The notes beneath the pieces are model-generated. The model ran no database searches. It was not told the DNA's origin and saw nothing but the letters and a program-made list of their open reading frames with translations. Positions 1-64,000 of a stretch of DNA of 64,000 nucleotides are shown one piece after another. Source of the DNA: Hymenobacter oligotrophus (lineage in GTDB: Bacteria; Bacteroidota; Bacteroidia; Cytophagales; Hymenobacteraceae). The stretch covers positions 3,720,001 to 3,784,000 of the forward strand of contig NZ_CP032317.1 in NCBI RefSeq assembly GCF_003574965.1, in the 5' to 3' direction. The position numbers and the translations under genes are program-made. The first letter of the stretch is position 1; each line of letters opens with the position of its first letter.

Positions 1-635
1 TGCGGGCCGTCGGTAAAGGTGAGCGTGGCTTCGGCCGCGTCGGTGGCGGTGTTGATAACGGTTACGGAGTTCTCGTCGGAGTTGGGCACGTACAGCTTGC
101 CGTTGGCCAGCAAGGGTTGCTCGGGGTTTCGGCCCACGTCGATGGTTTTGGTAACCTGGTAGGTGTTCAGATCGATAACCGACACACGCCCGGCAGTGTA
201 GTTGGGGTAGCTGCCCTGCCACTCGGTTACATATGCCTTGTTGGCGGGGCCGGCCACTAGGTAGCGCGGCTGCGAGAGGTTGCCAATTTGGCCCACCGAA
301 CGGAAGTCGGCAGCGTTTACAATCTCCACTTTGCCGCTGTTGTTGGCCACGATGTACAGCTTATCGCCGATGGGCGTAACCGACTGCACCACGTCGCCGG
401 CCGCGCGGCCGTTGGCGCGCCGGAAGGGGTCTTTGTCGGCTTGCTTGTTGGGCTTGTCGTAAGCCGTAACCGAGCCGCTGGGCGTGCCATAGTTGCCTTG
501 GTTGGCCACGTACACCGCTTTGGTTACCTGCGGAGCCGGCTGCTCTTTGTTGTCGTCGGAGGGGTTGCAGGCGCCCAGCAGGAGGGCTGTTGCTACCAGC
601 GCGGGTAGCCACGGGCGGCGCATCAAAAGTTGCAT
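1..635 (-). CDS. BtuG/YncE-like surface lipoprotein (DUF5074-type beta-propeller), C-terminus outside window
   Basis: Partial gene read on the minus strand; its 3' part lies beyond base 1. The ATG at 635 opens a lipoprotein signal peptide with lipobox LLLGAC, Cys about residue 21. The acidic residues after the Cys (NPSDDNKE) resemble the lipoprotein export signal that sends Bacteroidota lipoproteins to the cell surface. The mature part carries beta-propeller style repeats (KAVYVANQG, DKLYIVANNSGKVEIVN, KLYVPNSDENSVTVIN), as in YncE/DUF5074 proteins. It follows the BtuB gene by 53 bases in the same direction and so lies under the same cobalamin riboswitch. In Bacteroides, BtuG is a surface propeller that binds vitamin B12 and sits on BtuB. 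The same role here is inference from family plus context. Confidence 0.8.
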   Translation of the reverse strand, partial: MQLLMRRPWLPALVATALLLGACNPSDDNKEQPAPQVTKAVYVANQGNYGTPSGSVTAYDKPNKQADKDPFRRANGRAAGDVVQSVTPIGDKLYIVANNSGKVEIVNAADFRSVGQIGNLSQPRYLVAGPANKAYVTEWQGSYPNYTAGRVSVIDLNTYQVTKTIDVGRNPEQPLLANGKLYVPNSDENSVTVINTATDAAEATLTFTDGP

Positions 636-688
636 GTTTGCGGAAGTGAGTGTAGTGAAAGAGAATGATGTGGTTCAGCCGGAAGCCA

Positions 689-2644
689 CTAGTGCCAACC
701 TAGGCGCAGGCTCAGCAAAGCCGAGCGGCCAGGCATGGCACGGCCGGCGTAGTTCTGGTAACTTTTGTTGGTGAGGTTATAGCCCTGCACCAAGCCTGTG
801 AGGGTGTAGCGCCCTAGGTGCATGGTGCGGCCGGCGCTAGCGTGCAGCAAAGCGTAGCCGGGCAGGTAGTCATCGGCCGAGGCGGTAGTGTAGCGGTAGC
901 CCGTAAACACACCATTAAGGGTAAGCTGCCAATTGCGCCATGCGTGTTGCGTACCCACCGAAGCCGAGTGGAGCGGCACGTAGCGCAACTGATTGCCAAT
1001 GGGGTCGAGGTCGGCGGCGTAGCCGCTTACCTTACGGGCTTGGGTATAGGCGTAAGCCGCCGTGGCGCTAAGCCAGTACCGGCCTAAGTGCAGTTGAGCT
1101 TGCGTACTGGCCTCGAGGCCACGGCTGCGCACGCGGCGCACGTTGCGCGGCGCCAGCGTAGGTGCTTCAATCCACTCTACCCAGTTATCAACCAGTAAGC
1201 TGTAGGCCGTCAGGTCGGCTTGCAGGGCTACGGGCAATTGCGTGCCCAGCAAAGCTTCGTAGTGCAGCCCGCCTTCGTAGCCGACGCCGGTTTCGGGCAG
1301 TAATTCCTGGCGTTCTACACCGCCCCAGTACCGCTCGTTCAGGGTAGGCGCACGGTAGCTCCGGGCCGCGTTGGCTTTCAGCCAGAGCTGCTGTTGCTGC
1401 CTGCGCCACAGCTGGTATTCGGCACCTAGGGTTGGCGCTACGGGGGCGCGCCGGCCGGGCAGCACGGCCTGGCGCGCGTTTAGCGTAAGGCGTAGGCGGG
1501 CCGTGGGGTCGTAGCGCAGCAGGGCAAAGCCGGCGTAGCGTTGCTCGGTAATGTGCCGCCGGTAGCCATCCACATCGGCCACGAAGTGTTGGGCCTCGGC
1601 GCCCAGGCGCAAGCTGGCATTGGGGCGCCACTGCAGGGTGTGCTCGGCTTGGGCCTGCCACACCACCGTAGCCGAGTTGCTGGGCTGTACATTGTCGTTG
1701 TAGTAGCGAATATTGTCGGCGAAGCGGGCGGCGCGCACGGTGGTTTCGCTGTGGGTTCCGCGCCGGCGGTAACCCAGTACCACCCGGCCGCTCTCATCCT
1801 GCTGGCGGGCGTGTGCATCAACCGAACCAACGGATGGCTGAATTTCGCGGTCGGAGCGGGTAAACCACGCCGCACCCGTTAGCTCGGCTTTAGGGCTGAG
1901 CTGCAAGCTGAGCTGCTGCGTAAAGCTGCTTTGCTGCAACGCTGCGCTGGCTTGGCGCCGCCGTACGGGGCCACCGAAGTCGAGAGCGGTGTACGGGAAG
2001 TTGTTTTCGGAGGAGCGCACCAGCAGGCTGGTTTGCACAGCCACGTGCTCGTCGCGGTGGATGCCGTCGAAGCTCACGGCGCCGTAGCCGAAACTGCCCG
2101 CCTCAAGAGTAGCGCTTACCTGCTGGCCCAGCCTAGGTGTGGCCGAGCCCAGCACCACGGCGCCACCCATGGCGCCGGTACCGTAAAGCGCAGCGGCAGG
2201 GCCGTGCTGCACGCTTATTTGTTTCACCGAGGTCACGGGCAGCAGCGCCATGTCGGCCTCGCCGAGGGTAGGAAAGTTAATGCTGAAGCCATTCCAGAGC
2301 ACGGCCGTATGCCGCCCCGAGGTGCCCCTGATCGAGAGCGTAGCCAACTGCCCCGGGCCGTAAGTGCGCAGGTACAGCGGTGTGCGGGCCGATAATGCAT
2401 CGGCCACCGAAGCCGATTTAAACGGCGCCAGCGCGGCCGAGTCGAGCACGGTAAAGCGGCTGCCGGCGGCATAGCGCGTGGGGCGCAAGCCCTGCACTTG
2501 TACTGATGGCAGCACTTGCCGAGCCGTATCGGGTGGGGTAGGGGAGCGTTGTGCTTGCGCCTGGGTACTAGCCGAGGTGCTGAGCAATAATGCTGCCGTA
2601 GCCCAGCCGCTGCCCAGCAGCCGGAAGGGGGGGAAAGTGTACAT
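689..2644 (-). CDS. btuB: TonB-dependent receptor, BtuB-type (cobalamin)
   Basis: About 651 residues. A signal peptide covers roughly residues 1-30. An N-terminal plug domain follows (to about residue 160) with the typical stretches LSIRGTSGRHTAVLWNG and GPAAALYGTGAMGGAV. The rest is a long beta-barrel rich in alternating aromatic strands, ending in LRLGWH. I chose the ATG at 2644; an in-frame TTG at 2653 would add three residues, but it lies inside the hairpin that abuts this ATG. The gene would import vitamin B12 or another corrinoid across the outer membrane using TonB energy. The substrate is inferred from the cobalamin riboswitch upstream and the BtuG-like lipoprotein downstream. Otherwise it is a generic TonB receptor with a barrel too variable to assign by eye. 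Confidence 0.9.
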   Translation of the reverse strand: MYTFPPFRLLGSGWATAALLLSTSASTQAQAQRSPTPPDTARQVLPSVQVQGLRPTRYAAGSRFTVLDSAALAPFKSASVADALSARTPLYLRTYGPGQLATLSIRGTSGRHTAVLWNGFSINFPTLGEADMALLPVTSVKQISVQHGPAAALYGTGAMGGAVVLGSATPRLGQQVSATLEAGSFGYGAVSFDGIHRDEHVAVQTSLLVRSSENNFPYTALDFGGPVRRRQASAALQQSSFTQQLSLQLSPKAELTGAAWFTRSDREIQPSVGSVDAHARQQDESGRVVLGYRRRGTHSETTVRAARFADNIRYYNDNVQPSNSATVVWQAQAEHTLQWRPNASLRLGAEAQHFVADVDGYRRHITEQRYAGFALLRYDPTARLRLTLNARQAVLPGRRAPVAPTLGAEYQLWRRQQQQLWLKANAARSYRAPTLNERYWGGVERQELLPETGVGYEGGLHYEALLGTQLPVALQADLTAYSLLVDNWVEWIEAPTLAPRNVRRVRSRGLEASTQAQLHLGRYWLSATAAYAYTQARKVSGYAADLDPIGNQLRYVPLHSASVGTQHAWRNWQLTLNGVFTGYRYTTASADDYLPGYALLHASAGRTMHLGRYTLTGLVQGYNLTNKSYQNYAGRAMPGRSALLSLRLGWH

Positions 2645-2646
2645 CC

Positions 2647-2680
2647 GAACCAAAATTTTCGGGGTCGAAAAATTCGGTTC
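2647..2680 (-). promoter_or_regulatory. Start-sequestering hairpin of the btuB leader (expression platform candidate)
   Basis: A 15-base stem (2647-2661 with 2666-2680; one G-T wobble and one mismatch) closes over a 4-base loop and ends two bases before the btuB ATG. It has no T run, so it looks like a translational switch that hides the ribosome entry site rather than a terminator. That it is the output stage of the upstream riboswitch is inference. Confidence 0.55.
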
Positions 2681-2813
2681 AGAACCCTGCGCGCAACCCG
2701 TAAGGCCACTCGCAAAGCCGAGTCAGAATCAGGGAAAATAGCCCGTTGCGGCAACTTCGGGCCGAAATCGATTCATTCTCCGCCCGTCCTCCGCAGGCGC
2801 CGAACACTAGAGT

Positions 2814-3013
2814 TGCACGGGCAGGTCTCCTGACTTGCTTCGGCGCCGGGCGGCCTTCCCATTCCTCCAGCCTAGGTGGCTTTCGCAGGAACAGTGGCGA
2901 AGAGAGGCTCGGCGCAGGGTACGGTGAAGCTCACAGTTGCGGGGACAGTCGCCGAATCTCACGGCATTCCCTTTTCAGCCTCGCCCCACAATCGGGGTTT
3001 GGCCACCCATGCA
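2814..3013 (-). promoter_or_regulatory. Cobalamin (B12) riboswitch
   Basis: Read on the minus strand, this leader has the hallmarks of the cobalamin riboswitch in order: an outer P1 stem (3006-3013 with 2814-2821), the GGGAATGCCGTGAGAT segment, the CCCCGCAACTGTGA segment, GCCACTG, a GGGAAGGCCG element, and the B12 box AGTCAGGAGACCTGCC near the 3' end. It starts about five bases after a TATCTTTG promoter element and precedes btuB by 169 bases. Known members reduce expression of B12 uptake genes when adenosylcobalamin is bound. Confidence 0.95.
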
Positions 3014-3017
3014 CCAG

Positions 3018-3025
3018 CAAAGATA
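3018..3025 (-). promoter_or_regulatory. -7 promoter element for the btuB riboswitch transcript
   Basis: TATCTTTG on the minus strand matches the Bacteroidota -7 consensus TAnnTTTG. It ends five bases before the first riboswitch stem, so the transcript would start at that stem. I see no good -33 TTTG at the usual distance. Confidence 0.6.
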
Positions 3026-3075
3026 CGCAGCGTTTCGGATTTGCTTGATTACACGGATTTTTTGCACACGCGTGT

Positions 3076-3083
3076 TATCCTTG
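3076..3083 (+). promoter_or_regulatory. Candidate -7 promoter element for the alkyladenine glycosylase gene
   Basis: TATCCTTG differs from TAnnTTTG by one base and lies 45 bases before the ATG at 3129. It is divergent from the btuB promoter about 50 bases away. No convincing -33 element. Confidence 0.4.
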
Positions 3084-3128
3084 CGGCAAACATAACCGCA
3101 CGCGGACCACAGCTACGTATAGCCGAGC

Positions 3129-3728
3129 ATGAAGCTTACGCACGACTACTACCGCCAGCCCGATGTGGTGGCGCTGGCCCGCGACATGCTCGGCAAATAC
3201 CTGTTTAGTTGCATCGATGGGGTGCTGACCGGTGGCCGCATTGTTGAGACGGAAGCCTATGCCCACATAGGCGACCAAGCCTGTCACTCGCACCTAGGGC
3301 GTTTCACCAAGCGCACCAGCGTGATGTACGAAGCCGGTGGGGTGGCCTATGTGTACCTCATCTACGGCCGCTACGCCCTGTTCAATATCATCACCAACGA
3401 AGCCGGCAAGGCCGACGCGGTGCTGATTCGGGGGATCGAGCCTACCGAGGGCGTAGCCGAAATGCAACTGCGCAGGGGCATCACCAGCGCCACGCCCAAG
3501 CTTACCGCCGGCCCGGGTTTACTCACGCAGGCCCTAGGTATCAGCACCAAGCACTACGGCACCGACCTCACCGGCAACCTCATCTGGCTCGAAGACCTAG
3601 GCGAGCAAGTGCCCGATGAGCAAGTAGTAGTCAGCCCCCGCGTAGGCATCGACTACGCCGGCGACGATGCCGCGCTGCCGTGGCGTTTCCGCATACGGGG
3701 CAGTAAATGGACGAGCCCAGCCAAGTAA
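3129..3728 (+). CDS. mpg: DNA-3-methyladenine glycosylase (AAG/MPG family)
   Basis: 199 residues, normal for the bacterial family. It removes alkylated purines such as 3-methyladenine from DNA, the first step of base excision repair. The active-site segment RIVETEAY is intact: Glu42 corresponds to catalytic Glu125 of human AAG, Tyr44 to Tyr127 and His53 to His136. The core stretch VYLIYGRYALFNI is also present. The gene is monocistronic: divergent from btuB and convergent with the next gene, from which it is separated by a perfect 25-bp hairpin. Confidence 0.93.
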   Translation: MKLTHDYYRQPDVVALARDMLGKYLFSCIDGVLTGGRIVETEAYAHIGDQACHSHLGRFTKRTSVMYEAGGVAYVYLIYGRYALFNIITNEAGKADAVLIRGIEPTEGVAEMQLRRGITSATPKLTAGPGLLTQALGISTKHYGTDLTGNLIWLEDLGEQVPDEQVVVSPRVGIDYAGDDAALPWRFRIRGSKWTSPAK

Positions 3729-3733
3729 GCAAG

Positions 3734-3785
3734 GCAATAAGCGAAAGCGCCCGAACCACCTGGTTCGGGCGCTTTCGCTTATTGC
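3734..3785. terminator. Bidirectional terminator hairpin
   Basis: Perfect 25-bp inverted repeat (3734-3758 with 3761-3785) between two convergent genes. It overlaps the last codons of the minus-strand methyltransferase and starts five bases after the glycosylase stop. Confidence 0.85.
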
Positions 3786-5002
3786 TGTTCGGAGCTTGTG
3801 CTTGGGTGATGGTTGAGCCGGTCGCAAACCAATACAATTAGGCGGCCGCGCAAATCGGTGGTGGCTAGCAAGTAGGTGGTACCGCCTTCCCGTATGCCCG
3901 TGCGGTACCGGAAATCGGCTACCGAGTCGGGGAAGTTGCGCACTGTTACGTGGGCTCTTTGGTCAGCATCGAGGTGGGCAAGTAGCTCCTTCTTGTCGTA
4001 TTTGCACACCGCCCGGCACTGGAATATGCGGCCCGGGAAATCCTCGCGCAGCGTGTGCGAGGTGTACAGGTGGCTGTGCTGGTGCAGCTTCAAGAGGTTG
4101 TAACTAGCCCCAACGCTCTTAAACCCGCCGGCCTTTAGCACGGCCACGTTGGGCTCGTAGATGTAGGTCTGCGGTTCGGCGTAGCGCGGTGTAGCCTTGG
4201 CTTCGCGGGTGCGGTTGGTACGGAAGGATTGCTCGCGCCCGTCGCGCATTAAGTTGATGGTCAGGCGTTCCGGGTCTACGGCTGCTTCCTGCCCCAACTC
4301 ATAAAGCACTTCTTTGCACTCGTTATCCACGGCTACTACCCACAACCGGCGTACGCGGCCAAGCTCCTGCAGCGCCTGCTCCACATCGAGCATGGGCGAG
4401 GTTTTCAGCAAAATGCGCTCGGCTTTGCGCAGCAGCAACGGCAGCAGGCGCAGCACGTCGGGCTCGCAGTCGGCCAACCGAAAGATCTTCTTATCGGCGG
4501 TGTCGCGGCGGGCCGGGTCGAGGTACAGCCAGTTAAAGTAGCCGTCGGGCTGCTCGCGCAACCACGCGGCTGCGTCGCCCACGTGCACCTGCACGTTGCC
4601 AATGCCCAATATACCGAGGTTGTGGCGCACCACCTCGGCCAGCTGCGCGTTACGCTCCACGTAGTGCACCTCGCCTACTTGCTGGGCAAAGTGGCTGGTA
4701 TCTACCCCAAAGCCACCGGTAAGGTCGGCAACGCGGGCGCCTGCTACCAACTCGGCCTTAAACGCAGCCGTGCGAGCCGACGAAGCTTGCTCAACAGATA
4801 AGGAAGCCGGAAATACCAGATCGGGGTTGGCAGCCCAAGCAGGCAGCTTGGCTTTGGCCTTTTGGCGCGCCTGAATCTGCTGCACCAATTCGCGTACGGG
4901 CAGATCGGGGTAGCGCCGGGCTTGCAGCGCCAGCGTAGCAGGGTCATCGTGCAGATGCTCGGCTACGTACTGCCGAGCCGCTGCCGACAGCGAAACATCC
5001 AT
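3779..5002 (-). CDS. Class I SAM-dependent methyltransferase with THUMP-like domain
   Basis: 407 residues from the ATG at 5002; a GTG one codon upstream is a less likely start. A Rossmann methyltransferase core begins near residue 90 with motif I VADLTGGFGVD, followed by the acidic loop HYVERNAQ and a YLDPARRD motif near residue 160. The C-terminal third, with IYEPNVAVLKAGGFK and FPGRIF, matches the THUMP-like domain found with this enzyme type in Bacteroidota. The substrate is not known to me; a nucleic acid, probably RNA, is plausible from the family. The gene runs alone, convergent with mpg and 47 bases from the next minus-strand gene upstream. Confidence 0.8.
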   Translation of the reverse strand: MDVSLSAAARQYVAEHLHDDPATLALQARRYPDLPVRELVQQIQARQKAKAKLPAWAANPDLVFPASLSVEQASSARTAAFKAELVAGARVADLTGGFGVDTSHFAQQVGEVHYVERNAQLAEVVRHNLGILGIGNVQVHVGDAAAWLREQPDGYFNWLYLDPARRDTADKKIFRLADCEPDVLRLLPLLLRKAERILLKTSPMLDVEQALQELGRVRRLWVVAVDNECKEVLYELGQEAAVDPERLTINLMRDGREQSFRTNRTREAKATPRYAEPQTYIYEPNVAVLKAGGFKSVGASYNLLKLHQHSHLYTSHTLREDFPGRIFQCRAVCKYDKKELLAHLDADQRAHVTVRNFPDSVADFRYRTGIREGGTTYLLATTDLRGRLIVLVCDRLNHHPSTSSEQQ

Positions 5003-5030
5003 CACAGTCGAAATGCGCTTTTTAACAGCG

Positions 5031-5038
5031 CTAAGGTA
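5031..5038 (-). promoter_or_regulatory. Weak -7 promoter candidate for the THUMP-like methyltransferase
   Basis: TACCTTAG on the minus strand, one mismatch to TAnnTTTG, 28 bases before the ATG at 5002. No -33 element seen. Confidence 0.3.
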
Positions 5039-5049
5039 AGCAGCCTAGG

Positions 5050-5667
5050 TTAGCGCAGCGTCCAGCCCACGAGCAGCTGCGGACGACCGGTGGGTGCCGT
5101 CACGCCCAGCACATCGGGCTTAACCTGCATAAATCCCATACGGCGCGCCGACGGCAAGGTGGCGTTGTGCGCCTCTACCGCCCGAATAAAATGCTCGTTG
5201 GTGCGGTGGGTAATCAGCGCGTTGCTGAGCAAGCTGCCAATGGCTACCCCAATAGCTACCTTTTGGGTATTGTTGAAGTATTGTTGCTCATCGCCGCTCA
5301 GTACCTGCTGAGCGTACACGCCCGCCGCACCCATAAATACGGCCCGCTCGCCCAGCAGCATCCACTTTTGGCGGCGGTAGCGGTTAAGGCTAGCCAACGC
5401 TTCGGCGTCGTGAGCTACACAGGGGCGCAGGCGCTGGCCAAAGAATCCGGCGTTCTGGTAATCTTCGGTGTTGCCCGTAGCAAACCAGAAATTTTTCTGG
5501 CGGCCGTTCAGCCCGCGGTCTTGGTCTTCGGGGCTTAGTTTAATGTACTGAACCGGCTTTTTGGGCGCTTGGGCATGCGCGACACCCGCCAGGCCCAGTG
5601 CCAGCGGCAACGACAAAGCAAAACGGCGGCTTCTAGGTGCAAAAGCCAGCGAGAAGGATAGGAGCAT
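5050..5667 (-). CDS. Secreted or periplasmic protein of unknown function
   Basis: About 205 residues from the ATG at 5667. I prefer this start over a GTG at 5691 because TACCTTTG ends exactly four bases before the ATG and a signal peptide begins there (hydrophobic stretch ending AGVAHAQA, cleavage about residue 33). The mature protein has a weakly hydrophobic segment (VFMGAAGVYAQQVL) and a second one (VAIGVAIGSLLSNAL), so a membrane-associated role is possible. I recognise no domain. The end (RPQLLVGWTLR) resembles the last strand of a small outer-membrane barrel, but this is only an impression. Confidence 0.7.
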   Translation of the reverse strand: MLLSFSLAFAPRSRRFALSLPLALGLAGVAHAQAPKKPVQYIKLSPEDQDRGLNGRQKNFWFATGNTEDYQNAGFFGQRLRPCVAHDAEALASLNRYRRQKWMLLGERAVFMGAAGVYAQQVLSGDEQQYFNNTQKVAIGVAIGSLLSNALITHRTNEHFIRAVEAHNATLPSARRMGFMQVKPDVLGVTAPTGRPQLLVGWTLR

Positions 5668-5671
5668 GATG

Positions 5672-5679
5672 CAAAGGTA
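5672..5679 (-). promoter_or_regulatory. -7 promoter element directly in front of a start codon
   Basis: TACCTTTG on the minus strand is a full match to TAnnTTTG and is followed by exactly four bases and the ATG at 5667. Transcription would start at or next to the start codon, giving a leaderless mRNA. Confidence 0.6.
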
Positions 5680-5786
5680 GGTGGCAATCACCCAGAAATA
5701 ATTATATCTCTGGATATAATCCGCTCAACACTAGGCTGCCCCGATACGTTCGGAAATTCTTGAGTTTACCACAGCCCGTTGCTGCC

Positions 5787-5810
5787 GTTGGGTTTGGCCA
5801 TAAACCCAAC
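5787..5810. repeat. Inverted repeat upstream of ahcY
   Basis: Perfect 9-bp inverted repeat (5787-5795 and 5802-5810) around a 6-base loop, about 100 bases upstream of the ahcY promoter. It could be an operator or a hairpin. I do not recognise it as a known SAH or SAM riboswitch. Confidence 0.4.
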
Positions 5811-5912
5811 CTAGGCCCGGGCGGCCAGCAAGCCAACGAGCTAATAACTTGTTTTATACCTCTTTTATTGTTGCCTGCGAACCACTTGCCTCTCCTAGGT
5901 GCCTGCCTGCCG

Positions 5913-5947
5913 TTTGCTGGCAAAGGCCAACAAATTGGCTACCTTTG
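5913..5947 (+). promoter_or_regulatory. ahcY promoter
   Basis: TTTG at 5913-5916 and TACCTTTG at 5940-5947 form a Bacteroidota-type promoter with 23 bases between the elements, at the long end of the usual range. The ahcY ATG follows 27 bases later. Confidence 0.65.
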
Positions 5948-5974
5948 TGGTTGGATTGCGAAAATTCCAATATT

Positions 5975-7285
5975 ATGGTTGAGACGACCTACGTACCTTA
6001 CAAGGTAAAAGACATTTCGCTGGCCGAGTGGGGCCGCAAGGAAATCCGCTTGGCCGAGGCTGAAATGCCGGGCCTGATGGCCTTGCGCGCGCAGTACGGC
6101 GCCAGCAAGCCCCTGCAAGGTGCCCGCATTGCCGGCTGCTTGCACATGACCATCCAAACGGCTGTACTCATCGAAACACTGAAGGAGCTGGGCGCCGACG
6201 TAACCTGGTCGTCGTGCAACATCTTCTCGACGCAAGACCACGCCGCCGCAGCTATTGCCGCCGCCGGCACGCCAGTGTACGCTTGGAAGGGCATGAACGA
6301 AGAAGAATTCAACTGGTGCATTGAGCAGACGTTGTTCTTCGGCGAGGAGCGCCAGCCCCTGAATATGATCCTTGACGACGGCGGCGACCTCACCAACATG
6401 GTGCTCGACCGCTACCCCGAACTGGTGTCTGGCATCCGCGGTATCTCGGAGGAAACGACTACCGGCGTGCTGCGCCTCGTGGAGCGCATGAAGGCTGGCA
6501 AACTGCCGCTGCCCGCTATCAACATCAACGACTCGGTTACCAAGTCGAAGTTTGATAACAAGTACGGCTGCAAAGAGTCGGCTGTGGACGCTATCCGCCG
6601 CGCTACCGACGTAATGATGGCCGGCAAAGTAGCCGTTGTAGCCGGCTACGGCGACGTAGGAAAAGGTACCGCCGCCTCGTTGCGTGGTGCTGGCGCCCGC
6701 GTTATCGTAACGGAAATCGATCCGATTTGCGCCCTGCAGGCTGCTATGGACGGCTACCCCGTGAAGAAGATGGCCAACGCCGTGAAAGAGGCTGACATTG
6801 TCATCACCGCCACCGGCAACTGCGACATCGTAACCGAGGAGCACTTCCGGGCCCTGAAGGACAAGGCTATCGTCTGCAACATCGGTCACTTCGACGATGA
6901 AATCGATATGGCTTGGCTGAACCAGAACTACGGCCACACCAAGGACACCGTGAAGCCGCAGGTTGACATTTACACTATCGAGGGCAAAGAGGTAATCATT
7001 CTGGCTGAAGGCCGCCTCGTGAACCTGGGCTGTGCTACCGGCCACCCCTCGTTCGTAATGTCGAACTCATTCACGAACCAAACGCTGGCGCAACTGGAGC
7101 TGTGGCAGAACCACGGCCAGTACGAGAACAAGGTGTACACCCTGCCCAAGCACCTCGACGAAATGGTTGCTCGCCTGCACCTTGAGAAAATCGGTGTAGA
7201 GCTCGAGGAGCTCAACGACAAGCAAGCCGGCTACATCGGCGTAGCTGTGGAAGGCCCGTTCAAATCGGACCTGTACCGCTACTAA
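5975..7285 (+). CDS. ahcY: Adenosylhomocysteinase (S-adenosylhomocysteine hydrolase)
   Basis: 436 residues from the ATG at 5975; the longer open frame from 5849 would place the promoter inside the gene. The enzyme splits S-adenosylhomocysteine into homocysteine and adenosine, clearing the product of methyl transfer reactions. Visible motifs are the substrate-side segments [13 protein letters not shown] (residues 77-89) and DDGGDLT (134-140), the SVTKSKFDN segment (187-195), and the NAD-binding loop GYGDVGKG (224-231). The C-terminus ends KSDLYRY, typical of the family. It is a single-gene unit with its own promoter and terminator. Confidence 0.97.
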
Positions 7286-7299
7286 GCGCTGCTTAGCCT

Positions 7300-7343
7300 A
7301 AGCAAAAAGCCCCGCCTGATGCGTCAGGCGGGGCTTTTTGCTT
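7300..7343 (+). terminator. Rho-independent terminator after ahcY
   Basis: Perfect 20-bp stem (7300-7319 with 7324-7343) whose ends supply A and T runs, so it can act in both directions. Confidence 0.9.
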
Positions 7344-7698
7344 GTTTGTAGTATGAAGTTTTAGATGTCAGATCAACAATTAGGTTGTCGAAGCTACTTA
7401 ATATGTATAGTATATATATGATCAAATTCAATGGGTTGAATGATAAAATTTTGAATAAGAGCGTTTTATTACAATGTCTTTTGCTTGGTACACAGATTCA
7501 TTCCGATTGGCTGCACTTGAAAGGGCTATGAATCCCACCGAGAAGGGGTATGTAATTCGGCAAGGCGGCTGAATATAGTAACTGCTAAACCTTGCGAGTG
7601 GACGAGAAACAAGGAGGATTGGCACAGCACCAAGTGTTATTCAGCACATTAAATAGTGATTTACGTTGGTAGTAGGACAAAGGTTTTAAAGTAGTTAT
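7344..7698. other. AT-rich spacer without a convincing gene
   Basis: About 355 bases clearly richer in A and T than the neighbours. The longest forward frame with an ATG (7474-7572, 32 residues, MSFAWYTDSFRLAALERAMN...) has no recognisable match and no clear upstream signals. Alternating TA runs near 7400-7420 may melt easily. It may be a remnant of transferred DNA. Confidence 0.4.
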
Positions 7699-7706
7699 TA
7701 CCTTTG
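7699..7706 (+). promoter_or_regulatory. -7 promoter element of the T9SS adhesin-like gene
   Basis: TACCTTTG, a full match to TAnnTTTG, lies 57 bases before the ATG at 7764. I see no -33 TTTG at the usual distance. Confidence 0.55.
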
Positions 7707-7763
7707 CGGCGTAGTGTGTTCCTGCCCTCGCGAAGCGATTCAATATACTTTTCATACCTTTTG

Positions 7764-10700
7764 ATGAAAGCACAATTACTGGCAACAGCTGTCTGCTTGG
7801 CTATGGTGCCGACAGCAGTATTTGCGCAAAGAGACCTGCCCAGGGAAACGGTAGTCGGACCGCAGCCCGCTGTTACGGCAACTCCACAAGCCGTGGCTCA
7901 ACGCACGGCAGCCACCTGTACGGCTACCACTACGCTCGATTTTTCGCAACGCACTGTCAACGAGAGTTGGAAAAATTTAGCACCCTTTGTGGTAGGTGGC
8001 TCCCCTAATAATACCACTATTAGTACAGCTGGAACTTATGTTGAGCCTGGGACCGGTAATCAAACTTTTCTATTTATAGATGACCCCGCGGATACTTATT
8101 TTGGGGTCAAAAACCTGGTTTGGTACACTGACTATATATCACAGACTAATGCTACTACGCAAATAGTTTTTTCGTTCAACCGTCCGGTGAATGGGTATTC
8201 GTTTCGTATCCAAGACATCGACGATAATAACAGCAACTACACCGATGAGGTGACGCTGGATGCATATCAAAGCAACGGTACGCTACTCAGCTTCAACAAC
8301 GCTGCCGATGCTACCGCTGCTATAAATAATTCAGCTTACGTCAGGCGCATAAACAATACCTTGGAAGGTCTTCAGCAAAACCCCGACTTGCAGCAAAACG
8401 GCTCGGCGACGGTTACCTTCAATAAGCCTATTACTCGGCTGGTTATTACCTACCGCAACATTATCAATGCTACACCTGGGGTGCAGTACATTGGCATTGA
8501 TAACATGACGTGGTGCACCCAAGCTAACGTAGCCACCACCATTAACGGCCCGGCTCGCGCTATTGCAGGTTCGCAAGTGACGTACACAGTTGCTACTACG
8601 GCTTCGGGCGACTACGCGGCGCCTAACGTACAGCCACAGGTGCAACTTGTACCTGGTTTGAACTCCCAAAGCCCTGTGTTTCCGGCGGGTAGCAGCTACA
8701 ACAACACTACCGGTTTGCTAACGCTGGCCACCATCCCCACGCTAGCTGTGGGTACCACCAATACCTCGGAAATTCGGTTTAACATGCCGAACTCGACAGT
8801 GACTGGGCAAGCTAGCAGCACTATTGGAAACGACGACGCCGATCCTGCTGACAATAACGGCTCGTTGGCCGCTGCTAACGTAACCACCACAACCAACACA
8901 GCGCCCACAGCGCAAACCCGTACGGCCACGGTTTCGCGCAATACGACTGTCTTCACGGCTATGCCGGCTTTGTCAGGCACCGATCCCGAAAACGATCCGC
9001 TGACCTATACAATTGTTGGCTCGTCGATAGCCAACATCAACTTCGGTACGGTTTACTTCACTCGCAACGGCGCTCGTACTGCAGTTAGCGGTAGCACCAA
9101 CATAACCCTAACGGCAGCTGAAGCCGCTACACTTGAGTTCCAGGCCAACAACACGGCCACAGCTACCTCTTCGCGTTCGTTCAGCTACTTTACTGCCGAT
9201 CCTTTCGGGGGTGTCAGCCCGTCGGTAAACTACACCATCTCAGTGGGCGACCGACCGGCAGTTTATTCCTCGCCGAATGTGCACTACTTCAGTAGCTTAG
9301 CAGATAACACTGTGTTGGCAACAGTGACGGACCCAGATGCTAGCATTGTTAGCACTTCGGCTGTGCAGACGTCGGGAACAACTACCAGAGGTATCCAATT
9401 CAATAGCAACGGTACAGCTGTATCAAGGCTAGTTACTAATGGACCTCAATCGGGACGGATCGATCTACCTCCTGCAGGAGTTTATGGTTATAGTGTAACA
9501 ACTACCGATGCAAATGGTGGTGTAACTGTATCGAACGTTACCATCACGATTTTGGCCGGCGACAACGAAGCTGCTTACTCAACTAACAACCGTTTCAATC
9601 GCGATGCTCTTACCAGTGGCTCCCAATTGGCAACGGTGACTGACGTTGATGGTGGTGTTCAGTCTGCTACAATCGGCACCGGCACGCTAGCTACTGGCAT
9701 GAGCTTTAACAATACAACCGGCGTTTTCAACGTCGGGGCCAGTGTGCCCTTTGCTGGTACTTACACCTACACCGTAAATACCACCGATGCAGTGGGGGGA
9801 CTTCTGCTCCTGCAACCACCATTACCATCTTCAACGACACAGAAGCTGCTTACACAGCAGTACGTGCATCCGTCAATCGCGACGCACTCACTAATAACGC
9901 TCAATTGGCAACGGCAACCGATACCGATGGTAGCATTGTTTCGGCAACGGTATCGTCGGGCTCGTTGCCCTCGGGTACTGCTTTGAGTAGCGCAGGTTCG
10001 TTCCAAGTGAGCAACGTAAATCAACTCGTCAACGGCAACTACTCCTTTGCCGTAACAACGGTCGATGCGACCGGCGGACGTAGCATTTCGAGCATAGGCA
10101 TTAATCTGTTCGAAACGGAGGCAGTTTACGCTGTAGCTCCCACGCCGAGCTTTAGCACAGCTTATGCCAATGGGCAGTCGTTGGCTACTGTGTCGGATAC
10201 CGACGGTACCATTGCAAACGCTGCAGCCAACTCCCCACTTCCTTCGGGTGTAGCTTTGAATGCGACAACTGGTCAATTCACGGTTTCGGACCGCAACCTG
10301 CTGGTTGCTGGCTCTTACCCAGTAACCGTTACCACCAACGACAACACGGGCGGTATTACCCAACAAGTAGTAACCATCGTTATTCGTAACAACCCGGTTT
10401 TGCCGGTTACGCTCGTGAGCTTCACGGCCCAAGCTGTTGGCCAAGATGTGAAGCTGGCCTGGGTTACGGCGCAAGAGTCGAAGAATAGCCACTTCGTGGT
10501 GGAGCGCAGCTTCGACGGGAAAACCTACCAGGCCGTTGGGCAAGTAAAGGGCCAGGGCACCAAAACCACTGCAACTACCTACGCTTTTGTAGACGCCAAA
10601 GCCGCAGCGAAAGCAGCAAGCAGTGTGGCCTACTACCGCTTGCGCCAAGTTGACACCGACGGGACCGAAGCCTTTAGCGGCGTACAAATTGTAACCCTGC

Positions 10701-10957
10701 CGTTTGCGACTGCAACCATTGCGGTGTACCCCAATCCTGCTACCAGCAGCCAAGACGCGCAGCTTGATCTGACAGCTGCCGCCGCTGGCTCCTATCAGGT
10801 AATGATTACCGACCTAGCCGGCCACGTTGTACGTGCTTACCAATTACAGAGCGGCAATAAGCATGCGCTTGGCCTCACTTCGTTGCCCAGCGGCACTTAC
10901 TTGGTGCAAGTGAAGGGTAACAGCAGTGCTCTTACCACGCGTGTGGTAAAGCAATAA
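7764..10957 (+). pseudogene. Large T9SS-exported adhesin-like protein, split by a single frameshift
   Basis: The ATG at 7764 opens a signal peptide (residues 1-22, ending VFAQ). Then follow a jelly-roll-like domain with an Asp-rich loop (QDIDDNNSN), a DUF11-like Ig domain (ATTINGPARAIAGSQVTYTV) and a cadherin-like domain. At least four repeats of about 80-90 residues come next, containing LATVTD.DG and TYTVNTTDAVGG-like motifs. The C-terminus has a typical linker (VTLVSFTAQ, WVTAQESKNSHFVVERS) and a T9SS type A sorting domain (YPNPATS ... LPSGTYLVQVKG). One frame covers 7764-9799 and another 9800-10957. The break is a G6 run at 9794-9799; adding one base restores an unbroken repeat (TTDAVGG then TSAPATTITIFND). 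Full length would be about 1,064 residues. It may be a sequencing error, a recent inactivation or a phase-variable tract. Confidence 0.8.
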
Positions 10958-10976
10958 GCAACATCGACCTTTCTAT

Positions 10977-11012
10977 AAAAAAGCCCCCGCCGAAACCGGC
11001 GGGGGCTTTTTT
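10977..11012 (+). terminator. Rho-independent terminator
   Basis: 16-bp perfect stem (10977-10992 with 10997-11012) with A and T flanks, about 20 bases after the stop of the T9SS gene. Confidence 0.9.
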
Positions 11013-11148
11013 TTATGGGGGCAGCTGATTTTGTTTCCGGCTATTGCGATTGGCAAAGCATAGCATCTTGGACAGCTAAGCCGAAAATAGCAGTTCGCTA
11101 AACGTCTCATACTCGGCTCACCGGCAATTCCGGATATTTGCCACCGCT

Positions 11149-11922
11149 ATGCCTGCCGTTCCACTTTCCGTCGTCATCATCACGTTCAATGAAGAAGCAA
11201 ACATCGGCCGCTGCTTGGCGGCCCTAGGTGATGTGGCCGACGACGTGGTGGTGGTCGATTCGGGTTCTGCGGACCGCACCGTGGCCATTTGCCAGGAGCA
11301 CAGCGCCCGCGTGGTGCACCACCCGTTCGAGGGCTACGTGCAGCAAAAGAACTTTGCCACGGCCCAAGCCCGCCACGACTACGTGCTGCAGCTCGATGCC
11401 GACGAGGTACTGACGGATGAGCTACGCGCCGAAATCCGGCAAATTAAAGCCGATTGGCGGGCGGCGGGCTACACGTTGCCGCGCCTCACCAACTATTGTG
11501 GCCATTGGGTGCGCCACGGCGGCTGGTACCCCGACCGCAAGCTGCGCCTGTACGACCGCCGCCTAGGTAGCTGGCAAGGCCACTTGCTGCACGAGCGGTA
11601 CGAGCTAACGCCCGGCCAGTTAGTGCAACCGATGCGGCACGATTTGCTGCATTATTCCTACCATTCCATCGAGCAGCACGTGGCGCAGTTCAACCGCTTC
11701 AGCAGCATTGGGGCCGAGGAACTGGCTGCCCGCGGTAAGCGCGCGGCTACGTGGCAACTGTGGCTGAAACCAGTCTGGAAATTTGTGCATATGTACTTTC
11801 TGCGCCTAGGTATGCTCGATGGTTTTGCGGGCCTGAGCATTGCGTACCTCTCGGCTTGCAGCGTGTTCGTGAAGTACGCCAAGCTGCGCGTTATCAACCA
11901 GCAAGACGCGGCCCGCTCATGA
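11149..11922 (+). CDS. Glycosyltransferase family 2 (WaaE/KdtX-like)
   Basis: 257 residues. A GT-A fold nucleotide-sugar enzyme with the N-terminal VVIITFNEEANIGRCL, the acidic DSGSADRT segment (residues 37-44) and the metal-binding DADE (83-86). The length and the Trp/Arg/His-rich middle (GGWYPDRKLRLYDR) resemble the WaaE/KdtX branch, which adds a sugar to the lipopolysaccharide core. A hydrophobic segment near the C-terminus (LDGFAGLSIAYLSACSVFVKY) suggests membrane contact at the cytoplasmic face. The stop overlaps the start of the GT9 gene by four bases, so the two are translationally coupled. Confidence 0.9.
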   Translation: MPAVPLSVVIITFNEEANIGRCLAALGDVADDVVVVDSGSADRTVAICQEHSARVVHHPFEGYVQQKNFATAQARHDYVLQLDADEVLTDELRAEIRQIKADWRAAGYTLPRLTNYCGHWVRHGGWYPDRKLRLYDRRLGSWQGHLLHERYELTPGQLVQPMRHDLLHYSYHSIEQHVAQFNRFSSIGAEELAARGKRAATWQLWLKPVWKFVHMYFLRLGMLDGFAGLSIAYLSACSVFVKYAKLRVINQQDAARS

Positions 11923-12950
11923 AAACGTTTATCATTAGCCGCACCGATGCCATTGGTGATGTGGTGCTTACACTGCCTTTGTGCGGCTGGCTGAAACAGC
12001 AATATCCGGGTTGCCGCGTGGTACTGCTCGGCCGCAGCTACACGCAGGCAGTGGCGGCGGCCTGCCCCGCAGTGGATGATTTTTTGAACGACGACGAGTT
12101 GCGCCAGCTGCCCGAAACCGAGCAAGTGGCTGCCTTGCGCCGCGTGCAGGCCGATGCCATAGTGCATATTTTCCCGAGCCGACGCTTGGCCACTTTGGCC
12201 CGTAAGGCCGGCATCAGCCAGCGCATCGGCACGCGTAGCCGGTGGTTTCATTGGCTTACGTGCAACCGATTAGTGGCGCTTAGCCGCCGGCATTCGCCCC
12301 TGCACGAGGCGCAGCTCAATTGCCAATTGCTGCGGCCGCTTGGGTTGAAACACCTGCCCACGCTGGCCGATCTGCAGCCCCTAGGTCGGATAGCCCCCAC
12401 CGAGCCCGTGCCCGCCGAAGTAGTTGTGCTGCTCGAGCGCGGCAGCGCCCGGCAACTGAACATAGTGCTGCACCCCGGCTCACGCGGCAGCGGCCGCGAC
12501 TGGCCTCTTGAGCACTACGGCCAGCTTGCCCGCCTGCTGCACGCACAAGGCCACCGAGTGTTGGTTACGGGCACCGCTACCGAAGGCGAACAGCTGAAGC
12601 CCTGGCTGCAAGAGCACGCCGCGGTGTGTCACAACCTCACTGGTCGGCTTTCCCTAGGCCAGTTTATCGGCTTTATTGCCCTGGTCGACGGACTGGTAGC
12701 GGCTAGCACAGGCCCCGTGCACTTGGCAGCTGCGCTGGGCCGGCATGCCCTAGGTTTGTTTGTGCCAATGCACCCCATGCACCCCGGCCGCTGGGCACCG
12801 CTGGGACCCAAGGCCGAGTACCTAGTGCTGAATAAACCCGACTGCAACGATTGCCGGCAGGATGCATCGCAGTGCCGTTGCATTAGGGGTATAGTGCCCG
12901 CGGAGGTGGCTGCACGCATCGGTGCTTGGCAGCCGCTCGCTGCGCAGTAG
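11919..12950 (+). CDS. Glycosyltransferase family 9 (ADP-heptose:LPS heptosyltransferase type)
   Basis: 343 residues from the ATG at 11919, which overlaps the preceding stop as ATGA; longer upstream frames are not needed. The start KTFIISRTDAIGDVVLTLPL is the family signature. The C-terminal half has HPGSRGSGRDWPLEHYGQLA and an STGPVHLAAALG motif for nucleotide-sugar binding. A Cys-rich patch near the end (CNDCRQDASQCRC) also occurs in other Bacteroidota GT9 proteins and could bind a metal, but I cannot say. Predicted role: adding heptose or a similar sugar to the inner core of lipopolysaccharide. Confidence 0.9.
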   Translation: MKTFIISRTDAIGDVVLTLPLCGWLKQQYPGCRVVLLGRSYTQAVAAACPAVDDFLNDDELRQLPETEQVAALRRVQADAIVHIFPSRRLATLARKAGISQRIGTRSRWFHWLTCNRLVALSRRHSPLHEAQLNCQLLRPLGLKHLPTLADLQPLGRIAPTEPVPAEVVVLLERGSARQLNIVLHPGSRGSGRDWPLEHYGQLARLLHAQGHRVLVTGTATEGEQLKPWLQEHAAVCHNLTGRLSLGQFIGFIALVDGLVAASTGPVHLAAALGRHALGLFVPMHPMHPGRWAPLGPKAEYLVLNKPDCNDCRQDASQCRCIRGIVPAEVAARIGAWQPLAAQ

Positions 12951-12960
12951 CTTTGAGCTG

Positions 12961-14256
12961 ATGTTGTTTTCGGAGCTGCGTTCATTGCCCACTACCGCTT
13001 TGGCTGCCCGCTGGTACCGCAACGGCCAACTTTCGCAGTGGCTGCTGCTGCTGGCTTGTTTAGGCGGCGTGGTGGGGCTGCTGTTTACAGCGCGGGCTAT
13101 GGTGGCGCTGGCTCCGGTGGCGGCTGTAGTAGCCGCGGGCCTCAACCCCAACATCCACCGCGAGGTGCCCCAGTGGCTGCGCAACCGCGGGGCACAGCGT
13201 TTGGCCGCCTTGTATGTGCTCATGCCGCTCTCGTGGTGGTACACGCAAGATTGGCCAGTGTGGCGCCACGAGGTGTACCGCCAACTGCCGCTTATTGGGG
13301 TGCCGCTGGCTTTTTGCTTGGCCGTGCCACTTAGCCGGCGGCAGCGTTTGGGCATCGGGGTGTTTTTTGTGGGCACCACAGCGCTGTTGGGCGCAGCTAC
13401 TGTGGGGCGTTACCTACTCGATCCGCAAGCTGCACAGGGCCTGATCAGGGTGGGGCAGAACGTGCCTTCCGTGTCGGGTATATTTCACATTCACTTCGGC
13501 ATATTGCTGGCGCTGGCTGCTTTTTTCGCGGTTCCTCTGAGCCGCTTGCCCCAACTCAGCAAAGGCCCTAGGTGGTTGTTGCTGATTGCCGGAGCAGTAG
13601 CCGTGGTCAGTTTGCACATACTGGCTTACCGCACCGGCTTGCTGGCTTTTTACAGTGCTTTGGTGTCCGTTGTGCTGTTGCTGTTGCGGCGCAGGCCGCT
13701 GCTGGCGCTTGGCGTGGTGGCCCTAGGTGTGATGCTGGCATTCGGCGCCTACCACAGCTTGGCATCGGTGCAGGAGCGCGTGTCTAGCACCTTCTACGAT
13801 CTGGAGCAGTACCAGCTGGGCCACGACATCAACCATTTTTCGCTCTCGCGGCGCTTGGCAGCTTGGCACAACGCTCTCGAAATTGTGGGGCGCCACCCGT
13901 GGATGGGCGTGGCCCCGGCCGACGTTCGGCAGGAGCTAATGGCGCAATTTGCGGTGCGTACCTACGGCCTCGCCCCCGAAAACCGCGTGATGGTGCACAA
14001 CCAGTATTTGCACTACTTGGTGGGCGGCGGCGTGGTTGGCTTGGCCGTGTGGCTGTGGGTGCTTATTCAGCCGTTGGTGCAACCCTCTTTGCGGCGCAAT
14101 CCGTACGTGAGGTATTTCCTGCTGACTTTCGGCGCGGCGGCCCTGGCCGACTCGCTGCTGGAGCTGCAAATTGGGTTCAACTTATTCGTCTTCCTCTACG
14201 GCTTTTTGGTAGTGGCTGCCGAGCGACGGGCCCAACAACCCGGCGCAACCCTCTGA
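12961..14256 (+). CDS. O-antigen ligase family membrane protein
   Basis: 431 residues from the ATG at 12961, ten bases after the GT9 stop. It has about 10-12 hydrophobic helices, a large periplasmic loop, and the conserved segment WMGVAPADVRQEL ... MVHNQYLHYLVGGGVVGL that marks the Wzy/WaaL C-terminal domain. These proteins join or polymerise glycan chains on the periplasmic side of the inner membrane. The operon with GT2 and GT9 genes supports a role in lipopolysaccharide or a surface glycan. A related gene occurs at 41027-42370. Ligase versus polymerase cannot be told from sequence alone. Confidence 0.85.
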   Translation: MLFSELRSLPTTALAARWYRNGQLSQWLLLLACLGGVVGLLFTARAMVALAPVAAVVAAGLNPNIHREVPQWLRNRGAQRLAALYVLMPLSWWYTQDWPVWRHEVYRQLPLIGVPLAFCLAVPLSRRQRLGIGVFFVGTTALLGAATVGRYLLDPQAAQGLIRVGQNVPSVSGIFHIHFGILLALAAFFAVPLSRLPQLSKGPRWLLLIAGAVAVVSLHILAYRTGLLAFYSALVSVVLLLLRRRPLLALGVVALGVMLAFGAYHSLASVQERVSSTFYDLEQYQLGHDINHFSLSRRLAAWHNALEIVGRHPWMGVAPADVRQELMAQFAVRTYGLAPENRVMVHNQYLHYLVGGGVVGLAVWLWVLIQPLVQPSLRRNPYVRYFLLTFGAAALADSLLELQIGFNLFVFLYGFLVVAAERRAQQPGATL

Positions 14257-14270
14257 GCCCTTCCTTTCGT

Positions 14271-14278
14271 TACATTTA
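14271..14278 (+). promoter_or_regulatory. Weak -7 promoter candidate for the ECF sigma gene
   Basis: TACATTTA, one mismatch to TAnnTTTG, 43 bases before the ATG at 14322, in the gap after the ligase gene. Confidence 0.35.
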
Positions 14279-14321
14279 CCCGCGGCACTACCGCCGCGCG
14301 CCTGCCCGAATACTCCCTTTT

Positions 14322-14972
14322 ATGAGCGACACTCCCGAACGGGTACCCAAACTGAGCAAGGAGGAAAAAGACCGCCGATTTCAGGCCGAGCTGCTGCCCG
14401 TGCTGGATTCGCTGTACAACTTTGCCTACCGCCTCACCCTTGACGAGGACGATGCCAACGACCTCGTACAGGAGACTTATCTGAAGGCCTACCGTTTCTT
14501 CGAGTACTTTGAGCCGGGAACCAACGCCAAAGCGTGGCTGTTTCGCATCCTGAAAAATTCGTTCATCAACGACTTTCGCAAGAAAAGCAAGCAGCCCGCC
14601 AAAGTTGACTACAGCGAGATAGAGGGCTACTACAACACCGAAGAAGTTGATGCCGAGGGCGACACAGGCTCCACATCGCCCGACTTACGCCAGCAGGCCA
14701 CACGGGATCTGATCGGCGACGAAGTGGCCAGCGCGTTGAACTCGCTGCCGGTGGATTTTCGCACCGTTATTATCCTCTGCGACCTGGAAGGGTTTACCTA
14801 CGAGGAAATGGCCAAGGTGCTCGACATTCCTATCGGTACGGTTCGCTCGCGTTTGCACCGCGCCCGTAATTTCCTCAAAGACAAGCTCGAGCGCTACGCA
14901 AAAAAAATGGGCTACGGCAACGATTCCGGCGAAGGCGATGTTGCCGAAGCGTACGACGAAGATGAAGACTAA
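14322..14972 (+). CDS. ECF-type RNA polymerase sigma factor (sigma-70 family)
   Basis: 216 residues from the ATG at 14322; the long upstream frame is a shadow of the ligase gene. Region 2 spans about residues 25-95 (DDANDLVQETYLKAYRFF, AWLFRILKNSFINDFRKK). Region 4 spans about 140-190 (LPVDFRTVIILCDLEGFTYEEMAKVLDIPIGTVRSRLHRAR), the helix-turn-helix that reads the -35 box. Region 3 is absent, as in ECF sigmas. The linker and the tail are strongly acidic. The next gene, 40 bases downstream, is a small zinc-finger protein that could be its anti-sigma partner. The RpoE/SigH-like branch is likely; the target regulon is unknown. Confidence 0.92.
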   Translation: MSDTPERVPKLSKEEKDRRFQAELLPVLDSLYNFAYRLTLDEDDANDLVQETYLKAYRFFEYFEPGTNAKAWLFRILKNSFINDFRKKSKQPAKVDYSEIEGYYNTEEVDAEGDTGSTSPDLRQQATRDLIGDEVASALNSLPVDFRTVIILCDLEGFTYEEMAKVLDIPIGTVRSRLHRARNFLKDKLERYAKKMGYGNDSGEGDVAEAYDEDED

Positions 14973-15012
14973 GTACATTTAACTCTCTCCTCCACCACAT
15001 TACTCCTCCGTT

Positions 15013-15300
15013 ATGGCCACGAAGTCTACACCCAACCAACAAGGCGCTGCCGCTACCGCCACCGGCGCCGACTGTGAGCGTGTGAATACCATTCTCGATC
15101 AAATCATCGTGGGCCAAGAGCCCAACGTGGAAGATGAGGAATACTTCGTTAACCATGCCGAAGACTGCTCGCCCTGCTTCGATAGCATTGATAAGCAGCG
15201 CGTTTTCGTCGACTTTCTAAACCAGTATGTAGGCCGTAAAGGTGTACCCTCGGGTCTTTCGGCAAACATTCTAGCGCGAGTGCAGTCCGAAAAGGTCTAA
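15013..15300 (+). CDS. Small zinc-finger protein, candidate anti-sigma factor
   Basis: 95 residues. The motif His48-x3-Cys52-x2-Cys55 (HAEDCSPC), with another Cys at residue 21, matches the zinc-binding ZAS signature of cytoplasmic anti-sigma factors. No membrane segment is visible, so it would act in the cytoplasm, possibly as a redox-sensitive switch. It sits directly behind the ECF sigma gene in the same direction, a typical sigma/anti-sigma arrangement. The function is inference from motif and position. Its stop codon is embedded in a possible promoter for gmk. Confidence 0.7.
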   Translation: MATKSTPNQQGAAATATGADCERVNTILDQIIVGQEPNVEDEEYFVNHAEDCSPCFDSIDKQRVFVDFLNQYVGRKGVPSGLSANILARVQSEKV

Positions 15301-15305
15301 TTTTG
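15298..15305 (+). promoter_or_regulatory. -7 promoter element directly in front of gmk
   Basis: TAATTTTG matches TAnnTTTG in full, overlaps the stop codon of the preceding gene, and is followed by exactly four bases and the gmk ATG at 15310. This suggests a leaderless gmk mRNA. No clear -33 element, so chance is possible. Confidence 0.45.
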
Positions 15306-15309
15306 CCCC

Positions 15310-15894
15310 ATGCAGGGGAAGATTATCGCCTTTTCGGCGCCTTCAGGCGCTGGTAAAACCACCATCGTCCATCGGCTCATGGAGCGTATTCCGGAGCTGA
15401 GCTTTTCCATATCGGCGTGCACGCGCGACCGGCGCGGCCGCACCGAGCAGAACGGCAAGGACTACTACTTCATTACGGTTCAGGAATTTCAGGAGAAAAT
15501 CCGCCACGATGAATTCGTGGAGTGGGAGGAGGTCTACGAAGGCTCTTATTACGGAACCCTTAAGTCCGAAATCGAGCGCATATGGGGCGGCGGCAAGCAT
15601 GCCATCCTCGATATCGACGTGAAAGGCGGCTTAAGCGTAAAGGAGTTCTACAAAGACCGGGCCTTGTGCATCTTCGTAAAACCGCCGTCGTTGGAGGTGC
15701 TGGAGCAGCGCCTGAAAGCCCGCGCCACCGATTCGGCCTCGAGCATTTCGGCCCGCCTGTACAAAGCCAACTTTGAGCTGACGTTTGAAGATCGGTTCGA
15801 CGCCGTCATCGTGAACGATGACCTGGATCAAGCCACTGCCCAAGCCGAGAAGCTGGTACGCGACTTTATTACGGCCGAGTTGGCCATTGTGTAA
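15310..15894 (+). CDS. gmk: Guanylate kinase
   Basis: 194 residues, slightly short of the usual 200-205 but complete. It phosphorylates GMP to GDP with ATP in the cytoplasm. The P-loop SAPSGAGKTT (residues 9-18) is intact, followed by the GMP-binding stretch SISACTRDRRGRTEQNGKDY and FVEWEEVYEGSYYGT, then the acidic ILDIDVKGG. The stop overlaps the start of nadD by one base (TAATG), so the pair is translationally coupled. Confidence 0.96.
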   Translation: MQGKIIAFSAPSGAGKTTIVHRLMERIPELSFSISACTRDRRGRTEQNGKDYYFITVQEFQEKIRHDEFVEWEEVYEGSYYGTLKSEIERIWGGGKHAILDIDVKGGLSVKEFYKDRALCIFVKPPSLEVLEQRLKARATDSASSISARLYKANFELTFEDRFDAVIVNDDLDQATAQAEKLVRDFITAELAIV

Positions 15895-16493
15895 TGGCCT
15901 GCCCGCAGCGCGTGGGCCTGCTCTTTGGCTCGTTCAACCCCATCCACACCGGGCACCTGATTCTGGCCAATTACATGGCCACCCAAACCGACCTCGATGC
16001 GGTGTGGTTGGTGGTGTCGCCGCAGAGCCCGTTTAAAGTGGGGGAGGAGCTGCTGCCTGAGCAGGAGCGCTTGGCTTTGGTAAACCTTGCCATTGCCAGC
16101 AACCCGCAGCTGCAGGCCTCCGATGTGGAGTTCGGCATGCAGCGCCCAAGCTATACCATCGATACCCTCGACGAACTGCGTGCCCGGCATCCGGACACGC
16201 AGTTCGTGCTTTTGATGGGTGGCGATAACTTGCCCGGCCTCCCTAGGTGGAAAGCCGCCGAGCGCCTGTTGGCAGAGGTCGACATTTACGTGTATCCTAG
16301 GCCAGGAGCTGATTTGCCCACCGAGTTGCCCGCCAACGTGCGGGTGGTCCAAGCCCCGTTGCTCGATATTTCAGCCACGTTCATTCGCAGCACGGTGCGC
16401 GCCGGCAAGTCTATCCGATACCTGGTGCCCGACGCCGTGCTGCAACGCATAGCCGAGGCCGGCTATTGGGCCAATACACAATCCATTTTCTAA
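15894..16493 (+). CDS. nadD: Nicotinate-nucleotide adenylyltransferase
   Basis: 199 residues. It makes nicotinate adenine dinucleotide from nicotinate mononucleotide and ATP, the adenylation step of NAD synthesis. The nucleotidyltransferase signature GSFNPIHTGH (residues 12-21) and the C-terminal ISATFIRS motif are both present; LLMGGDNLPGLPRWK is the nicotinate-binding loop seen in NadD. It is coupled to gmk by a one-base overlap and is followed at once by a terminator hairpin. Confidence 0.96.
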   Translation: MACPQRVGLLFGSFNPIHTGHLILANYMATQTDLDAVWLVVSPQSPFKVGEELLPEQERLALVNLAIASNPQLQASDVEFGMQRPSYTIDTLDELRARHPDTQFVLLMGGDNLPGLPRWKAAERLLAEVDIYVYPRPGADLPTELPANVRVVQAPLLDISATFIRSTVRAGKSIRYLVPDAVLQRIAEAGYWANTQSIF

Positions 16494-16537
16494 GCAAAAC
16501 GGCCCGGCTGCAATGTGCAGCCGGGCCGTTTTGCTTA
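16491..16537. terminator. Bidirectional terminator between nadD and frr
   Basis: Perfect 22-bp stem (16491-16512 with 16516-16537) with A and T ends, overlapping the nadD stop codon and lying 16 bases beyond the frr stop on the other strand. Confidence 0.9.
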
Positions 16538-16553
16538 TGGAGCTACCTAGGGC

Positions 16554-17117
16554 TTAGATCGTCATGATCTCAGCTTCCTTCTTGCTCATCAGCTCGTCGA
16601 TTTTCACGATGTAGCTGTCGGTGTATTTCTGCACCTTGGCTTCGGCATCTTTCACGGAGTCCTCGGCAGCACCGTCTTTCAGCAGCTTGCGCAACGATTC
16701 GTTTACATCTTTGCGGATTCCGCGGATTCGGATTTTGCCGTTTTCAGCTTCGTTTTTCACCTGCTTTACTAGGTCGCGGCGACGTTCCTCTGTCATGGGA
16801 GGCAAGTTCAAGCGCACCGAGTCAGCGTCCATCACCGGGTTAAGGCCAAGGTCGCTGTTCTTGATAGCCTTCGAGATTTCGCCCAGCATGTTTTTTTCCC
16901 ACGGCCGGATCACCAGCGAGCGAGCATCGGGAGCCGATACGTTGGCCACCTGCGCCACGGGGGTAGGGGTGCCGTAGTAATCCACGCGCAACGAATCGAG
17001 CATGGTGGGGGTAGCCTTGCCAGCCCGAATGCGCGACAGCTCCGTGTTGGTGTGCTGAAGGGCTTTGCCCATCGACTCCTCGGCGTCACTCAGGTACAGC
17101 TGAATTTCTTCGTCCAC
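16554..17117 (-). CDS. frr: Ribosome recycling factor
   Basis: 187 residues, a normal length. After termination it splits the ribosome into subunits together with EF-G. The conserved SRIRAGKATPTMLDSLRVDYYGTPTP and the RKDVNESLRKL helix are clear, and the C-terminal helix carries the usual charged repeats. It is the last gene of a minus-strand run: biotin carrier protein, pyrH (72 bases upstream of frr), frr. The pyrH-frr pairing is conserved in many bacteria. Confidence 0.97.
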   Translation of the reverse strand: MDEEIQLYLSDAEESMGKALQHTNTELSRIRAGKATPTMLDSLRVDYYGTPTPVAQVANVSAPDARSLVIRPWEKNMLGEISKAIKNSDLGLNPVMDADSVRLNLPPMTEERRRDLVKQVKNEAENGKIRIRGIRKDVNESLRKLLKDGAAEDSVKDAEAKVQKYTDSYIVKIDELMSKKEAEIMTI

Positions 17118-17189
17118 TTCTGAAGGGTTAAATGTTAAAAGTTGAAAGCTGCGTGCGGCAGCTGTTTAAGGCCTTGGGATAGGCAGTAC

Positions 17190-17984
17190 CTAGGCTTGCT
17201 CGGCTTGCGTTGGGGCCGATTTTAAGGTGGGCGCCAAAGGGCCCGCGTTGGCATCGGCCGCTGAGGCGACGTTGCCGTTCATGGTTACCAACGTGCCAAT
17301 AGTTTCGCCTTGTGCCAGCTTAAGCAAGTTGCCCGCTTTGTTCATGTCGAACACAATAATGGGCAAATTATTCTCCTTGCAAAGCGTGAAGGCCGTCATG
17401 TCCATCACGTTCAGGTTTTTCTCCATCACCTCATCGAAGGTGATTTGCGGGTAACGCGTTGCCGACGGGTCCTTCTCGGGGTCGGCCGTGTAAATGCCGT
17501 CAACGCGGGTGCCTTTCAGCACTACGTCGGCTTCCACTTCAATGGCCCGCAACGAAGCGGCCGAGTCGGTAGTGAAGTAAGGCGAGCCGATGCCGGCGCC
17601 AAAAATTACTACGCGGCCTTTTTCGAGGTGACGCAGTGCCCGCCGCCGAATGTACGGCTCGCACACGCGCTGGATGGTAACGCCCGAAAGCAGGCGCGTT
17701 GGAATGCCCAGTTTTTCGAGGGCGCTTTGCAAAGCCATAGAGTTGATAACCGTAGCCAGCATGCCCATGTAATCGCCTTGCACGCGGTCGAGCCCAAAGG
17801 CTTCGGCTTGCACGCCCCGGAAGATGTTGCCGCCGCCAATCACCACAGCCACTTGCACGCCCAATTGCGCCACGGCCCTGATTTCCTCGGCGTACTGCAT
17901 CAAGCGCTCGGCATCGATGCCGTATTGTTGGCGCCCCATGAGGGCCTCGCCGCTCAGCTTCAGCAGAATTCGGTTGTACTTCAA
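17190..17984 (-). CDS. pyrH: UMP kinase
   Basis: 264 residues, about 28 longer than typical because of a C-terminal tail rich in Ala, Pro and Thr (after [10 protein letters not shown]). It phosphorylates UMP to UDP for pyrimidine nucleotide synthesis. The amino acid kinase fold is shown by [12 protein letters not shown] at the start, [38 protein letters not shown] and [18 protein letters not shown]. The tail is not conserved in the family as far as I know. It is upstream of frr and probably co-transcribed with it. Confidence 0.96.
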
Positions 17985-18053
17985 CGTTTTCAGATTAGGT
18001 TGTTTGACTTTGGCTAAGCGACACGGACCTAGGCAGTAATTGGCGCTGGCCCG

Positions 18054-18554
18054 TTAGGCAAACTGCACCAGTACCTGCCCTTTGGTTACGTTGTCGCGCA
18101 AGTTCACTTTTACGGCGCTTACCACTCCGTCGCCGGGGGATTTGAGGATGTTCTCCATCTTCATCGCCTCGAGTACCAGCAGTGCGTCGCCTTTTTGCAC
18201 GGTTTGGCCCGGTGCCACCCGAATGTCTACAATTAGGCCAGGCATCGGCGCCTTCACCTCGTTGATTTTGTTGTTGGCTGCCTCGCTCATGCCGAGTTTC
18301 TCCAGCAGCAAATCGAAACGGTCTTTGGCGTGCAGTTCGAAAAGGTGCCCGTTCAGCTTCAGGCGCACCTGCTTGGTGGCCGCATCCAGCTCCAAAAGTT
18401 CGGCCGAGTAGGAGCGCCCCTCCCACAGCAAGTGGTAGCGCCCCTCACCTAGGCTTACTAGGTCCCAGCCCAGTGGCTCCCCATCAACGCTAATTTCGTT
18501 TGGCTTGAAATCGATATTCCAAGACTGTTGGGAGCCGGTACGGACCTGTAGCAT
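18054..18554 (-). CDS. Biotin carboxyl carrier domain protein (acyl-CoA carboxylase subunit)
   Basis: 166 residues. The C-terminal biotinyl domain has the motif EAMKMEN with Lys132 as the biotin attachment site, preceded by KAPMPGLIVDIRVAPGQTV. The N-terminal half (DFKPNEISVDGE, YHLLWEGRSYSAELL) resembles the small biotin carrier subunits of propionyl-CoA or acetyl-CoA carboxylases of Bacteroidota. The partner carboxylase genes are not in the window, so the substrate is uncertain. It is 69 bases upstream of pyrH on the same strand and may be co-transcribed. Confidence 0.88.
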   Translation of the reverse strand: MLQVRTGSQQSWNIDFKPNEISVDGEPLGWDLVSLGEGRYHLLWEGRSYSAELLELDAATKQVRLKLNGHLFELHAKDRFDLLLEKLGMSEAANNKINEVKAPMPGLIVDIRVAPGQTVQKGDALLVLEAMKMENILKSPGDGVVSAVKVNLRDNVTKGQVLVQFA

Positions 18555-18594
18555 GCGAATGAAAATGTGGGGTGGAAAGCAGCGGAAAAGGGCT

Positions 18595-18602
18595 TAAAGA
18601 TA
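18595..18602 (-). promoter_or_regulatory. Weak -7 promoter candidate for the biotin carrier gene
   Basis: TATCTTTA on the minus strand, one mismatch to TAnnTTTG, about 40 bases before the ATG at 18554. No -33 element seen. Confidence 0.35.
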
Positions 18603-18660
18603 GGCGTAATCTGAAATTATTTCGGAACTTCAACCCCCAGATTACCCCAAATTCCGCGCA

Positions 18661-21240
18661 ATGAAATACCCGGCACTCGGTGCTCTTGTTTTGGCTATTG
18701 CGTTGCCCTTCAGTACGCTGGGGCAAACCAACAAGTCCGGAACGGCCAAGAAGAACGCCGCGAACAAGCCCGCGACTACCGACACACCCGGTCAGCCGCA
18801 AATCTCGTCGCAGTCCATCCTGATCGTGCCCAACTGGCTGCCGCCGGTTAACCCCATTCAGCCGGCTGCCACCCTCTTGCACGACCTCGTCGATACCAAA
18901 CTTGATGTTCGTTTCGATTGGGCCAAGCAATGGCTGCTCGGCGTGGCTACGGTAACCGTGCGTCCGCACTTTTACCCCCAAACCCAGCTCGTGCTCGACG
19001 CTAAAGGCTTCGAAGTCAAGAGCGTCAAACTAGTGTCGGGCGGGAAGGAGAAGAACCTCAACTACCAGTACGACAAAAAACGGCTGGCCATTACGCTCGA
19101 CAAAGCCTATGCTCGTACGGAGCCTTATCAGGTTCGCATTCAGTACACGGCCAAGCCCAACGACCTAGCCGCCGGGGGCAGCGCGGCTATTTCTTCCGAC
19201 AAAGGATTGTACTTCATCAACCCCCTAGGTGCGGAGAAAAATAAGCCGAAACAAATTTGGACGCAGGGCGAGACGGAGGCCAGTTCTTGCTGGTTTCCGA
19301 CCATCGACCGCCCCAACCAGCGCATGACGCAGGAAATCAGCCTCACGGTTGAGCAGCAATTCAAAACGCTCTCCAACGGCTTGCTGGTTGCCTCCAAGAA
19401 AAACAACGACGGTACCCGCACCGATACCTGGAAGCAGACCATTCCGCACGCGCCCTACCTGGCCATGATGGCCGTAGGCGATTACGCCGTAGTAAGCGAC
19501 ACGTGGCGCGGCAAAGCCGTTGATTACTATGTGGAGCCACAATACGCTGCGCACGCCAAAGCCATTTTTGGGCGCACTCCCGAAATGCTCGAGTTCTTCT
19601 CTAAGAAACTGGGCGTCGATTTCCCTTGGGAGAAGTACGCTCAGGTAGTTGTGCGCGACTATGTATCGGGCGCCATGGAAAACACCACGGCTACGGTGCA
19701 CGGCGACTTTGTGCAGAAAACCCGCCGCCAGCTTATCGACGGAAACGACGAGGAGGTGATAGCGCACGAGCTGTTTCACCAGTGGTTCGGCGACTATGTG
19801 ACCACCGAATCCTGGTCGAACTTGCCCCTTAACGAGTCGTTTGCCGACTACTCCGAGTACCTCTGGACGGAGCACAAGTACGGCAAAGAGGCTGCCGACA
19901 TGCTAGGGCATCGGCAAATGAACCTGTACCTAGAGGAATCCCAGTCGAAGCGGGAGCCGCTAATCCGTTACCGCTACGCCGATAAAGAGGACATGTTCGA
20001 CCGGCACTCCTACGAAAAAGGGGGGCGGGTGCTGCACATGCTGCGCAATTACATCGGCGACGACGCCTTCTTTGCAGCGCTGAACAAGTACCTGACCAGC
20101 AACAAGCTCTCCGCCGTTGAAGTGGCTGAGCTACGGATGGCTTTCGAAGACGTGACGGGCGAAGACCTGATGTGGTTTTTCGATCAATGGTTTATGCAGC
20201 GCGGGCATCCCACCCTCAACGTGTCGCATTCCTACGCCGATGGCAAGGTAACGCTCCACGTGGTGCAGAAGCAGGATACTACCTACCAGCCTGTTTACCG
20301 CTTGCCCGTAACGGTTACCACCTGGGTTAATAATCAGCCGACAGATCATAAGCTCACCGTGACAAAAGCGCGTCAGAGCTTTCAGTTGCCGGTGAATCAG
20401 CGCCCCAGTCTGGTGCATTTCGATTCGGACAAGATTTTGCTGGCGGAGCTAACCGAAGAGAAAAGCCAGGAGGAATTGCTGTACCAGTATTACCATGCCC
20501 GCAACTTCCTTTCTAAAAAGCAGGCCATCGAAGAGCTTCGGCCCAAAGTTGGCGACTTGGCTGTAAGTGGTATGATGCGCCATGCTTTGGCTGATCCTTT
20601 CTGGGGTGTTAGGGCTACGGCCGCGGAGGCATTGCGGCGCTACCGCGGCCCCGAGGGGGGCGCTATTCGGAAAGAGCTCGAACGCATTGCCACCAACGAC
20701 AAAGACAGTCGGGTGCGCGCTACGGGCATAGGAGCACTGGCTTCCTTCCAAAATGAGGATTTCGGTGCCCTGTACACTCGCTCCTTGAAGGATAGTTCAT
20801 ACGCAGTGCTCGGAGCGGCCATCAGTGCTTTAGCCAAATCACCGACGGTAAGCGCTCAGTCGTCCATTGAAGCATTACGTAACGACAAAAATCCGGTAGT
20901 AGTGTCCGCCCTGTCAAACTACTTCTCCCTCAACGGCACCCTCGATCATTACCAGTGGTACCTGGCCCAGATGGAAGACGCCGATGCTGCCACGCTGTAC
21001 CAAATGTTGCAAGACCTAGGGAGCTTCATGCTACGCATCCCAGCTGTAGAGCGCGACAAAGCCGTACGGAAGATGGAAATAATGGCCCGCACAAATCCTA
21101 GGTACGAGGTGCGCTTGGGAGCCTACAAGGGCCTCAGTACGCTTGCCAGTAACATGCCCGCGCTGCGAACTACCCTTGCCGACATTCGCAGCAAAGAAAA
21201 AGATGAGCGATTGATAGGGATATATAACCTGCTGCAATAG
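18661..21240 (+). CDS. M1 family metallopeptidase (aminopeptidase N-like) with HEAT-like tail
   Basis: 859 residues with a signal peptide (residues 1-21, ending LGQT), so periplasmic or surface located. The exopeptidase signature GAMEN lies near residue 337 and the zinc site HELFH at 369-373, with the third ligand Glu392 in NESFADY (HExxH-x18-E). It should remove amino acids from the N-terminus of peptides. Residues from about 620 onwards form alpha-helical repeats (VRATAAEALRRY, SRVRATGIGALASF, YAVLGAAISALAK) like HEAT repeats. Family, fold and active site are clear; the preferred peptides are not. It is divergent from the biotin carrier gene. Confidence 0.93.
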   Translation: MKYPALGALVLAIALPFSTLGQTNKSGTAKKNAANKPATTDTPGQPQISSQSILIVPNWLPPVNPIQPAATLLHDLVDTKLDVRFDWAKQWLLGVATVTVRPHFYPQTQLVLDAKGFEVKSVKLVSGGKEKNLNYQYDKKRLAITLDKAYARTEPYQVRIQYTAKPNDLAAGGSAAISSDKGLYFINPLGAEKNKPKQIWTQGETEASSCWFPTIDRPNQRMTQEISLTVEQQFKTLSNGLLVASKKNNDGTRTDTWKQTIPHAPYLAMMAVGDYAVVSDTWRGKAVDYYVEPQYAAHAKAIFGRTPEMLEFFSKKLGVDFPWEKYAQVVVRDYVSGAMENTTATVHGDFVQKTRRQLIDGNDEEVIAHELFHQWFGDYVTTESWSNLPLNESFADYSEYLWTEHKYGKEAADMLGHRQMNLYLEESQSKREPLIRYRYADKEDMFDRHSYEKGGRVLHMLRNYIGDDAFFAALNKYLTSNKLSAVEVAELRMAFEDVTGEDLMWFFDQWFMQRGHPTLNVSHSYADGKVTLHVVQKQDTTYQPVYRLPVTVTTWVNNQPTDHKLTVTKARQSFQLPVNQRPSLVHFDSDKILLAELTEEKSQEELLYQYYHARNFLSKKQAIEELRPKVGDLAVSGMMRHALADPFWGVRATAAEALRRYRGPEGGAIRKELERIATNDKDSRVRATGIGALASFQNEDFGALYTRSLKDSSYAVLGAAISALAKSPTVSAQSSIEALRNDKNPVVVSALSNYFSLNGTLDHYQWYLAQMEDADAATLYQMLQDLGSFMLRIPAVERDKAVRKMEIMARTNPRYEVRLGAYKGLSTLASNMPALRTTLADIRSKEKDERLIGIYNLLQ

Positions 21241-21304
21241 CGGGGTTTACCTCGGTCGAAAGTCAAGTACCAAAAAAAATGATCGGCTTTTTTTGGGTCA
21301 CTGC

Positions 21305-21334
21305 TTGACTTGCATCCGAAAGCATCTAATTTTG
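21305..21334 (+). promoter_or_regulatory. Promoter of the tRNA-Tyr/Gly/Thr-tuf unit
   Basis: TTG at 21305-21307 and TAATTTTG at 21327-21334, 19 bases apart, about 84 bases before tRNA-Tyr. Both elements and the spacing fit the Bacteroidota consensus. Confidence 0.7.
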
Positions 21335-21417
21335 CGTCTCCATTCAGCAATCGAGCTGCACAAGCGAATTAAACGAATGGGAGATAGCGCGGGCAAACGG
21401 CCAGCGCTTAAGCAAAC

Positions 21418-21500
21418 GGGGGGATTCCAGAGCGGCCAAATGGGACGGACTGTAAATCCGTTGTCTTACGACTTCGAAGGTTCGAATCCTTCTCCCCCCA
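21418..21500 (+). tRNA. tRNA-Tyr (GTA)
   Basis: 83 bases with a 7-bp acceptor stem (GGGGGGA with TCCCCCC), anticodon GTA at 21452-21454 in loop CTGTAAA, a long variable arm as expected for Tyr, and T-loop TTCGAAT. CCA is not encoded. Confidence 0.95.
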
Positions 21501-21526
21501 CACCCTTTTATGTCATTGCCCATAAC

Positions 21527-21599
21527 GCGGGAGTAGCTCAGTTGGTAGAGCGGCAGCCTTCCAAGCTGCAGGTCGCGGGTTCGAACCTCGTCTCCCGCT
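21527..21599 (+). tRNA. tRNA-Gly (TCC)
   Basis: 73 bases; acceptor stem GCGGGAG with CTCCCGC, anticodon loop CTTCCAA giving TCC, T-loop TTCGAAC. CCA is not encoded. Confidence 0.95.
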
Positions 21600-21633
21600 C
21601 ATCTGCTCACAGCGTGGCAATGTCATAAAACAA

Positions 21634-21705
<72 letters not shown>

Positions 21706-21869
21706 CAAGAGTGATACCAACGGGGCAGCGCGCCTGCCGCCGTATGGCCTGCAGCAAGCGACGTGCAGTTTTTTCCTAGGGAGAAGTCTGCGTTTCGCTT
21801 TCTTGCAGTATACACGCAGCGCGTTTCGCATCCTCTTTTTCCTCAAAATTTCTTCCCAATCTCCTTACA

Positions 21870-23057
21870 ATGGCTAAAGAAAGTTTTGACCGGTCCAAGC
21901 CGCACGTAAACATCGGCACGATCGGTCACGTGGACCACGGCAAAACGACCCTGACCGCCGCCATCACCACCGTGCTGGCAAACAAAGGTCTGGCTGCTAA
22001 GCGTGACTTCTCCTCGATCGACAACGCTCCTGAGGAAAAAGAGCGCGGTATTACCATCAACACCGCTCACGTAGAGTACGCTACCGCCAACCGTCACTAC
22101 GCTCACGTTGACTGCCCCGGTCACGCTGACTACGTGAAGAACATGGTAACCGGTGCTGCTCAGATGGACGGCGCTATCCTCGTGGTAGCTGCTACCGACG
22201 GCCCGATGCCCCAGACCCGCGAACACATCCTGCTGGCTCGCCAGGTAGGTGTACCGCAGCTGGTTGTGTTCATGAACAAAGTGGACATGGTTGACGACCC
22301 CGAGCTGCTCGAACTCGTTGAGATGGAAATCCGCGAGCTGCTCTCGTTCTACGACTTCGACGGTGACAACATCCCGGTTATTCAAGGTTCGGCCCTAGGT
22401 GGTCTGAACGGCGATGCCAAGTGGGTAGGCACCATCGAGGCTCTGATGGATGCTGTTGACAACTTCATTCCGATTCCTCCGCGTCTGACCGACCAGCCCT
22501 TCCTGATGCCGGTAGAAGACGTATTCTCGATCACGGGTCGTGGCACCGTTGCTACCGGTCGTATCGAGCGCGGCGTAATCAACTCGGGTGAGGCAGTTGA
22601 AATCCTCGGCATGGGTGCTGAGAACCTCAAGTCGGTAGTAACCGGTGTTGAGATGTTCCGCAAGATCCTTGACCGTGGCGAAGCTGGCGACAACGTAGGT
22701 CTGCTGCTCCGTGGTATTGAAAAAGAAGCCATCCGTCGTGGTATGGTTATCTGCAAACCCGGCTCGGTAACTCCCCACAAAAAGTTCAAGGCTGAAGTTT
22801 ACGTACTGTCGAAGGAAGAAGGTGGCCGTCACACGCCGTTCTTCAACAACTACCGTCCGCAGTTCTACTTCCGTACCACCGACGTTACCGGTATCATCTC
22901 GCTGGCTGAAGGCGTTGAGATGGTAATGCCCGGCGACAACGTAACTATCACGGTTGAGCTGATCAACTCGGTAGCTATGGAAAAAGGTCTCCGTTTCGCT
23001 ATCCGCGAAGGTGGCCGTACGGTAGGTGCCGGTCAGGTAACCGAAATCCTCGACTAA
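21870..23057 (+). CDS. tuf: Elongation factor Tu
   Basis: 395 residues. The GTPase delivers aminoacyl-tRNA to the ribosome. G1 GHVDHGKT, G3 DCPGHADY and G4 NKVD are all intact, and domains 2 and 3 follow with [10 protein letters not shown] and the C-terminal [14 protein letters not shown]. It follows three tRNA genes by 164 bases and precedes tRNA-Trp, secE and nusG, the conserved tufB-type arrangement. A hairpin terminator lies 18 bases after the stop. Confidence 0.98.
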
Positions 23058-23075
23058 TCGTCGAAAGATCAATGC

Positions 23076-23113
23076 AATCCGCCCGCGAAAATTTCGCGGG
23101 CGGATTTGTTTTG
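23076..23113 (+). terminator. Terminator after tuf
   Basis: 15-bp perfect stem (23076-23090 with 23092-23106) followed by a T-rich stretch. The T-rich tail also contains the -33 element of the next promoter. Confidence 0.8.
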
Positions 23114-23135
23114 TCTGGAACCTTCACTACATTTG
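23105..23135 (+). promoter_or_regulatory. Promoter of tRNA-Trp (and secE-nusG)
   Basis: TTTG at 23105-23108 and TACATTTG at 23128-23135, 19 bases apart: a complete match to the Bacteroidota consensus, 40 bases before tRNA-Trp. Confidence 0.75.
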
Positions 23136-23175
23136 CACTCCCATTCAGAGCATCCGGCCCTGATCGGGTAAATAC

Positions 23176-23246
23176 ACGGGCGTAGTTCAAGGGTAGAATA
23201 GAGGTCTCCAAAACCTTTGATGGGAGTTCGAATCTCTCCGCCCGTG
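23176..23246 (+). tRNA. tRNA-Trp (CCA)
   Basis: 71 bases; acceptor stem ACGGGCG with CGCCCGT, anticodon loop CTCCAAA giving CCA, T-loop TTCGAAT, discriminator G. The 3' CCA is not encoded. It lies directly upstream of secE, as in many bacteria. Confidence 0.95.
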
Positions 23247-23261
23247 CTGATTAAAACCAGA

Positions 23262-23288
23262 AGCCGGCCGCTGCTGAAGCGGCCGGCT
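23262..23288 (+). terminator. Weak terminator or attenuator between tRNA-Trp and secE
   Basis: Perfect 11-bp GC-rich stem (23262-23272 with 23278-23288) with only a short T run after it. secE starts 28 bases later, so partial read-through is likely. Confidence 0.55.
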
Positions 23289-23316
23289 TTGCCTTACCGC
23301 CAACCGGCCACCCAAC

Positions 23317-23511
23317 ATGGATAAGTTGTCGAAATACTTCCGCGATACCGTCGAGGAGATGCGTTACAAAGTAACGTGGCCTTCTTTTGACGAGCTGCAG
23401 AAGAGCGCCGGTTTGGTGCTCATCGGCTCCATTGTGTTTGCCATCGTGGTTGGTCTGATGGATGTGACCTTCGAGTCGTTGCTGAAGGCGTTCTACAACT
23501 CGTTCCGCTAA
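23317..23511 (+). CDS. secE: Preprotein translocase subunit SecE
   Basis: 64 residues, the short single-span type. A charged N-terminal helix (EEMRYKVTWPSFDELQKSA) contains the conserved WPS motif and is followed by one transmembrane helix (LVLIGSIVFAIVVGLMDVTF). It clamps SecY in the inner membrane. It is followed by nusG after 25 bases, the conserved secE-nusG order. Confidence 0.96.
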   Translation: MDKLSKYFRDTVEEMRYKVTWPSFDELQKSAGLVLIGSIVFAIVVGLMDVTFESLLKAFYNSFR

Positions 23512-23536
23512 GTCTCACTATTTTTCAACAGTTAAA

Positions 23537-24097
23537 ATGGGAGAGTTGAAGTGGTACGTGGTTCGCTCGGTAAGCGGCCAAGAAAAGAAAGCCAAGCAAT
23601 ACCTCGAAACGGAAATTCACCGCCACGGCCTGGATGAGCTGGTGCCTCAGGTACTGATTCCGGCTGAAAAAGTTTACGAGATGCGCAATGGCAAGAAGCG
23701 GGTGCGTGAGCGTAGCTTCTTTCCGGGGTACATCCTGATTCATGCAGATCTTTCGCATGGTGAGGTAGACCATATTATCACCACGACTCCAGGTGTACTG
23801 GGTTTCCTGAGTGATAAGGAGGGTAAAACTGCCAATGCCAAGCCAGTACCGCTGCGCATGAGTGAGGTAAACCGCATCCTAGGTATCGTTGACGAAACGG
23901 AAGAGCAGCCCGCCGCGCTGGAAGTGCCTTTCGTTGTAAACGAAACAGTGAAGGTGATTGATGGTCCGTTCAACGGCTTTTCGGGTACTGTGAATGAAGT
24001 ATTCGAGGAACGCAAGAAGCTGAACGTCATCGTGAAGATTTTCGGCCGTGCTCAGCCAGTAGAACTGAGCTACACCCAGGTCGAGAAGGAACAATAA
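23537..24097 (+). CDS. nusG: Transcription termination/antitermination factor NusG
   Basis: 186 residues. The NGN domain begins [19 protein letters not shown] and contains [18 protein letters not shown] domain near the C-terminus has [18 protein letters not shown]. It binds RNA polymerase and affects pausing, Rho termination and coupling to ribosomes. It is transcribed with secE and probably with rplK, 115 bases downstream. Confidence 0.97.
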
Positions 24098-24212
24098 GAA
24101 CTGTTACAGTTGGGCCATTGGTCGTTCGCTCCGGACCGCTGGCCGCTTCCATATAGGAGCATTTTTCACAACGGCAGTGGGCGCCACCCGCTGTCGAAGT
24201 TCAACAAACCAA

Positions 24213-24656
24213 ATGGCCAAGGAAATCAAAGGTTACCTGAAGCTTCAGGTAAAGGGAGGCGCGGCTAACCCCGCCCCGCCGATTGGACCTGCACTTGGTT
24301 CGAAGGGCTTGAACATCATGGAGTTTTGCAAGCAGTTTAATGCTCGCACCCAGGATAAAGCCGGTCAAGTGTTACCTGTTCTCATCACCATGTACACCGA
24401 CAAGTCGTTTGACTTTGTGGTGAAGACGCCGCCTGCGCCGATCCTGCTCATGGAAGCAGCGAAGATTCAGAGCGGGTCGAAAGAGCCGAACCGTAACAAG
24501 GTTGGCTCGGTGACCTGGGATCAAGTCCGCCAAATCGCCGAAACGAAAATGCCCGACTTGAACGCCTTCAAGATCGAGTCGGCCATGAAGCTCGTAGCTG
24601 GCACCGCTCGCAGCATGGGCCTCACCATCACGGGTGAAAACCCCCTCACCAAGTAA
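24213..24656 (+). CDS. rplK: 50S ribosomal protein L11
   Basis: 147 residues from the ATG at 24213 ([16 protein letters not shown]); the open frame extends 12 codons upstream, but the family starts here. The N-terminal domain has [25 protein letters not shown] and the RNA-binding C-terminal domain ends [11 protein letters not shown]. It forms the GTPase-associated centre. First ribosomal gene of the rplKAJL-rpoBC run; rplA follows after 12 bases. Confidence 0.97.
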
Positions 24657-24668
24657 TTAGGAGAGACC

Positions 24669-25367
24669 ATGGCAAAAGTGAGCAAAAAGCGCAAGGAAGC
24701 CCTTGCCAAATTCGACCTGACGGAAGTACGGTCGCTGCAGGACGCTGCCAAAGTGGTGAAGGAAATTACCTACACCAAGTTTGACGCTTCCGTAGACATC
24801 GACGTACGTCTAGGTGTTGATCCGCGCAAAGCTGACCAGATGGTTCGCGGCGTGGCTACGCTGCCCCACGGCACGGGTAAAACCGTTCGTGTGTTGGCTC
24901 TCGTTACGCCCGATAAAGAAGCGGAAGCTACGGCTGCTGGCGCTGACTTCGTAGGTCTGGACGATTATATCTCCAAGATCGAAAAAGGCTGGACCGACAT
25001 CGACGTAATCATCACCATGCCGGCTGTTATGGCTAAGGTAGGCCGTCTGGGCCGTGTGTTGGGTCCGCGTGGCCTGATGCCGAACCCTAAGTCAGGCACC
25101 GTAACCACGGACGTAGCCAAGGCTGTGCAGGAAGTGAAAGCTGGTAAGATCGACTTCAAAGTTGACAAAACCGGTATCATTCACACTTCTGTTGGTAAGG
25201 TGTCGTTCGACGAGCAACAGCTTGCCGAAAACGCTTTCGAACTGATCCAGACCTTGCAACGTCTGAAGCCTTCGTCGGCAAAAGGGACTTACATCAAGAG
25301 CATCACGCTCTCGAGCACGATGAGCCCCGGCGTACCGGTAGACACCGCTGTTACTTCCGCCAAATAA
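24669..25367 (+). CDS. rplA: 50S ribosomal protein L1
   Basis: 232 residues, a normal length. It builds the mobile L1 stalk near the E site. Typical segments are [20 protein letters not shown], the glycine-rich [22 protein letters not shown], and the C-terminal [15 protein letters not shown]. Followed by rplJ after 15 bases, which leaves no room for a separate L10 leader. Confidence 0.98.
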
Positions 25368-25382
25368 GCAATACGCCTGATC

Positions 25383-25937
25383 ATGACGAAGGAAGAAAAA
25401 TACGCCCTCGTAGATGAGTTGGCCGCTAAGTTCGGCGAGTACAGCTTCTTCTACATCACGGATGCTTCGGGCATGACCGTGGCCAAGATCAACGAATTCC
25501 GTCGCCTGTGCTTCAACCGCGGCATGGAGTTCAAGGTCTACAAAAACACGCTGATCCGCAAGGCGCTGGACCGTCTGTCGGCCGATACTTCGGCAATGGA
25601 CGCCGCGCTGAAAGGTCAGTCGGGCATCCTGTTCTCGAGAGAGTCGGGCTCGGCTCCTGGTAAGCTACTGAAAGACTTTTACAAGTCGCAGAACTACGGC
25701 CGTGGCGTTGAGCCCAAGCCTGTTCTGAAAGGTGCTTACATCGACAGCGACGTGTTCGTAGGTGCTAACCAGCTTGAGACGCTGAGCACCATCAAAGGCA
25801 AGCAGGAACTCATCGGTGAAATCATCGGCCTGCTGCAGTCGCCTGCCAAAAACGTTATCGGTGCTCTGCAGAGTGGCGGCAACAAACTGGCTGGCATTCT
25901 CAAAACCCTTTCGGAAAAAGAAGAGGCCGCAGGCTAA
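25383..25937 (+). CDS. rplJ: 50S ribosomal protein L10
   Basis: 184 residues. The N-terminal domain (YSFFYITDASGMTVAKINEFRR, EFKVYKNTLIRKAL) binds 23S rRNA and the C-terminal helix (LIGEIIGLLQSPAKNVIGALQSGGNKLAGILKTL) holds the L7/L12 dimers. rplL starts 63 bases downstream, in the usual order. Confidence 0.97.
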   Translation: MTKEEKYALVDELAAKFGEYSFFYITDASGMTVAKINEFRRLCFNRGMEFKVYKNTLIRKALDRLSADTSAMDAALKGQSGILFSRESGSAPGKLLKDFYKSQNYGRGVEPKPVLKGAYIDSDVFVGANQLETLSTIKGKQELIGEIIGLLQSPAKNVIGALQSGGNKLAGILKTLSEKEEAAG

Positions 25938-26000
25938 CCGCTGCTCTCTTTCTCACTTTCATTCATCGTTTTCAACAACACCCCTCTAATTTTTTGCAAA

Positions 26001-26381
26001 ATGGCAGATCTGAAAGCATTTGCAGAGCAGCTTGTTAGCCTGACCGTTAAAGAAGTTAACGAACTGGCCACGATTCTGAAGGACGAGTACGGCATTGAGC
26101 CGGCTGCTGCTGCTCCCGTAATGGTAGCTGGCGGTGGCGCTGGTGCAGCTGCTGACGCTCCCGAGGAGAAGACTTCGTTCGACGTAATCCTGAAGTCGGG
26201 TGGTGCTCAGAAGCTGGCTGTAGTTAAGCTGGTAAAAGACCTGACCGGCCTGGGCCTGAAAGAAGCCAAAGAACTGGTTGACGGCGCTCCTAAGCCCCTG
26301 AAAGAAGGTGTTGCCAAGGACGAGGCTGAAGGCCTGAAGAAGCAACTGGAAGAAGCTGGTGCTGAAGTAGAGGTTAAGTAA
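26001..26381 (+). CDS. rplL: 50S ribosomal protein L7/L12
   Basis: 126 residues. The N-terminal dimerisation helices are followed by an Ala/Gly-rich hinge (about residues 35-55) and a globular C-terminal domain starting [13 protein letters not shown] with the conserved [20 protein letters not shown]. It recruits translation factors to the stalk. A long structured spacer of 345 bases separates it from rpoB. Confidence 0.98.
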
Positions 26382-26410
26382 TTAACCCCTCCCAATCACC
26401 TGCTTTAACC

Positions 26411-26471
26411 GGACTGACTAGATAGAAACAGGATACGGTCTATTCCAATTGCCGCACCTGTTTCTCAGTCC
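26411..26471 (+). promoter_or_regulatory. Long hairpin in the rplL-rpoB spacer
   Basis: Two stacked stems: 26411-26417 with 26465-26471, and 26425-26432 with 26457-26464, with a 7-base bulge on the 5' side and a large apical loop. It could protect the rplL mRNA end, be a processing site, or work with the next hairpin as an attenuator. Confidence 0.5.
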
Positions 26472-26485
26472 GACAAGCATGGATT

Positions 26486-26512
26486 AGACCTGGCAACTAA
26501 GTCAGGTCTTTT
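26486..26512 (+). terminator. Attenuator-like hairpin upstream of rpoB
   Basis: 7-bp stem (26486-26492 with 26503-26509) followed by TTTT. A short, leaky terminator fits the known need for less rpoBC than rplJL mRNA, as in E. coli; this function is inference. Confidence 0.5.
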
Positions 26513-26578
26513 CCTGTTTGTAGCCTGCAAACTTTGCTAATGGCCGTTTCTACGCTCTGGGAGCGTTTTTCGGCGAAA

Positions 26579-26676
26579 CAGTAGCGCGAACCCACCACAG
26601 CTAAATGTTATCGAAGAACGTTTTTCTTGCCCCTGGGGTTGTTCTTCGATGCGTGAGTGGTTGGCTCGCGCTACTG
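26579..26676 (+). ncRNA. Candidate structured RNA element directly upstream of rpoB
   Basis: About 98 bases that fold into one long hairpin. An 11-bp outer stem is perfect (26579-26589 with 26666-26676) and is extended by about 8 bp with one mismatch (near 26591-26598 with 26657-26664). A perfect 10-bp inner stem (26610-26619 with 26641-26650) encloses a loop with a further small GC stem. It ends 50 bases before the rpoB start. I recognise no known family. It may be a leader that controls rpoB, an RNase III-type processing site, or a MITE-like remnant. Confidence 0.5.
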
Positions 26677-26726
26677 GCATGGTTTGAAGATTCCATCCTC
26701 CCAGTGTCATTTTAATTCTTAACACG

Positions 26727-29700
26727 TTGGCTACACCCAAAGCAAAGGCTACGGCCGAGGAGCGGATCAATTTCGCCAAGATTAAGAAGGTAATCGAATA
26801 CCCGGATTTCCTGGACGTGCAATTGCAGTCGTTCCGGGATTTCTTCCAGCTGGAGACAGCTGCGGAGAACCGTTCGAACGAGGGCCTGTTCAAAGTGTTT
26901 GCTGAGAACTTTCCCATTTCGGACTCGCGGGAAAACTTCGTCCTGGAGTTCATCGATTACCACGTTGATCCGCCGAAGTACTCCGTAGACGAATGCATTG
27001 ACCGCGGCCTGACCTACTCGGTTCCGCTGAAGGCCAAGCTGCGTTTGCTCTGCAACGACGAAGACAACGAGGATTTCGAGACCATCGAGCAGGAAGTGTT
27101 CCTCGGGAACATTCCCTACATGACGGAGAAGGGCTCTTTCGTTATCAACGGTGCTGAGCGCGTAATCGTGTCGCAGCTGCACCGCTCGCCGGGCGTATTC
27201 TTCGCCCAGAGCAAGCACACCAACGGTACGAAGCTGTACTCGGCCCGTATTATTCCGTTCAAGGGTTCGTGGATTGAATTTGCCACGGACGTAAACAACG
27301 TGATGTATGCGTACATCGACCGGAAGAAGAAATTCCCGGTTACAACGCTGCTTCGCGCTATCGGCTACGGCACCGACAAAGACATTCTCGATTTGTTCGG
27401 CTTGTCGGAGGAGGTAAAGGCTGACAAAAAGACCCTGAAGAAAGTTGTTGGCCGCAAGCTGGCCGCCCGCGTGCTGCGCACCTGGACGGAAGACTTCGTG
27501 GACGAAGATACCGGTGAGGTAGTTTCGATTGACCGCAACGAGGTGCTGCTGGAGCGTGACTCGACCGTAGAGGACGAGGACATCGACACCATCGTGGACT
27601 CGGGCGTAAAGTCCATTATTCTGCACCGCGAAAACGTCAACATCGCCGACTTCGCTATTATCTACAACACTCTCCAGAAGGACAACTCCAACTCGGAGAA
27701 GGAAGCTGTAGAACAGATTTACCGCCAGCTCCGCAATACGGAAGCGCCTGACGAAGAAACTGCCCGTGACATTATTCAGAAGCTGTTCTTCTCGGATAAG
27801 CGCTACGACCTAGGTGATGTAGGCCGTTACCGCATCAACAAGAAGCTGGGCATCGACACGAACTGGGAAGCTCGCGTACTCACGAACGAGGACATCGTCC
27901 TCATCGTGAAGTATCTGATCGGCCTGATCAACTCGAAGGCTATCGTCGACGACATCGACCACTTGTCGAACCGTCGCGTGCGCACCGTAGGGGAACAGTT
28001 GTACGCCCAATTTGGCGTAGGTCTGGCCCGTATGGCCCGCACCATCAAGGAGCGCATGAACGTGCGCGACAACGAGGACTTCAAGCCCGTTGACCTGATC
28101 AACGCCCGTACGCTGTCGTCGGTTATCAATTCGTTCTTCGGCACGAACCAGCTTTCGCAGTTCATGGACCAGACGAACCCGCTGGCCGAGGTGACGCACA
28201 AGCGTCGCGTATCGGCCCTAGGTCCGGGAGGTCTGTCGCGCGAGCGGGCAGGTTTCGAAGTACGTGACGTTCACTACACCCACTACGGCCGTCTGTGCAC
28301 CATCGAAACGCCGGAAGGACCGAACATCGGTCTGATTTCGTCGCTTTGCGTGCACGCTCGTGTAAACTCGATGGGCTTCATCGAGACGCCCTACCGCACC
28401 GTTGAGAACGGCAAGGTAGACGTAAGCGAGACGGTGAAATACCTAACCGCCGAGGAAGAAGACACCCACCACATCGCACAGGCCAACGCCCGCATCGACG
28501 ACGAAGGCAACTTCTTGTCGGAGCGCGTGAAAGGCCGCTTTGAGGGCGACTTCCCGGTAGTTGAGCCGGCTGAGTACACGTACATGGACGTTGCGCCGAA
28601 CCAAATCGTGTCGGTGGCTGCTTCGATGATTCCGTTCTTGGAGCACGATGACGCCAACCGCGCACTGATGGGCTCGAACATGCAACGCCAGGCTGTGCCG
28701 CTGCTAAAGCCGCAGGCGCCGATCGTTGGTACCGGCCTCGAAGGCCGCGTAGCAATCGACTCGCGTGCGCTGGTGGTAGCCGAAGGCGATGGTGTTATCG
28801 ACTACGTTGACGCTAACAAGATCATCGTTAAGTACGATCTTACCCAAGAGGACATTCTGGTGAGCTTCGATGCTGAGCGTGTGACCTACGAGCTGATCAA
28901 GTTCCGTCGTACGAACCAGGACACTTGCTTGAACCTGACCCCGATCGTGAAGAAAGGGGAGCGGGTAGTGAAAGGCCAGCCGCTGTGCGAAGGCTACGCT
29001 ACCGAAGCCGGTGAACTGGCCCTAGGTCGTAACATGCAAGTGGCGTTCATGCCGTGGCAGGGTTACAACTTCGAGGACGCCATCGTTATTTCGGAGAAGG
29101 TAGTTCGCGACGACATCTTCACCTCGATTCACATCGAAGAGTTTGAGCTGGAAGTACGCGAGACCAAGCGCGGCGAAGAAGAGCTAACGTCGGAAATTCC
29201 GAACGTGAGCGAAGAAGCCGTGCGCAACCTCGACGAAAACGGTATCATTCGCATTGGCGCCGAAGTGCGCGAAGGCGACATCCTGATCGGTAAGATTACG
29301 CCGAAGGGCGAAACCGACCCGACCCCGGAAGAGAAGCTGCTGCGTGCCATCTTCGGTGACAAAGCCGGCGACGTGAAGGATGCCTCGCTTAAGGCGCCGC
29401 CCTCACTGAACGGTGTGGTTATCGAGACGAAGCTGTTCTCGCGTCCGAAGAAGGACAAGAACCTACGTGCCAAGTCGAAGCGCGAAGTAGAGGAGCTGAA
29501 GGACCGCTACGCTGCTGAGTTGCGCGGTGTAAAGGCAGTTATGGTTGACAAACTGGTGCAGCTGCTCGAGGGCAAAACCTCGCAAGGCATTAAGCACAAG
29601 TTTGGCGATGAGCTGCTGGCCAAAGGGGCCAAATTCGGCAAGAAGAACATCACAGATGCTCTCTTCCCCGAGAAGAACCCCTACAAGGACGAAAGCAACT

Positions 29701-30611
29701 ACGCTGTGCCGGAAGAGGTGAACCTGTTCAAGGACCTTATTCTGGAGAACTGGACTGCCGACGAGAAGACCAACGCGATGGTAGCTGAGCTGGTGAAGAA
29801 TTACACCAAGCGCCGCAACATCGTAACGGCCCGCTTCAAGCGCGACCGGTTTACCCTGGAGGTAGGCGACGAGCTTCCGGCTGGTATCGTGCAGCTGGCT
29901 AAAGTGTACATCGCCAAGAAGCGCAAGCTGAAGGTGGGTGACAAGATGGCCGGTCGTCACGGTAACAAAGGTGTAGTAGCCCGCATCGTGCGCGATGAGG
30001 ACATGCCTTTCTTGCCCGACGGCACCCCGATGGACATCGTGCTCAACCCCCTAGGTGTACCGAGCCGTATGAACATTGGTCAGATCTACGAGACGGTACT
30101 GGGCTGGGCCGGCCTGAAGCTGGGCCGCAAGTACTCGACGCCGATCTTCGACGGTGCTACGGAAGACGAGGTAGCACATGAGCTGACGGAAGCCGGCTTG
30201 CCGGACTGGGGCCGTGCTTACCTGCACGATGGTCTGACGGGTGACCGTTTCGACCAGCCCGTAACGGTAGGCGTAATTTACATGCTGAAGCTCGGTCACC
30301 TTGTCGACGACAAGATGCACGCCCGTTCGATCGGTCCGTACTCGCTCATTACGCAGCAGCCGCTGGGTGGCAAGGCGCAGTTCGGTGGTCAGCGCTTCGG
30401 TGAGATGGAAGTGTGGGCTCTGGAGGCCTTCGGCGCTTCGAACATCCTGCAGGAAATCCTGACGGTGAAGTCGGACGACGTGATTGGCCGTGCCAAAGCC
30501 TACGAAGCCATTGTAAAAGGCGACGTACTGCCCAAGCCGAATATTCCGGAATCATTCAACGTACTCATTCACGAGCTGCGTGGTCTGGCCCTGGAAATCA
30601 CGCTGGACTAA
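26727..30611 (+). CDS. rpoB: DNA-directed RNA polymerase subunit beta
   Basis: 1,294 residues. The start is TTG at 26727: the family N-terminus ([25 protein letters not shown]) begins right there and the next in-frame Met lies far downstream. Characteristic parts include the rifampicin-region segment [25 protein letters not shown] with [45 protein letters not shown], and the C-terminal [49 protein letters not shown]. The rifampicin region appears wild type. Preceded by structured spacer elements and followed by a 395-base spacer before rpoC. Confidence 0.98.
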
Positions 30612-31006
30612 TTTAAAAAGCTGCTAACAAAATGGTTGTCGGTGCCTCGGTGCCGGCAACCATTTTGCGCATCCTGCCCTAGGTCGACTCGGCAGTTGAT
30701 AAAGGCAGGAGCCTAGCCAGCGAAGACGGAGTACGAGCGGTTTCGCGATATGCTTTTCGGCGGTTGTTCCGAGATATGGTCAGGACAACATCAACAGGCC
30801 GAAAAGTCATCAACAAGCTGGTCGAGTGGAGCCGACGAGGCTCCGACCCAAACCCGATAAAATCTACTGCGCGGCGTACCTATCCGACCCGCAGAGCACT
30901 TTTACGTGAGTCGAGCTGTTGTGAGATTCTGTGGTGAAGTCGTTGGACTAAGCCCGGAGCCTCAGGGCAGTAAACAGCAACAAGCTAAAGCTTAAACACA
31001 AGCAAC
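30612..31006 (+). ncRNA. 395-base structured spacer between rpoB and rpoC
   Basis: No plausible gene, but at least four hairpins in a row: 30628-30638 with 30657-30667 (11 bp), 30672-30678 with 30704-30710 (7 bp), 30753-30761 with 30798-30806 (9 bp, with a second stem inside), and 30828-30833 with 30839-30844 (6 bp, extended outward by GGTC/GACC). None has a T run and I see no TAnnTTTG promoter. rpoB and rpoC are usually much closer together. It could be a cis-acting RNA or a processed small RNA. I do not recognise a known family. Confidence 0.5.
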
Positions 31007-34000
31007 ATGGCGTTTGCAAAAACGAAAAAGCTGGTTCAAGACTTCTCGAAAGTTACCATCTCGCTCGCCTCTCCCGAAGCTATTCTGGAGCGCTCGAACG
31101 GGGAAGTGGTGAAACCCGAGACGATCAACTACCGCACGTACAAGCCCGAAATGGGCGGCTTGTTCTGCGAGCGGATCTTCGGACCGGTAAAAGACTGGGA
31201 GTGCCACTGCGGCAAATACAAGCGCATTCGCTACAAGGGCATTATCTGCGACCGTTGCGGCGTGGAGGTGACCGAGAAGAAAGTGCGCCGCGAGCGGATG
31301 GGCCACATCGAACTGGTGGTACCCGTTGCGCACATCTGGTACTTCAAGTCGCTGCCCAACAAAATTGGTTATCTGCTGGGCCTGCCCACCAAGAAGCTCG
31401 ACCAGATCATCTACTACGAGCGTTACGTGGTAGTGCAGCCGGGCTTGCTGGAAACGGAAGGCGTACAGCAACTCGACTTCCTGACGGAGGACGAATACCT
31501 GGACATCATCGACAAGCTCCCGCGCGAGAACCAGATGCTGCCCAACGAGGATCCGCAGAAGTTCATCGCCAAGATGGGCGCCGACGCGCTGTACATGCTG
31601 CTCGAGCGTCTGAACCTGGACGAGCTGAGCTACTCACTGCGTGACTCCGCCGCTCACGAGACTTCACAGCAGCGTAAGGCTGAGGCCTTGAAGCGTCTGC
31701 GTGTAGTAGAAGCGTTCCGCGAAGCCAACGGCCGCATCGAAAACCGCCCCGAGTGGATGGTAATTCGTATGGTGCCGGTGATTCCGCCGGAGCTGCGCCC
31801 GCTCGTGCCCCTGGACGGTGGCCGTTTTGCTACCTCCGACTTGAACGACCTGTACCGTCGCGTTATCATCCGCAACAACCGCCTTAAGCGCCTGATCGAG
31901 ATCAAGGCTCCGGAGGTGATTCTGCGTAACGAGAAGCGCATGCTGCAAGAGGCTGTCGACTCGCTGTTCGACAACTCGCGTAAGGTAAATGCCGTGCGCG
32001 CCGAAGGCAACCGCGCCCTGAAGTCGCTGTCCGATATGCTGAAAGGCAAGCAGGGCCGCTTCCGTCAGAACCTGCTCGGTAAGCGCGTCGACTACTCGGG
32101 CCGTTCTGTTATCGTGGTAGGCCCCGAGCTGAAGCTGCACGAGTGCGGTCTGCCGAAGAACATGGCAGCCGAGCTGTTCAAGCCGTTCATCATTCGCAAG
32201 CTCATCGAGCGCGGCATCGTGAAGACGGTGAAGTCGGCTAAGAAGATCGTAGACCGCAAGGACGCTGTGGTATGGGACATCCTCGAGAACGTTCTCAAGG
32301 GCCACCCGGTGCTGCTGAACCGTGCTCCTACGCTTCACCGCCTAGGTATCCAGGCGTTCCAGCCGCGTCTCATCGAGGGCAAGGCTATTCAGCTGCACCC
32401 GCTGGTGTGTACCGCCTTCAACGCCGACTTTGACGGTGACCAGATGGCTGTGCACGTACCCCTAGGTCCGGCCGCTGTACTGGAAGCCTCGATGCTGATG
32501 CTGGCGTCGCATAACATCCTGAACCCGGCCAACGGCGCGCCCATCGCGGTACCGTCGCAGGACATGGTTCTGGGTTTGTACTACGTTACCAAAGGCAAGC
32601 GCACCACCGAAGAGGAAGTAGTTGTGGGCGAAGGCCGCACGTTCTACTCGGCTGAGGAGGTGGTAATTGCCATCAACGAAGGCCAGCTTTCGAAGCACGC
32701 CTACATTAAGGTGCGTACGAAGGTGCGCGACGAAGAAGACAATCTCGTGACGAAAGTTATCGAGACGGTTGCTGGTCGTGTGCTGTTCAACCTGCACGTA
32801 CCCGAGGAAGTAGGCTTCGTAGATGAGCTGCTGACCAAGAAGAAGCTGCAGCAGATCATCTCGATGGTGTTCAAGCGTACGGGCATGGCCCGCACGGCGC
32901 AGTTCCTCGACGACATCAAGACGCTGGGCTTCCAGTCGGCTTACAAAGGTGGTCTGTCGATGGGCCTAGGTGATATCCAGATTCCGGTAGAGAAGGACCA
33001 ACTGATTGCCCAGGCGCAGGCCGACGTGCAGGCAGTTACCCAGAACTACCAGATGGGTCTGATCACCGACAACGAGCGTTACAACCAGGTTATCGACATC
33101 TGGACGCGCATCAACAACCAGATCACCGAGACGCTGATGTCGCGCCTCGAGAAGGAGAAGCAAGGCTTCAACTCGATCTACATGATGATGCACTCGGGTG
33201 CTCGTGGTTCGCGCGAACAGATCCGTCAGCTCGGCGGTATGCGTGGTCTGATGGCCAAGCCCCAGAAGTCGCTGCAAGGTTCGGTTGGCGAGATTATCGA
33301 AAACCCGATTCTGTCTAACTTCAAAGAAGGCCTGGACGTAATCGAGTACTTTATCTCGACGCACGGTGCCCGTAAGGGTCTGGCTGACACCGCTCTGAAG
33401 ACGGCTGACGCCGGCTACCTGACTCGTCGTCTGGTTGACGTATCGCAAGACGTTATCGTGAACGACGTTGACTGCGGCACGCTGCGTGGTATCGAAACCT
33501 TTGCTCTGAAGGACAACGAGGATATCGTGGAGCCGCTGGCCGAGCGTATCCTAGGTCGCGTAGCCGTTCACGACATCGTGGACCCGCTGACCGACGAGGT
33601 TATCCTGACTGCTGGCGACGAAATCACCGAAGAGGTTACCCGTCGTATCGACCAGACCAGCATCGAATCGGTGGAAATCCGTTCCGTACTGACCTGCGAA
33701 GCCAAGCGTGGTATTTGCGCCCGTTGCTACGGCCGTAACCTCTCGACTGGCCGCATGGTGCAGAAGGGCGAGGCCGTAGGTGTAATTGCTGCTCAGTCGA
33801 TCGGTGAGCCTGGCACCCAGCTGACGCTGCGTACCTTCCACGTGGGTGGTACCGCCTCGAACATTGCGGTAGAAGCCAGCATCCGGGCCAAATTTGCCGG
33901 TGTAATTGAGTTCGAAGACGTGCGCACCGTTGATTCGGTGAATGCAGAAGGCGAACCGGTGAAAGTGGTGATGGGTCGCTCGGGCGAAGTACGTATCGTG

Positions 34001-35350
34001 GAGAAAGGCACCGGCAAGGTGTTTATCTCGAACCACGTACCGTACGGCTCGTTCCTGCTTGTCGAAGAAGGTCAGGAGGTTGAAAAGGGCCAAGAACTCA
34101 ACAACTGGGACCCCTACAACGCTGTAATTCTGGCCGAATTCGATGGTGCCGTCAACTACGAGGGTATCAAAGAAGGCGTAACCTACCGTGAGGAGTCGGA
34201 CGAACAGACCGGCTACCGTGAGAAAGTGGTTATCGAGTCGAAAGACAAGACCCTAGCTCCGGCGCTGGTTATCAAGGCCGGTAAGAAAGGCGGCGACGAG
34301 TCGCAGAAGGCTTACAACATCCCCGTAGGCTCGCACATCAACGTGGAGAACGGCGAGAAGATCAAGGCTGGTCACATTCTGGCTAAGATCCCGCGCGCCG
34401 TTGGCAAGACCCGCGACATTACCGGTGGTCTGCCCCGCGTTACCGAACTCTTCGAAGCCCGTAACCCGTCGAACCCGGCGGTGGTATCGGAAATCGACGG
34501 TGTGGTAACCTACGGTACGGTGAAGCGTGGTAACCGCGAAATCTTCGTCGAGTCGAAAGACGGCGTACGCAAGAAGTACATGGTGCCGCTGTCGAAGCAC
34601 ATTCTGGTGCAAGACAACGACTTCATCCGTGCCGGTGCGCCGCTGTCGGATGGTGCCATCACGCCGACGGATATCTTGAACATTCAGGGTCCCGGCGCCG
34701 TGCAAGAGTACCTCGTGAACGAGATTCAGGAAGTATACCGCTTGCAGGGTGTGAAAATCAACGACAAGCACATCGAGGTGGTAGTACGCCAGATGATGCA
34801 GAAGGTGGTTATCATGGATCCGGGCGACACGTCGTTCCTCGAGCACCAGACCGTGGACAAGATCACGTTCATGGAAGAAAACGATGCCATCATCGACATG
34901 AAGGTGGTAACGGACGAGGGTGACTCGACGATTCTGAAGCGCGGTCAGATCGTGACGGCTCGTAAGCTGCGCGACGAGAACTCCTCGCTGCGCCGCCGCG
35001 ACCTGAAGCTGGTAGAAGTGCGCGACGCTTCGCCGGCCGTATCGCGCCCCACGCTGCAAGGCATCACGCAGGCCTCGCTGGGCACACAGTCGTTTATTTC
35101 GGCTGCTTCGTTCCAGGAAACGACCAAGGTGCTGTCGGAAGCTGCCATCCGTGGCAAGGCAGACGAACTTCTAGGTCTGAAGGAGAACGTAATCGTTGGT
35201 CACCTCATTCCGGCCGGTACCGGTTTGCGCGAGTACACGCGCATTCAGGTTGGCTCGACGGAGGATCCGGAGCCGGTTGCTGCCGCTCCGGCCGCCAGCG
35301 AAGCAAAGCCTCGCGCAAGCCGTAGCAAGCGCGAAGTATCGGCCGAGTAA
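31007..35350 (+). CDS. rpoC: DNA-directed RNA polymerase subunit beta'
   Basis: 1,447 residues. Near the N-terminus is the zinc ribbon (Cys66-x-Cys68 ... CDRCG). The catalytic loop NADFDGDQM (residues 472-480) holds Mg2+ with Asp474, Asp476 and Asp478. Other hallmarks are [42 protein letters not shown], the second zinc site ([16 protein letters not shown]) and the trigger-loop region [18 protein letters not shown]. The C-terminal tail is Ala/Pro-rich. A clear terminator follows 18 bases after the stop. Confidence 0.98.
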
Positions 35351-35367
35351 TTGGCTGAGTGAATAAG

Positions 35368-35400
35368 GAAGCCCGCCGGAAGCAATTTCGGCGGGCTTTT
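35368..35400 (+). terminator. Terminator after rpoC
   Basis: 11-bp GC-rich stem (35368-35378 with 35389-35399) over a 10-base loop, followed by a T run broken once by C. It closes the rplK-rpoC run. Confidence 0.85.
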
Positions 35401-35517
35401 CTTTTGTAGCTTGCTTTTGCTAAACACGGCCTGTTGGCCGGCATAACGAAGCCGAAGCACAAATCGCAGCGGCAGTACGAGCACCTCATCCGTAAAAGCC
35501 TGGCCGTAATGCACGCG

Positions 35518-35525
35518 TATTTTTG
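35518..35525 (+). promoter_or_regulatory. -7 promoter element for the DUF3467 gene
   Basis: TATTTTTG matches TAnnTTTG and lies 91 bases before the ATG at 35617. No -33 element at the expected distance. Confidence 0.45.
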
Positions 35526-35616
35526 CAGTTGCGGGCGCCGTTGCTCATATGCCCTAGGTGCTTAGGCCGATGCTAAGCATTAGCACCCATTAAAACTTCC
35601 TCATCCTGACCTTAAC

Positions 35617-35949
35617 ATGGCCCAACAACCACCCTCTGCGCCCGCATCTGAAGAACAACAAATCAACATTGAGCTGTCGGAGGAAATAGCCGAAGGCGAG
35701 TACGCCAATTTGGCCATGATAGCGCACTCGAGCAGCGAGTTCGTTATCGATTTCATCCGGCTGATGCCTGGCTTGCCTAAAGCCAAGGTGAAAGCCCGCA
35801 TCGTTATTACGCCGGAGCACGCCAAACGCCTGCTATCGGCTTTGTCCGACAACATCGAACGGTACGAGCGAAGCTTTGGTACCATCAAAACCCAGGACGA
35901 AGCACCAGGCTTTCCGATGAACTTCGGCGGCACGATGGGCGAGGCGTAG
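35617..35949 (+). CDS. DUF3467 domain-containing protein
   Basis: 110 residues. The core INIELSEEIAEGEYANLAMIAHSSSEFVIDFIRLMPGLPKAKVKARIVITPEHAKRLL is in outline the DUF3467 domain (sequence given here only as key segments: EGEYANLAMI, EFVIDF, RIVITPEHAKRLL). The function is unknown. It is soluble, without signal peptide or membrane segment. Genes of this family often sit just behind rpoC in Bacteroidota, as here, so a link to transcription or cell growth is possible but unproven. Confidence 0.85.
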   Translation: MAQQPPSAPASEEQQINIELSEEIAEGEYANLAMIAHSSSEFVIDFIRLMPGLPKAKVKARIVITPEHAKRLLSALSDNIERYERSFGTIKTQDEAPGFPMNFGGTMGEA

Positions 35950-36022
35950 CCCCTTGCTACTTTGCAAGCATTGCGCACCTAGGAGCCGCGGCATTGCCCG
36001 CGGCTCTTTCTATTTTCAGCCC

Positions 36023-36766
36023 ATGGCTCCGCTCGACCGTTTCTCCGACCATGCTGCGCAGTATGCGCAGTTTCGCATTACTTATCCCGCCGAGCTTTAT
36101 AGTTACCTGCTAGATAAAACCCTAGGTAGGAGCGCGGCTTGGGACTGCGGCACCGGCAATGGGCAAGTAGCAGCCGATTTAGCTGCCCATTTTGACCAGG
36201 TAGATGCGACCGATATCAGCCCGAAGCAGTTACAACAGGCCGCGCCGCGCGCCAACGTACACTACCGCATTAGTCCCGCCGAGCAAACACCGTTCGCCGA
36301 CAACACCTTCGACCTAATTACCACGGCGCAAGCGCTGCACTGGTTTGATGCGGCTGCTTTTCACCGCGAAGCCCAACGGGTAGCCAAGCCGGGCGCCACC
36401 ATTGCCGAGTGGGGATATGGCCTGGTGAAAACTGACGAACCGCTAGATGCGCTGATAAACCGTTTCTACACTGATATTGTAGGACCTTATTGGGACAAAA
36501 ACCGGCGCCATATTGACGATGGTTTTGCACGTATCCCTTTCCCGTTTGCTGCAGTAGAGCACCGGCACTTCGAAGCGCGCCAGCTATGGTCCGCCGAACG
36601 CTTTCTGCAGTACCTACAAACCTGGAGCAGTGTGCACCTGTACCAAAAGCAGACAGGGGAGAACCCCGTTTATCAGATTGCACATTCCTTACGCCAATTA
36701 TGGGGTGAAGACAAGAGAGAAGTATGCTTTCCAATTTTCTTGCGGGCAGGTGGAATCACCAAGTAG
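36023..36766 (+). CDS. Class I SAM-dependent methyltransferase
   Basis: 247 residues from the ATG at 36023. Motif I WDCGTGNGQVAADLA (residues 40-54), the acidic DATDIS (around 62-67), and DLITTAQALHWFD match the methyltransferase type 11 fold, with the HWFD segment common in the Tmt1/Crg1-like group that methylates small acids. The substrate is unknown. The longer upstream frame would overlap the region before a normal start and is not needed. It follows the DUF3467 gene by 73 bases in the same direction. Confidence 0.85.
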   Translation: MAPLDRFSDHAAQYAQFRITYPAELYSYLLDKTLGRSAAWDCGTGNGQVAADLAAHFDQVDATDISPKQLQQAAPRANVHYRISPAEQTPFADNTFDLITTAQALHWFDAAAFHREAQRVAKPGATIAEWGYGLVKTDEPLDALINRFYTDIVGPYWDKNRRHIDDGFARIPFPFAAVEHRHFEARQLWSAERFLQYLQTWSSVHLYQKQTGENPVYQIAHSLRQLWGEDKREVCFPIFLRAGGITK

Positions 36767-36819
36767 TAAACATGGTTACAAACCTTGAAACTCAATAAAC
36801 CTGTTTACTAACCAAGCGG

Positions 36820-37113
36820 ATGTGTCTAGTAGAAATGGGTTTTGAGTATCGAATCCTTTGCAAGTTGACCACCAAGCAGGCCAACAGCATCCTCTCCAAA
36901 GCCCCCAACCTCGACCATTGCGACGAGTTAGGTCTGCACGAATACCGAGGCACCGGCAGCCTGGCCAGCATACCCGACGCTGTGCTGCAGCGCGTCGAAT
37001 ACGGCCTTTACTTCTGCGACTACAGCCGCAGCCGCACTAGTCTTGAGGTGCTGGGCTACGTGCTCAGCCGTTGCGCTGATTTAGGGCCAGTGACACTGCA
37101 GGCTGCCGACTAG
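36820..37113 (+). CDS. Small protein of unknown function
   Basis: 97 residues, or 92 if the second ATG at 36835 is used (MGFEYRILCKL). It reads like a real, soluble alpha/beta protein: FEYRILCKLTTKQANSIL, then VEYGLYFCDYSRSRTSLEVLGYVLSRC. I recognise no family. It lies 53 bases after the methyltransferase gene and is followed by a hairpin terminator 28 bases after its stop, which supports a transcribed gene. Confidence 0.6.
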   Translation: MCLVEMGFEYRILCKLTTKQANSILSKAPNLDHCDELGLHEYRGTGSLASIPDAVLQRVEYGLYFCDYSRSRTSLEVLGYVLSRCADLGPVTLQAAD

Positions 37114-37141
37114 CTAAGCATTAGACCCGAACAATCACGGA

Positions 37142-37169
37142 AAAGCCCGCATGACCTCGTGCGGGCTTT
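37142..37169 (+). terminator. Terminator before the str operon
   Basis: 10-bp perfect stem (37142-37151 with 37160-37169) with A and T flanks. Confidence 0.75.
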
Positions 37170-37257
37170 CGTCATTCTTAAGCATAGGCAATTTTACCTG
37201 CAGCAAAGCCACTGATTATGAGCCGATGAATCATACCGTGTTAAGTTATAATCCTCG

Positions 37258-37289
37258 TTTGCTATTGTAAATCAGACTTTCTACCTTTG
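37258..37289 (+). promoter_or_regulatory. str operon promoter (rpsL)
   Basis: TTTG at 37258-37261 and TACCTTTG at 37282-37289 with 20 bases between: a complete Bacteroidota promoter, 49 bases before the rpsL ATG. Confidence 0.8.
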
Positions 37290-37338
37290 CCAGCCTAATT
37301 TTTTGGGAGAAGACCCTCCCGGACATAACGCTCAATAG

Positions 37339-37755
37339 ATGCCAACCATCAACCAACTAGTGCGCAAAGGCCGCGAGAAGTTGACGACGAAATCCAAGTC
37401 GCCGGCTCTCGATTCCTGCCCGCAGCGCCGTGGTGTGTGCACGCGCGTGTACACCACCACGCCCAAGAAGCCGAACTCGGCCATGCGTAAAGTAGCTCGC
37501 GTGCGCCTGACCAACGGCAAAGAAGTTAACGCCTACATCCCGGGCGAAGGCCACAACCTGCAAGAGCACAGCATCGTGCTGATTCGCGGCGGTCGTGTGA
37601 AGGACCTTCCCGGTGTGCGTTACCACATCATTCGCGGTGCACTGGATACTGCCGGTGTAAACGGCCGTCTGCAGCGCCGCTCGAAGTACGGTGCCAAGCG
37701 TCCGAAGCCCGGTCAACCGGCTGCAGCAGCTGGCAAAGGCGGTAAGAAAAAGTAA
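37339..37755 (+). CDS. rpsL: 30S ribosomal protein S12
   Basis: 138 residues, with about 12 extra C-terminal residues rich in Gly, Ala and Lys. It controls decoding accuracy at the A site. The loop [13 protein letters not shown] (Lys43/Lys44) and RVKDLPGV (Lys88) carry the residues expected of a streptomycin-sensitive form. First gene of the str operon; rpsG follows after 105 bases. Confidence 0.98.
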
Positions 37756-37860
37756 TCAGGTAGTAAAGGGCTGAAGCGCGGCCACGGGTCTGAGTAATAC
37801 GTCAGCAGGCGTGTGAAGCTAGGCCGTAGACATGTCAGCCCCCGAAACTCCTCATATACC

Positions 37861-38328
37861 ATGAGAAAAGCAAAACCGAAAAAGCGTATCCTCCTGCCGG
37901 ACCCCAAGTTCGGTGAGACGCTGGTAACCCGTTTCGTAAATTACCTGATGTACGATGGCAAAAAGAGCCTGGCGTACAACATCTTTTACGATGCCCTGGA
38001 GCAAGTAGAAGCTCGCACCAAGGAGAACGGCCTCGAGCAGTGGCGCAAAGCCCTGAACAACGTGATGCCGACCGTGGAAGTTAAGAGCCGCCGCGTAGGT
38101 GGTGCTACTTTCCAGGTTCCTACGGAGGTTCGCCCCGACCGTCGCATCGCCGTTGGCTCGAAGTGGCTGATTCAATTCTCGCGTCGTCGAGGCGAGAAAA
38201 CGATGAAAGACAAGCTGGCTGGCGAAATCATCGCTGCTGCTAAAGGTGAAGGTGCTGCCGTTAAGAAAAAAGACGACACCCACCGGATGGCTGAAGCCAA
38301 CAAGGCCTTCTCGCACTTCCGATTCTAA
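37861..38328 (+). CDS. rpsG: 30S ribosomal protein S7
   Basis: 155 residues from the ATG at 37861 ([18 protein letters not shown]), the family length; the 16 extra codons upstream are not used. It organises the head of the 30S subunit. Typical segments are [32 protein letters not shown] and [14 protein letters not shown] 98-base spacer with a clear hairpin follows before fusA. Confidence 0.98.
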
Positions 38329-38329
38329 T

Positions 38330-38411
38330 TAGGAATTTAGGTGCTTGGGGACTTTCGGGCTGGAGTTGTTGTTGAGTAGCAATTCTAAGTCCTAGAGTCC
38401 CCAAGTTCCTA
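38330..38411 (+). promoter_or_regulatory. Hairpin in the rpsG-fusA spacer
   Basis: Perfect 10-bp stem (38344-38353 with 38396-38405) plus an outer 6-bp stem (38330-38335 with 38406-38411), around a 42-base loop. No T run, so a regulatory or processing element is more likely than a terminator. Confidence 0.5.
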
Positions 38412-38426
38412 AGACCCCATACTGAC

Positions 38427-40562
38427 ATGGCCGTCAACGAAAACCTGAAGTATCTCCGTAACATCGGGATTATGGCGCACATCGACGCCGGTAAGACCAC
38501 GACGTCGGAGCGCATTCTCTACTACACGGGTAAAACCCACAAAATCGGGGAAGTGCACGAAGGTGCCGCCACGATGGACTGGATGGAGCAGGAGCAGGAG
38601 CGTGGTATCACCATCACCTCGGCTGCCACTACTACCTTCTGGAATTACCCGACGGTGCAAGGCGAATCGACGCCTGAAACCAAGCAGTACAAAATCAACC
38701 TGATTGACACACCCGGCCACGTTGACTTCACCGTAGAGGTTGAACGTTCGCTGCGCGTGCTCGACGGTGCCGTTGCTCTGTTCTGCGCCGTATCGGGCGT
38801 AGAGCCGCAGTCGGAAACCGTATGGCGTCAGGCTGACAAATACAAGGTCCCGCGCATCTGCTTCGTCAACAAGATGGACCGCGCCGGTGCTGACTTTTTC
38901 AAGGCTGTATCGGAAATCAAGGAAAAGCTAGGCGCCAACCCCGTGCCGCTGCAGATTCCGATCGGTGCTGAAGACACCTTCAAGGGCGTAGTTGACCTGC
39001 TAACTGGCAAAGCCATCGTGTGGGACGACGCTACCCAAGGCAAAACTTACAAGGAAGTTCCGGTTCCAGAGGACCTCGTTGATACCGTACAGGAGTGGCG
39101 TGAGAAACTCGTAGAAAGCGTTGCTGAATACGACGACACCCTGATGGAGAAGTTCTTCGAGGATCCGGACAGCATCACCCGCGAGGAAATGATGGAGGTA
39201 ATCCGCAAGGCGGTTATCGACATGAAGTTCTCGCCGGTAATGTGCGGCTCGGCCTTTAAAAACAAAGGTGTTCAAGCTATGCTTGACGCCGTTATGGCTT
39301 ACTTGCCCTCGCCGCTCGACATGCCTGCTATCATCGGCACCAACCCCGATACGGGCGAGGAAGTTGAGCGTCACCCCGACAACGACGAGCCCTTTACGGC
39401 TCTGGCGTTCAAAATTGCTACCGACCCCTTCGTTGGTCGTCTGTGCTTCTTCCGCTGCTACTCTGGCCAGTTGGAGTCGGGTTCGTACGTGTTCAACAAC
39501 CGTACGGGCAAGAAAGAGCGCATCTCGCGTCTGATGCAGATGCACTCCAACAAGCAGAACCCGATCGACAAAATTCAAGCTGGTGACATTGCCGCCGGTG
39601 TTGGTTTTAAAGACATCAAGACCGGTGATACGCTGACGGAAGAGAAAGACCGCCTCGTTCTAGAGTCGATGTCGTTCCCGGAGCCTGTAATCGGCTACGC
39701 TATCGAGCCTAAGACCCAGGCCGACGTAGACAAGATGGGTATGGCTATTGCCAAGCTCGTTGAAGAAGACCCCACGCTGACGGTATTCACCGACCCCGAA
39801 ACGGGCCAGACGGTACTGCGCGGTATGGGTGAGCTTCACTTGGAAATCATCATCGACCGTATGCGTCGCGAGTTCAAGGTTGAAATCAACCAAGGTGCTC
39901 CGCAGGTAGCTTACAAAGAGATGATTACCAAGAAAATCGAGCACCGCGAAGTCTACAAGAAGCAGACGGGTGGTCGTGGTAAATTCGCTCACATCGAGTT
40001 TGAACTCGGTCCGAAAGAAACCGAGCCGGAGAAACCCGGTCTGGAATTCGTCAACGGTATCACCGGTGGTGTTATTCCGAAAGAATTCATCGCTCCGATC
40101 CAGAAGGGCTTCGAAGAAGCAATGAAGAGCGGCGTACTTGCCGGTTTCCCCCTGGATTCGATGCGTGTGAAGATCTACCATGGTTCGTACCACGATGTGG
40201 ACTCGGACGCTTTGTCGTTCGAAATGGCTGCTCGCCTTGGCTACAAGGAAGCTGCTCCGCGTTGCGCTCCGAAACTGCTCGAGCCAATTATGGCTGTTGA
40301 GGTGGTATCGCCTGACGAGTACACGGGCCCGGTAACGGGTGACCTGAACCGTCGTCGCGGCATCATGAAAGGCATGGACACCAAAGCTGGTGCTCAGGTT
40401 ATCAAGGCTGATGTTCCGCTGTCGGAACTGTTCGGCTACGTAACCGACTTGCGCACCATCTCGTCGGGCCGTGCTTCGGCTTCGCTGACCTTCTCGCACT
40501 ACGAGCAGGTACCGCAGAACCTCGCCGAGGGCATCATCGCCAAAGTAAAAGGCGGTAAGTAA
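38427..40562 (+). CDS. fusA: Elongation factor G
   Basis: 711 residues. The translocase GTPase has G1 AHIDAGKTT (residues 17-25), switch [10 protein letters not shown] and [10 protein letters not shown], followed by domains II-V ending with [27 protein letters not shown] in form (segments YVTDLRT and [10 protein letters not shown] visible). It moves tRNAs and mRNA after peptide transfer and helps RRF recycle ribosomes. It lies between rpsG and rpsJ. Confidence 0.98.
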
Positions 40563-40586
40563 TACTTGCTTTCACAAGCTGACATC

Positions 40587-40892
40587 ATGAACCAGAAAAT
40601 TCGCATCAAACTGAAGTCTTACGATCATAACCTCGTCGACAAGTCGTCGGAGAAGATCGTAAAGGCGGTGAAAGCAACGGGTGCCATCGTAAGCGGCCCG
40701 ATTCCTTTGCCGACGGAAAAAGAGAAGTTCACCGTTCTCCGTTCGCCCCACGTGAACAAGAAGTCGCGTGAGCAATTTCAGCTCTGCACCTACAAGCGCC
40801 TCGTGGATATCTACTCGACTTCGTCGAAGACGGTAGATGCCCTAATGAAGCTCGAACTGCCGAGCGGCGTTGACGTAGAAATCAAAGTCTGA
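40587..40892 (+). CDS. rpsJ: 30S ribosomal protein S10
   Basis: 101 residues from the ATG at 40587 ([18 protein letters not shown]). The loop [28 protein letters not shown] is characteristic (segments GPIPLPT and [12 protein letters not shown]). It is also NusE in antitermination complexes. It is 24 bases after fusA and is followed by a strong terminator, so here rpsJ ends the str operon instead of leading the S10 operon. Confidence 0.98.
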
Positions 40893-40907
40893 GTTATCCA
40901 GCTTAGC

Positions 40908-40945
40908 CAAAAAGCCCCACTAGCAGATGCTAGTGGGGCTTTTTG
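40908..40945 (+). terminator. Strong terminator after rpsJ
   Basis: 18-bp perfect stem (40908-40925 with 40928-40945) with A and T ends. It separates the str operon from the following ligase-like gene. Confidence 0.9.
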
Positions 40946-41026
40946 TTTTGGTCGCACTGAGCCTTAGCATTGGCTAACGGATCAAGGTGCGTCGCCTTGG
41001 GGTGAAGTGAAATAGGTATCTTGCGT

Positions 41027-42370
41027 ATGTTCTGGCGTGCAGCCAGAGGCTTGCTTTCAACGTCTGTGAATATTTCTGCCGCTTCGCATACATCCGTCTG
41101 GGTATCTAAAGACCGTATTCAACTGGCCGCTGCTTTGAGCTGTGGCATGGTTATAACGGGTCTGTACACGATTCCCTTCTTTCGTGTACTAGCTAGCATT
41201 GGGCAGGCTTGTTTGGCCGTGTCAGCTATCCTGTATTTGCTTTCGCACAAGCAGGTTGGCCAACGCCAAAAGTGGAAACTGTACCTAGGCTTTGTGGTCA
41301 TTTTCCTGATGCACTTTGGTGCTGGCCTCGTCACCAACCCGAACAACAGCAAGGAATACTGGCGAGATATTGTGCTGCAACTGCCTTTTCTTGTTCTGCC
41401 GCTAGCATTCTGGGTTCTCCCTCCACTGCCTGTGAGATACCTGAGTCGGCTGTACAAATTACTGCTAGGCTTGACTACATTCTCAGCGTTGGGGAGCACG
41501 GCGTACTACCTAGTGCATAGTGAGGTGATAAACGAGTTATACACCCGCTCCAAAGTAATGCCCACGGTGCCTGACCATATCCGGTTCAGCCTGCTCGTTG
41601 CTTTGTCAATTGCAGTAGGGGTTGTGCTACTCAATCGCGAAGCATTAAGGGGTTGGCGTAGGGGAGTGGTACTAGTAATAACTGTATTCTTAGCTGGCTA
41701 CCTGCATTTGCTGGCGGTGCGGAGTGGCTTGTTGGCCCTCTACGTGCTAGGTGTAATTGCGATAGGGTATCAGTTGCGCCGAGGAGCGTGGAGCAAGGCG
41801 TTGGTGTTGGCAACGGCACTTGTAATACTACCCTTTGCAAGCTATTTCGCGTTGCCTACCTTTTACAACAAGTATCACAACACACGGGATGATGCAAGCA
41901 GAGTAGAGCAAACTCAATCCGCTAATAGTTATTCGTTAGTGGGTAGAGTGTACTCCTACCAAACAGCCTTACGTGTGTGGCGCGACAACCCAGTGATAGG
42001 CGTCGGAAAAGCAGATCTGCAAGATGAGATGTCGACTTATTACCGGCGGCACTTTCCTCAAATTGACGATGAGCACCATATTCAGCCGCACAACCAGTTT
42101 CTATTTTATCTGGTCTCGTTCGGCGGATTGGGGATGTTGTTATTCCTACTAGCTTTCTATTATCCCCTCTGGTGGTCGCGTAGCAGGCACGCTCCTTTGC
42201 TTATTTCACAGTACATTATCGTTACCCTGTCTTTTCTAGTCGAGCCTACCCTCGAAACTCAGACTGGTCTCACGTTTGCACTCTTTTTCTTGTTACTCCC
42301 ACTTAGCAGTGCAGTTATCTGTGACCAAGAAGAAATCATAAAAAAAGGCCTCGAATGGAGGCCTGCCTAG
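41027..42370 (+). CDS. O-antigen ligase family membrane protein inserted in the ribosomal cluster
   Basis: About 447 residues from the ATG at 41027; an in-frame TTG two codons upstream and internal Met residues are alternatives. About ten hydrophobic helices, and the Wzy/WaaL-type segment NPVIGVGKADLQDEM ... QPHNQFLFYLVSFGGLGMLLF, which aligns with the corresponding part of the ligase gene at 12961-14256. Predicted to join or polymerise surface glycans in the periplasm. It lies between rpsJ and rplC, which are normally adjacent. Its base use looks more AT-rich than that of the flanking ribosomal genes, consistent with later insertion or weaker selection. No glycosyltransferase genes are beside it. 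Confidence 0.82.
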   Translation: MFWRAARGLLSTSVNISAASHTSVWVSKDRIQLAAALSCGMVITGLYTIPFFRVLASIGQACLAVSAILYLLSHKQVGQRQKWKLYLGFVVIFLMHFGAGLVTNPNNSKEYWRDIVLQLPFLVLPLAFWVLPPLPVRYLSRLYKLLLGLTTFSALGSTAYYLVHSEVINELYTRSKVMPTVPDHIRFSLLVALSIAVGVVLLNREALRGWRRGVVLVITVFLAGYLHLLAVRSGLLALYVLGVIAIGYQLRRGAWSKALVLATALVILPFASYFALPTFYNKYHNTRDDASRVEQTQSANSYSLVGRVYSYQTALRVWRDNPVIGVGKADLQDEMSTYYRRHFPQIDDEHHIQPHNQFLFYLVSFGGLGMLLFLLAFYYPLWWSRSRHAPLLISQYIIVTLSFLVEPTLETQTGLTFALFFLLLPLSSAVICDQEEIIKKGLEWRPA

Positions 42371-42510
42371 GTGCAGGGTAGCTCTTGGGGCTTAGGCAGC
42401 GCCTCCTAGCAAATTACTGACCACTTTATAGGTCAGGTAGATGGAAGGACGATAACAGCAACAGCAAGGACAAGCAAAGTGGCTGACTTATAGTGCTAAG
42501 CAAATAGGCA

Positions 42511-42536
42511 CTGGGTTTAAATTATTTCAAACCCAG
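42511..42536. repeat. Palindromic site just upstream of the rplC promoter
   Basis: Perfect 8-bp inverted repeat (42511-42518 and 42529-42536) around an AT-rich 10-base centre, touching the -33 element of the rplC promoter. It may be a terminator for the ligase gene or an operator. Confidence 0.45.
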
Positions 42537-42569
42537 TTGCAAATTTGTCTGCGCAATATTGTAGCTTTG
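42537..42569 (+). promoter_or_regulatory. Promoter of the S10 operon (rplC)
   Basis: TTG at 42537-42539 and TAGCTTTG at 42562-42569, 22 bases apart, 63 bases before the rplC ATG. The -7 element is a full match. Confidence 0.65.
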
Positions 42570-42632
42570 CACTCCCTTTCCGAAAACGCTATTCGGGCGT
42601 TTTCACTGTGTCTTTTCATAAACCCCATTCGA

Positions 42633-43253
42633 ATGCCTGGCATTATCGGTAAGAAAATCGGTATGACAAGCCTCTTCACTCCGGACGGTCGGAACGTGCC
42701 TTGCACGCTAATCCAAGCTGGCCCGTGCGTAGTGACGCAGGTGAAAACGCTCGAGGTTGACGGCTACACTGCTGTTCAGCTCGGCTACGGCGAGAAGAAG
42801 GCCAAGAACACCAACAAACCGTTGGCTGGCCATTTCGCTAAGGCGGGAGTTACCCCCCGCAAAAAACTCGTGGAGTTCCGTACTGACGACGTGGCTTCGT
42901 TCACGCTCGGCTCGGAGGTTAAAGCTGACTACTTCGCCGAAGGTGACTTCGTGGACGTAGTTGGCACCTCTAAAGGTAAGGGCTTCCAAGGTGTTGTAAA
43001 GCGCCACAACTTCGCCGGTGTTGGCGGCCAAACTCACGGCCAGCACAACCGCGGCCGTCACCCTGGTTCAATTGGTGCTTGCTCCTGGCCTTCGCGCGTG
43101 TTCAAAGGCATGCGTATGGCTGGCCGCATGGGCGGTGATCGGGTAAAAGTGCAAAACCTGAAGGTATTGCGCGTGATGAACGAGCAAAACCTCATTTTGG
43201 TGAGCGGCTCGGTACCCGGTGCTAAAAACGGTTACGTGATTCTGGAGAAATAG
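42633..43253 (+). CDS. rplC: 50S ribosomal protein L3
   Basis: 206 residues from the ATG at 42633 ([19 protein letters not shown]); the 32 extra codons upstream overlap the promoter and are not used. Contains the long loop [22 protein letters not shown] near the peptidyl transferase centre (core segment [13 protein letters not shown]). First gene of the S10 operon here; rplD follows after 5 bases. Confidence 0.98.
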
Positions 43254-43258
43254 GCGCG

Positions 43259-43897
43259 ATGGAACTCTCTGTATTGACGATCAAAGGCGAAGACACCGGC
43301 CGCAAGGTGACGCTGTCTGACGCTATTTTCGGCGTGGAGCCCAACGAGCACGCCATGTACCTCGACGTTAAGCTATACCTAGCCAATCAGCGCCAGGGCA
43401 CGCACAAGTCGAAGGAGCGCGCTGAAATTGCCCGCACCACCAAAAAACTGAAGAAGCAGAAGGGTACCGGTGGTGCTCGTGCTGGTTCGATGAAGTCGCC
43501 GGTGTTCATTGGTGGTGGCCGCGTATTCGGTCCCAAGCCCCGTGACTACGGTTTCAAAGTGAACAAGAAAACCAAGCAGCTCGCTCGTTTGTCGGCGCTG
43601 TCGGTATTGGCTCGCGAAAACCGTTTGGCTCTGGTGGAGAATTTCTCCTTGGAAGGTCCCAAGACGAAAGACTTCGTGAACATCCTGACTGGTCTGAACT
43701 TGAACACGGGTAAGAAGACCCTACTTGTAACCGGTTCGGTTGATAAGAATGTGGTATTGTCAGCCCGTAACCTGCAGAAGGTAAAGGTTGCTGTTCCCAC
43801 AGCCCTCAACACCCACGACTTGCTGAACACGGACACGCTGTTGCTGTCGGAAGCAGGTTTGGAGACGCTCACCCAACTTTATACGGCCGCTGAGTAA
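43259..43897 (+). CDS. rplD: 50S ribosomal protein L4
   Basis: 212 residues. The extended loop that lines the exit tunnel is recognisable (KKLKKQKGTGGARAGS, GGGRVFGPKPRDYGFKVNKK). In E. coli, L4 also represses its own operon; no such leader is evident to me here. Its stop overlaps the rplW start (TAATG). Confidence 0.97.
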   Translation: MELSVLTIKGEDTGRKVTLSDAIFGVEPNEHAMYLDVKLYLANQRQGTHKSKERAEIARTTKKLKKQKGTGGARAGSMKSPVFIGGGRVFGPKPRDYGFKVNKKTKQLARLSALSVLARENRLALVENFSLEGPKTKDFVNILTGLNLNTGKKTLLVTGSVDKNVVLSARNLQKVKVAVPTALNTHDLLNTDTLLLSEAGLETLTQLYTAAE

Positions 43898-44184
43898 TGA
43901 GCATCCTTAAGAAGCCCATCGTGACCGAGAAGGCAACGTCGCTAAATGAAAAAGGCCAATATGCCTTTGAAGTTGAGCGCACGGCCAACAAGGTTGAAAT
44001 CAAAAAAGAAATCGAGAAGCTCTACGGTGTTACGGTAATAGGCATCAGCACTATCCGGACCCAGGGCAAACTCAAGTCGCGCTTCACCAAGACAGGTGCT
44101 GTTACCGGCCGTCGACCCAATGGCAAGAAGGCCATCGTAACGGTTAAGGAAGGCGACGTAATCGACTTCTACAGCGGCATCTAA
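43897..44184 (+). CDS. rplW: 50S ribosomal protein L23
   Basis: 95 residues. Starts with LKKPIVTEKATSLNEKGQYAFEV and contains the tunnel-exit loop and RPNGKKAIVTVKEGD. It sits at the exit of the peptide tunnel and docks trigger factor and SRP. Coupled to rplD by a one-base overlap; rplB follows after 51 bases. Confidence 0.97.
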   Translation: MSILKKPIVTEKATSLNEKGQYAFEVERTANKVEIKKEIEKLYGVTVIGISTIRTQGKLKSRFTKTGAVTGRRPNGKKAIVTVKEGDVIDFYSGI

Positions 44185-44235
44185 GCCGGCTGGATTCCAG
44201 AAAGAGGCCCCTCGCTAGAGCATTTTCGCTATAAA

Positions 44236-45063
44236 ATGGCACTCAAAAAACTAAGACCAACATCACCGGGTCAGCGCTTCCGCATCGCACCGGCTTTCGA
44301 CGAGATTACGACGTCGACGCCGGAGAAGTCGCTGTTGGCACCCAAGAAAAAATCCGGTGGCCGGAATGATTCCGGAAAAATGACCAACCGTTACATCGGT
44401 GGTGGTCACAAACAGCAGTATCGTATCATCGATTTCAAGCGGAGCAAGCACAATGTGCCAGCTACCGTAAAAGAAATCGAATACGATCCGAACCGTACTG
44501 CTCGCATCGCTTTGATCAGCTACGCTGATGGCGAAAAGGCATACATCATCGCTCCGGCTGGCTTGCAGGTGGGCGCTACTGTAGTAGCTGGCCCTGGTGT
44601 ATTGCCCGAACTGGGCAATGCTCTTCCGCTGCGCGACATGCCCCTAGGTACGATCGTTCACAACATCGAACTGATGCCCGGTGGCGGTGCTGTTCTGGCT
44701 CGTTCCGCTGGCACTTACGCTCAGCTTGTAGCCCGCGAAGACAAGTACGCCACCCTGAAGCTGCCCTCGGGTGAGATGCGCATGGTTCTCGTAACCTGCA
44801 TGGCTACCGTAGGCACTGTGTCGAACGCCGACCACATGAATGTACGTCTCGGCAAAGCTGGCCGTCACCGTTGGTTGGGTTACCGTCCGCGTGTACGTGG
44901 TGTTGCAATGAACCCCGTTGACCACCCCATGGGTGGTGGCGAAGGTCGCTCGAGCGGTGGTCATCCGCGCAGCCGCAAAGGTCTGCTGGCTAAGGGTGCC
45001 AAGACTCGCAACAAGAACAAGTACTCTGAGAACCTCATCGTTTCGCGTAAAGGCAAGAAGTAA
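44236..45063 (+). CDS. rplB: 50S ribosomal protein L2
   Basis: 275 residues. The RNA-binding core and the C-terminal loop [20 protein letters not shown] (catalytic-centre His region) are intact; RNYLGGGHKQ appears as [12 protein letters not shown]. It supports subunit joining and the peptidyl transferase centre. Its stop overlaps the rpsS start (TAATG). Confidence 0.98.
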
Positions 45064-45341
45064 TGGCACGTTCGCTTAAAAAAGGCCCGTACATCGACTT
45101 CCGCCTTGAGCGGAAGGTGCAGGTGATGGAGGAAAGCGGAAAGAAATCGGTGGTCAAGACCTGGTCGCGCCGCTCGATGATTTCGCCTGACTTCGTGGGG
45201 CACACCTTCGCCGTACACAACGGCAATAAGTTCATCCCGGTGTACGTGACCGAAAACATGGTAGGTCATAAGCTCGGTGAGTTTGCGCCCACGCGCAACT
45301 TCCGTGGCCACATCGCCAAGAAAGATAAAGGCAAGCGCTAA
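45063..45341 (+). CDS. rpsS: 30S ribosomal protein S19
   Basis: 92 residues. Conserved [38 protein letters not shown] and [14 protein letters not shown]. It binds the 30S head near S13. Coupled to rplB by a one-base overlap; rplV follows after 3 bases. Confidence 0.98.
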
Positions 45342-45344
45342 GAC

Positions 45345-45842
45345 ATGGAAGCAGTAGCCAAACTCCGTAACGTACCGACCTCGCCGCGCAAAATGCGCCT
45401 CGTGGCCGGGCTAGTACGCGGCAAAAGCGTTACCCGTGCCTTGGGCTTGTTGAAGTTCGAGGCAAACTCGGGCGCCGAGAAAATCGAGAAACTGCTTCTG
45501 TCGGCTCTGGCCAACTGGCAGCAGAAGAACGAAGACGAGCGCATCGAAGACGCAAACCTCTACATCAAAGAGATTTTTGTTGACGAAGGTCGCCAGCTGA
45601 AGCGCCTGCGCCCCGCTCCTCAGGGTCGTGGTCACCGCATTCGTAAGCGCAGCAACCACGTCACGATCATCATCGACTCGAAGGTGGAAGCCATTGGCAG
45701 CCGCCAGGGTCTGAAGGATGCTGCTTCTAAGCTGGAAACCACTCCAGACACCGCTGCACCGGCTGCCGAAGAAGCACCGAAGAAGACGCGTCGTTCGACC
45801 AAGAAAGCTGACACCCAAAACGCGGCTGACGCCACCGAATAA
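45345..45842 (+). CDS. rplV: 50S ribosomal protein L22 with C-terminal extension
   Basis: 165 residues, about 45 more than the common length. The L22 core ([45 protein letters not shown]) covers about residues 1-115; the rest is a low-complexity tail of Ala, Lys, Thr and Pro ([18 protein letters not shown]). The core lines the exit tunnel. Tails of this sort occur in other Bacteroidota. Confidence 0.96.
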
Positions 45843-45847
45843 TTACC

Positions 45848-46741
45848 ATGGGACAGAAAGTTAATCCGGTTGGCCTCCGCCTGGGTATCGTTAAAGGCTG
45901 GGACTCGAACTGGTACGGCGGCAAAGATTTCGCCGACAAGCTGGTAGAGGACGAAAAGATCCGCAAATACATCTTGGCGCGCATCCCTAAGGGCGGCATC
46001 TCGAAGATTATCATCGAGCGCACCCTTAAGCGTATCACCATCACTATCAACACTGCTCGTCCGGGCGTCGTTATTGGTAAGGGTGGCCAAGAGGTCGATA
46101 AAATTAAGGATGAGCTGAAGCGTCTGACTAGCAAAGACGTTCAGATTAACATCTTCGAAATCAAGCGTCCGGAACTCGACGCCAAGCTGGTAGGCGAAAG
46201 CATCGCTCAGCAGCTGCAGGCTCGTATCTCGTTCCGCCGTGCGATGAAGCAAGCCATTCAGGGTGCACTACGTGTAGGCGCTGAAGGTATCAAGGTGCAG
46301 TGCGGTGGCCGCCTCGGCGGTGCTGAAATTGCCCGTTCAGAACAGTATAAGGAAGGCCGCACTCCGCTGCACACGCTCCGCGCTGATATCGACTATGCTC
46401 TGTCTGAAGCTCAGACTGTGTATGGCAAGATCGGCATCAAGGTGTGGATCATGCGCGGTGAGGTATTTGGTAAGCCCGATTTGTCGCCGAACCAGTTGCT
46501 AAGCCAGCAGCAGGGTGCTGCTGGCAACGACCGCAACGACCGTGGCCCGCGTGGTGAACGCGGCGAGCGTGGTGATCGTGGCGGCCGTGGTGGCGACCGT
46601 GGTGGCCGTGGAGGTGACCGTGGTCCGCGCAGCGGTGGTGATAACCGTGGTGGTTTTGGTGCCGGTAACAACCGTGGTGGCCAAGGCGGCGGTAATCGTG
46701 GCGGTCAAGGTGGCGGTGCAAACCGTGGCCCGCGTCGTTAG
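45848..46741 (+). CDS. rpsC: 30S ribosomal protein S3 with RGG-rich C-terminal tail
   Basis: 297 residues. The normal core with the KH domain ([21 protein letters not shown]) and the C-terminal domain ([39 protein letters not shown]) ends near residue 220. A tail of about 75 residues follows, from about 46512 to the stop, made of repeated RGG, DRGG and NRGG units with Asn and Gln. The tail DNA is a degenerate repeat of CGTGGTGGC-like units. S3 forms the mRNA entry site and helicase of the 30S subunit; the tail could bind RNA. rplP follows after 37 bases. Confidence 0.96.
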
Positions 46742-46778
46742 TCCTTCTTCCTTCCACTTCTTTTTCGAGAACTAAGAC

Positions 46779-47201
46779 ATGTTACAACCGAAAAGAACCA
46801 AGTATCGGAAGATGCAGAAGGGCCGCGTAAACGGCCTGGCATATCGAGGCAGCTCGCTAGACTTCGGTTCATTTGGCATTAAGTCGCTCGAGGCGGCTTG
46901 GATCACCGCACGCCAAATCGAGGCTGCTCGTATCGCTATGACCCGCGCTATGAAGCGTGAAGGTCAAGTGTGGATCCGCATCTTCCCGGACAAGCCAATT
47001 ACTAAGAAGCCCGCTGAAGTACGTATGGGTAAGGGCAAAGGCTCTCCCGAGTACTGGGTAGCAATTGTGAAGCCCGGCACCATCCTGTTCGAATCGGATG
47101 GGGTTTCGCTGGAACTTGCGCAAGAATCACTGCGTTTGGCGGCTCAGAAGTTGCCGGTTCGAACCAAGTTTGTTGTTCGTCGCGACTACGTTGAGGCATA
47201 A
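46779..47201 (+). CDS. rplP: 50S ribosomal protein L16
   Basis: 140 residues, starting [16 protein letters not shown]. Conserved [28 protein letters not shown] (segments [15 protein letters not shown]) and [19 protein letters not shown], the region near the A-site tRNA. Followed by rpmC after 5 bases. Confidence 0.98.
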
Positions 47202-47206
47202 GCAAA

Positions 47207-47407
47207 ATGAAAAACGCTGAAATCCGTGCCCTTTCGATCGAGGATCTGAAAGAGCAAATCAACAAAGAGCAGTCGAACGCACAAACTCTGCGTTTCGCTC
47301 ACGCTATCTCTCCGCTCGAAAACCCGACCCGTATCAAACAGGGTCGCCGGAACATCGCCCGCTTGCTCACCGAGCTGAAGCGTCGCGAAAATGAGCAAAA
47401 CTCGTAG
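47207..47407 (+). CDS. rpmC: 50S ribosomal protein L29
   Basis: 66 residues. Two-helix protein with [18 protein letters not shown] and the conserved [29 protein letters not shown] (segments [15 protein letters not shown]). It lies at the tunnel exit near L23. rpsQ follows after 16 bases. Confidence 0.97.
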
Positions 47408-47423
47408 TCCCCGCTGATAAACA

Positions 47424-47714
47424 ATGGCAAACAACGCAGAACAGCAGGGCGCCGCTACGGTAGAGCGTAACCTGCGCAAAGAGCGTATCGGCCGCGTGGT
47501 AAGCAACAAGATGGATAAAACCATCACCGTTGTGGTCGAAAGCAAAATGAAGCACCCGATTTACGGCAAGTTTGTGTCGAAGTCGACCAAGTTCGTAGCC
47601 CACGACGAAAACAACGAATGCGGCGAGGGCGATACGGTGCGCATCATGGAAACCCGTCCGCTGAGCAAGCGCAAGCGGTGGCGTCTGGTAGAAATCGTAG
47701 AGCGAGCCAAGTAA
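47424..47714 (+). CDS. rpsQ: 30S ribosomal protein S17
   Basis: 96 residues, with about 15 extra N-terminal residues. OB-fold core: [36 protein letters not shown] and [21 protein letters not shown] primary 16S rRNA binder. One base separates its stop from the start of rplN. Confidence 0.97.
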
Positions 47715-47715
47715 G

Positions 47716-48084
47716 ATGATCCAGCAAGAATCCCGTCTGACGGTAGCCGATAATAGCGGCGCCAAAGAAGTACTCTGCATTCGTGTCCTAGGTGGTACGG
47801 GCAAGAAGTACGCTACGGTAGGTGACAAGATCGTCGTGGCCATCAAATCGGCTATTCCTTCTGGCAATGCCAAGAAGGGGGCCGTTTCGAAAGCTGTGGT
47901 GGTTCGTACGAAGAAAGAAGTACGCCGCAAAGACGGTTCGTACATCCGCTTCGACGACAATGCCGCCGTGTTGCTCAATAACAACGACGAGCCTCGCGGC
48001 ACGCGTATCTTCGGCCCGGTGGCCCGCGAACTGCGTGAAAAGCAGTTCATGAAGATCGTTTCGCTGGCTCCTGAAGTTCTCTAA
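47716..48084 (+). CDS. rplN: 50S ribosomal protein L14
   Basis: 122 residues, the universal length. Starts [27 protein letters not shown] and includes [26 protein letters not shown] and [12 protein letters not shown]. It forms part of the intersubunit face. First gene of the classical spc order; rplX follows after 4 bases. Confidence 0.98.
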
Positions 48085-48088
48085 GCTA

Positions 48089-48355
48089 ATGGCACTGAAA
48101 ACCAAAGAAGCAAAGCCCGCGAAGCTGCACGTGAAAACCGGCGATACCGTACAGGTAATCGCCGGTGATGAGCGCGGCAAGACTGGTGTTATCAAGTCGG
48201 TAAACCGTCAAACGCAGCGCGTTATCATCGAAGGCTTGAACCTGGTGACAAAGCACAATAAGCCCAGCGCGAAAAATCCGCAGGGTGGCATCACCAAAAT
48301 CGAGTCGCCGATTCACGTCAGCAATGTCAAGCTTGTTAGCTCGGCTAACGCTTAA
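48089..48355 (+). CDS. rplX: 50S ribosomal protein L24
   Basis: 88 residues, shorter than the usual 100-105. The KOW motif is visible ([22 protein letters not shown]), followed by [21 protein letters not shown] and IHVSNVKLV. It starts assembly of the 50S subunit. rplE follows after 14 bases. Confidence 0.97.
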
Positions 48356-48369
48356 TCAAGTATCCGACA

Positions 48370-48918
48370 ATGGCTCGACTGAAAGACATTTACAACAAGG
48401 AAATTCGCCAGCAGCTGCAGGAGAAGTTCCAGTTCAAGAGCACCATGCAGGTGCCGCGCATTACCAAAATTTGCATCAACCGCGGTATTGGTAAGGCTGT
48501 AGCCGATAAGAAGCTTGTTGACAACGGCGTGGACGAATTGACGACCATTACTGGTCAGAAGGCTGTTCCTACTATCGCCAAGCGTTCGGTTTCTAACTTC
48601 AAGCTGCGTGAGGGCATGCCCATTGGAGCTCGTGTTACCTTGCGTGGTGAGCAGATGTACGAGTTTCTCGACCGCCTGCTGACTGTTGCCTTACCCCGTG
48701 TGCGTGACTTCAAAGGCATTAGCGACAAGGGTTTTGACGGTCGTGGCAACTACACCCTCGGTGTCAAAGAGCAAATTATCTTTCCGGAAATTTCCATCGA
48801 CAAGATCAAGGAGATTGCCGGTATGGATATCACCTTCGTGACGACGGCCGAGAACGATGAGCAGAGCTATGAATTGCTCCGCGCATTTGGGATGCCATTT
48901 GCTAACGCCAAGAAATAA
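48370..48918 (+). CDS. rplE: 50S ribosomal protein L5
   Basis: 182 residues. Segments [51 protein letters not shown] and [29 protein letters not shown] are recognisable (key parts: [22 protein letters not shown]). It binds 5S rRNA and contacts P-site tRNA. rpsN follows after 8 bases. Confidence 0.98.
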
Positions 48919-48926
48919 GCTAATCC

Positions 48927-49196
48927 ATGGCAAAGGAATCAATCAAAGCAAGAGAGCGGAAGCGCGAGGCGATGGTAGCACGGTTCGCTGAAAAGCGTAA
49001 GGCCCTGAAAGCCGCCGGTGACTACGAAGGTCTGGACAAGCTGCCCCGCAACGCTTCGCCCGTACGTCTGCACAACCGCTGCAAACTGACCGGCCGTCCG
49101 CGTGGCTACATGCGCAAGTTTGGCATCAGCCGCGTAACGTTCCGGGAAATGGCTTCGGCCGGCAAAATCCCCGGTGTAACAAAAGCTAGCTGGTAG
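48927..49196 (+). CDS. rpsN: 30S ribosomal protein S14, zinc-free long form
   Basis: 89 residues, the long form. It has only one Cys ([22 protein letters not shown]), so the CxxC zinc sites of the short form are missing. It belongs to the 30S head. In the usual spc order rpsH comes next, but here a strong terminator and about 800 bases intervene. Confidence 0.97.
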
Positions 49197-49220
49197 TACG
49201 CTACCGCAACAACGCTAAGC

Positions 49221-49268
49221 AAAACTGCTCAGCTGGAACTCTCTTAGGAGTTTTGGCTGAGCAGTTTT
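49221..49268 (+). terminator. Terminator inside the spc cluster, after rpsN
   Basis: 13-bp perfect stem (49221-49233 with 49256-49268) with an inner 5-bp stem and A/T ends, 24 bases after the rpsN stop. It would end transcription between rpsN and rpsH. Confidence 0.85.
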
Positions 49269-49342
49269 CTTGTTATATCAACCTACTCAAGGATTACTCA
49301 TGCATTAGCACTAACCTTAGCACAACACTTGCATATTGCAGC

Positions 49343-49742
49343 ATGCTAAAATTTATTATCACACCCTACACAGCGGTAGGACCTCTGTTGTTTGGTCTGA
49401 CTTGCTCAGATGTACGAGCGTTGTTTGAATTAGACATGAGCGGTTTTAAGCGGCGGAGAAGAAGACACCAACTTCTATAAGCCACTCGGGGTATTTGTGC
49501 TTTATGATACCGATCAGAAGTGCGTTGTAATTAAGTTTACTACTCCAGCTTGTGTTTCTTTGAGTGGAGTACAACTGCTTGGGCTATCCAACAAGGAAGC
49601 ACCTGGCTTCTTCAAATCTGATTCAGAATTGGATAAAGACGTAAGCGGCTGTACTTATTATCAGGATGGAGTAAGAGCATATTAAGAGAAGCCCAAGAAG
49701 CCAGAGATAGTCATTGTATTTGCCAGAGGATATTACGACTAA
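49343..49742 (+). pseudogene. Decayed gene between rpsN and rpsH
   Basis: A degraded protein of about 130 residues. The ATG at 49343 opens MLKFIITPYTAVGPLLFGLT and runs to a stop near 49480. The sequence continues in the next frame from about 49450 (EEDTNFYKPLGVFVLYDTDQ, QLLGLSNKEAPGFF, SGCTYYQDGVRAY), meets a TAA at about 49682, and goes on in that frame after it (EKPKKPEIVIVFARGYYD) to a stop at 49740-49742. So there is one frameshift and one nonsense codon. The ITPYxxVGPLxFG start and VIVFxxGYYD end look like those of a family of small uncharacterised bacterial proteins, from memory, some of which are found near toxin systems; I cannot name the family with certainty. It is AT-rich compared with its surroundings. 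Confidence 0.65.
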
Positions 49743-49781
49743 CTCTGCTAGAACTTTTTACCAACTAAGCACTTACGTTTA

Positions 49782-49813
49782 TTGCTTTTGTGTTAAGTAT
49801 CAGTGTATCTTTG
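49782..49813 (+). promoter_or_regulatory. Upstream promoter candidate of the rpsH unit
   Basis: TTG at 49782-49784 and TATCTTTG at 49806-49813, 21 bases apart. It lies about 200 bases before rpsH. The transcribed leader would contain two short hairpins (49836-49841 with 49846-49851, and a 5-bp stem near 49860). Confidence 0.6.
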
Positions 49814-49969
49814 CACCCCAGAATGCTCTAGGGCAGTGGGGGACGCCCCACACACCATTTGGCAGGTTGCCACAAGAAACCATTGGCTGCGGCGGAAACG
49901 CTGTGGATGTCAAGTAGTCTTAACCGAGGATTTCGCCGTCATAGGAAAACTATGGCTGCGAAATTTTCC

Positions 49970-49977
49970 TACCTTTG
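49970..49977 (+). promoter_or_regulatory. Downstream -7 promoter element of rpsH
   Basis: TACCTTTG, a full match to TAnnTTTG, 39 bases before the rpsH ATG. The -33 element is not clear. Confidence 0.6.
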
Positions 49978-50016
49978 CGGTTCCCTTAACCACGGGGTGC
50001 CCTTCAAATCATCCAA

Positions 50017-50415
50017 ATGAACACAGATCCGATTGCCGACTACCTGACCCGGGTGCGCAACGCCATCAAGGCCAACCACCGGGTAGTAGAAATTCCGGCT
50101 AACAAAATCAAAAAGGAAATCACGAAAGTACTCTACGAGAAAGGGTACATTCAGAGCTACCGTTTTGATGACTCGGCAGTACAAGGCACGATCAAAATCG
50201 CGCTGAAGTACCATCCCGTGACGAAGAAGCCCGCTATCCAAAAGCTGCAGCGGATCAGCACCCCGGGCCTGCGTACGTACGCCCACGTTGAAAACCTGCC
50301 GCGCGTGCTGAGCGGTCTGGGCATTGCCATTCTGTCGACCTCGAAAGGGGTAATGACTGAGAAGGAAGCTCGCACCCAGAACGTAGGCGGCGAGGTGCTG
50401 TGCTACGTGTACTAA
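50017..50415 (+). CDS. rpsH: 30S ribosomal protein S8
   Basis: 132 residues. Starts NTDPIADYLTRVRNAIKANH; the C-terminal RNA-binding part has STSKGVMTEKEARTQNVGGEVLCYVY, with the conserved SxxKGxMT motif. A primary 16S binder; in E. coli S8 represses the spc operon. Here it leads a new transcription unit with its own promoters. rplF follows after 29 bases. Confidence 0.98.
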   Translation: MNTDPIADYLTRVRNAIKANHRVVEIPANKIKKEITKVLYEKGYIQSYRFDDSAVQGTIKIALKYHPVTKKPAIQKLQRISTPGLRTYAHVENLPRVLSGLGIAILSTSKGVMTEKEARTQNVGGEVLCYVY

Positions 50416-50444
50416 GCTCAACGCAGCAGTAAACTCCCGACAAT

Positions 50445-50999
50445 ATGTCCCGCATTGGTAAACTCCCGATCAGCCTGCCCTCGGGCGTGCAGGTATCGGT
50501 TGATAACGACAACACTATCACGGTTAAGGGCCCCAAAGGGGAACTGAAAACCGCTGTCGACCGCGACATCACGGTACGCTCCGAAGACAACACCGTAGTC
50601 GTAGAACGTCCTACCGAGCAAAAGCGTCACAAGGCCATGCACGGCCTCTACCGCGCCCTGCTCAACAACATGGTAACCGGTGTAAGCACCGGCTACACGC
50701 ACCAGCTGGAACTGGTTGGCGTAGGTTTCAAGGCTACCGCTACCGGCTCGACGCTGGAACTGGCCCTGGGCTATTCGCACAACATCTTCCTGGCGCTGCC
50801 GAAAGAAGTAACTGCTACGGCCGTTACCGAAAAAGGTAAGAACCCGATCATCACCTTGACTAGCATCGATAAGGAACTCATCGGCCAAGTTGCTGCTAAG
50901 ATCCGTTCGCTTCGCAAAGTTGAGCCTTACAAAGGCAAAGGTGTGCGCTTCGTTGGTGAGCAGATTCGTCGTAAGGCTGGTAAGACTGCCTCGAAATAA
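50445..50999 (+). CDS. rplF: 50S ribosomal protein L6
   Basis: 184 residues, two similar domains. Segments SRIGKLPISLPSGVQVSV, VKGPKGEL and the C-terminal RSLRKVEPYKGKGVRFVGEQIRRKAGK (key part EPYKGKGVR) are typical. It lies near the factor-binding site of the 50S subunit. rplR follows after 9 bases. Confidence 0.98.
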   Translation: MSRIGKLPISLPSGVQVSVDNDNTITVKGPKGELKTAVDRDITVRSEDNTVVVERPTEQKRHKAMHGLYRALLNNMVTGVSTGYTHQLELVGVGFKATATGSTLELALGYSHNIFLALPKEVTATAVTEKGKNPIITLTSIDKELIGQVAAKIRSLRKVEPYKGKGVRFVGEQIRRKAGKTASK

Positions 51000-51008
51000 C
51001 CGAGCATC

Positions 51009-51356
51009 ATGGCTTTTAATAAAACTGAGAGAAGACTCCGGATCAAGCGCCACATCCGCACGAAAGTGTCGGGTACCGCTGAGCGCCCCCGCCTGTCGGT
51101 GTTCCGCAGCAACAAGGGCATCTACGCCCAGATCATCGACGACACCGCCGGCCGTACGCTGGTCGCTGCTTCGTCGAAGAACGTAACGGCTGGCGACTCG
51201 CCGGTAGCTACGGCTGCTGCCGTAGGCAAAGAGCTGGCCACGCGGGCCACGGCTGCTGGCATCACGTCGGTAGTATTCGACCGCTCAGGTTACCTCTACC
51301 ACGGTCGTGTTAAATCATTGGCAGAAGGTGCCCGCGAAGGCGGCCTGAATTTCTAA
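51009..51356 (+). CDS. rplR: 50S ribosomal protein L18
   Basis: 115 residues. [37 protein letters not shown] (key part [14 protein letters not shown]) and [28 protein letters not shown] are typical. It binds 5S rRNA with L5. rpsE follows after 3 bases. Confidence 0.98.
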
Positions 51357-51359
51357 GCT

Positions 51360-51878
51360 ATGCGCGAGCAAAATAAACCCACGGCGAAGACCGCAGAGTC
51401 GGACCTGAAGGAAAAAGTAGTTGCCATCAACCGCGTAGCGAAGGTGGTAAAAGGTGGTCGTCGTTTCAGCTTCTCGGCCATCGTAGTAGTAGGTGATGGT
51501 GCCGGCACGGTTGGCTACGGCTTGGGCAAAGCCAACGAAGTAACCGACGCTATTGCCAAGGCCATCGATGATGCCAAAAAGAACCTTGTGAAGGTACCGC
51601 TGTACAAGCACACGGTTCCTCACGTGATGGAAGGCAAATACTCGGGTGGCTTTGTATTGGTGCAGCCGGCTGCTGCCGGTACTGGCGTAATTGCTGGTGG
51701 TGCCATGCGTGCTGTATTCGAAAGCGCCGGCATCAAGGACGTACTGGCCAAGTCGAAAGGCTCGTCTAACCCCCACAACGTGGTTAAGGCTACTTTCGAC
51801 GCTCTGAACAAGATGCGCGACCCGATGCAAATTGCACAGCAGCGCGGCATCTCTCTCGCCAAAGTATTTAACGGCTAA
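51360..51878 (+). CDS. rpsE: 30S ribosomal protein S5
   Basis: 172 residues. The double-stranded RNA-binding start ([30 protein letters not shown], key part [10 protein letters not shown]) and the C-terminal [34 protein letters not shown] (key part [13 protein letters not shown]) are intact. It contributes to decoding accuracy and mRNA unwinding. rpmD follows after 6 bases. Confidence 0.98.
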
Positions 51879-51884
51879 GCGACG

Positions 51885-52064
51885 ATGGCACGGATCCAAA
51901 TCAAGCAAGTGCGCAGCATTATTGACCGCCCCGAGCGTCAAAAGCGCACCATGCAGGCCCTTGGCCTGAATAAGATCGGCGCAGTACGCGAGGTTGAAAA
52001 CACCCCCGCGATTGCCGGTATGGTAGCCAAAGTTGGCCACCTGATTGAAGTAACCGAACTGTAG
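51885..52064 (+). CDS. rpmD: 50S ribosomal protein L30
   Basis: 59 residues. The ATG at 51885 opens MARIQIKQVRSIIDRPERQK, followed by RTMQALGLNKIGAVREVENTP and a C-terminal VGHLIEVTEL. This is the normal size and fold pattern of bacterial L30, and the gene has its conserved place between rpsE and rplO (14 bases before rplO). Confidence 0.97.
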   Translation: MARIQIKQVRSIIDRPERQKRTMQALGLNKIGAVREVENTPAIAGMVAKVGHLIEVTEL

Positions 52065-52078
52065 ACTTTACCTACATC

Positions 52079-52525
52079 ATGAATCTCAGCAATCTTAAGC
52101 CCGCTGAAGGCTCTGTACGCAACAACAAGCGTCTGGGCCGTGGTGAAGGCTCGACCCGTGGCGGCACCTCGACGCGTGGCCACAAGGGCGCCAAGTCGCG
52201 TTCGGGCTACTCGAAGAAAATTGGCTTCGAAGGTGGTCAAATGCCGCTGCAGCGCCGCGTGCCGAAGTTTGGCTTCAAAAACATCAACCGGGTAGAATAT
52301 AAGGGGATCAACCTTGATGTTCTGCAGGCTCTGAACGAGAAATCGTCGGTGGCTATGATGGATGTTGCTTACTTCGTTCAGCATGGCTTGGCTTCTAAAA
52401 ATGCCAAGATCAAAGTTCTCGGCCGTGGCGAACTAACCGCCGCTGTGGAAGTACATGCCCATGCTTTCTCTCAATCGGCTATTGAGGCCATCGAGAAAGC
52501 TGGTGGCAAAGCAGTGACTTTGTAA
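52079..52525 (+). CDS. rplO: 50S ribosomal protein L15
   Basis: 148 residues. The Gly/Arg-rich N-terminus (RLGRGEGSTRGGTSTRGHKGAKSRSG, key part GHKGAKSRSG) and EGGQMPLQRRVPKFGF are typical, with a globular C-terminus (ELTAAVEVHAHAFSQSA). A late-assembly 50S protein. secY follows after 17 bases. Confidence 0.98.
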   Translation: MNLSNLKPAEGSVRNNKRLGRGEGSTRGGTSTRGHKGAKSRSGYSKKIGFEGGQMPLQRRVPKFGFKNINRVEYKGINLDVLQALNEKSSVAMMDVAYFVQHGLASKNAKIKVLGRGELTAAVEVHAHAFSQSAIEAIEKAGGKAVTL

Positions 52526-52542
52526 GTTCAAGCACGCCGGCG

Positions 52543-53859
52543 ATGAACAAGTTTATCACGACGATTAAGAACATTTTTGCGATTGAGGATCTGCGTACGC
52601 GGATTCTCAATACGCTTTTTTTCATCGCCATATACCGGCTGGGTTCTTACGTTGTGCTGCCGGGCGTTGATCCGTCCCGTCTTGACAATAAGTCGGGCGG
52701 GATTTTCGGCATACTAGATACCCTGCTCGGTGGTGCGTTTAGCCACGCTTCAATCTTTGCGTTGGGCATCATGCCGTATATCTCGGCTTCGATCGTTTTG
52801 CAACTGCTAACCATTGCAGTTCCTTACTTTCAGAAGCTGCAGAAGGAAGGCGAATCGGGGCGTAAAAAGATAAACCAGTACACGCGCCTACTCACAATTC
52901 CGATTGTGATGGCTCAGTCGATAGGATTTATCGCCACCATTAACCAAGACGCATTAGTCAATCCGGGAATGTTCTTCACGGTATCGACGATGGTGATCCT
53001 GACTGCTGGTACCCTGTTCTGCATGTGGCTTGGGGAAAAAATCACCGATAAAGGAATTGGCAACGGTATCTCAATGATCATTATGATCGGTATCGTTTCT
53101 CGTTTTCCTGGTGCTATCCTAGGTGAGGCAGCTGCAAAGGGTATGCGCGGCTCTTTGATCTTCTTGATTGAGCTTGCGGTGCTGTTCTTTGTGGTAATGG
53201 GCGTTATTATCCTAACCCAAGCTGTTCGCCGAATCCCGGTGCAATACGCTAAGCAGGTTGGTGGCGTAAGTCAAATTAACGCTCAGCGTCAGTTCATACC
53301 GCTGAAGGTTAACGCAGCTGGCGTGATGCCAATCATCTTTGCTCAATCGTTGATGTTTATTCCGGCGATTGTTGCTTCTGCTTGGCAGCAGGACAGCGAA
53401 ACGGCTACCTACATAGGACAAAAGTTCTCGGATTACACGTCGTGGCAGTACAATTTGGTGTTCGGAATTTTGATTGTTCTGTTCACTTACTTTTACACTG
53501 CCATTAGTGTTAACCCCAAACAAATTGCCGATGATCTGAAGCGTAGTGGTGGTTTTGTGCCTGGCGTAAAGCCTGGCGATGCAACTTCGGAATATATTGA
53601 CGAGGTCCTAACACACATTACCCTTCCTGGAGCTTTGGCACTTGCGTTGATTGCCATTTTTCCTGCAATTGCTCTGCTGTTTGGCGTTACCCGTCCCTTC
53701 TCTGCCTTCTATGGTGGTACTTCACTTATCATTATGGTAGGGGTAGTGCTGGATACCATGAACCAGATAGAAAGCTATCTGCTCATGCGCCATTATGATG
53801 GAATGATGAAAACTGGCAAGCTGAAAGGCCGCACGCAAAACATTGCGTTGGCCTCCTAA
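52543..53859 (+). CDS. secY: Preprotein translocase subunit SecY
   Basis: 438 residues with ten transmembrane helices. The plug region (LDNKSGGIFGILDTLLGGAFSHASIFALGIMPYISASIVLQLL, key part GIMPYISASI), the loop GNGISMIIMIGIVSR, and the conserved cytoplasmic loop with NPKQIADDLKRSGGFVPGVKPG are present. It forms the protein-conducting channel with SecE and SecG. map follows after 2 bases. Confidence 0.98.
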   Translation: MNKFITTIKNIFAIEDLRTRILNTLFFIAIYRLGSYVVLPGVDPSRLDNKSGGIFGILDTLLGGAFSHASIFALGIMPYISASIVLQLLTIAVPYFQKLQKEGESGRKKINQYTRLLTIPIVMAQSIGFIATINQDALVNPGMFFTVSTMVILTAGTLFCMWLGEKITDKGIGNGISMIIMIGIVSRFPGAILGEAAAKGMRGSLIFLIELAVLFFVVMGVIILTQAVRRIPVQYAKQVGGVSQINAQRQFIPLKVNAAGVMPIIFAQSLMFIPAIVASAWQQDSETATYIGQKFSDYTSWQYNLVFGILIVLFTYFYTAISVNPKQIADDLKRSGGFVPGVKPGDATSEYIDEVLTHITLPGALALALIAIFPAIALLFGVTRPFSAFYGGTSLIIMVGVVLDTMNQIESYLLMRHYDGMMKTGKLKGRTQNIALAS

Positions 53860-53861
53860 GC

Positions 53862-54668
53862 ATGATACTTTACAAGACAGAAGAAGAAATTGAAATGATT
53901 CGAGCCAGTGCTGATGTACTGGCTCGAACTCATGGAGAAGTTGCGGGCATGATCCGCGAGGGAATTACAACGCGCGAGCTAGACCGCCGCGCTGAGGAGT
54001 TCATTCGCGACCATGGCGCGCAACCTTCTTTTAAAGGGTATAATGGTTTTCCGTTTAGCCTGTGCATTTCACCAAACTCGGTGGTAGTGCACGGCTTTCC
54101 GGGTGAGCATGTACTTAAAAGTGGCGATGTCATTTCAGTAGACTGCGGCGTTAAGCTCAACGGCTACCACAGTGACAGCGCCTACACTTACCCGGTAGGG
54201 GAAGTGAAACCGGAAGTAACGGCCCTGCTCGAGGCTACCAAGCAATCCTTATACAAAGGAATTGAGCAGGCAGTAGCTGGCAACCGTATGGGAGACGTCG
54301 GCTACGCTATTCAGGACCACGTGGAAAAGCAGGGCTTTTCAGTAGTCAGGGAACTTGTTGGACACGGCATTGGTAAGAGCCTGCACGAGCGTCCGGAAGT
54401 ACCTAATTACGGCAAGCGTGGTGCTGGCCTTAAGCTGCAAAGCGGGTTGGTTATCGCCATTGAACCAATGGTAAACTTAGGAACCAAGTTCGTAGTGCAG
54501 GAAAAGGATGGCTGGACAATCCGAACCAAAGACCGGCAGCCCTCGGCGCACTTCGAGCATACCGTTGTGGTTCGCCAAAACAAAGCGGAGATTTTAACCT
54601 CTTTCGCATACATAGAAAAAGCGTTACAGCAGACCTCGCAGCCTTATGGCCAAACAATCATCGATTGA
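53862..54668 (+). CDS. map: Methionine aminopeptidase type I
   Basis: 268 residues. It removes the initiator Met from new proteins. The metal ligands are in their usual contexts: [16 protein letters not shown] (two Asp), [12 protein letters not shown] (His), EPMV (Glu) and HFEHTVVV (Glu nearby). The C-terminus extends about 12 residues beyond the usual end and overlaps the infA start by 23 bases. This is the normal map position in the spc cluster. Confidence 0.97.
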
Positions 54669-54864
54669 GCAGGACGGTACCATCCTGGAAGCTTTGTCTA
54701 ACGCCATGTTCCGGGTGGAACTGGAGAACGGGCACCAGGTAATTGCGCACATTTCCGGTAAAATGCGCATGCACTACATTAAGATTCTGCCTGGCGATAA
54801 GGTGAAGCTCGAAATGTCGCCCTACGATTTGTCGAAGGGCCGAATAGTTTACCGTTACAAATAA
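54646..54864 (+). CDS. infA: Translation initiation factor IF-1
   Basis: 72 residues, the standard length. OB-fold protein with [38 protein letters not shown] and the C-terminal [13 protein letters not shown]. It blocks the A site during initiation. The start lies 23 bases inside map, suggesting translational coupling. rpmJ follows after 9 bases. Confidence 0.98.
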
Positions 54865-54873
54865 CCCCCGGAC

Positions 54874-54990
54874 ATGAAAGTAAAAGCATCGGTTAAAAAG
54901 CGCAGCGCCGACTGCAAAGTGATCCGCCGTAAAGGGAAGCTTTACGTGATCAACAAGAAGAACCCCCGCTACAAGCAGCGTCAGGGTTAA
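54874..54990 (+). CDS. rpmJ: 50S ribosomal protein L36, zinc-free form
   Basis: 38 residues. The ATG at 54874 opens [20 protein letters not shown], ending NPRYKQRQG. Only one Cys is left and the usual zinc-ligand His is Tyr (PRYKQ instead of PRHKQ), so it cannot form the Cys3-His zinc site. This is the C-minus form, as commonly seen in Bacteroidota. rpsM follows after 22 bases. Confidence 0.96.
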
Positions 54991-55012
54991 GCAACACAAG
55001 CAGTAGAAGAAC

Positions 55013-55390
55013 ATGGCACGTATTGCAGGGGTAGACATCCCGGACAAAAAGCGCGGCGAAATCGCCCTCACTTACATCTTTGGTATCGGCCGTTCGTCGG
55101 CTGCTGCTATCCTCACGAAAGCAGGTGTTGACCTGAACAAGAAGGTTAGCGAGTGGACGGAAGCCGAATCGGGTGAAATTCGTAGCATCATCGCTGCGGA
55201 GTACAAGACCGAAGGTGTGCTGCGCTCGGAAGTACAGCTCAACATTAAGCGTTTGATGGACATCGGTTGCTACCGTGGCCTCCGTCACCGCAAAGGGCTG
55301 CCAGTTCGGGGTCAGCGTACGAAGAACAATTCGCGCACCCGCAAAGGCAAACGGAAGACCGTTGCCGGCAAGAAGAAGGCTACTAAATAA
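55013..55390 (+). CDS. rpsM: 30S ribosomal protein S13
   Basis: 125 residues. Segments [29 protein letters not shown] (key parts AGVDIP, IFGIGRS), [30 protein letters not shown] (key part [10 protein letters not shown]) are typical. It contacts P-site tRNA with its C-terminal tail. A 79-base spacer separates it from rpsK. Confidence 0.98.
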
Positions 55391-55469
55391 ATCTTAGCGG
55401 GAATCGGCGGCGGGCCTTCTCATTAATCCACTGCCGCCAACACCTTCCGCTCTTTTTTGCGATAACCAA

Positions 55470-55862
55470 ATGGCACAAAAAAGAAAAGACAAAGCCAAGA
55501 AGCGCATCGTCCAGGTTGAAGCAACCGGTCAGGTGCACATCAAGGCTTCGTTCAACAACATCATCATCTCGGTTACGAACAACAACGGCCAGGTGATTTC
55601 GTGGGCTTCGGCCGGCAAAATGGGCTTCCGCGGTTCTAAAAAGAACACGCCCTACGCTGCTCAAACTGCTGCTCAAGACTGCGGCAAAGTTGCCTATGAC
55701 CTAGGCATGCGCAAGTGCGAAGTGTTCGTAAAAGGTCCGGGTGCTGGCCGCGAGTCGGCCATCCGTGCTTTCCAGAACCTGGGCATTGAGGTGACGACCA
55801 TCCGCGACGTGACTCCGCTGCCGCACAACGGCTGCCGTCCGCCCAAACGTCGCCGCGTCTGA
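55470..55862 (+). CDS. rpsK: 30S ribosomal protein S11
   Basis: 130 residues. [44 protein letters not shown] is represented by key parts [22 protein letters not shown] and TPYAAQ; the C-terminus [18 protein letters not shown] is conserved. It shapes the platform next to the E site. A 7-bp stem spans the stop codon (55855-55861 with 55870-55876). Confidence 0.98.
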
Positions 55863-55954
55863 GTAACGGCAGACGCGTGGCTTCTGTCGCCCCGTGAGGG
55901 AGCCAATGAAGCCAGGCAGTTTTCTTTTCTCTTCAGAAAAATCACCTCTTTAGA

Positions 55955-56560
55955 ATGGCACGTTATACCGGCCCTAAAACCAAGGTTGCCCGTCGCTTCG
56001 GGGAAGCCATTTTTGGCCCGAGCAAGGCACTTACCAAGAAAGCATATCCTCCGGGCCAGCACGGCCGCGGCCGCCGCAAGAAGCAGTCGGAATACGCTGT
56101 GCAGCTGATGGAGAAGCAAAAAGTTAAGTACCTCTACGGGGTACTGGAAAAGCAGTTCGCCAACCTGTTCGACAAAGCTGCTGGCAAGCCGGGTATTACC
56201 GGTGAAAACCTGCTGGCTTACCTCGAGCAGCGTCTGGACAACGTGGTTTACCGTTTAGGCATTGCCCCGACGCGCCGCGCTGCTCGTCAGCTCGTTTCGC
56301 ACAAGCACATCACTGTTGATGGCGAAGTTGTGAACATCCCTTCGTTCCACGTTAAGCCGGGTGCGATTGTGGCTGTACGCGAAAAGTCGAAGTCGCTGGA
56401 GGCTATCGTGAACAGCCTTGCTGTTCGCAACGCCCGTCAGTTCGGCTGGCTGGAGTGGGATGCAAAAGAGTTTGCCGGTAAGGTAATCTCGACTCCCCAG
56501 CGCGACCAGATCCCCGAAAAAATCGAGGAGCAGCTGATCGTCGAGCTGTATTCGAAGTAA
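55955..56560 (+). CDS. rpsD: 30S ribosomal protein S4
   Basis: 201 residues. Starts [16 protein letters not shown] and contains the S4 RNA-binding domain ([34 protein letters not shown], key part [10 protein letters not shown]). The N-terminal zinc Cys residues of some S4 proteins are absent. In E. coli S4 represses the alpha operon. A 15-bp hairpin lies between rpsD and rpoA. Confidence 0.98.
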
Positions 56561-56570
56561 TCCTGACGGA

Positions 56571-56614
56571 GAGCCGGCTGCTGCCTGAGAATTCTCTTGG
56601 GCAGCAGCCGGCTC
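56571..56614 (+). promoter_or_regulatory. Long hairpin in the rpsD-rpoA spacer
   Basis: Perfect 15-bp GC-rich stem (56571-56585 with 56600-56614) around a loop that contains its own 10-base palindrome. No T run follows. It could be a partial terminator, a processing site or an S4 target upstream of rpoA. Confidence 0.55.
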
Positions 56615-56659
56615 CTGTATGGTTTCTTCTTTCCTTCCAAATCCCTTACATCCGCATCT

Positions 56660-57649
56660 ATGTCAATTCTCGCTTTTCAAATGCCGGAGAAAGTCGTGAT
56701 GGAGAAATCCGACGACTTCTACGGAACGTTTGAGTTTAAACCGCTGGAGAAGGGTTACGGCGTGACGATCGGCAACGCGCTACGTCGCATTCTGCTGTCG
56801 TCGCTCGAGGGGTACGCGATTACCTCGGTCCGCACGAGCAACGTGCTGCACGAGTTTCAGACCATTGAGGGTGTCATAGAGGACATGTCAGAAATCATTT
56901 TGAACCTGAAGCAAGTTCGGTTCAAAAAGATTAACGATGTTATCGAAGACAAAATCACGGTTCGCATCAGCGGACAAGAATCCTTCACTGCCGGCGATAT
57001 CAACAAGTTCACCAACGGTTTCCAAGTGCTGAACCCGGATCTGGTGATCTGCAACATTGACCCGAGCACTTCGCTGGAGTTTGAGTTTACGGTTCAGAAG
57101 GGCCGTGGCTACGTACCGGCAGAAGAGAACAAGCCGGCTGACCAAGTATTCGGTCAGATTGCGATTGATGCCATCTTCACGCCGATCAAGAACGTGAAGT
57201 ACAGCATTGAGAACACCCGCGTGGAGCAGAAGACAGACTATGAAAAGCTGCTGCTCGAAATTCACACGGACGGCTCGATTCATCCGGAGGATGCGCTGAA
57301 AGGAGCTGCCAACATCCTGATTCAGCACTTCATGTTGTTCTCGGACAACACGATGACCTTCGAAACGGCTAAAGCCGAGGAGGAGACCAGCGTGGACGAA
57401 GAGACGCTGCACATGCGCAAGGTCCTCAAGACCCCGCTGCAGGACATGGACCTGTCGGTGCGTGCTTACAACTGCTTGAAGGCGGCCGACATCAAGACGC
57501 TTGGCGACCTAGTGCAACTGGACCTCGCCGACATGATGAAGTTCCGTAACTTCGGTAAGAAGTCGCTGACCGAGCTGGAGAACCTCGTTGAGGAAAAAGG
57601 CCTCCACTTTGGTATGGACGTGTCGCGGTTCCGCCTCGACGAAGAATAG
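56660..57649 (+). CDS. rpoA: DNA-directed RNA polymerase subunit alpha
   Basis: 329 residues from the ATG at 56660 ([19 protein letters not shown]); the 21 extra codons upstream are not used. The N-terminal dimerisation domain has [24 protein letters not shown] and the C-terminal DNA-binding domain has [34 protein letters not shown] (key parts [22 protein letters not shown]). It nucleates polymerase assembly. rplQ follows after 106 bases. Confidence 0.98.
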
Positions 57650-57755
57650 CCTCCAATTTTTTTTTAGTGTGCCCTAGGGGCGGCGGTTCAAATGTGGTTT
57701 AGGCCCGCCGTGGTCGTCGCTCGCAAGCACATCACTTTCATTTCTTATTTGTCCG

Positions 57756-58289
57756 ATGAGACACGGTAAAAAAGACAATCACCTCGGCCGTACCACCGCT
57801 CACCGCGGTGCCATGCTGTCGAACATGGCTTCGTCGCTGATCCTGCACAAGCGCATCACCACGACGACGGCCAAGGCTAAAGAACTGCGTAAGTACGTTG
57901 AGCCTCTGCTGACCCGCTCGAAAGAAGACACGACGCACTCGCGCCGTATGGTATTCGCCGAGCTGCAGAACAAAGAATCGGTGAAGGAGCTGTTCGGTGA
58001 AGTGGCTGGCAAAATTGCCAACCGTCCCGGTGGCTACACCCGCATCATCAAGCTGAGCGCCGGCCGTGCTGGTGACAACGCCGACATGTGCATCATCGAG
58101 CTGGTTGACTACAACGAAACCCTGCTGGAAGCCAAGAACGCTGGTGCTGCGAAAACGACTACCCGTCGTTCGCGCCGCGGTGGCAAGAAAGCCGAAGGTG
58201 CTGCAGCTCCAGCTGCTACCACCGAAGCTGCTCCTGCTACGGAAGCTCCGGCTGCTGACGCTGCTTCGACCGAAGAAGCTGCTTCGTAA
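57756..58289 (+). CDS. rplQ: 50S ribosomal protein L17 with Ala-rich tail
   Basis: 177 residues. The L17 core ([45 protein letters not shown], key parts HLGRTTAHR and [13 protein letters not shown]) covers about the first 125 residues. The remaining 50 are a low-complexity Ala/Thr/Glu tail ([18 protein letters not shown]). Last gene of the ribosomal cluster, closed by a terminator. Confidence 0.97.
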
Positions 58290-58307
58290 GCAACGCCACT
58301 TTATAGG

Positions 58308-58334
58308 AAAGGGCACCCAATTTGGGTGCCCTTT
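58308..58334 (+). terminator. Terminator after rplQ
   Basis: 13-bp stem (58308-58320 with 58322-58334) ending in a T run, 18 bases after the rplQ stop. Confidence 0.9.
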
Positions 58335-58458
58335 TTCTTTGCCCTTGAGCAACAAGCCATGGTTGGCTGAGTAAAGGCATCAAGAAGCGAATTGAGTACC
58401 TTGCTGCCCCGTAGCCATGCACGCATCCGTTGTGGGTGATTGCGGAGCACTGTTATAA

Positions 58459-59760
<1,302 letters not shown>

Positions 59761-59787
59761 TAGCACCCTAGCCTACCTGGGCTAGCG

Positions 59788-59821
59788 CGGGGCCGCAGTT
59801 TTTTCGGAAACTGCGGCCCCG
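59788..59821 (+). terminator. Terminator after eno
   Basis: 14-bp GC-rich stem (59788-59801 with 59808-59821), followed by TTGTTT. Confidence 0.85.
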
Positions 59822-59908
59822 TTGTTTCCTGCCTAGGTGATTTTGGGCTTCAGCGGCAGCAAGAGCTAAATAATCGGACTGAGGCGCGAAACCACCTGGC
59901 ACAGCGTT

Positions 59909-59916
59909 TATCTTTG
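59909..59916 (+). promoter_or_regulatory. -7 promoter element directly in front of the DivIC-like gene
   Basis: TATCTTTG, a full match to TAnnTTTG, is followed by exactly four bases and the ATG at 59921. It implies a leaderless mRNA. Confidence 0.6.
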
Positions 59917-59920
59917 AAGT

Positions 59921-60235
59921 ATGGCTCTACCCGAAGTGTTCGATCGTGTGCCGCGCTTTCTGCGCAGCTTCTACTTCCTCACCGGCATGACCTTTTTGGT
60001 GTGGATGACGCTTTTTGACGCGAACGACCTGCTGAAGCAATACGAGATGTACGACAAGTGGCGCGAGCTGCAGGTGCAGAAGGAGTACTACACGGGCAAA
60101 ATTGCGGAGGTGAAGAAAGACCGCGCCGAACTGCTCAGTAGCCCCGAAATGCTGGAGAAATTTGCCCGTGAAAAGTACGTGATGAAGCGCCCTGGCGAAG
60201 ATGTATTCGTGCTGGTGCCGCAGGAGGAAGATTAG
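59921..60235 (+). CDS. Septum formation initiator family protein (DivIC/FtsB-like)
   Basis: 104 residues. A short cytoplasmic N-terminus, one transmembrane helix (FLTGMTFLVWMTLFDA, about residues 19-34), then a coiled coil (KWRELQVQKEYYTGKIAEVKKDRAELL) and the FtsB/DivIC end motif LEKFAREKYVMKRPGEDVFVL. It would act in the division complex with FtsL and FtsQ at the septum. Eno followed by this gene is a common order in Bacteroidota. A terminator follows 25 bases after the stop. Confidence 0.92.
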   Translation: MALPEVFDRVPRFLRSFYFLTGMTFLVWMTLFDANDLLKQYEMYDKWRELQVQKEYYTGKIAEVKKDRAELLSSPEMLEKFAREKYVMKRPGEDVFVLVPQEED

Positions 60236-60260
60236 CCCTAGGAAGAGCAGACAGGTATTG

Positions 60261-60283
60261 AAGCACGGCCGCAAGCCGTGCTT
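60261..60283 (+). terminator. Terminator after the DivIC-like gene
   Basis: 9-bp stem (60261-60269 with 60275-60283) followed by a T run. Confidence 0.85.
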
Positions 60284-60354
60284 TTTTGTTTCGCCAAGCA
60301 GCGCAGCAAGGTGCTAGCTGCCCATTAGGCACAGCTATTGCGTTGAAGCACTGC

Positions 60355-60813
60355 ATGAGGCAGCCCACCAACCCGAAAGCACACTTACGACGCTGGTTAG
60401 CAGTAACCCTGATGTTGCTGCTGAGTACAGCGGCCCGGGCTAGGCCTTCGCAATTGCAAATAGCCCGGCAGTTTTTGCTGGCGGTGCTGGGTGGCAAGTA
60501 CGACGACGCCTACCGAATGCTGGCACCCGAGGTAAAAGTCAGCGTAAGTCCGGTGCGTTTTCGGGCGGCGGCTGAGCCTATCTACCGGCAAGGGCAGCAG
60601 CGGGGTGCCGGTATCGATTTATATCGGCTGGGTTTGCGCATTGGCGAGAACGACCAAGTGCGCTGGTTTTACGCGTTTACTTTTAAAAGCGACTCGTTGG
60701 TCAAAGCCCCACAGCAGCTCGACGTATCGTTCCGAGACTCGGCTGCTACGGGCGTACTGGAGTTCAGAATGGTGCCACCCGCTGCCGAAAGCTCGCCGGG
60801 AAGCCCTAGGTAG
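60355..60813 (+). CDS. Small secreted protein, possibly DUF3887-like
   Basis: 152 residues from the ATG at 60355 (MRQPTNPKAHLRRWLAVTLM). A positively charged start and a hydrophobic stretch form a signal peptide, cleaved near AARARP. The mature part reads like a small NTF2-like alpha/beta domain: QIARQFLLAVLGGKYDDAYRMLAPEVK, then strands VRWFYAFTFKSDSL and LDVSFRDSAATGVLEFRM (key parts GKYDDAYRML, YAFTFKS). This pattern resembles DUF3887, but I am not certain. The gene is convergent with anmK, 25 bases away. Confidence 0.6.
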   Translation: MRQPTNPKAHLRRWLAVTLMLLLSTAARARPSQLQIARQFLLAVLGGKYDDAYRMLAPEVKVSVSPVRFRAAAEPIYRQGQQRGAGIDLYRLGLRIGENDQVRWFYAFTFKSDSLVKAPQQLDVSFRDSAATGVLEFRMVPPAAESSPGSPR

Positions 60814-60838
60814 TTGTCTCAAACCAACAGCTGTGCAG

Positions 60839-62044
60839 CTAGCCAGGCAACGAAATTTTGCCCATGTGCACGGCTGGTACGCGCTGGCGGCCCGAACCCA
60901 TAGCTACGCCGGAGCCAGCCAGCGCCTCGTTGGCCAGCACAGCAAACAGCACGGCTTCCTTGGCATCGGGGGCTACGCCTAGGTGCTGCGTATCGGCGAA
61001 GTGGCAGCGGGGCAGGCGCTGCCGGATGGCAGCCATAAGCGTGGGGTTGTGCATGCCGCCGCCGCTGGCGTACACTGCCGCCGCGGGCTCAGGCCCAAAA
61101 GCCTGCTTAGCTGCTCGGGCAATGCCCTCGGCGCTGAGCTCGTTAAGCGTAGCCAGCAGATCGGTGGGGGAGAGGGTACTGGTACCGCTGCGCTGTTGCG
61201 CCGCCCGCACGTAGGCCGGGTTAAACAACTCTGGGCCGGTGGTTTTGGGCAGTTCAGCAGCGAAAAACGGATGATCGAGCAAAGCTTGAAGCAGCGCAGC
61301 GTTGCTGGTGCCGGCGGCAGCGAATTGGCCATCGGGGTCGTAGCTGTGCTCGGGAAACAGCTCGCGCACGAAAGCATCGAGCAAGGTATTGCCCGGGCCC
61401 ACATCGGTGCTGAACACGGCCGCGGCATCAAGCGAAGCCGGCAGGTAAGTGAAGTTGGCAATGCCCCCTAGGTTCAGCAGCAGCCGATCTTCAGATGAGC
61501 TAGAGAAGAGCAAATAATCGCCGTACACGGCCAAGGGTGCGCCCTCGCCACCGGCGGCCACATGCTTCTGCCGAAAATCGCTGAGCGTGATGATGCCCGT
61601 GCGCACGGCTACGTGGTCGCCGTCGGCGAGCTGTAGGGTGGCGTTGTGCGGGTACTCCGGGCGCTGGTGTTGATGCTCGGGCGCATGGTATACGGTTTGG
61701 CCGTGGCTGGCTACGGCGTCTACTTCGGTAGGGCTAATGCCCCAGCTGTGTAAGCACTCGAGCACCAACTGGCCATGCAGCGTGCCCAGCCAGGCGTTCA
61801 GCAAGGTAAGTTCTTCTAGCTGCACCTCGGCCCGGGCAAATACCCGGCGTATGCGTGTGCGCACGTCGTCGGGGTAAGGTACGGTGGCAAACTGCTCCAG
61901 CGTGAGGCGCGTGGCCGGGCCGCTGCCCTCGAGCCGGCACAAAGCCACGTCGAGGCCATCGAGCGAAGTACCCGACATGAGGCCGATGATGCGGCGGCTG
62001 GGTTGCTGGGCAATTTGGCAGAGGCGAGTGAGGTGCGGGTTCAT
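60839..62044 (-). CDS. anmK: Anhydro-N-acetylmuramic acid kinase
   Basis: 401 residues from the ATG at 62044; a GTG six codons upstream is less likely. It phosphorylates and opens 1,6-anhydro-MurNAc during recycling of cell-wall muropeptides. The ATP-binding start GLMSGTSLDGLDVAL, the SHGQTVYH segment, STDVGPGNTLLDAF and YASGGGMHNP all match AnmK. It stands alone, so other recycling enzymes are encoded elsewhere. A near-consensus -7 element lies four bases before the ATG. Confidence 0.96.
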   Translation of the reverse strand: MNPHLTRLCQIAQQPSRRIIGLMSGTSLDGLDVALCRLEGSGPATRLTLEQFATVPYPDDVRTRIRRVFARAEVQLEELTLLNAWLGTLHGQLVLECLHSWGISPTEVDAVASHGQTVYHAPEHQHQRPEYPHNATLQLADGDHVAVRTGIITLSDFRQKHVAAGGEGAPLAVYGDYLLFSSSSEDRLLLNLGGIANFTYLPASLDAAAVFSTDVGPGNTLLDAFVRELFPEHSYDPDGQFAAAGTSNAALLQALLDHPFFAAELPKTTGPELFNPAYVRAAQQRSGTSTLSPTDLLATLNELSAEGIARAAKQAFGPEPAAAVYASGGGMHNPTLMAAIRQRLPRCHFADTQHLGVAPDAKEAVLFAVLANEALAGSGVAMGSGRQRVPAVHMGKISLPG

Positions 62045-62048
62045 GCGG

Positions 62049-62056
62049 CTAATGTA
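62049..62056 (-). promoter_or_regulatory. Weak -7 promoter candidate in front of anmK
   Basis: TACATTAG on the minus strand, one mismatch to TAnnTTTG, followed by exactly four bases and the anmK ATG. The same spacing occurs at three other genes in the window. Confidence 0.35.
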
Positions 62057-62121
62057 CTGCACCTACGAACACGCCACGCCTGGCGGAGTTGTAGCTTAGC
62101 AACACACATTGCTGCGTAGTT

Positions 62122-62727
62122 ATGGCCAAAGCAGACCTCGCAACCCTAGGTGAAGTGTATGCCGCCAACCGACAGGAATGGCGGCAGTGGCTAACCCAAA
62201 ACCACGCCGCGGCCGCCGGGGTGTGGCTGGTATACTACAAGAAAGCGAGCGGACGACCCAGCATTAGCTGGGCCGAAGCAGTGGAGGAAGCGTTGTGTTT
62301 TGGTTGGATTGACTCCAAAGCCAATACCATTGACGAGCACCGCTACAAACAAGTGTTTACGCCGCGCAAACCGCGCAGCGTGTGGTCGAAAATCAACAAG
62401 CAGTACATCGAGCGGCTAATTGCTGATGGGCTGATGCATCCGGCAGGGCTGCGAGCCATAGAAGTAGCAAAGCAAAACGGCAGCTGGACGGCCATCGACT
62501 CGGCCGAGAACCTCGAAGTGCCAACCGATCTGGCCGAGGCGCTGGCAGCCAATCAAGCGGCTCGTCGCAATTTCGACACTTTCAGCCCCAGCAACCGCAA
62601 ACAACTGCTGCAATGGCTGCTCAGTGCCAAACGCCCCGAAACGCGGGCGCGCCGCGTGGCGGAAGCCGTACAGATGGCTGCTGCCAACCAAACGCTGGTG
62701 CAAGCCCAGGCGCAGCGGCGGCTATAG
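62122..62727 (+). CDS. YdeI/OmpD-associated family protein
   Basis: 201 residues. The N-terminal part (WRQWLTQNHAAAAGVWLVYYKKASGRPSISWAEAVEEALCFGWIDSKANTID in outline; key parts GVWLVYYKK and EALCFGWIDS) and FTPRKPRSVWSKINKQYIERLI are the signature of the YdeI family. The C-terminal part (SNRKQLLQWLLSAKRPETRARR) is the bacteriocin-resistance-like YdeI/OmpD-associated domain. The molecular function is unknown; a link to resistance to antimicrobial peptides has been suggested for relatives. It is divergent from anmK and convergent with hscA. Confidence 0.88.
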   Translation: MAKADLATLGEVYAANRQEWRQWLTQNHAAAAGVWLVYYKKASGRPSISWAEAVEEALCFGWIDSKANTIDEHRYKQVFTPRKPRSVWSKINKQYIERLIADGLMHPAGLRAIEVAKQNGSWTAIDSAENLEVPTDLAEALAANQAARRNFDTFSPSNRKQLLQWLLSAKRPETRARRVAEAVQMAAANQTLVQAQAQRRL

Positions 62728-62741
62728 CCTGCTCAAAAACA

Positions 62742-62777
62742 CCGCGGCACCGCAACAGGAGCGTTGCGGTGCCGCGG
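62742..62777. terminator. Bidirectional terminator hairpin between the YdeI-family gene and hscA
   Basis: Perfect 15-bp GC-rich stem (62742-62756 with 62763-62777) over a 6-base loop, between convergent genes. The T tract is poor on both sides. Confidence 0.7.
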
Positions 62778-62800
62778 CTAAAGGAGAAGTTACCGTTGGG

Positions 62801-64000
62801 CTAGATGATCTTCTTGCCCGACATGGCCTGCTTGATGCTGATTTGCATTACGCGTTCGGCGAAGGGGCGGGTAAGCTCTTCCAGGTCGTCAACGGCGCGG
62901 TAAATGGCGTCTTTGTCGCCCGAACCAAGTACGCTGCGCAAAGCATCGGCTTTCTGGCGCGTCTGGCTGATTTCCTCCTCGGTGAGGTGCTGGCCGTTGT
63001 TGTGCACAAACCGATCGACCTGATACAGCATTTGCTCGGCGGCGGTGCGGGCTTCGATAACCATGCGCGCGGCTACGTCGTCCTTGGCGTGCATCAGCGA
63101 GTCCATAAGCATTTGCTCTACTTGGTCGTCGGTGAGACCGTACTGGGGCTTTACCTCGATGCTTTGCTGGATGCCGGAACGCAGCTCGATGGCCTCCACT
63201 TTCAGAATGCCGTCGGCGTTCAGGATAAAATTTACGTCGATTTTGGGCAAGCCGGCGGGCATCGCCGGAATGCCGCGCAGGTCGAACTCGGCCAGCTTGC
63301 GGTTTTCGCGCACCAAATCACGCTCGCCCTGAAACACCGAAATCTTCATGTTCACCTGCCCGTCGACGGAGGTGGTGTACTGGCGGCCGGCTTTCGTTGG
63401 GATTTTGGAATTGCGCGGAATGATGGGGTCCATCAGCCCGCCCATGGTTTCGATACCTAGGGTGAGCGGAGTTACATCGAGCAGCAGAATATCGCGGCGG
63501 TTGCCAGCCAAGATGTCGGCCTGAATGGCGGCACCTAGGGCTACTACCTCGTCGGGGTTGAGCGAGCTGTTGGCTTGCTGCCCGAAGAACTCCGACACGC
63601 TGTCGAACACCAGCGGAACGCGCGTAGAGCCGCCCACCAGCAACACGGCATCGAGCTTATCGGCCGTGAGTTTGGCATCGGCCAGGGCCTGGCGGCACGA
63701 GTCGATGGTGCGCGCCACCAGCGGCTGAATAAGTTGGTTGAACTCAGCGCGGGTAAGCGTCAGGTTTACCTCGCTGTTGAGGGCGGCGCCGAACACTTCT
63801 TCCTGGCTGAGGTGGCGCTTGGCTTGCTCGGCCATTAAGCGCAAGCGCTGTTTCAGCAGCGAATCTTGTTGCACGGCGCTCTGCAGCTCGTGGCGGTGCA
63901 CCCAATGGTTTACCACCACGCGGTCGAAATCGTCGCCGCCTAGGTACGTGTCGCCGTTGGTGCTCAGCACTTCAAAAATGCCTTGGTGCAGGCTCAGGAT
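62801..64000 (-). CDS. hscA: Fe-S assembly chaperone HscA (Hsp70 family), N-terminus outside window
   Basis: The last 400 or so residues of an Hsp70 protein; the frame is open to base 64000 and the N-terminal part of the ATPase domain lies beyond. Visible are YLGGDDFDRVVVNHW, LLVGGSTRVPLV and NPDEVVALGAAIQADILAG in the ATPase domain, LLLDVTPLTLGIETMGG at the start of the substrate domain, and a C-terminal helical lid. The missing acidic DnaK tail (it ends MSGKKII) and PAGLPKIDVNFILNADGILKV favour HscA over DnaK. It would help deliver iron-sulphur clusters from IscU. The partner genes are not visible. Confidence 0.85.
   Translation of the reverse strand: MLSLHQGIFEVLSTNGDTYLGGDDFDRVVVNHWVHRHELQSAVQQDSLLKQRLRLMAEQAKRHLSQEEVFGAALNSEVNLTLTRAEFNQLIQPLVARTIDSCRQALADAKLTADKLDAVLLVGGSTRVPLVFDSVSEFFGQQANSSLNPDEVVALGAAIQADILAGNRRDILLLDVTPLTLGIETMGGLMDPIIPRNSKIPTKAGRQYTTSVDGQVNMKISVFQGERDLVRENRKLAEFDLRGIPAMPAGLPKIDVNFILNADGILKVEAIELRSGIQQSIEVKPQYGLTDDQVEQMLMDSLMHAKDDVAARMVIEARTAAEQMLYQVDRFVHNNGQHLTEEEISQTRQKADALRSVLGSGDKDAIYRAVDDLEELTRPFAERVMQISIKQAMSGKKII

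Follow-up and report, generated by a model that had tools for sequence, protein, structure and literature searches.

The DNA analyzed here (the window) is a stretch of 64,000 nt from Hymenobacter oligotrophus that contains rpoB and rpoC in the forward orientation. We found that the last base of rpoB is 30611 and the first of rpoC is 31007. This leaves a gene-free spacer of exactly 395 nt, as the initial annotation had stated. The RNA from this region is predicted to be highly structured. The fold of 30590-31020 had an energy of -165.1 kcal/mol compared to -134.5 ± 5.1 kcal/mol for shuffled sequences (z -6.0), and none of 100 shuffles was as low. The initial annotation had also described at least four perfect stems and listed four. 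All four are present, but not all are perfect (the arms of the first are 93% complementary), and those at 30672-30710 and 30828-30844 vary between genera. That is, the spacer was described correctly and its content was understated: the most conserved part, consisting of two further hairpins (P2 and P3) and a pairing between two loops, had been missed. Together with hairpin P1, these form a conserved RNA domain that spans about 30751-30978. The features of the locus are:

30612-31006, + strand: rpoB-rpoC intercistronic spacer (open reading frame ends and starts; aligned homologous spacers)
30628-30667, + strand: T1, a strong hairpin immediately 3' of rpoB (fold; spacers of relatives)
30751-30920, + strand: conserved RNA domain, the core (single copy in the genome; covariance model R1, E 2.3e-26)
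30754-30805, + strand: P1 hairpin (covariation and alignment-free swap test), with outer stem 30754-30761/30798-30805, inner stem 30763-30769/30783-30789 and loop 30770-30782 (13 nt)
30773-30780, + strand: P1-loop strand of the kissing helix, GAUA(U)GGU, partner of 30878-30884 (covariation)
30851-30912, + strand: P2, a long irregular hairpin (covariation and swap test), with helices AC/GU (30852-30853/30910-30911), CG(A)UAAAA/UUUUACG (30855-30862/30900-30906), CUGCG/CGCAG (30867-30871/30890-30894) and GGCG/CGAC (30873-30876/30885-30888)
30878-30884, + strand: P2 apical-loop strand of the kissing helix, ACCUAUC (covariation)
30896-30903, + strand: invariant GCACUUUU in P2
30915-30978, + strand: P3, a hairpin that follows the core and precedes the rpoC start, with closing helix GCUGUU/AACAGC (fold; weaker covariation)
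30979-31006, + strand: mostly unpaired A/C-rich stretch ahead of the rpoC ATG, without a Shine-Dalgarno sequence (sequence and fold)
31007-35350, + strand: rpoC (1447 aa), the presumed regulated gene

We found that the core is restricted to one lineage and to one locus. A DNA search of the order indicated that the spacer is conserved in the genus of the window (Solirubrum/Hymenobacter) and conserved in parts in a second genus of the same family (Hymenobacter). Using covariance model R1, we found the core in 117 of 204 genomes of the family, exactly one copy in each and always between rpoB and rpoC. These included all eight genomes searched from the genus of the window and 109 from the Hymenobacter genus; the core was absent from the other four genera among the 204 genomes. 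Among 395 genomes sampled across the phylum Bacteroidota, the model matched only members of this family. When 84,980 species were scanned with a sequence pattern, the 74 contigs that matched all bore the name Hymenobacter or Solirubrum; viral contigs, phages and plasmids yielded no match to the element. Complete spacers without the core occur in at least seven Hymenobacter genomes, indicating that it is dispensable.

Two blocks are conserved in the aligned spacers, CCGAGAYA(n)GGUCAG and CUACUGCGCGGCGUACCURUCCGACCCGCAGAGCACUUUU...GUCGAACUGUU. In members, the P2 loop is UACCURUC and P3 is closed by CUGUU/AACAG. The ACCURUC of the P2 loop has a 7-bp complement in the P1 loop, GAYA(n)GGU. In 99 distinct aligned sequences, standard pairs made up 93.7% of pair cells, compared to 35-44% in controls in which partners were slid by 1-3 columns (preserving relatedness). 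The kissing helix was 99.9% paired, and 18 of the 33 pairs had changes on both sides. We also compared the arms of each helix without an alignment, by combining arms of one species with those of another (ignoring relatedness). Own arms were favored for the P1 inner stem, the P1 outer stem and P2, with none of 200 permutations as good; covariation of P3 was weak. Thus, the initial annotation's proposal of a new RNA element with conserved pairing is supported by tests with and without alignment.

The loop-loop contact behaved in the same way. Among 107 distinct cores, matched P1 and P2 loops paired better than swapped loops, and the single freely varying kissing pair was U-A in 80, C-G in 25, U-G in two and C-A in none. 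When placed on the tree of the rpoB and rpoC flanks, this pair switched eight times on the best tree, only twice on well-supported branches. Some copies with a switched pair (L013 and L258) carry the same inserted gene, so recombination may account for some of the switches, and we do not claim eight independent events. These two copies, from different subclades, have a homologous insert encoding a 193-aa protein, near-identical P1 hairpins and the C-G kissing pair. The sequences suggest that the inserted gene, P1 and the P2 loop may have been transferred as one block.

The RNA has the same sense as the rpoBC mRNA (+ strand). Read on that strand, there were 229 G-U cells and only 39 A-C cells, which identifies the sense of the RNA. 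The element is also under purifying selection: P2 identity between genera was 0.877, compared to 0.681 at third codon positions of rpoC. Compensatory changes in excess of controls and a defined RNA sense are the marks of a structured RNA class.

We compared the distances from the 107 distinct cores to the flanking genes. In 106, rpoC was on the same strand, 61-104 nt downstream. The element lies consistently ahead of one gene and in one orientation, as expected of an rpoC leader. For the one exception (L141), the available sequence ends before rpoC, and the inserted gene and spacing are the same as in L015. In contrast, rpoB was 84-1572 nt upstream, the larger distances being due to genes inserted between T1 and P1. 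About a dozen spacers contain such extra genes, always at this place and with P1-P2-P3-rpoC intact. With the distance to rpoC nearly fixed and that to rpoB variable, the element travels with rpoC. The conserved size anticipated by the initial annotation held only roughly: most core-bearing spacers are 274-417 nt, but those with inserted genes reach 1748 nt.

The rpoB-rpoC spacer of Hymenobacter is a hotspot for insertion of small genes (L011, L013, L015, L071, L118, L121, L133, L134, L139, L258 and L259). Inserts include DUF4160 with DUF2442, XisH with XisI, DUF433 with DUF5615, DUF4145, a membrane protein of ~69 aa, and proteins of 143 and 193 aa without a Pfam match. Several resemble toxin-antitoxin or defense-type pairs.

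The T1 hairpin is older than the core. The mean 80-nt minimum free energy of the T1 region was -35.6, compared to -19.4 for shuffled sequences. The rpoB-rpoC spacers of relatives in other genera are 25-170 nt. Those of other members of the family are 81-154 nt, and most of these have a strong hairpin after rpoB; such hairpins are common in the family even in spacers of ~80-120 nt (L029-L043). Since T1 is also in relatives without the core, the core was added in the Hymenobacter/Solirubrum lineage. It is possible that T1-type hairpins are partial terminators or processing sites. Two Hymenobacter genomes without the core (L030 and L253) have kept the AACAGCU-rich tail before rpoC that is found in core-bearing relatives, suggesting that they lost the core. 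Others without the core (L248-L251) have a spacer that resembles those of other genera. Any count of gains and losses is tentative, as the flank tree is weakly supported.

We searched for relatives of the element among known RNAs. Using Rfam models at gathering and lax thresholds, a check proposed by the initial annotation, we obtained only chance matches to miRNAs, far below the gathering threshold, both for the spacer of the window (E ≤ 5) and for eight divergent members from other genomes (E ≤ 1). The Rfam search of the window also revealed a cobalamin riboswitch at 2803-3025 (- strand) of the window (95.8 bits). Models for 6S RNA (RF00013 and RF01685) matched nowhere in the genome, and the same models also miss the Bacteroides control; the core is unlike the single bulged hairpin of 6S RNA. 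Housekeeping RNase P and tmRNA are not in the spacer, since both genes were located elsewhere in the genome. We also rejected a group I intron, a ribozyme, a put-like RNA and an attC site, all raised from sequence resemblance and all lacking model matches or defining motifs. The papers we searched contained nothing on the element. We found no sigma-70-like promoter or terminator in the window's spacer and no terminator-type expression platform in the window. The Bacteroidota-type promoter TTG-N17-23-TANNTTTG was found in 0 of 93 homologous spacers (0.9 expected), in keeping with the absence of a promoter originally noted. We conclude that the element is a new, lineage-restricted class of structured RNA, belonging to a general kind that is already known.

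A cis-acting function is favored by the constant link to rpoC, the RNA sense, the docked fold and the site just before the start codon. We lean toward the notion that the element is a structured RNA of the rpoC leader that probably tunes rpoC expression. The core would be transcribed as part of the rpoB-rpoC mRNA; we infer transcription from upstream with rpoB because no promoter was found in the spacer. P1 and P2 would dock through the 7-bp loop-loop contact into a compact domain that, through P3, would reach nearly to the rpoC start. The docked state would most likely set the efficiency of rpoC expression from the shared mRNA, either at translation initiation in the adjoining start region or through local mRNA decay. 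The structure might be fixed, or it might respond to a protein or ligand, with RNA polymerase itself as a natural candidate. Our comparisons establish the fold, its strand, its one conserved locus, the constant spacing to rpoC and purifying selection; an action on rpoC, its direction and its effector are what we infer from them.

It is also possible, if rather unlikely, that the element is an insulator or processing element that sets the rpoC mRNA apart from rpoB and the inserted genes through cleavage and differential stability, without sensing anything. The ancestral T1 and the position of the inserts, all between T1 and an unbroken P1-P2-P3-rpoC, are consistent with this. However, T1 alone would suffice for such a function, and relatives get by with it; a 7-bp kissing contact with invariant flanking bases exceeds the needs of a barrier or cleavage site.

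Somewhat less probable is the processed small RNA proposed in the initial annotation, in which the core is cut from the rpoBC mRNA and acts in trans. The 170-nt conserved domain has a compact, stable fold, and the strong T1 hairpin upstream is a potential RNase cut site. But all copies of the core found in 117 genomes are at rpoB-rpoC, it has no promoter or terminator of its own that we could find, and the conserved P1 and P2 loops are already occupied with each other. The small RNA went unsupported; a spacing that is constant toward rpoC but variable toward rpoB argues instead for the cis-acting rpoC leader.

We consider it quite improbable that the element acts in the nascent RNA to modify RNA polymerase (antitermination or anti-pausing) for passage into rpoC. 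The put RNA of phage HK022 likewise has two hairpins in the nascent transcript and is tied to RNA polymerase, working through the beta' zinc-binding domain (PMC9378689), and the core lies in an RNA polymerase operon. However, put is a phage antiterminator of ~70 nt for which loop-loop pairing is not described (PMC9378689). We found no similarity in sequence or in Rfam between the two and do not claim membership. Further, the core is downstream of T1, the only terminator-like hairpin, and there is no terminator between the element and rpoC.

Although small genes are often inserted in the spacer, it is very hard to credit that the core is what is left of a mobile element or of a protein-coding gene, a reading refuted by the covariation unless a multi-copy homologue turns up: the core is single copy at one locus, viral, phage and plasmid sequences gave no match to it, and no reading frame is conserved open across members.

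The rpoC leader proposed here has likenesses to known systems. In the purine riboswitch, loops L2 and L3 kiss, and there too two paired hairpin loops hold a compact domain. Unlike that riboswitch, the core has no three-way junction, no known ligand and no match to the Rfam models, and its hairpins are joined by a variable linker. The L10 leader of rplJL-rpoBC is an autoregulatory leader RNA in a ribosomal and RNA polymerase operon. Like RNAs of that type, the core is a structured RNA in the rif operon beside a machinery gene, and its expected role would be to match subunit synthesis. It differs in being before rpoC, in its fold, in having no Rfam match and no known bound protein, and in its restriction to Hymenobacter and Solirubrum.

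In E. coli, rpoBC is on record as being under autogenous control (PMC10931766). It is conceivable, though we regard this as speculative, that the leader senses polymerase itself: RNA polymerase (or free beta') would bind the docked P1-P2 of its own mRNA and shut down rpoC, giving an RNA feedback on polymerase subunits specific to the Hymenobacter lineage. Feedback control of RNA polymerase subunit synthesis is already known in bacteria; neither Rfam nor the papers searched contained a conserved RNA structure located between rpoB and rpoC. The element, 170 nt with a 7-bp contact, is found in more than 100 species and is absent from a few close relatives, and thus allows a test of control of rpoC separate from that of rpoB.
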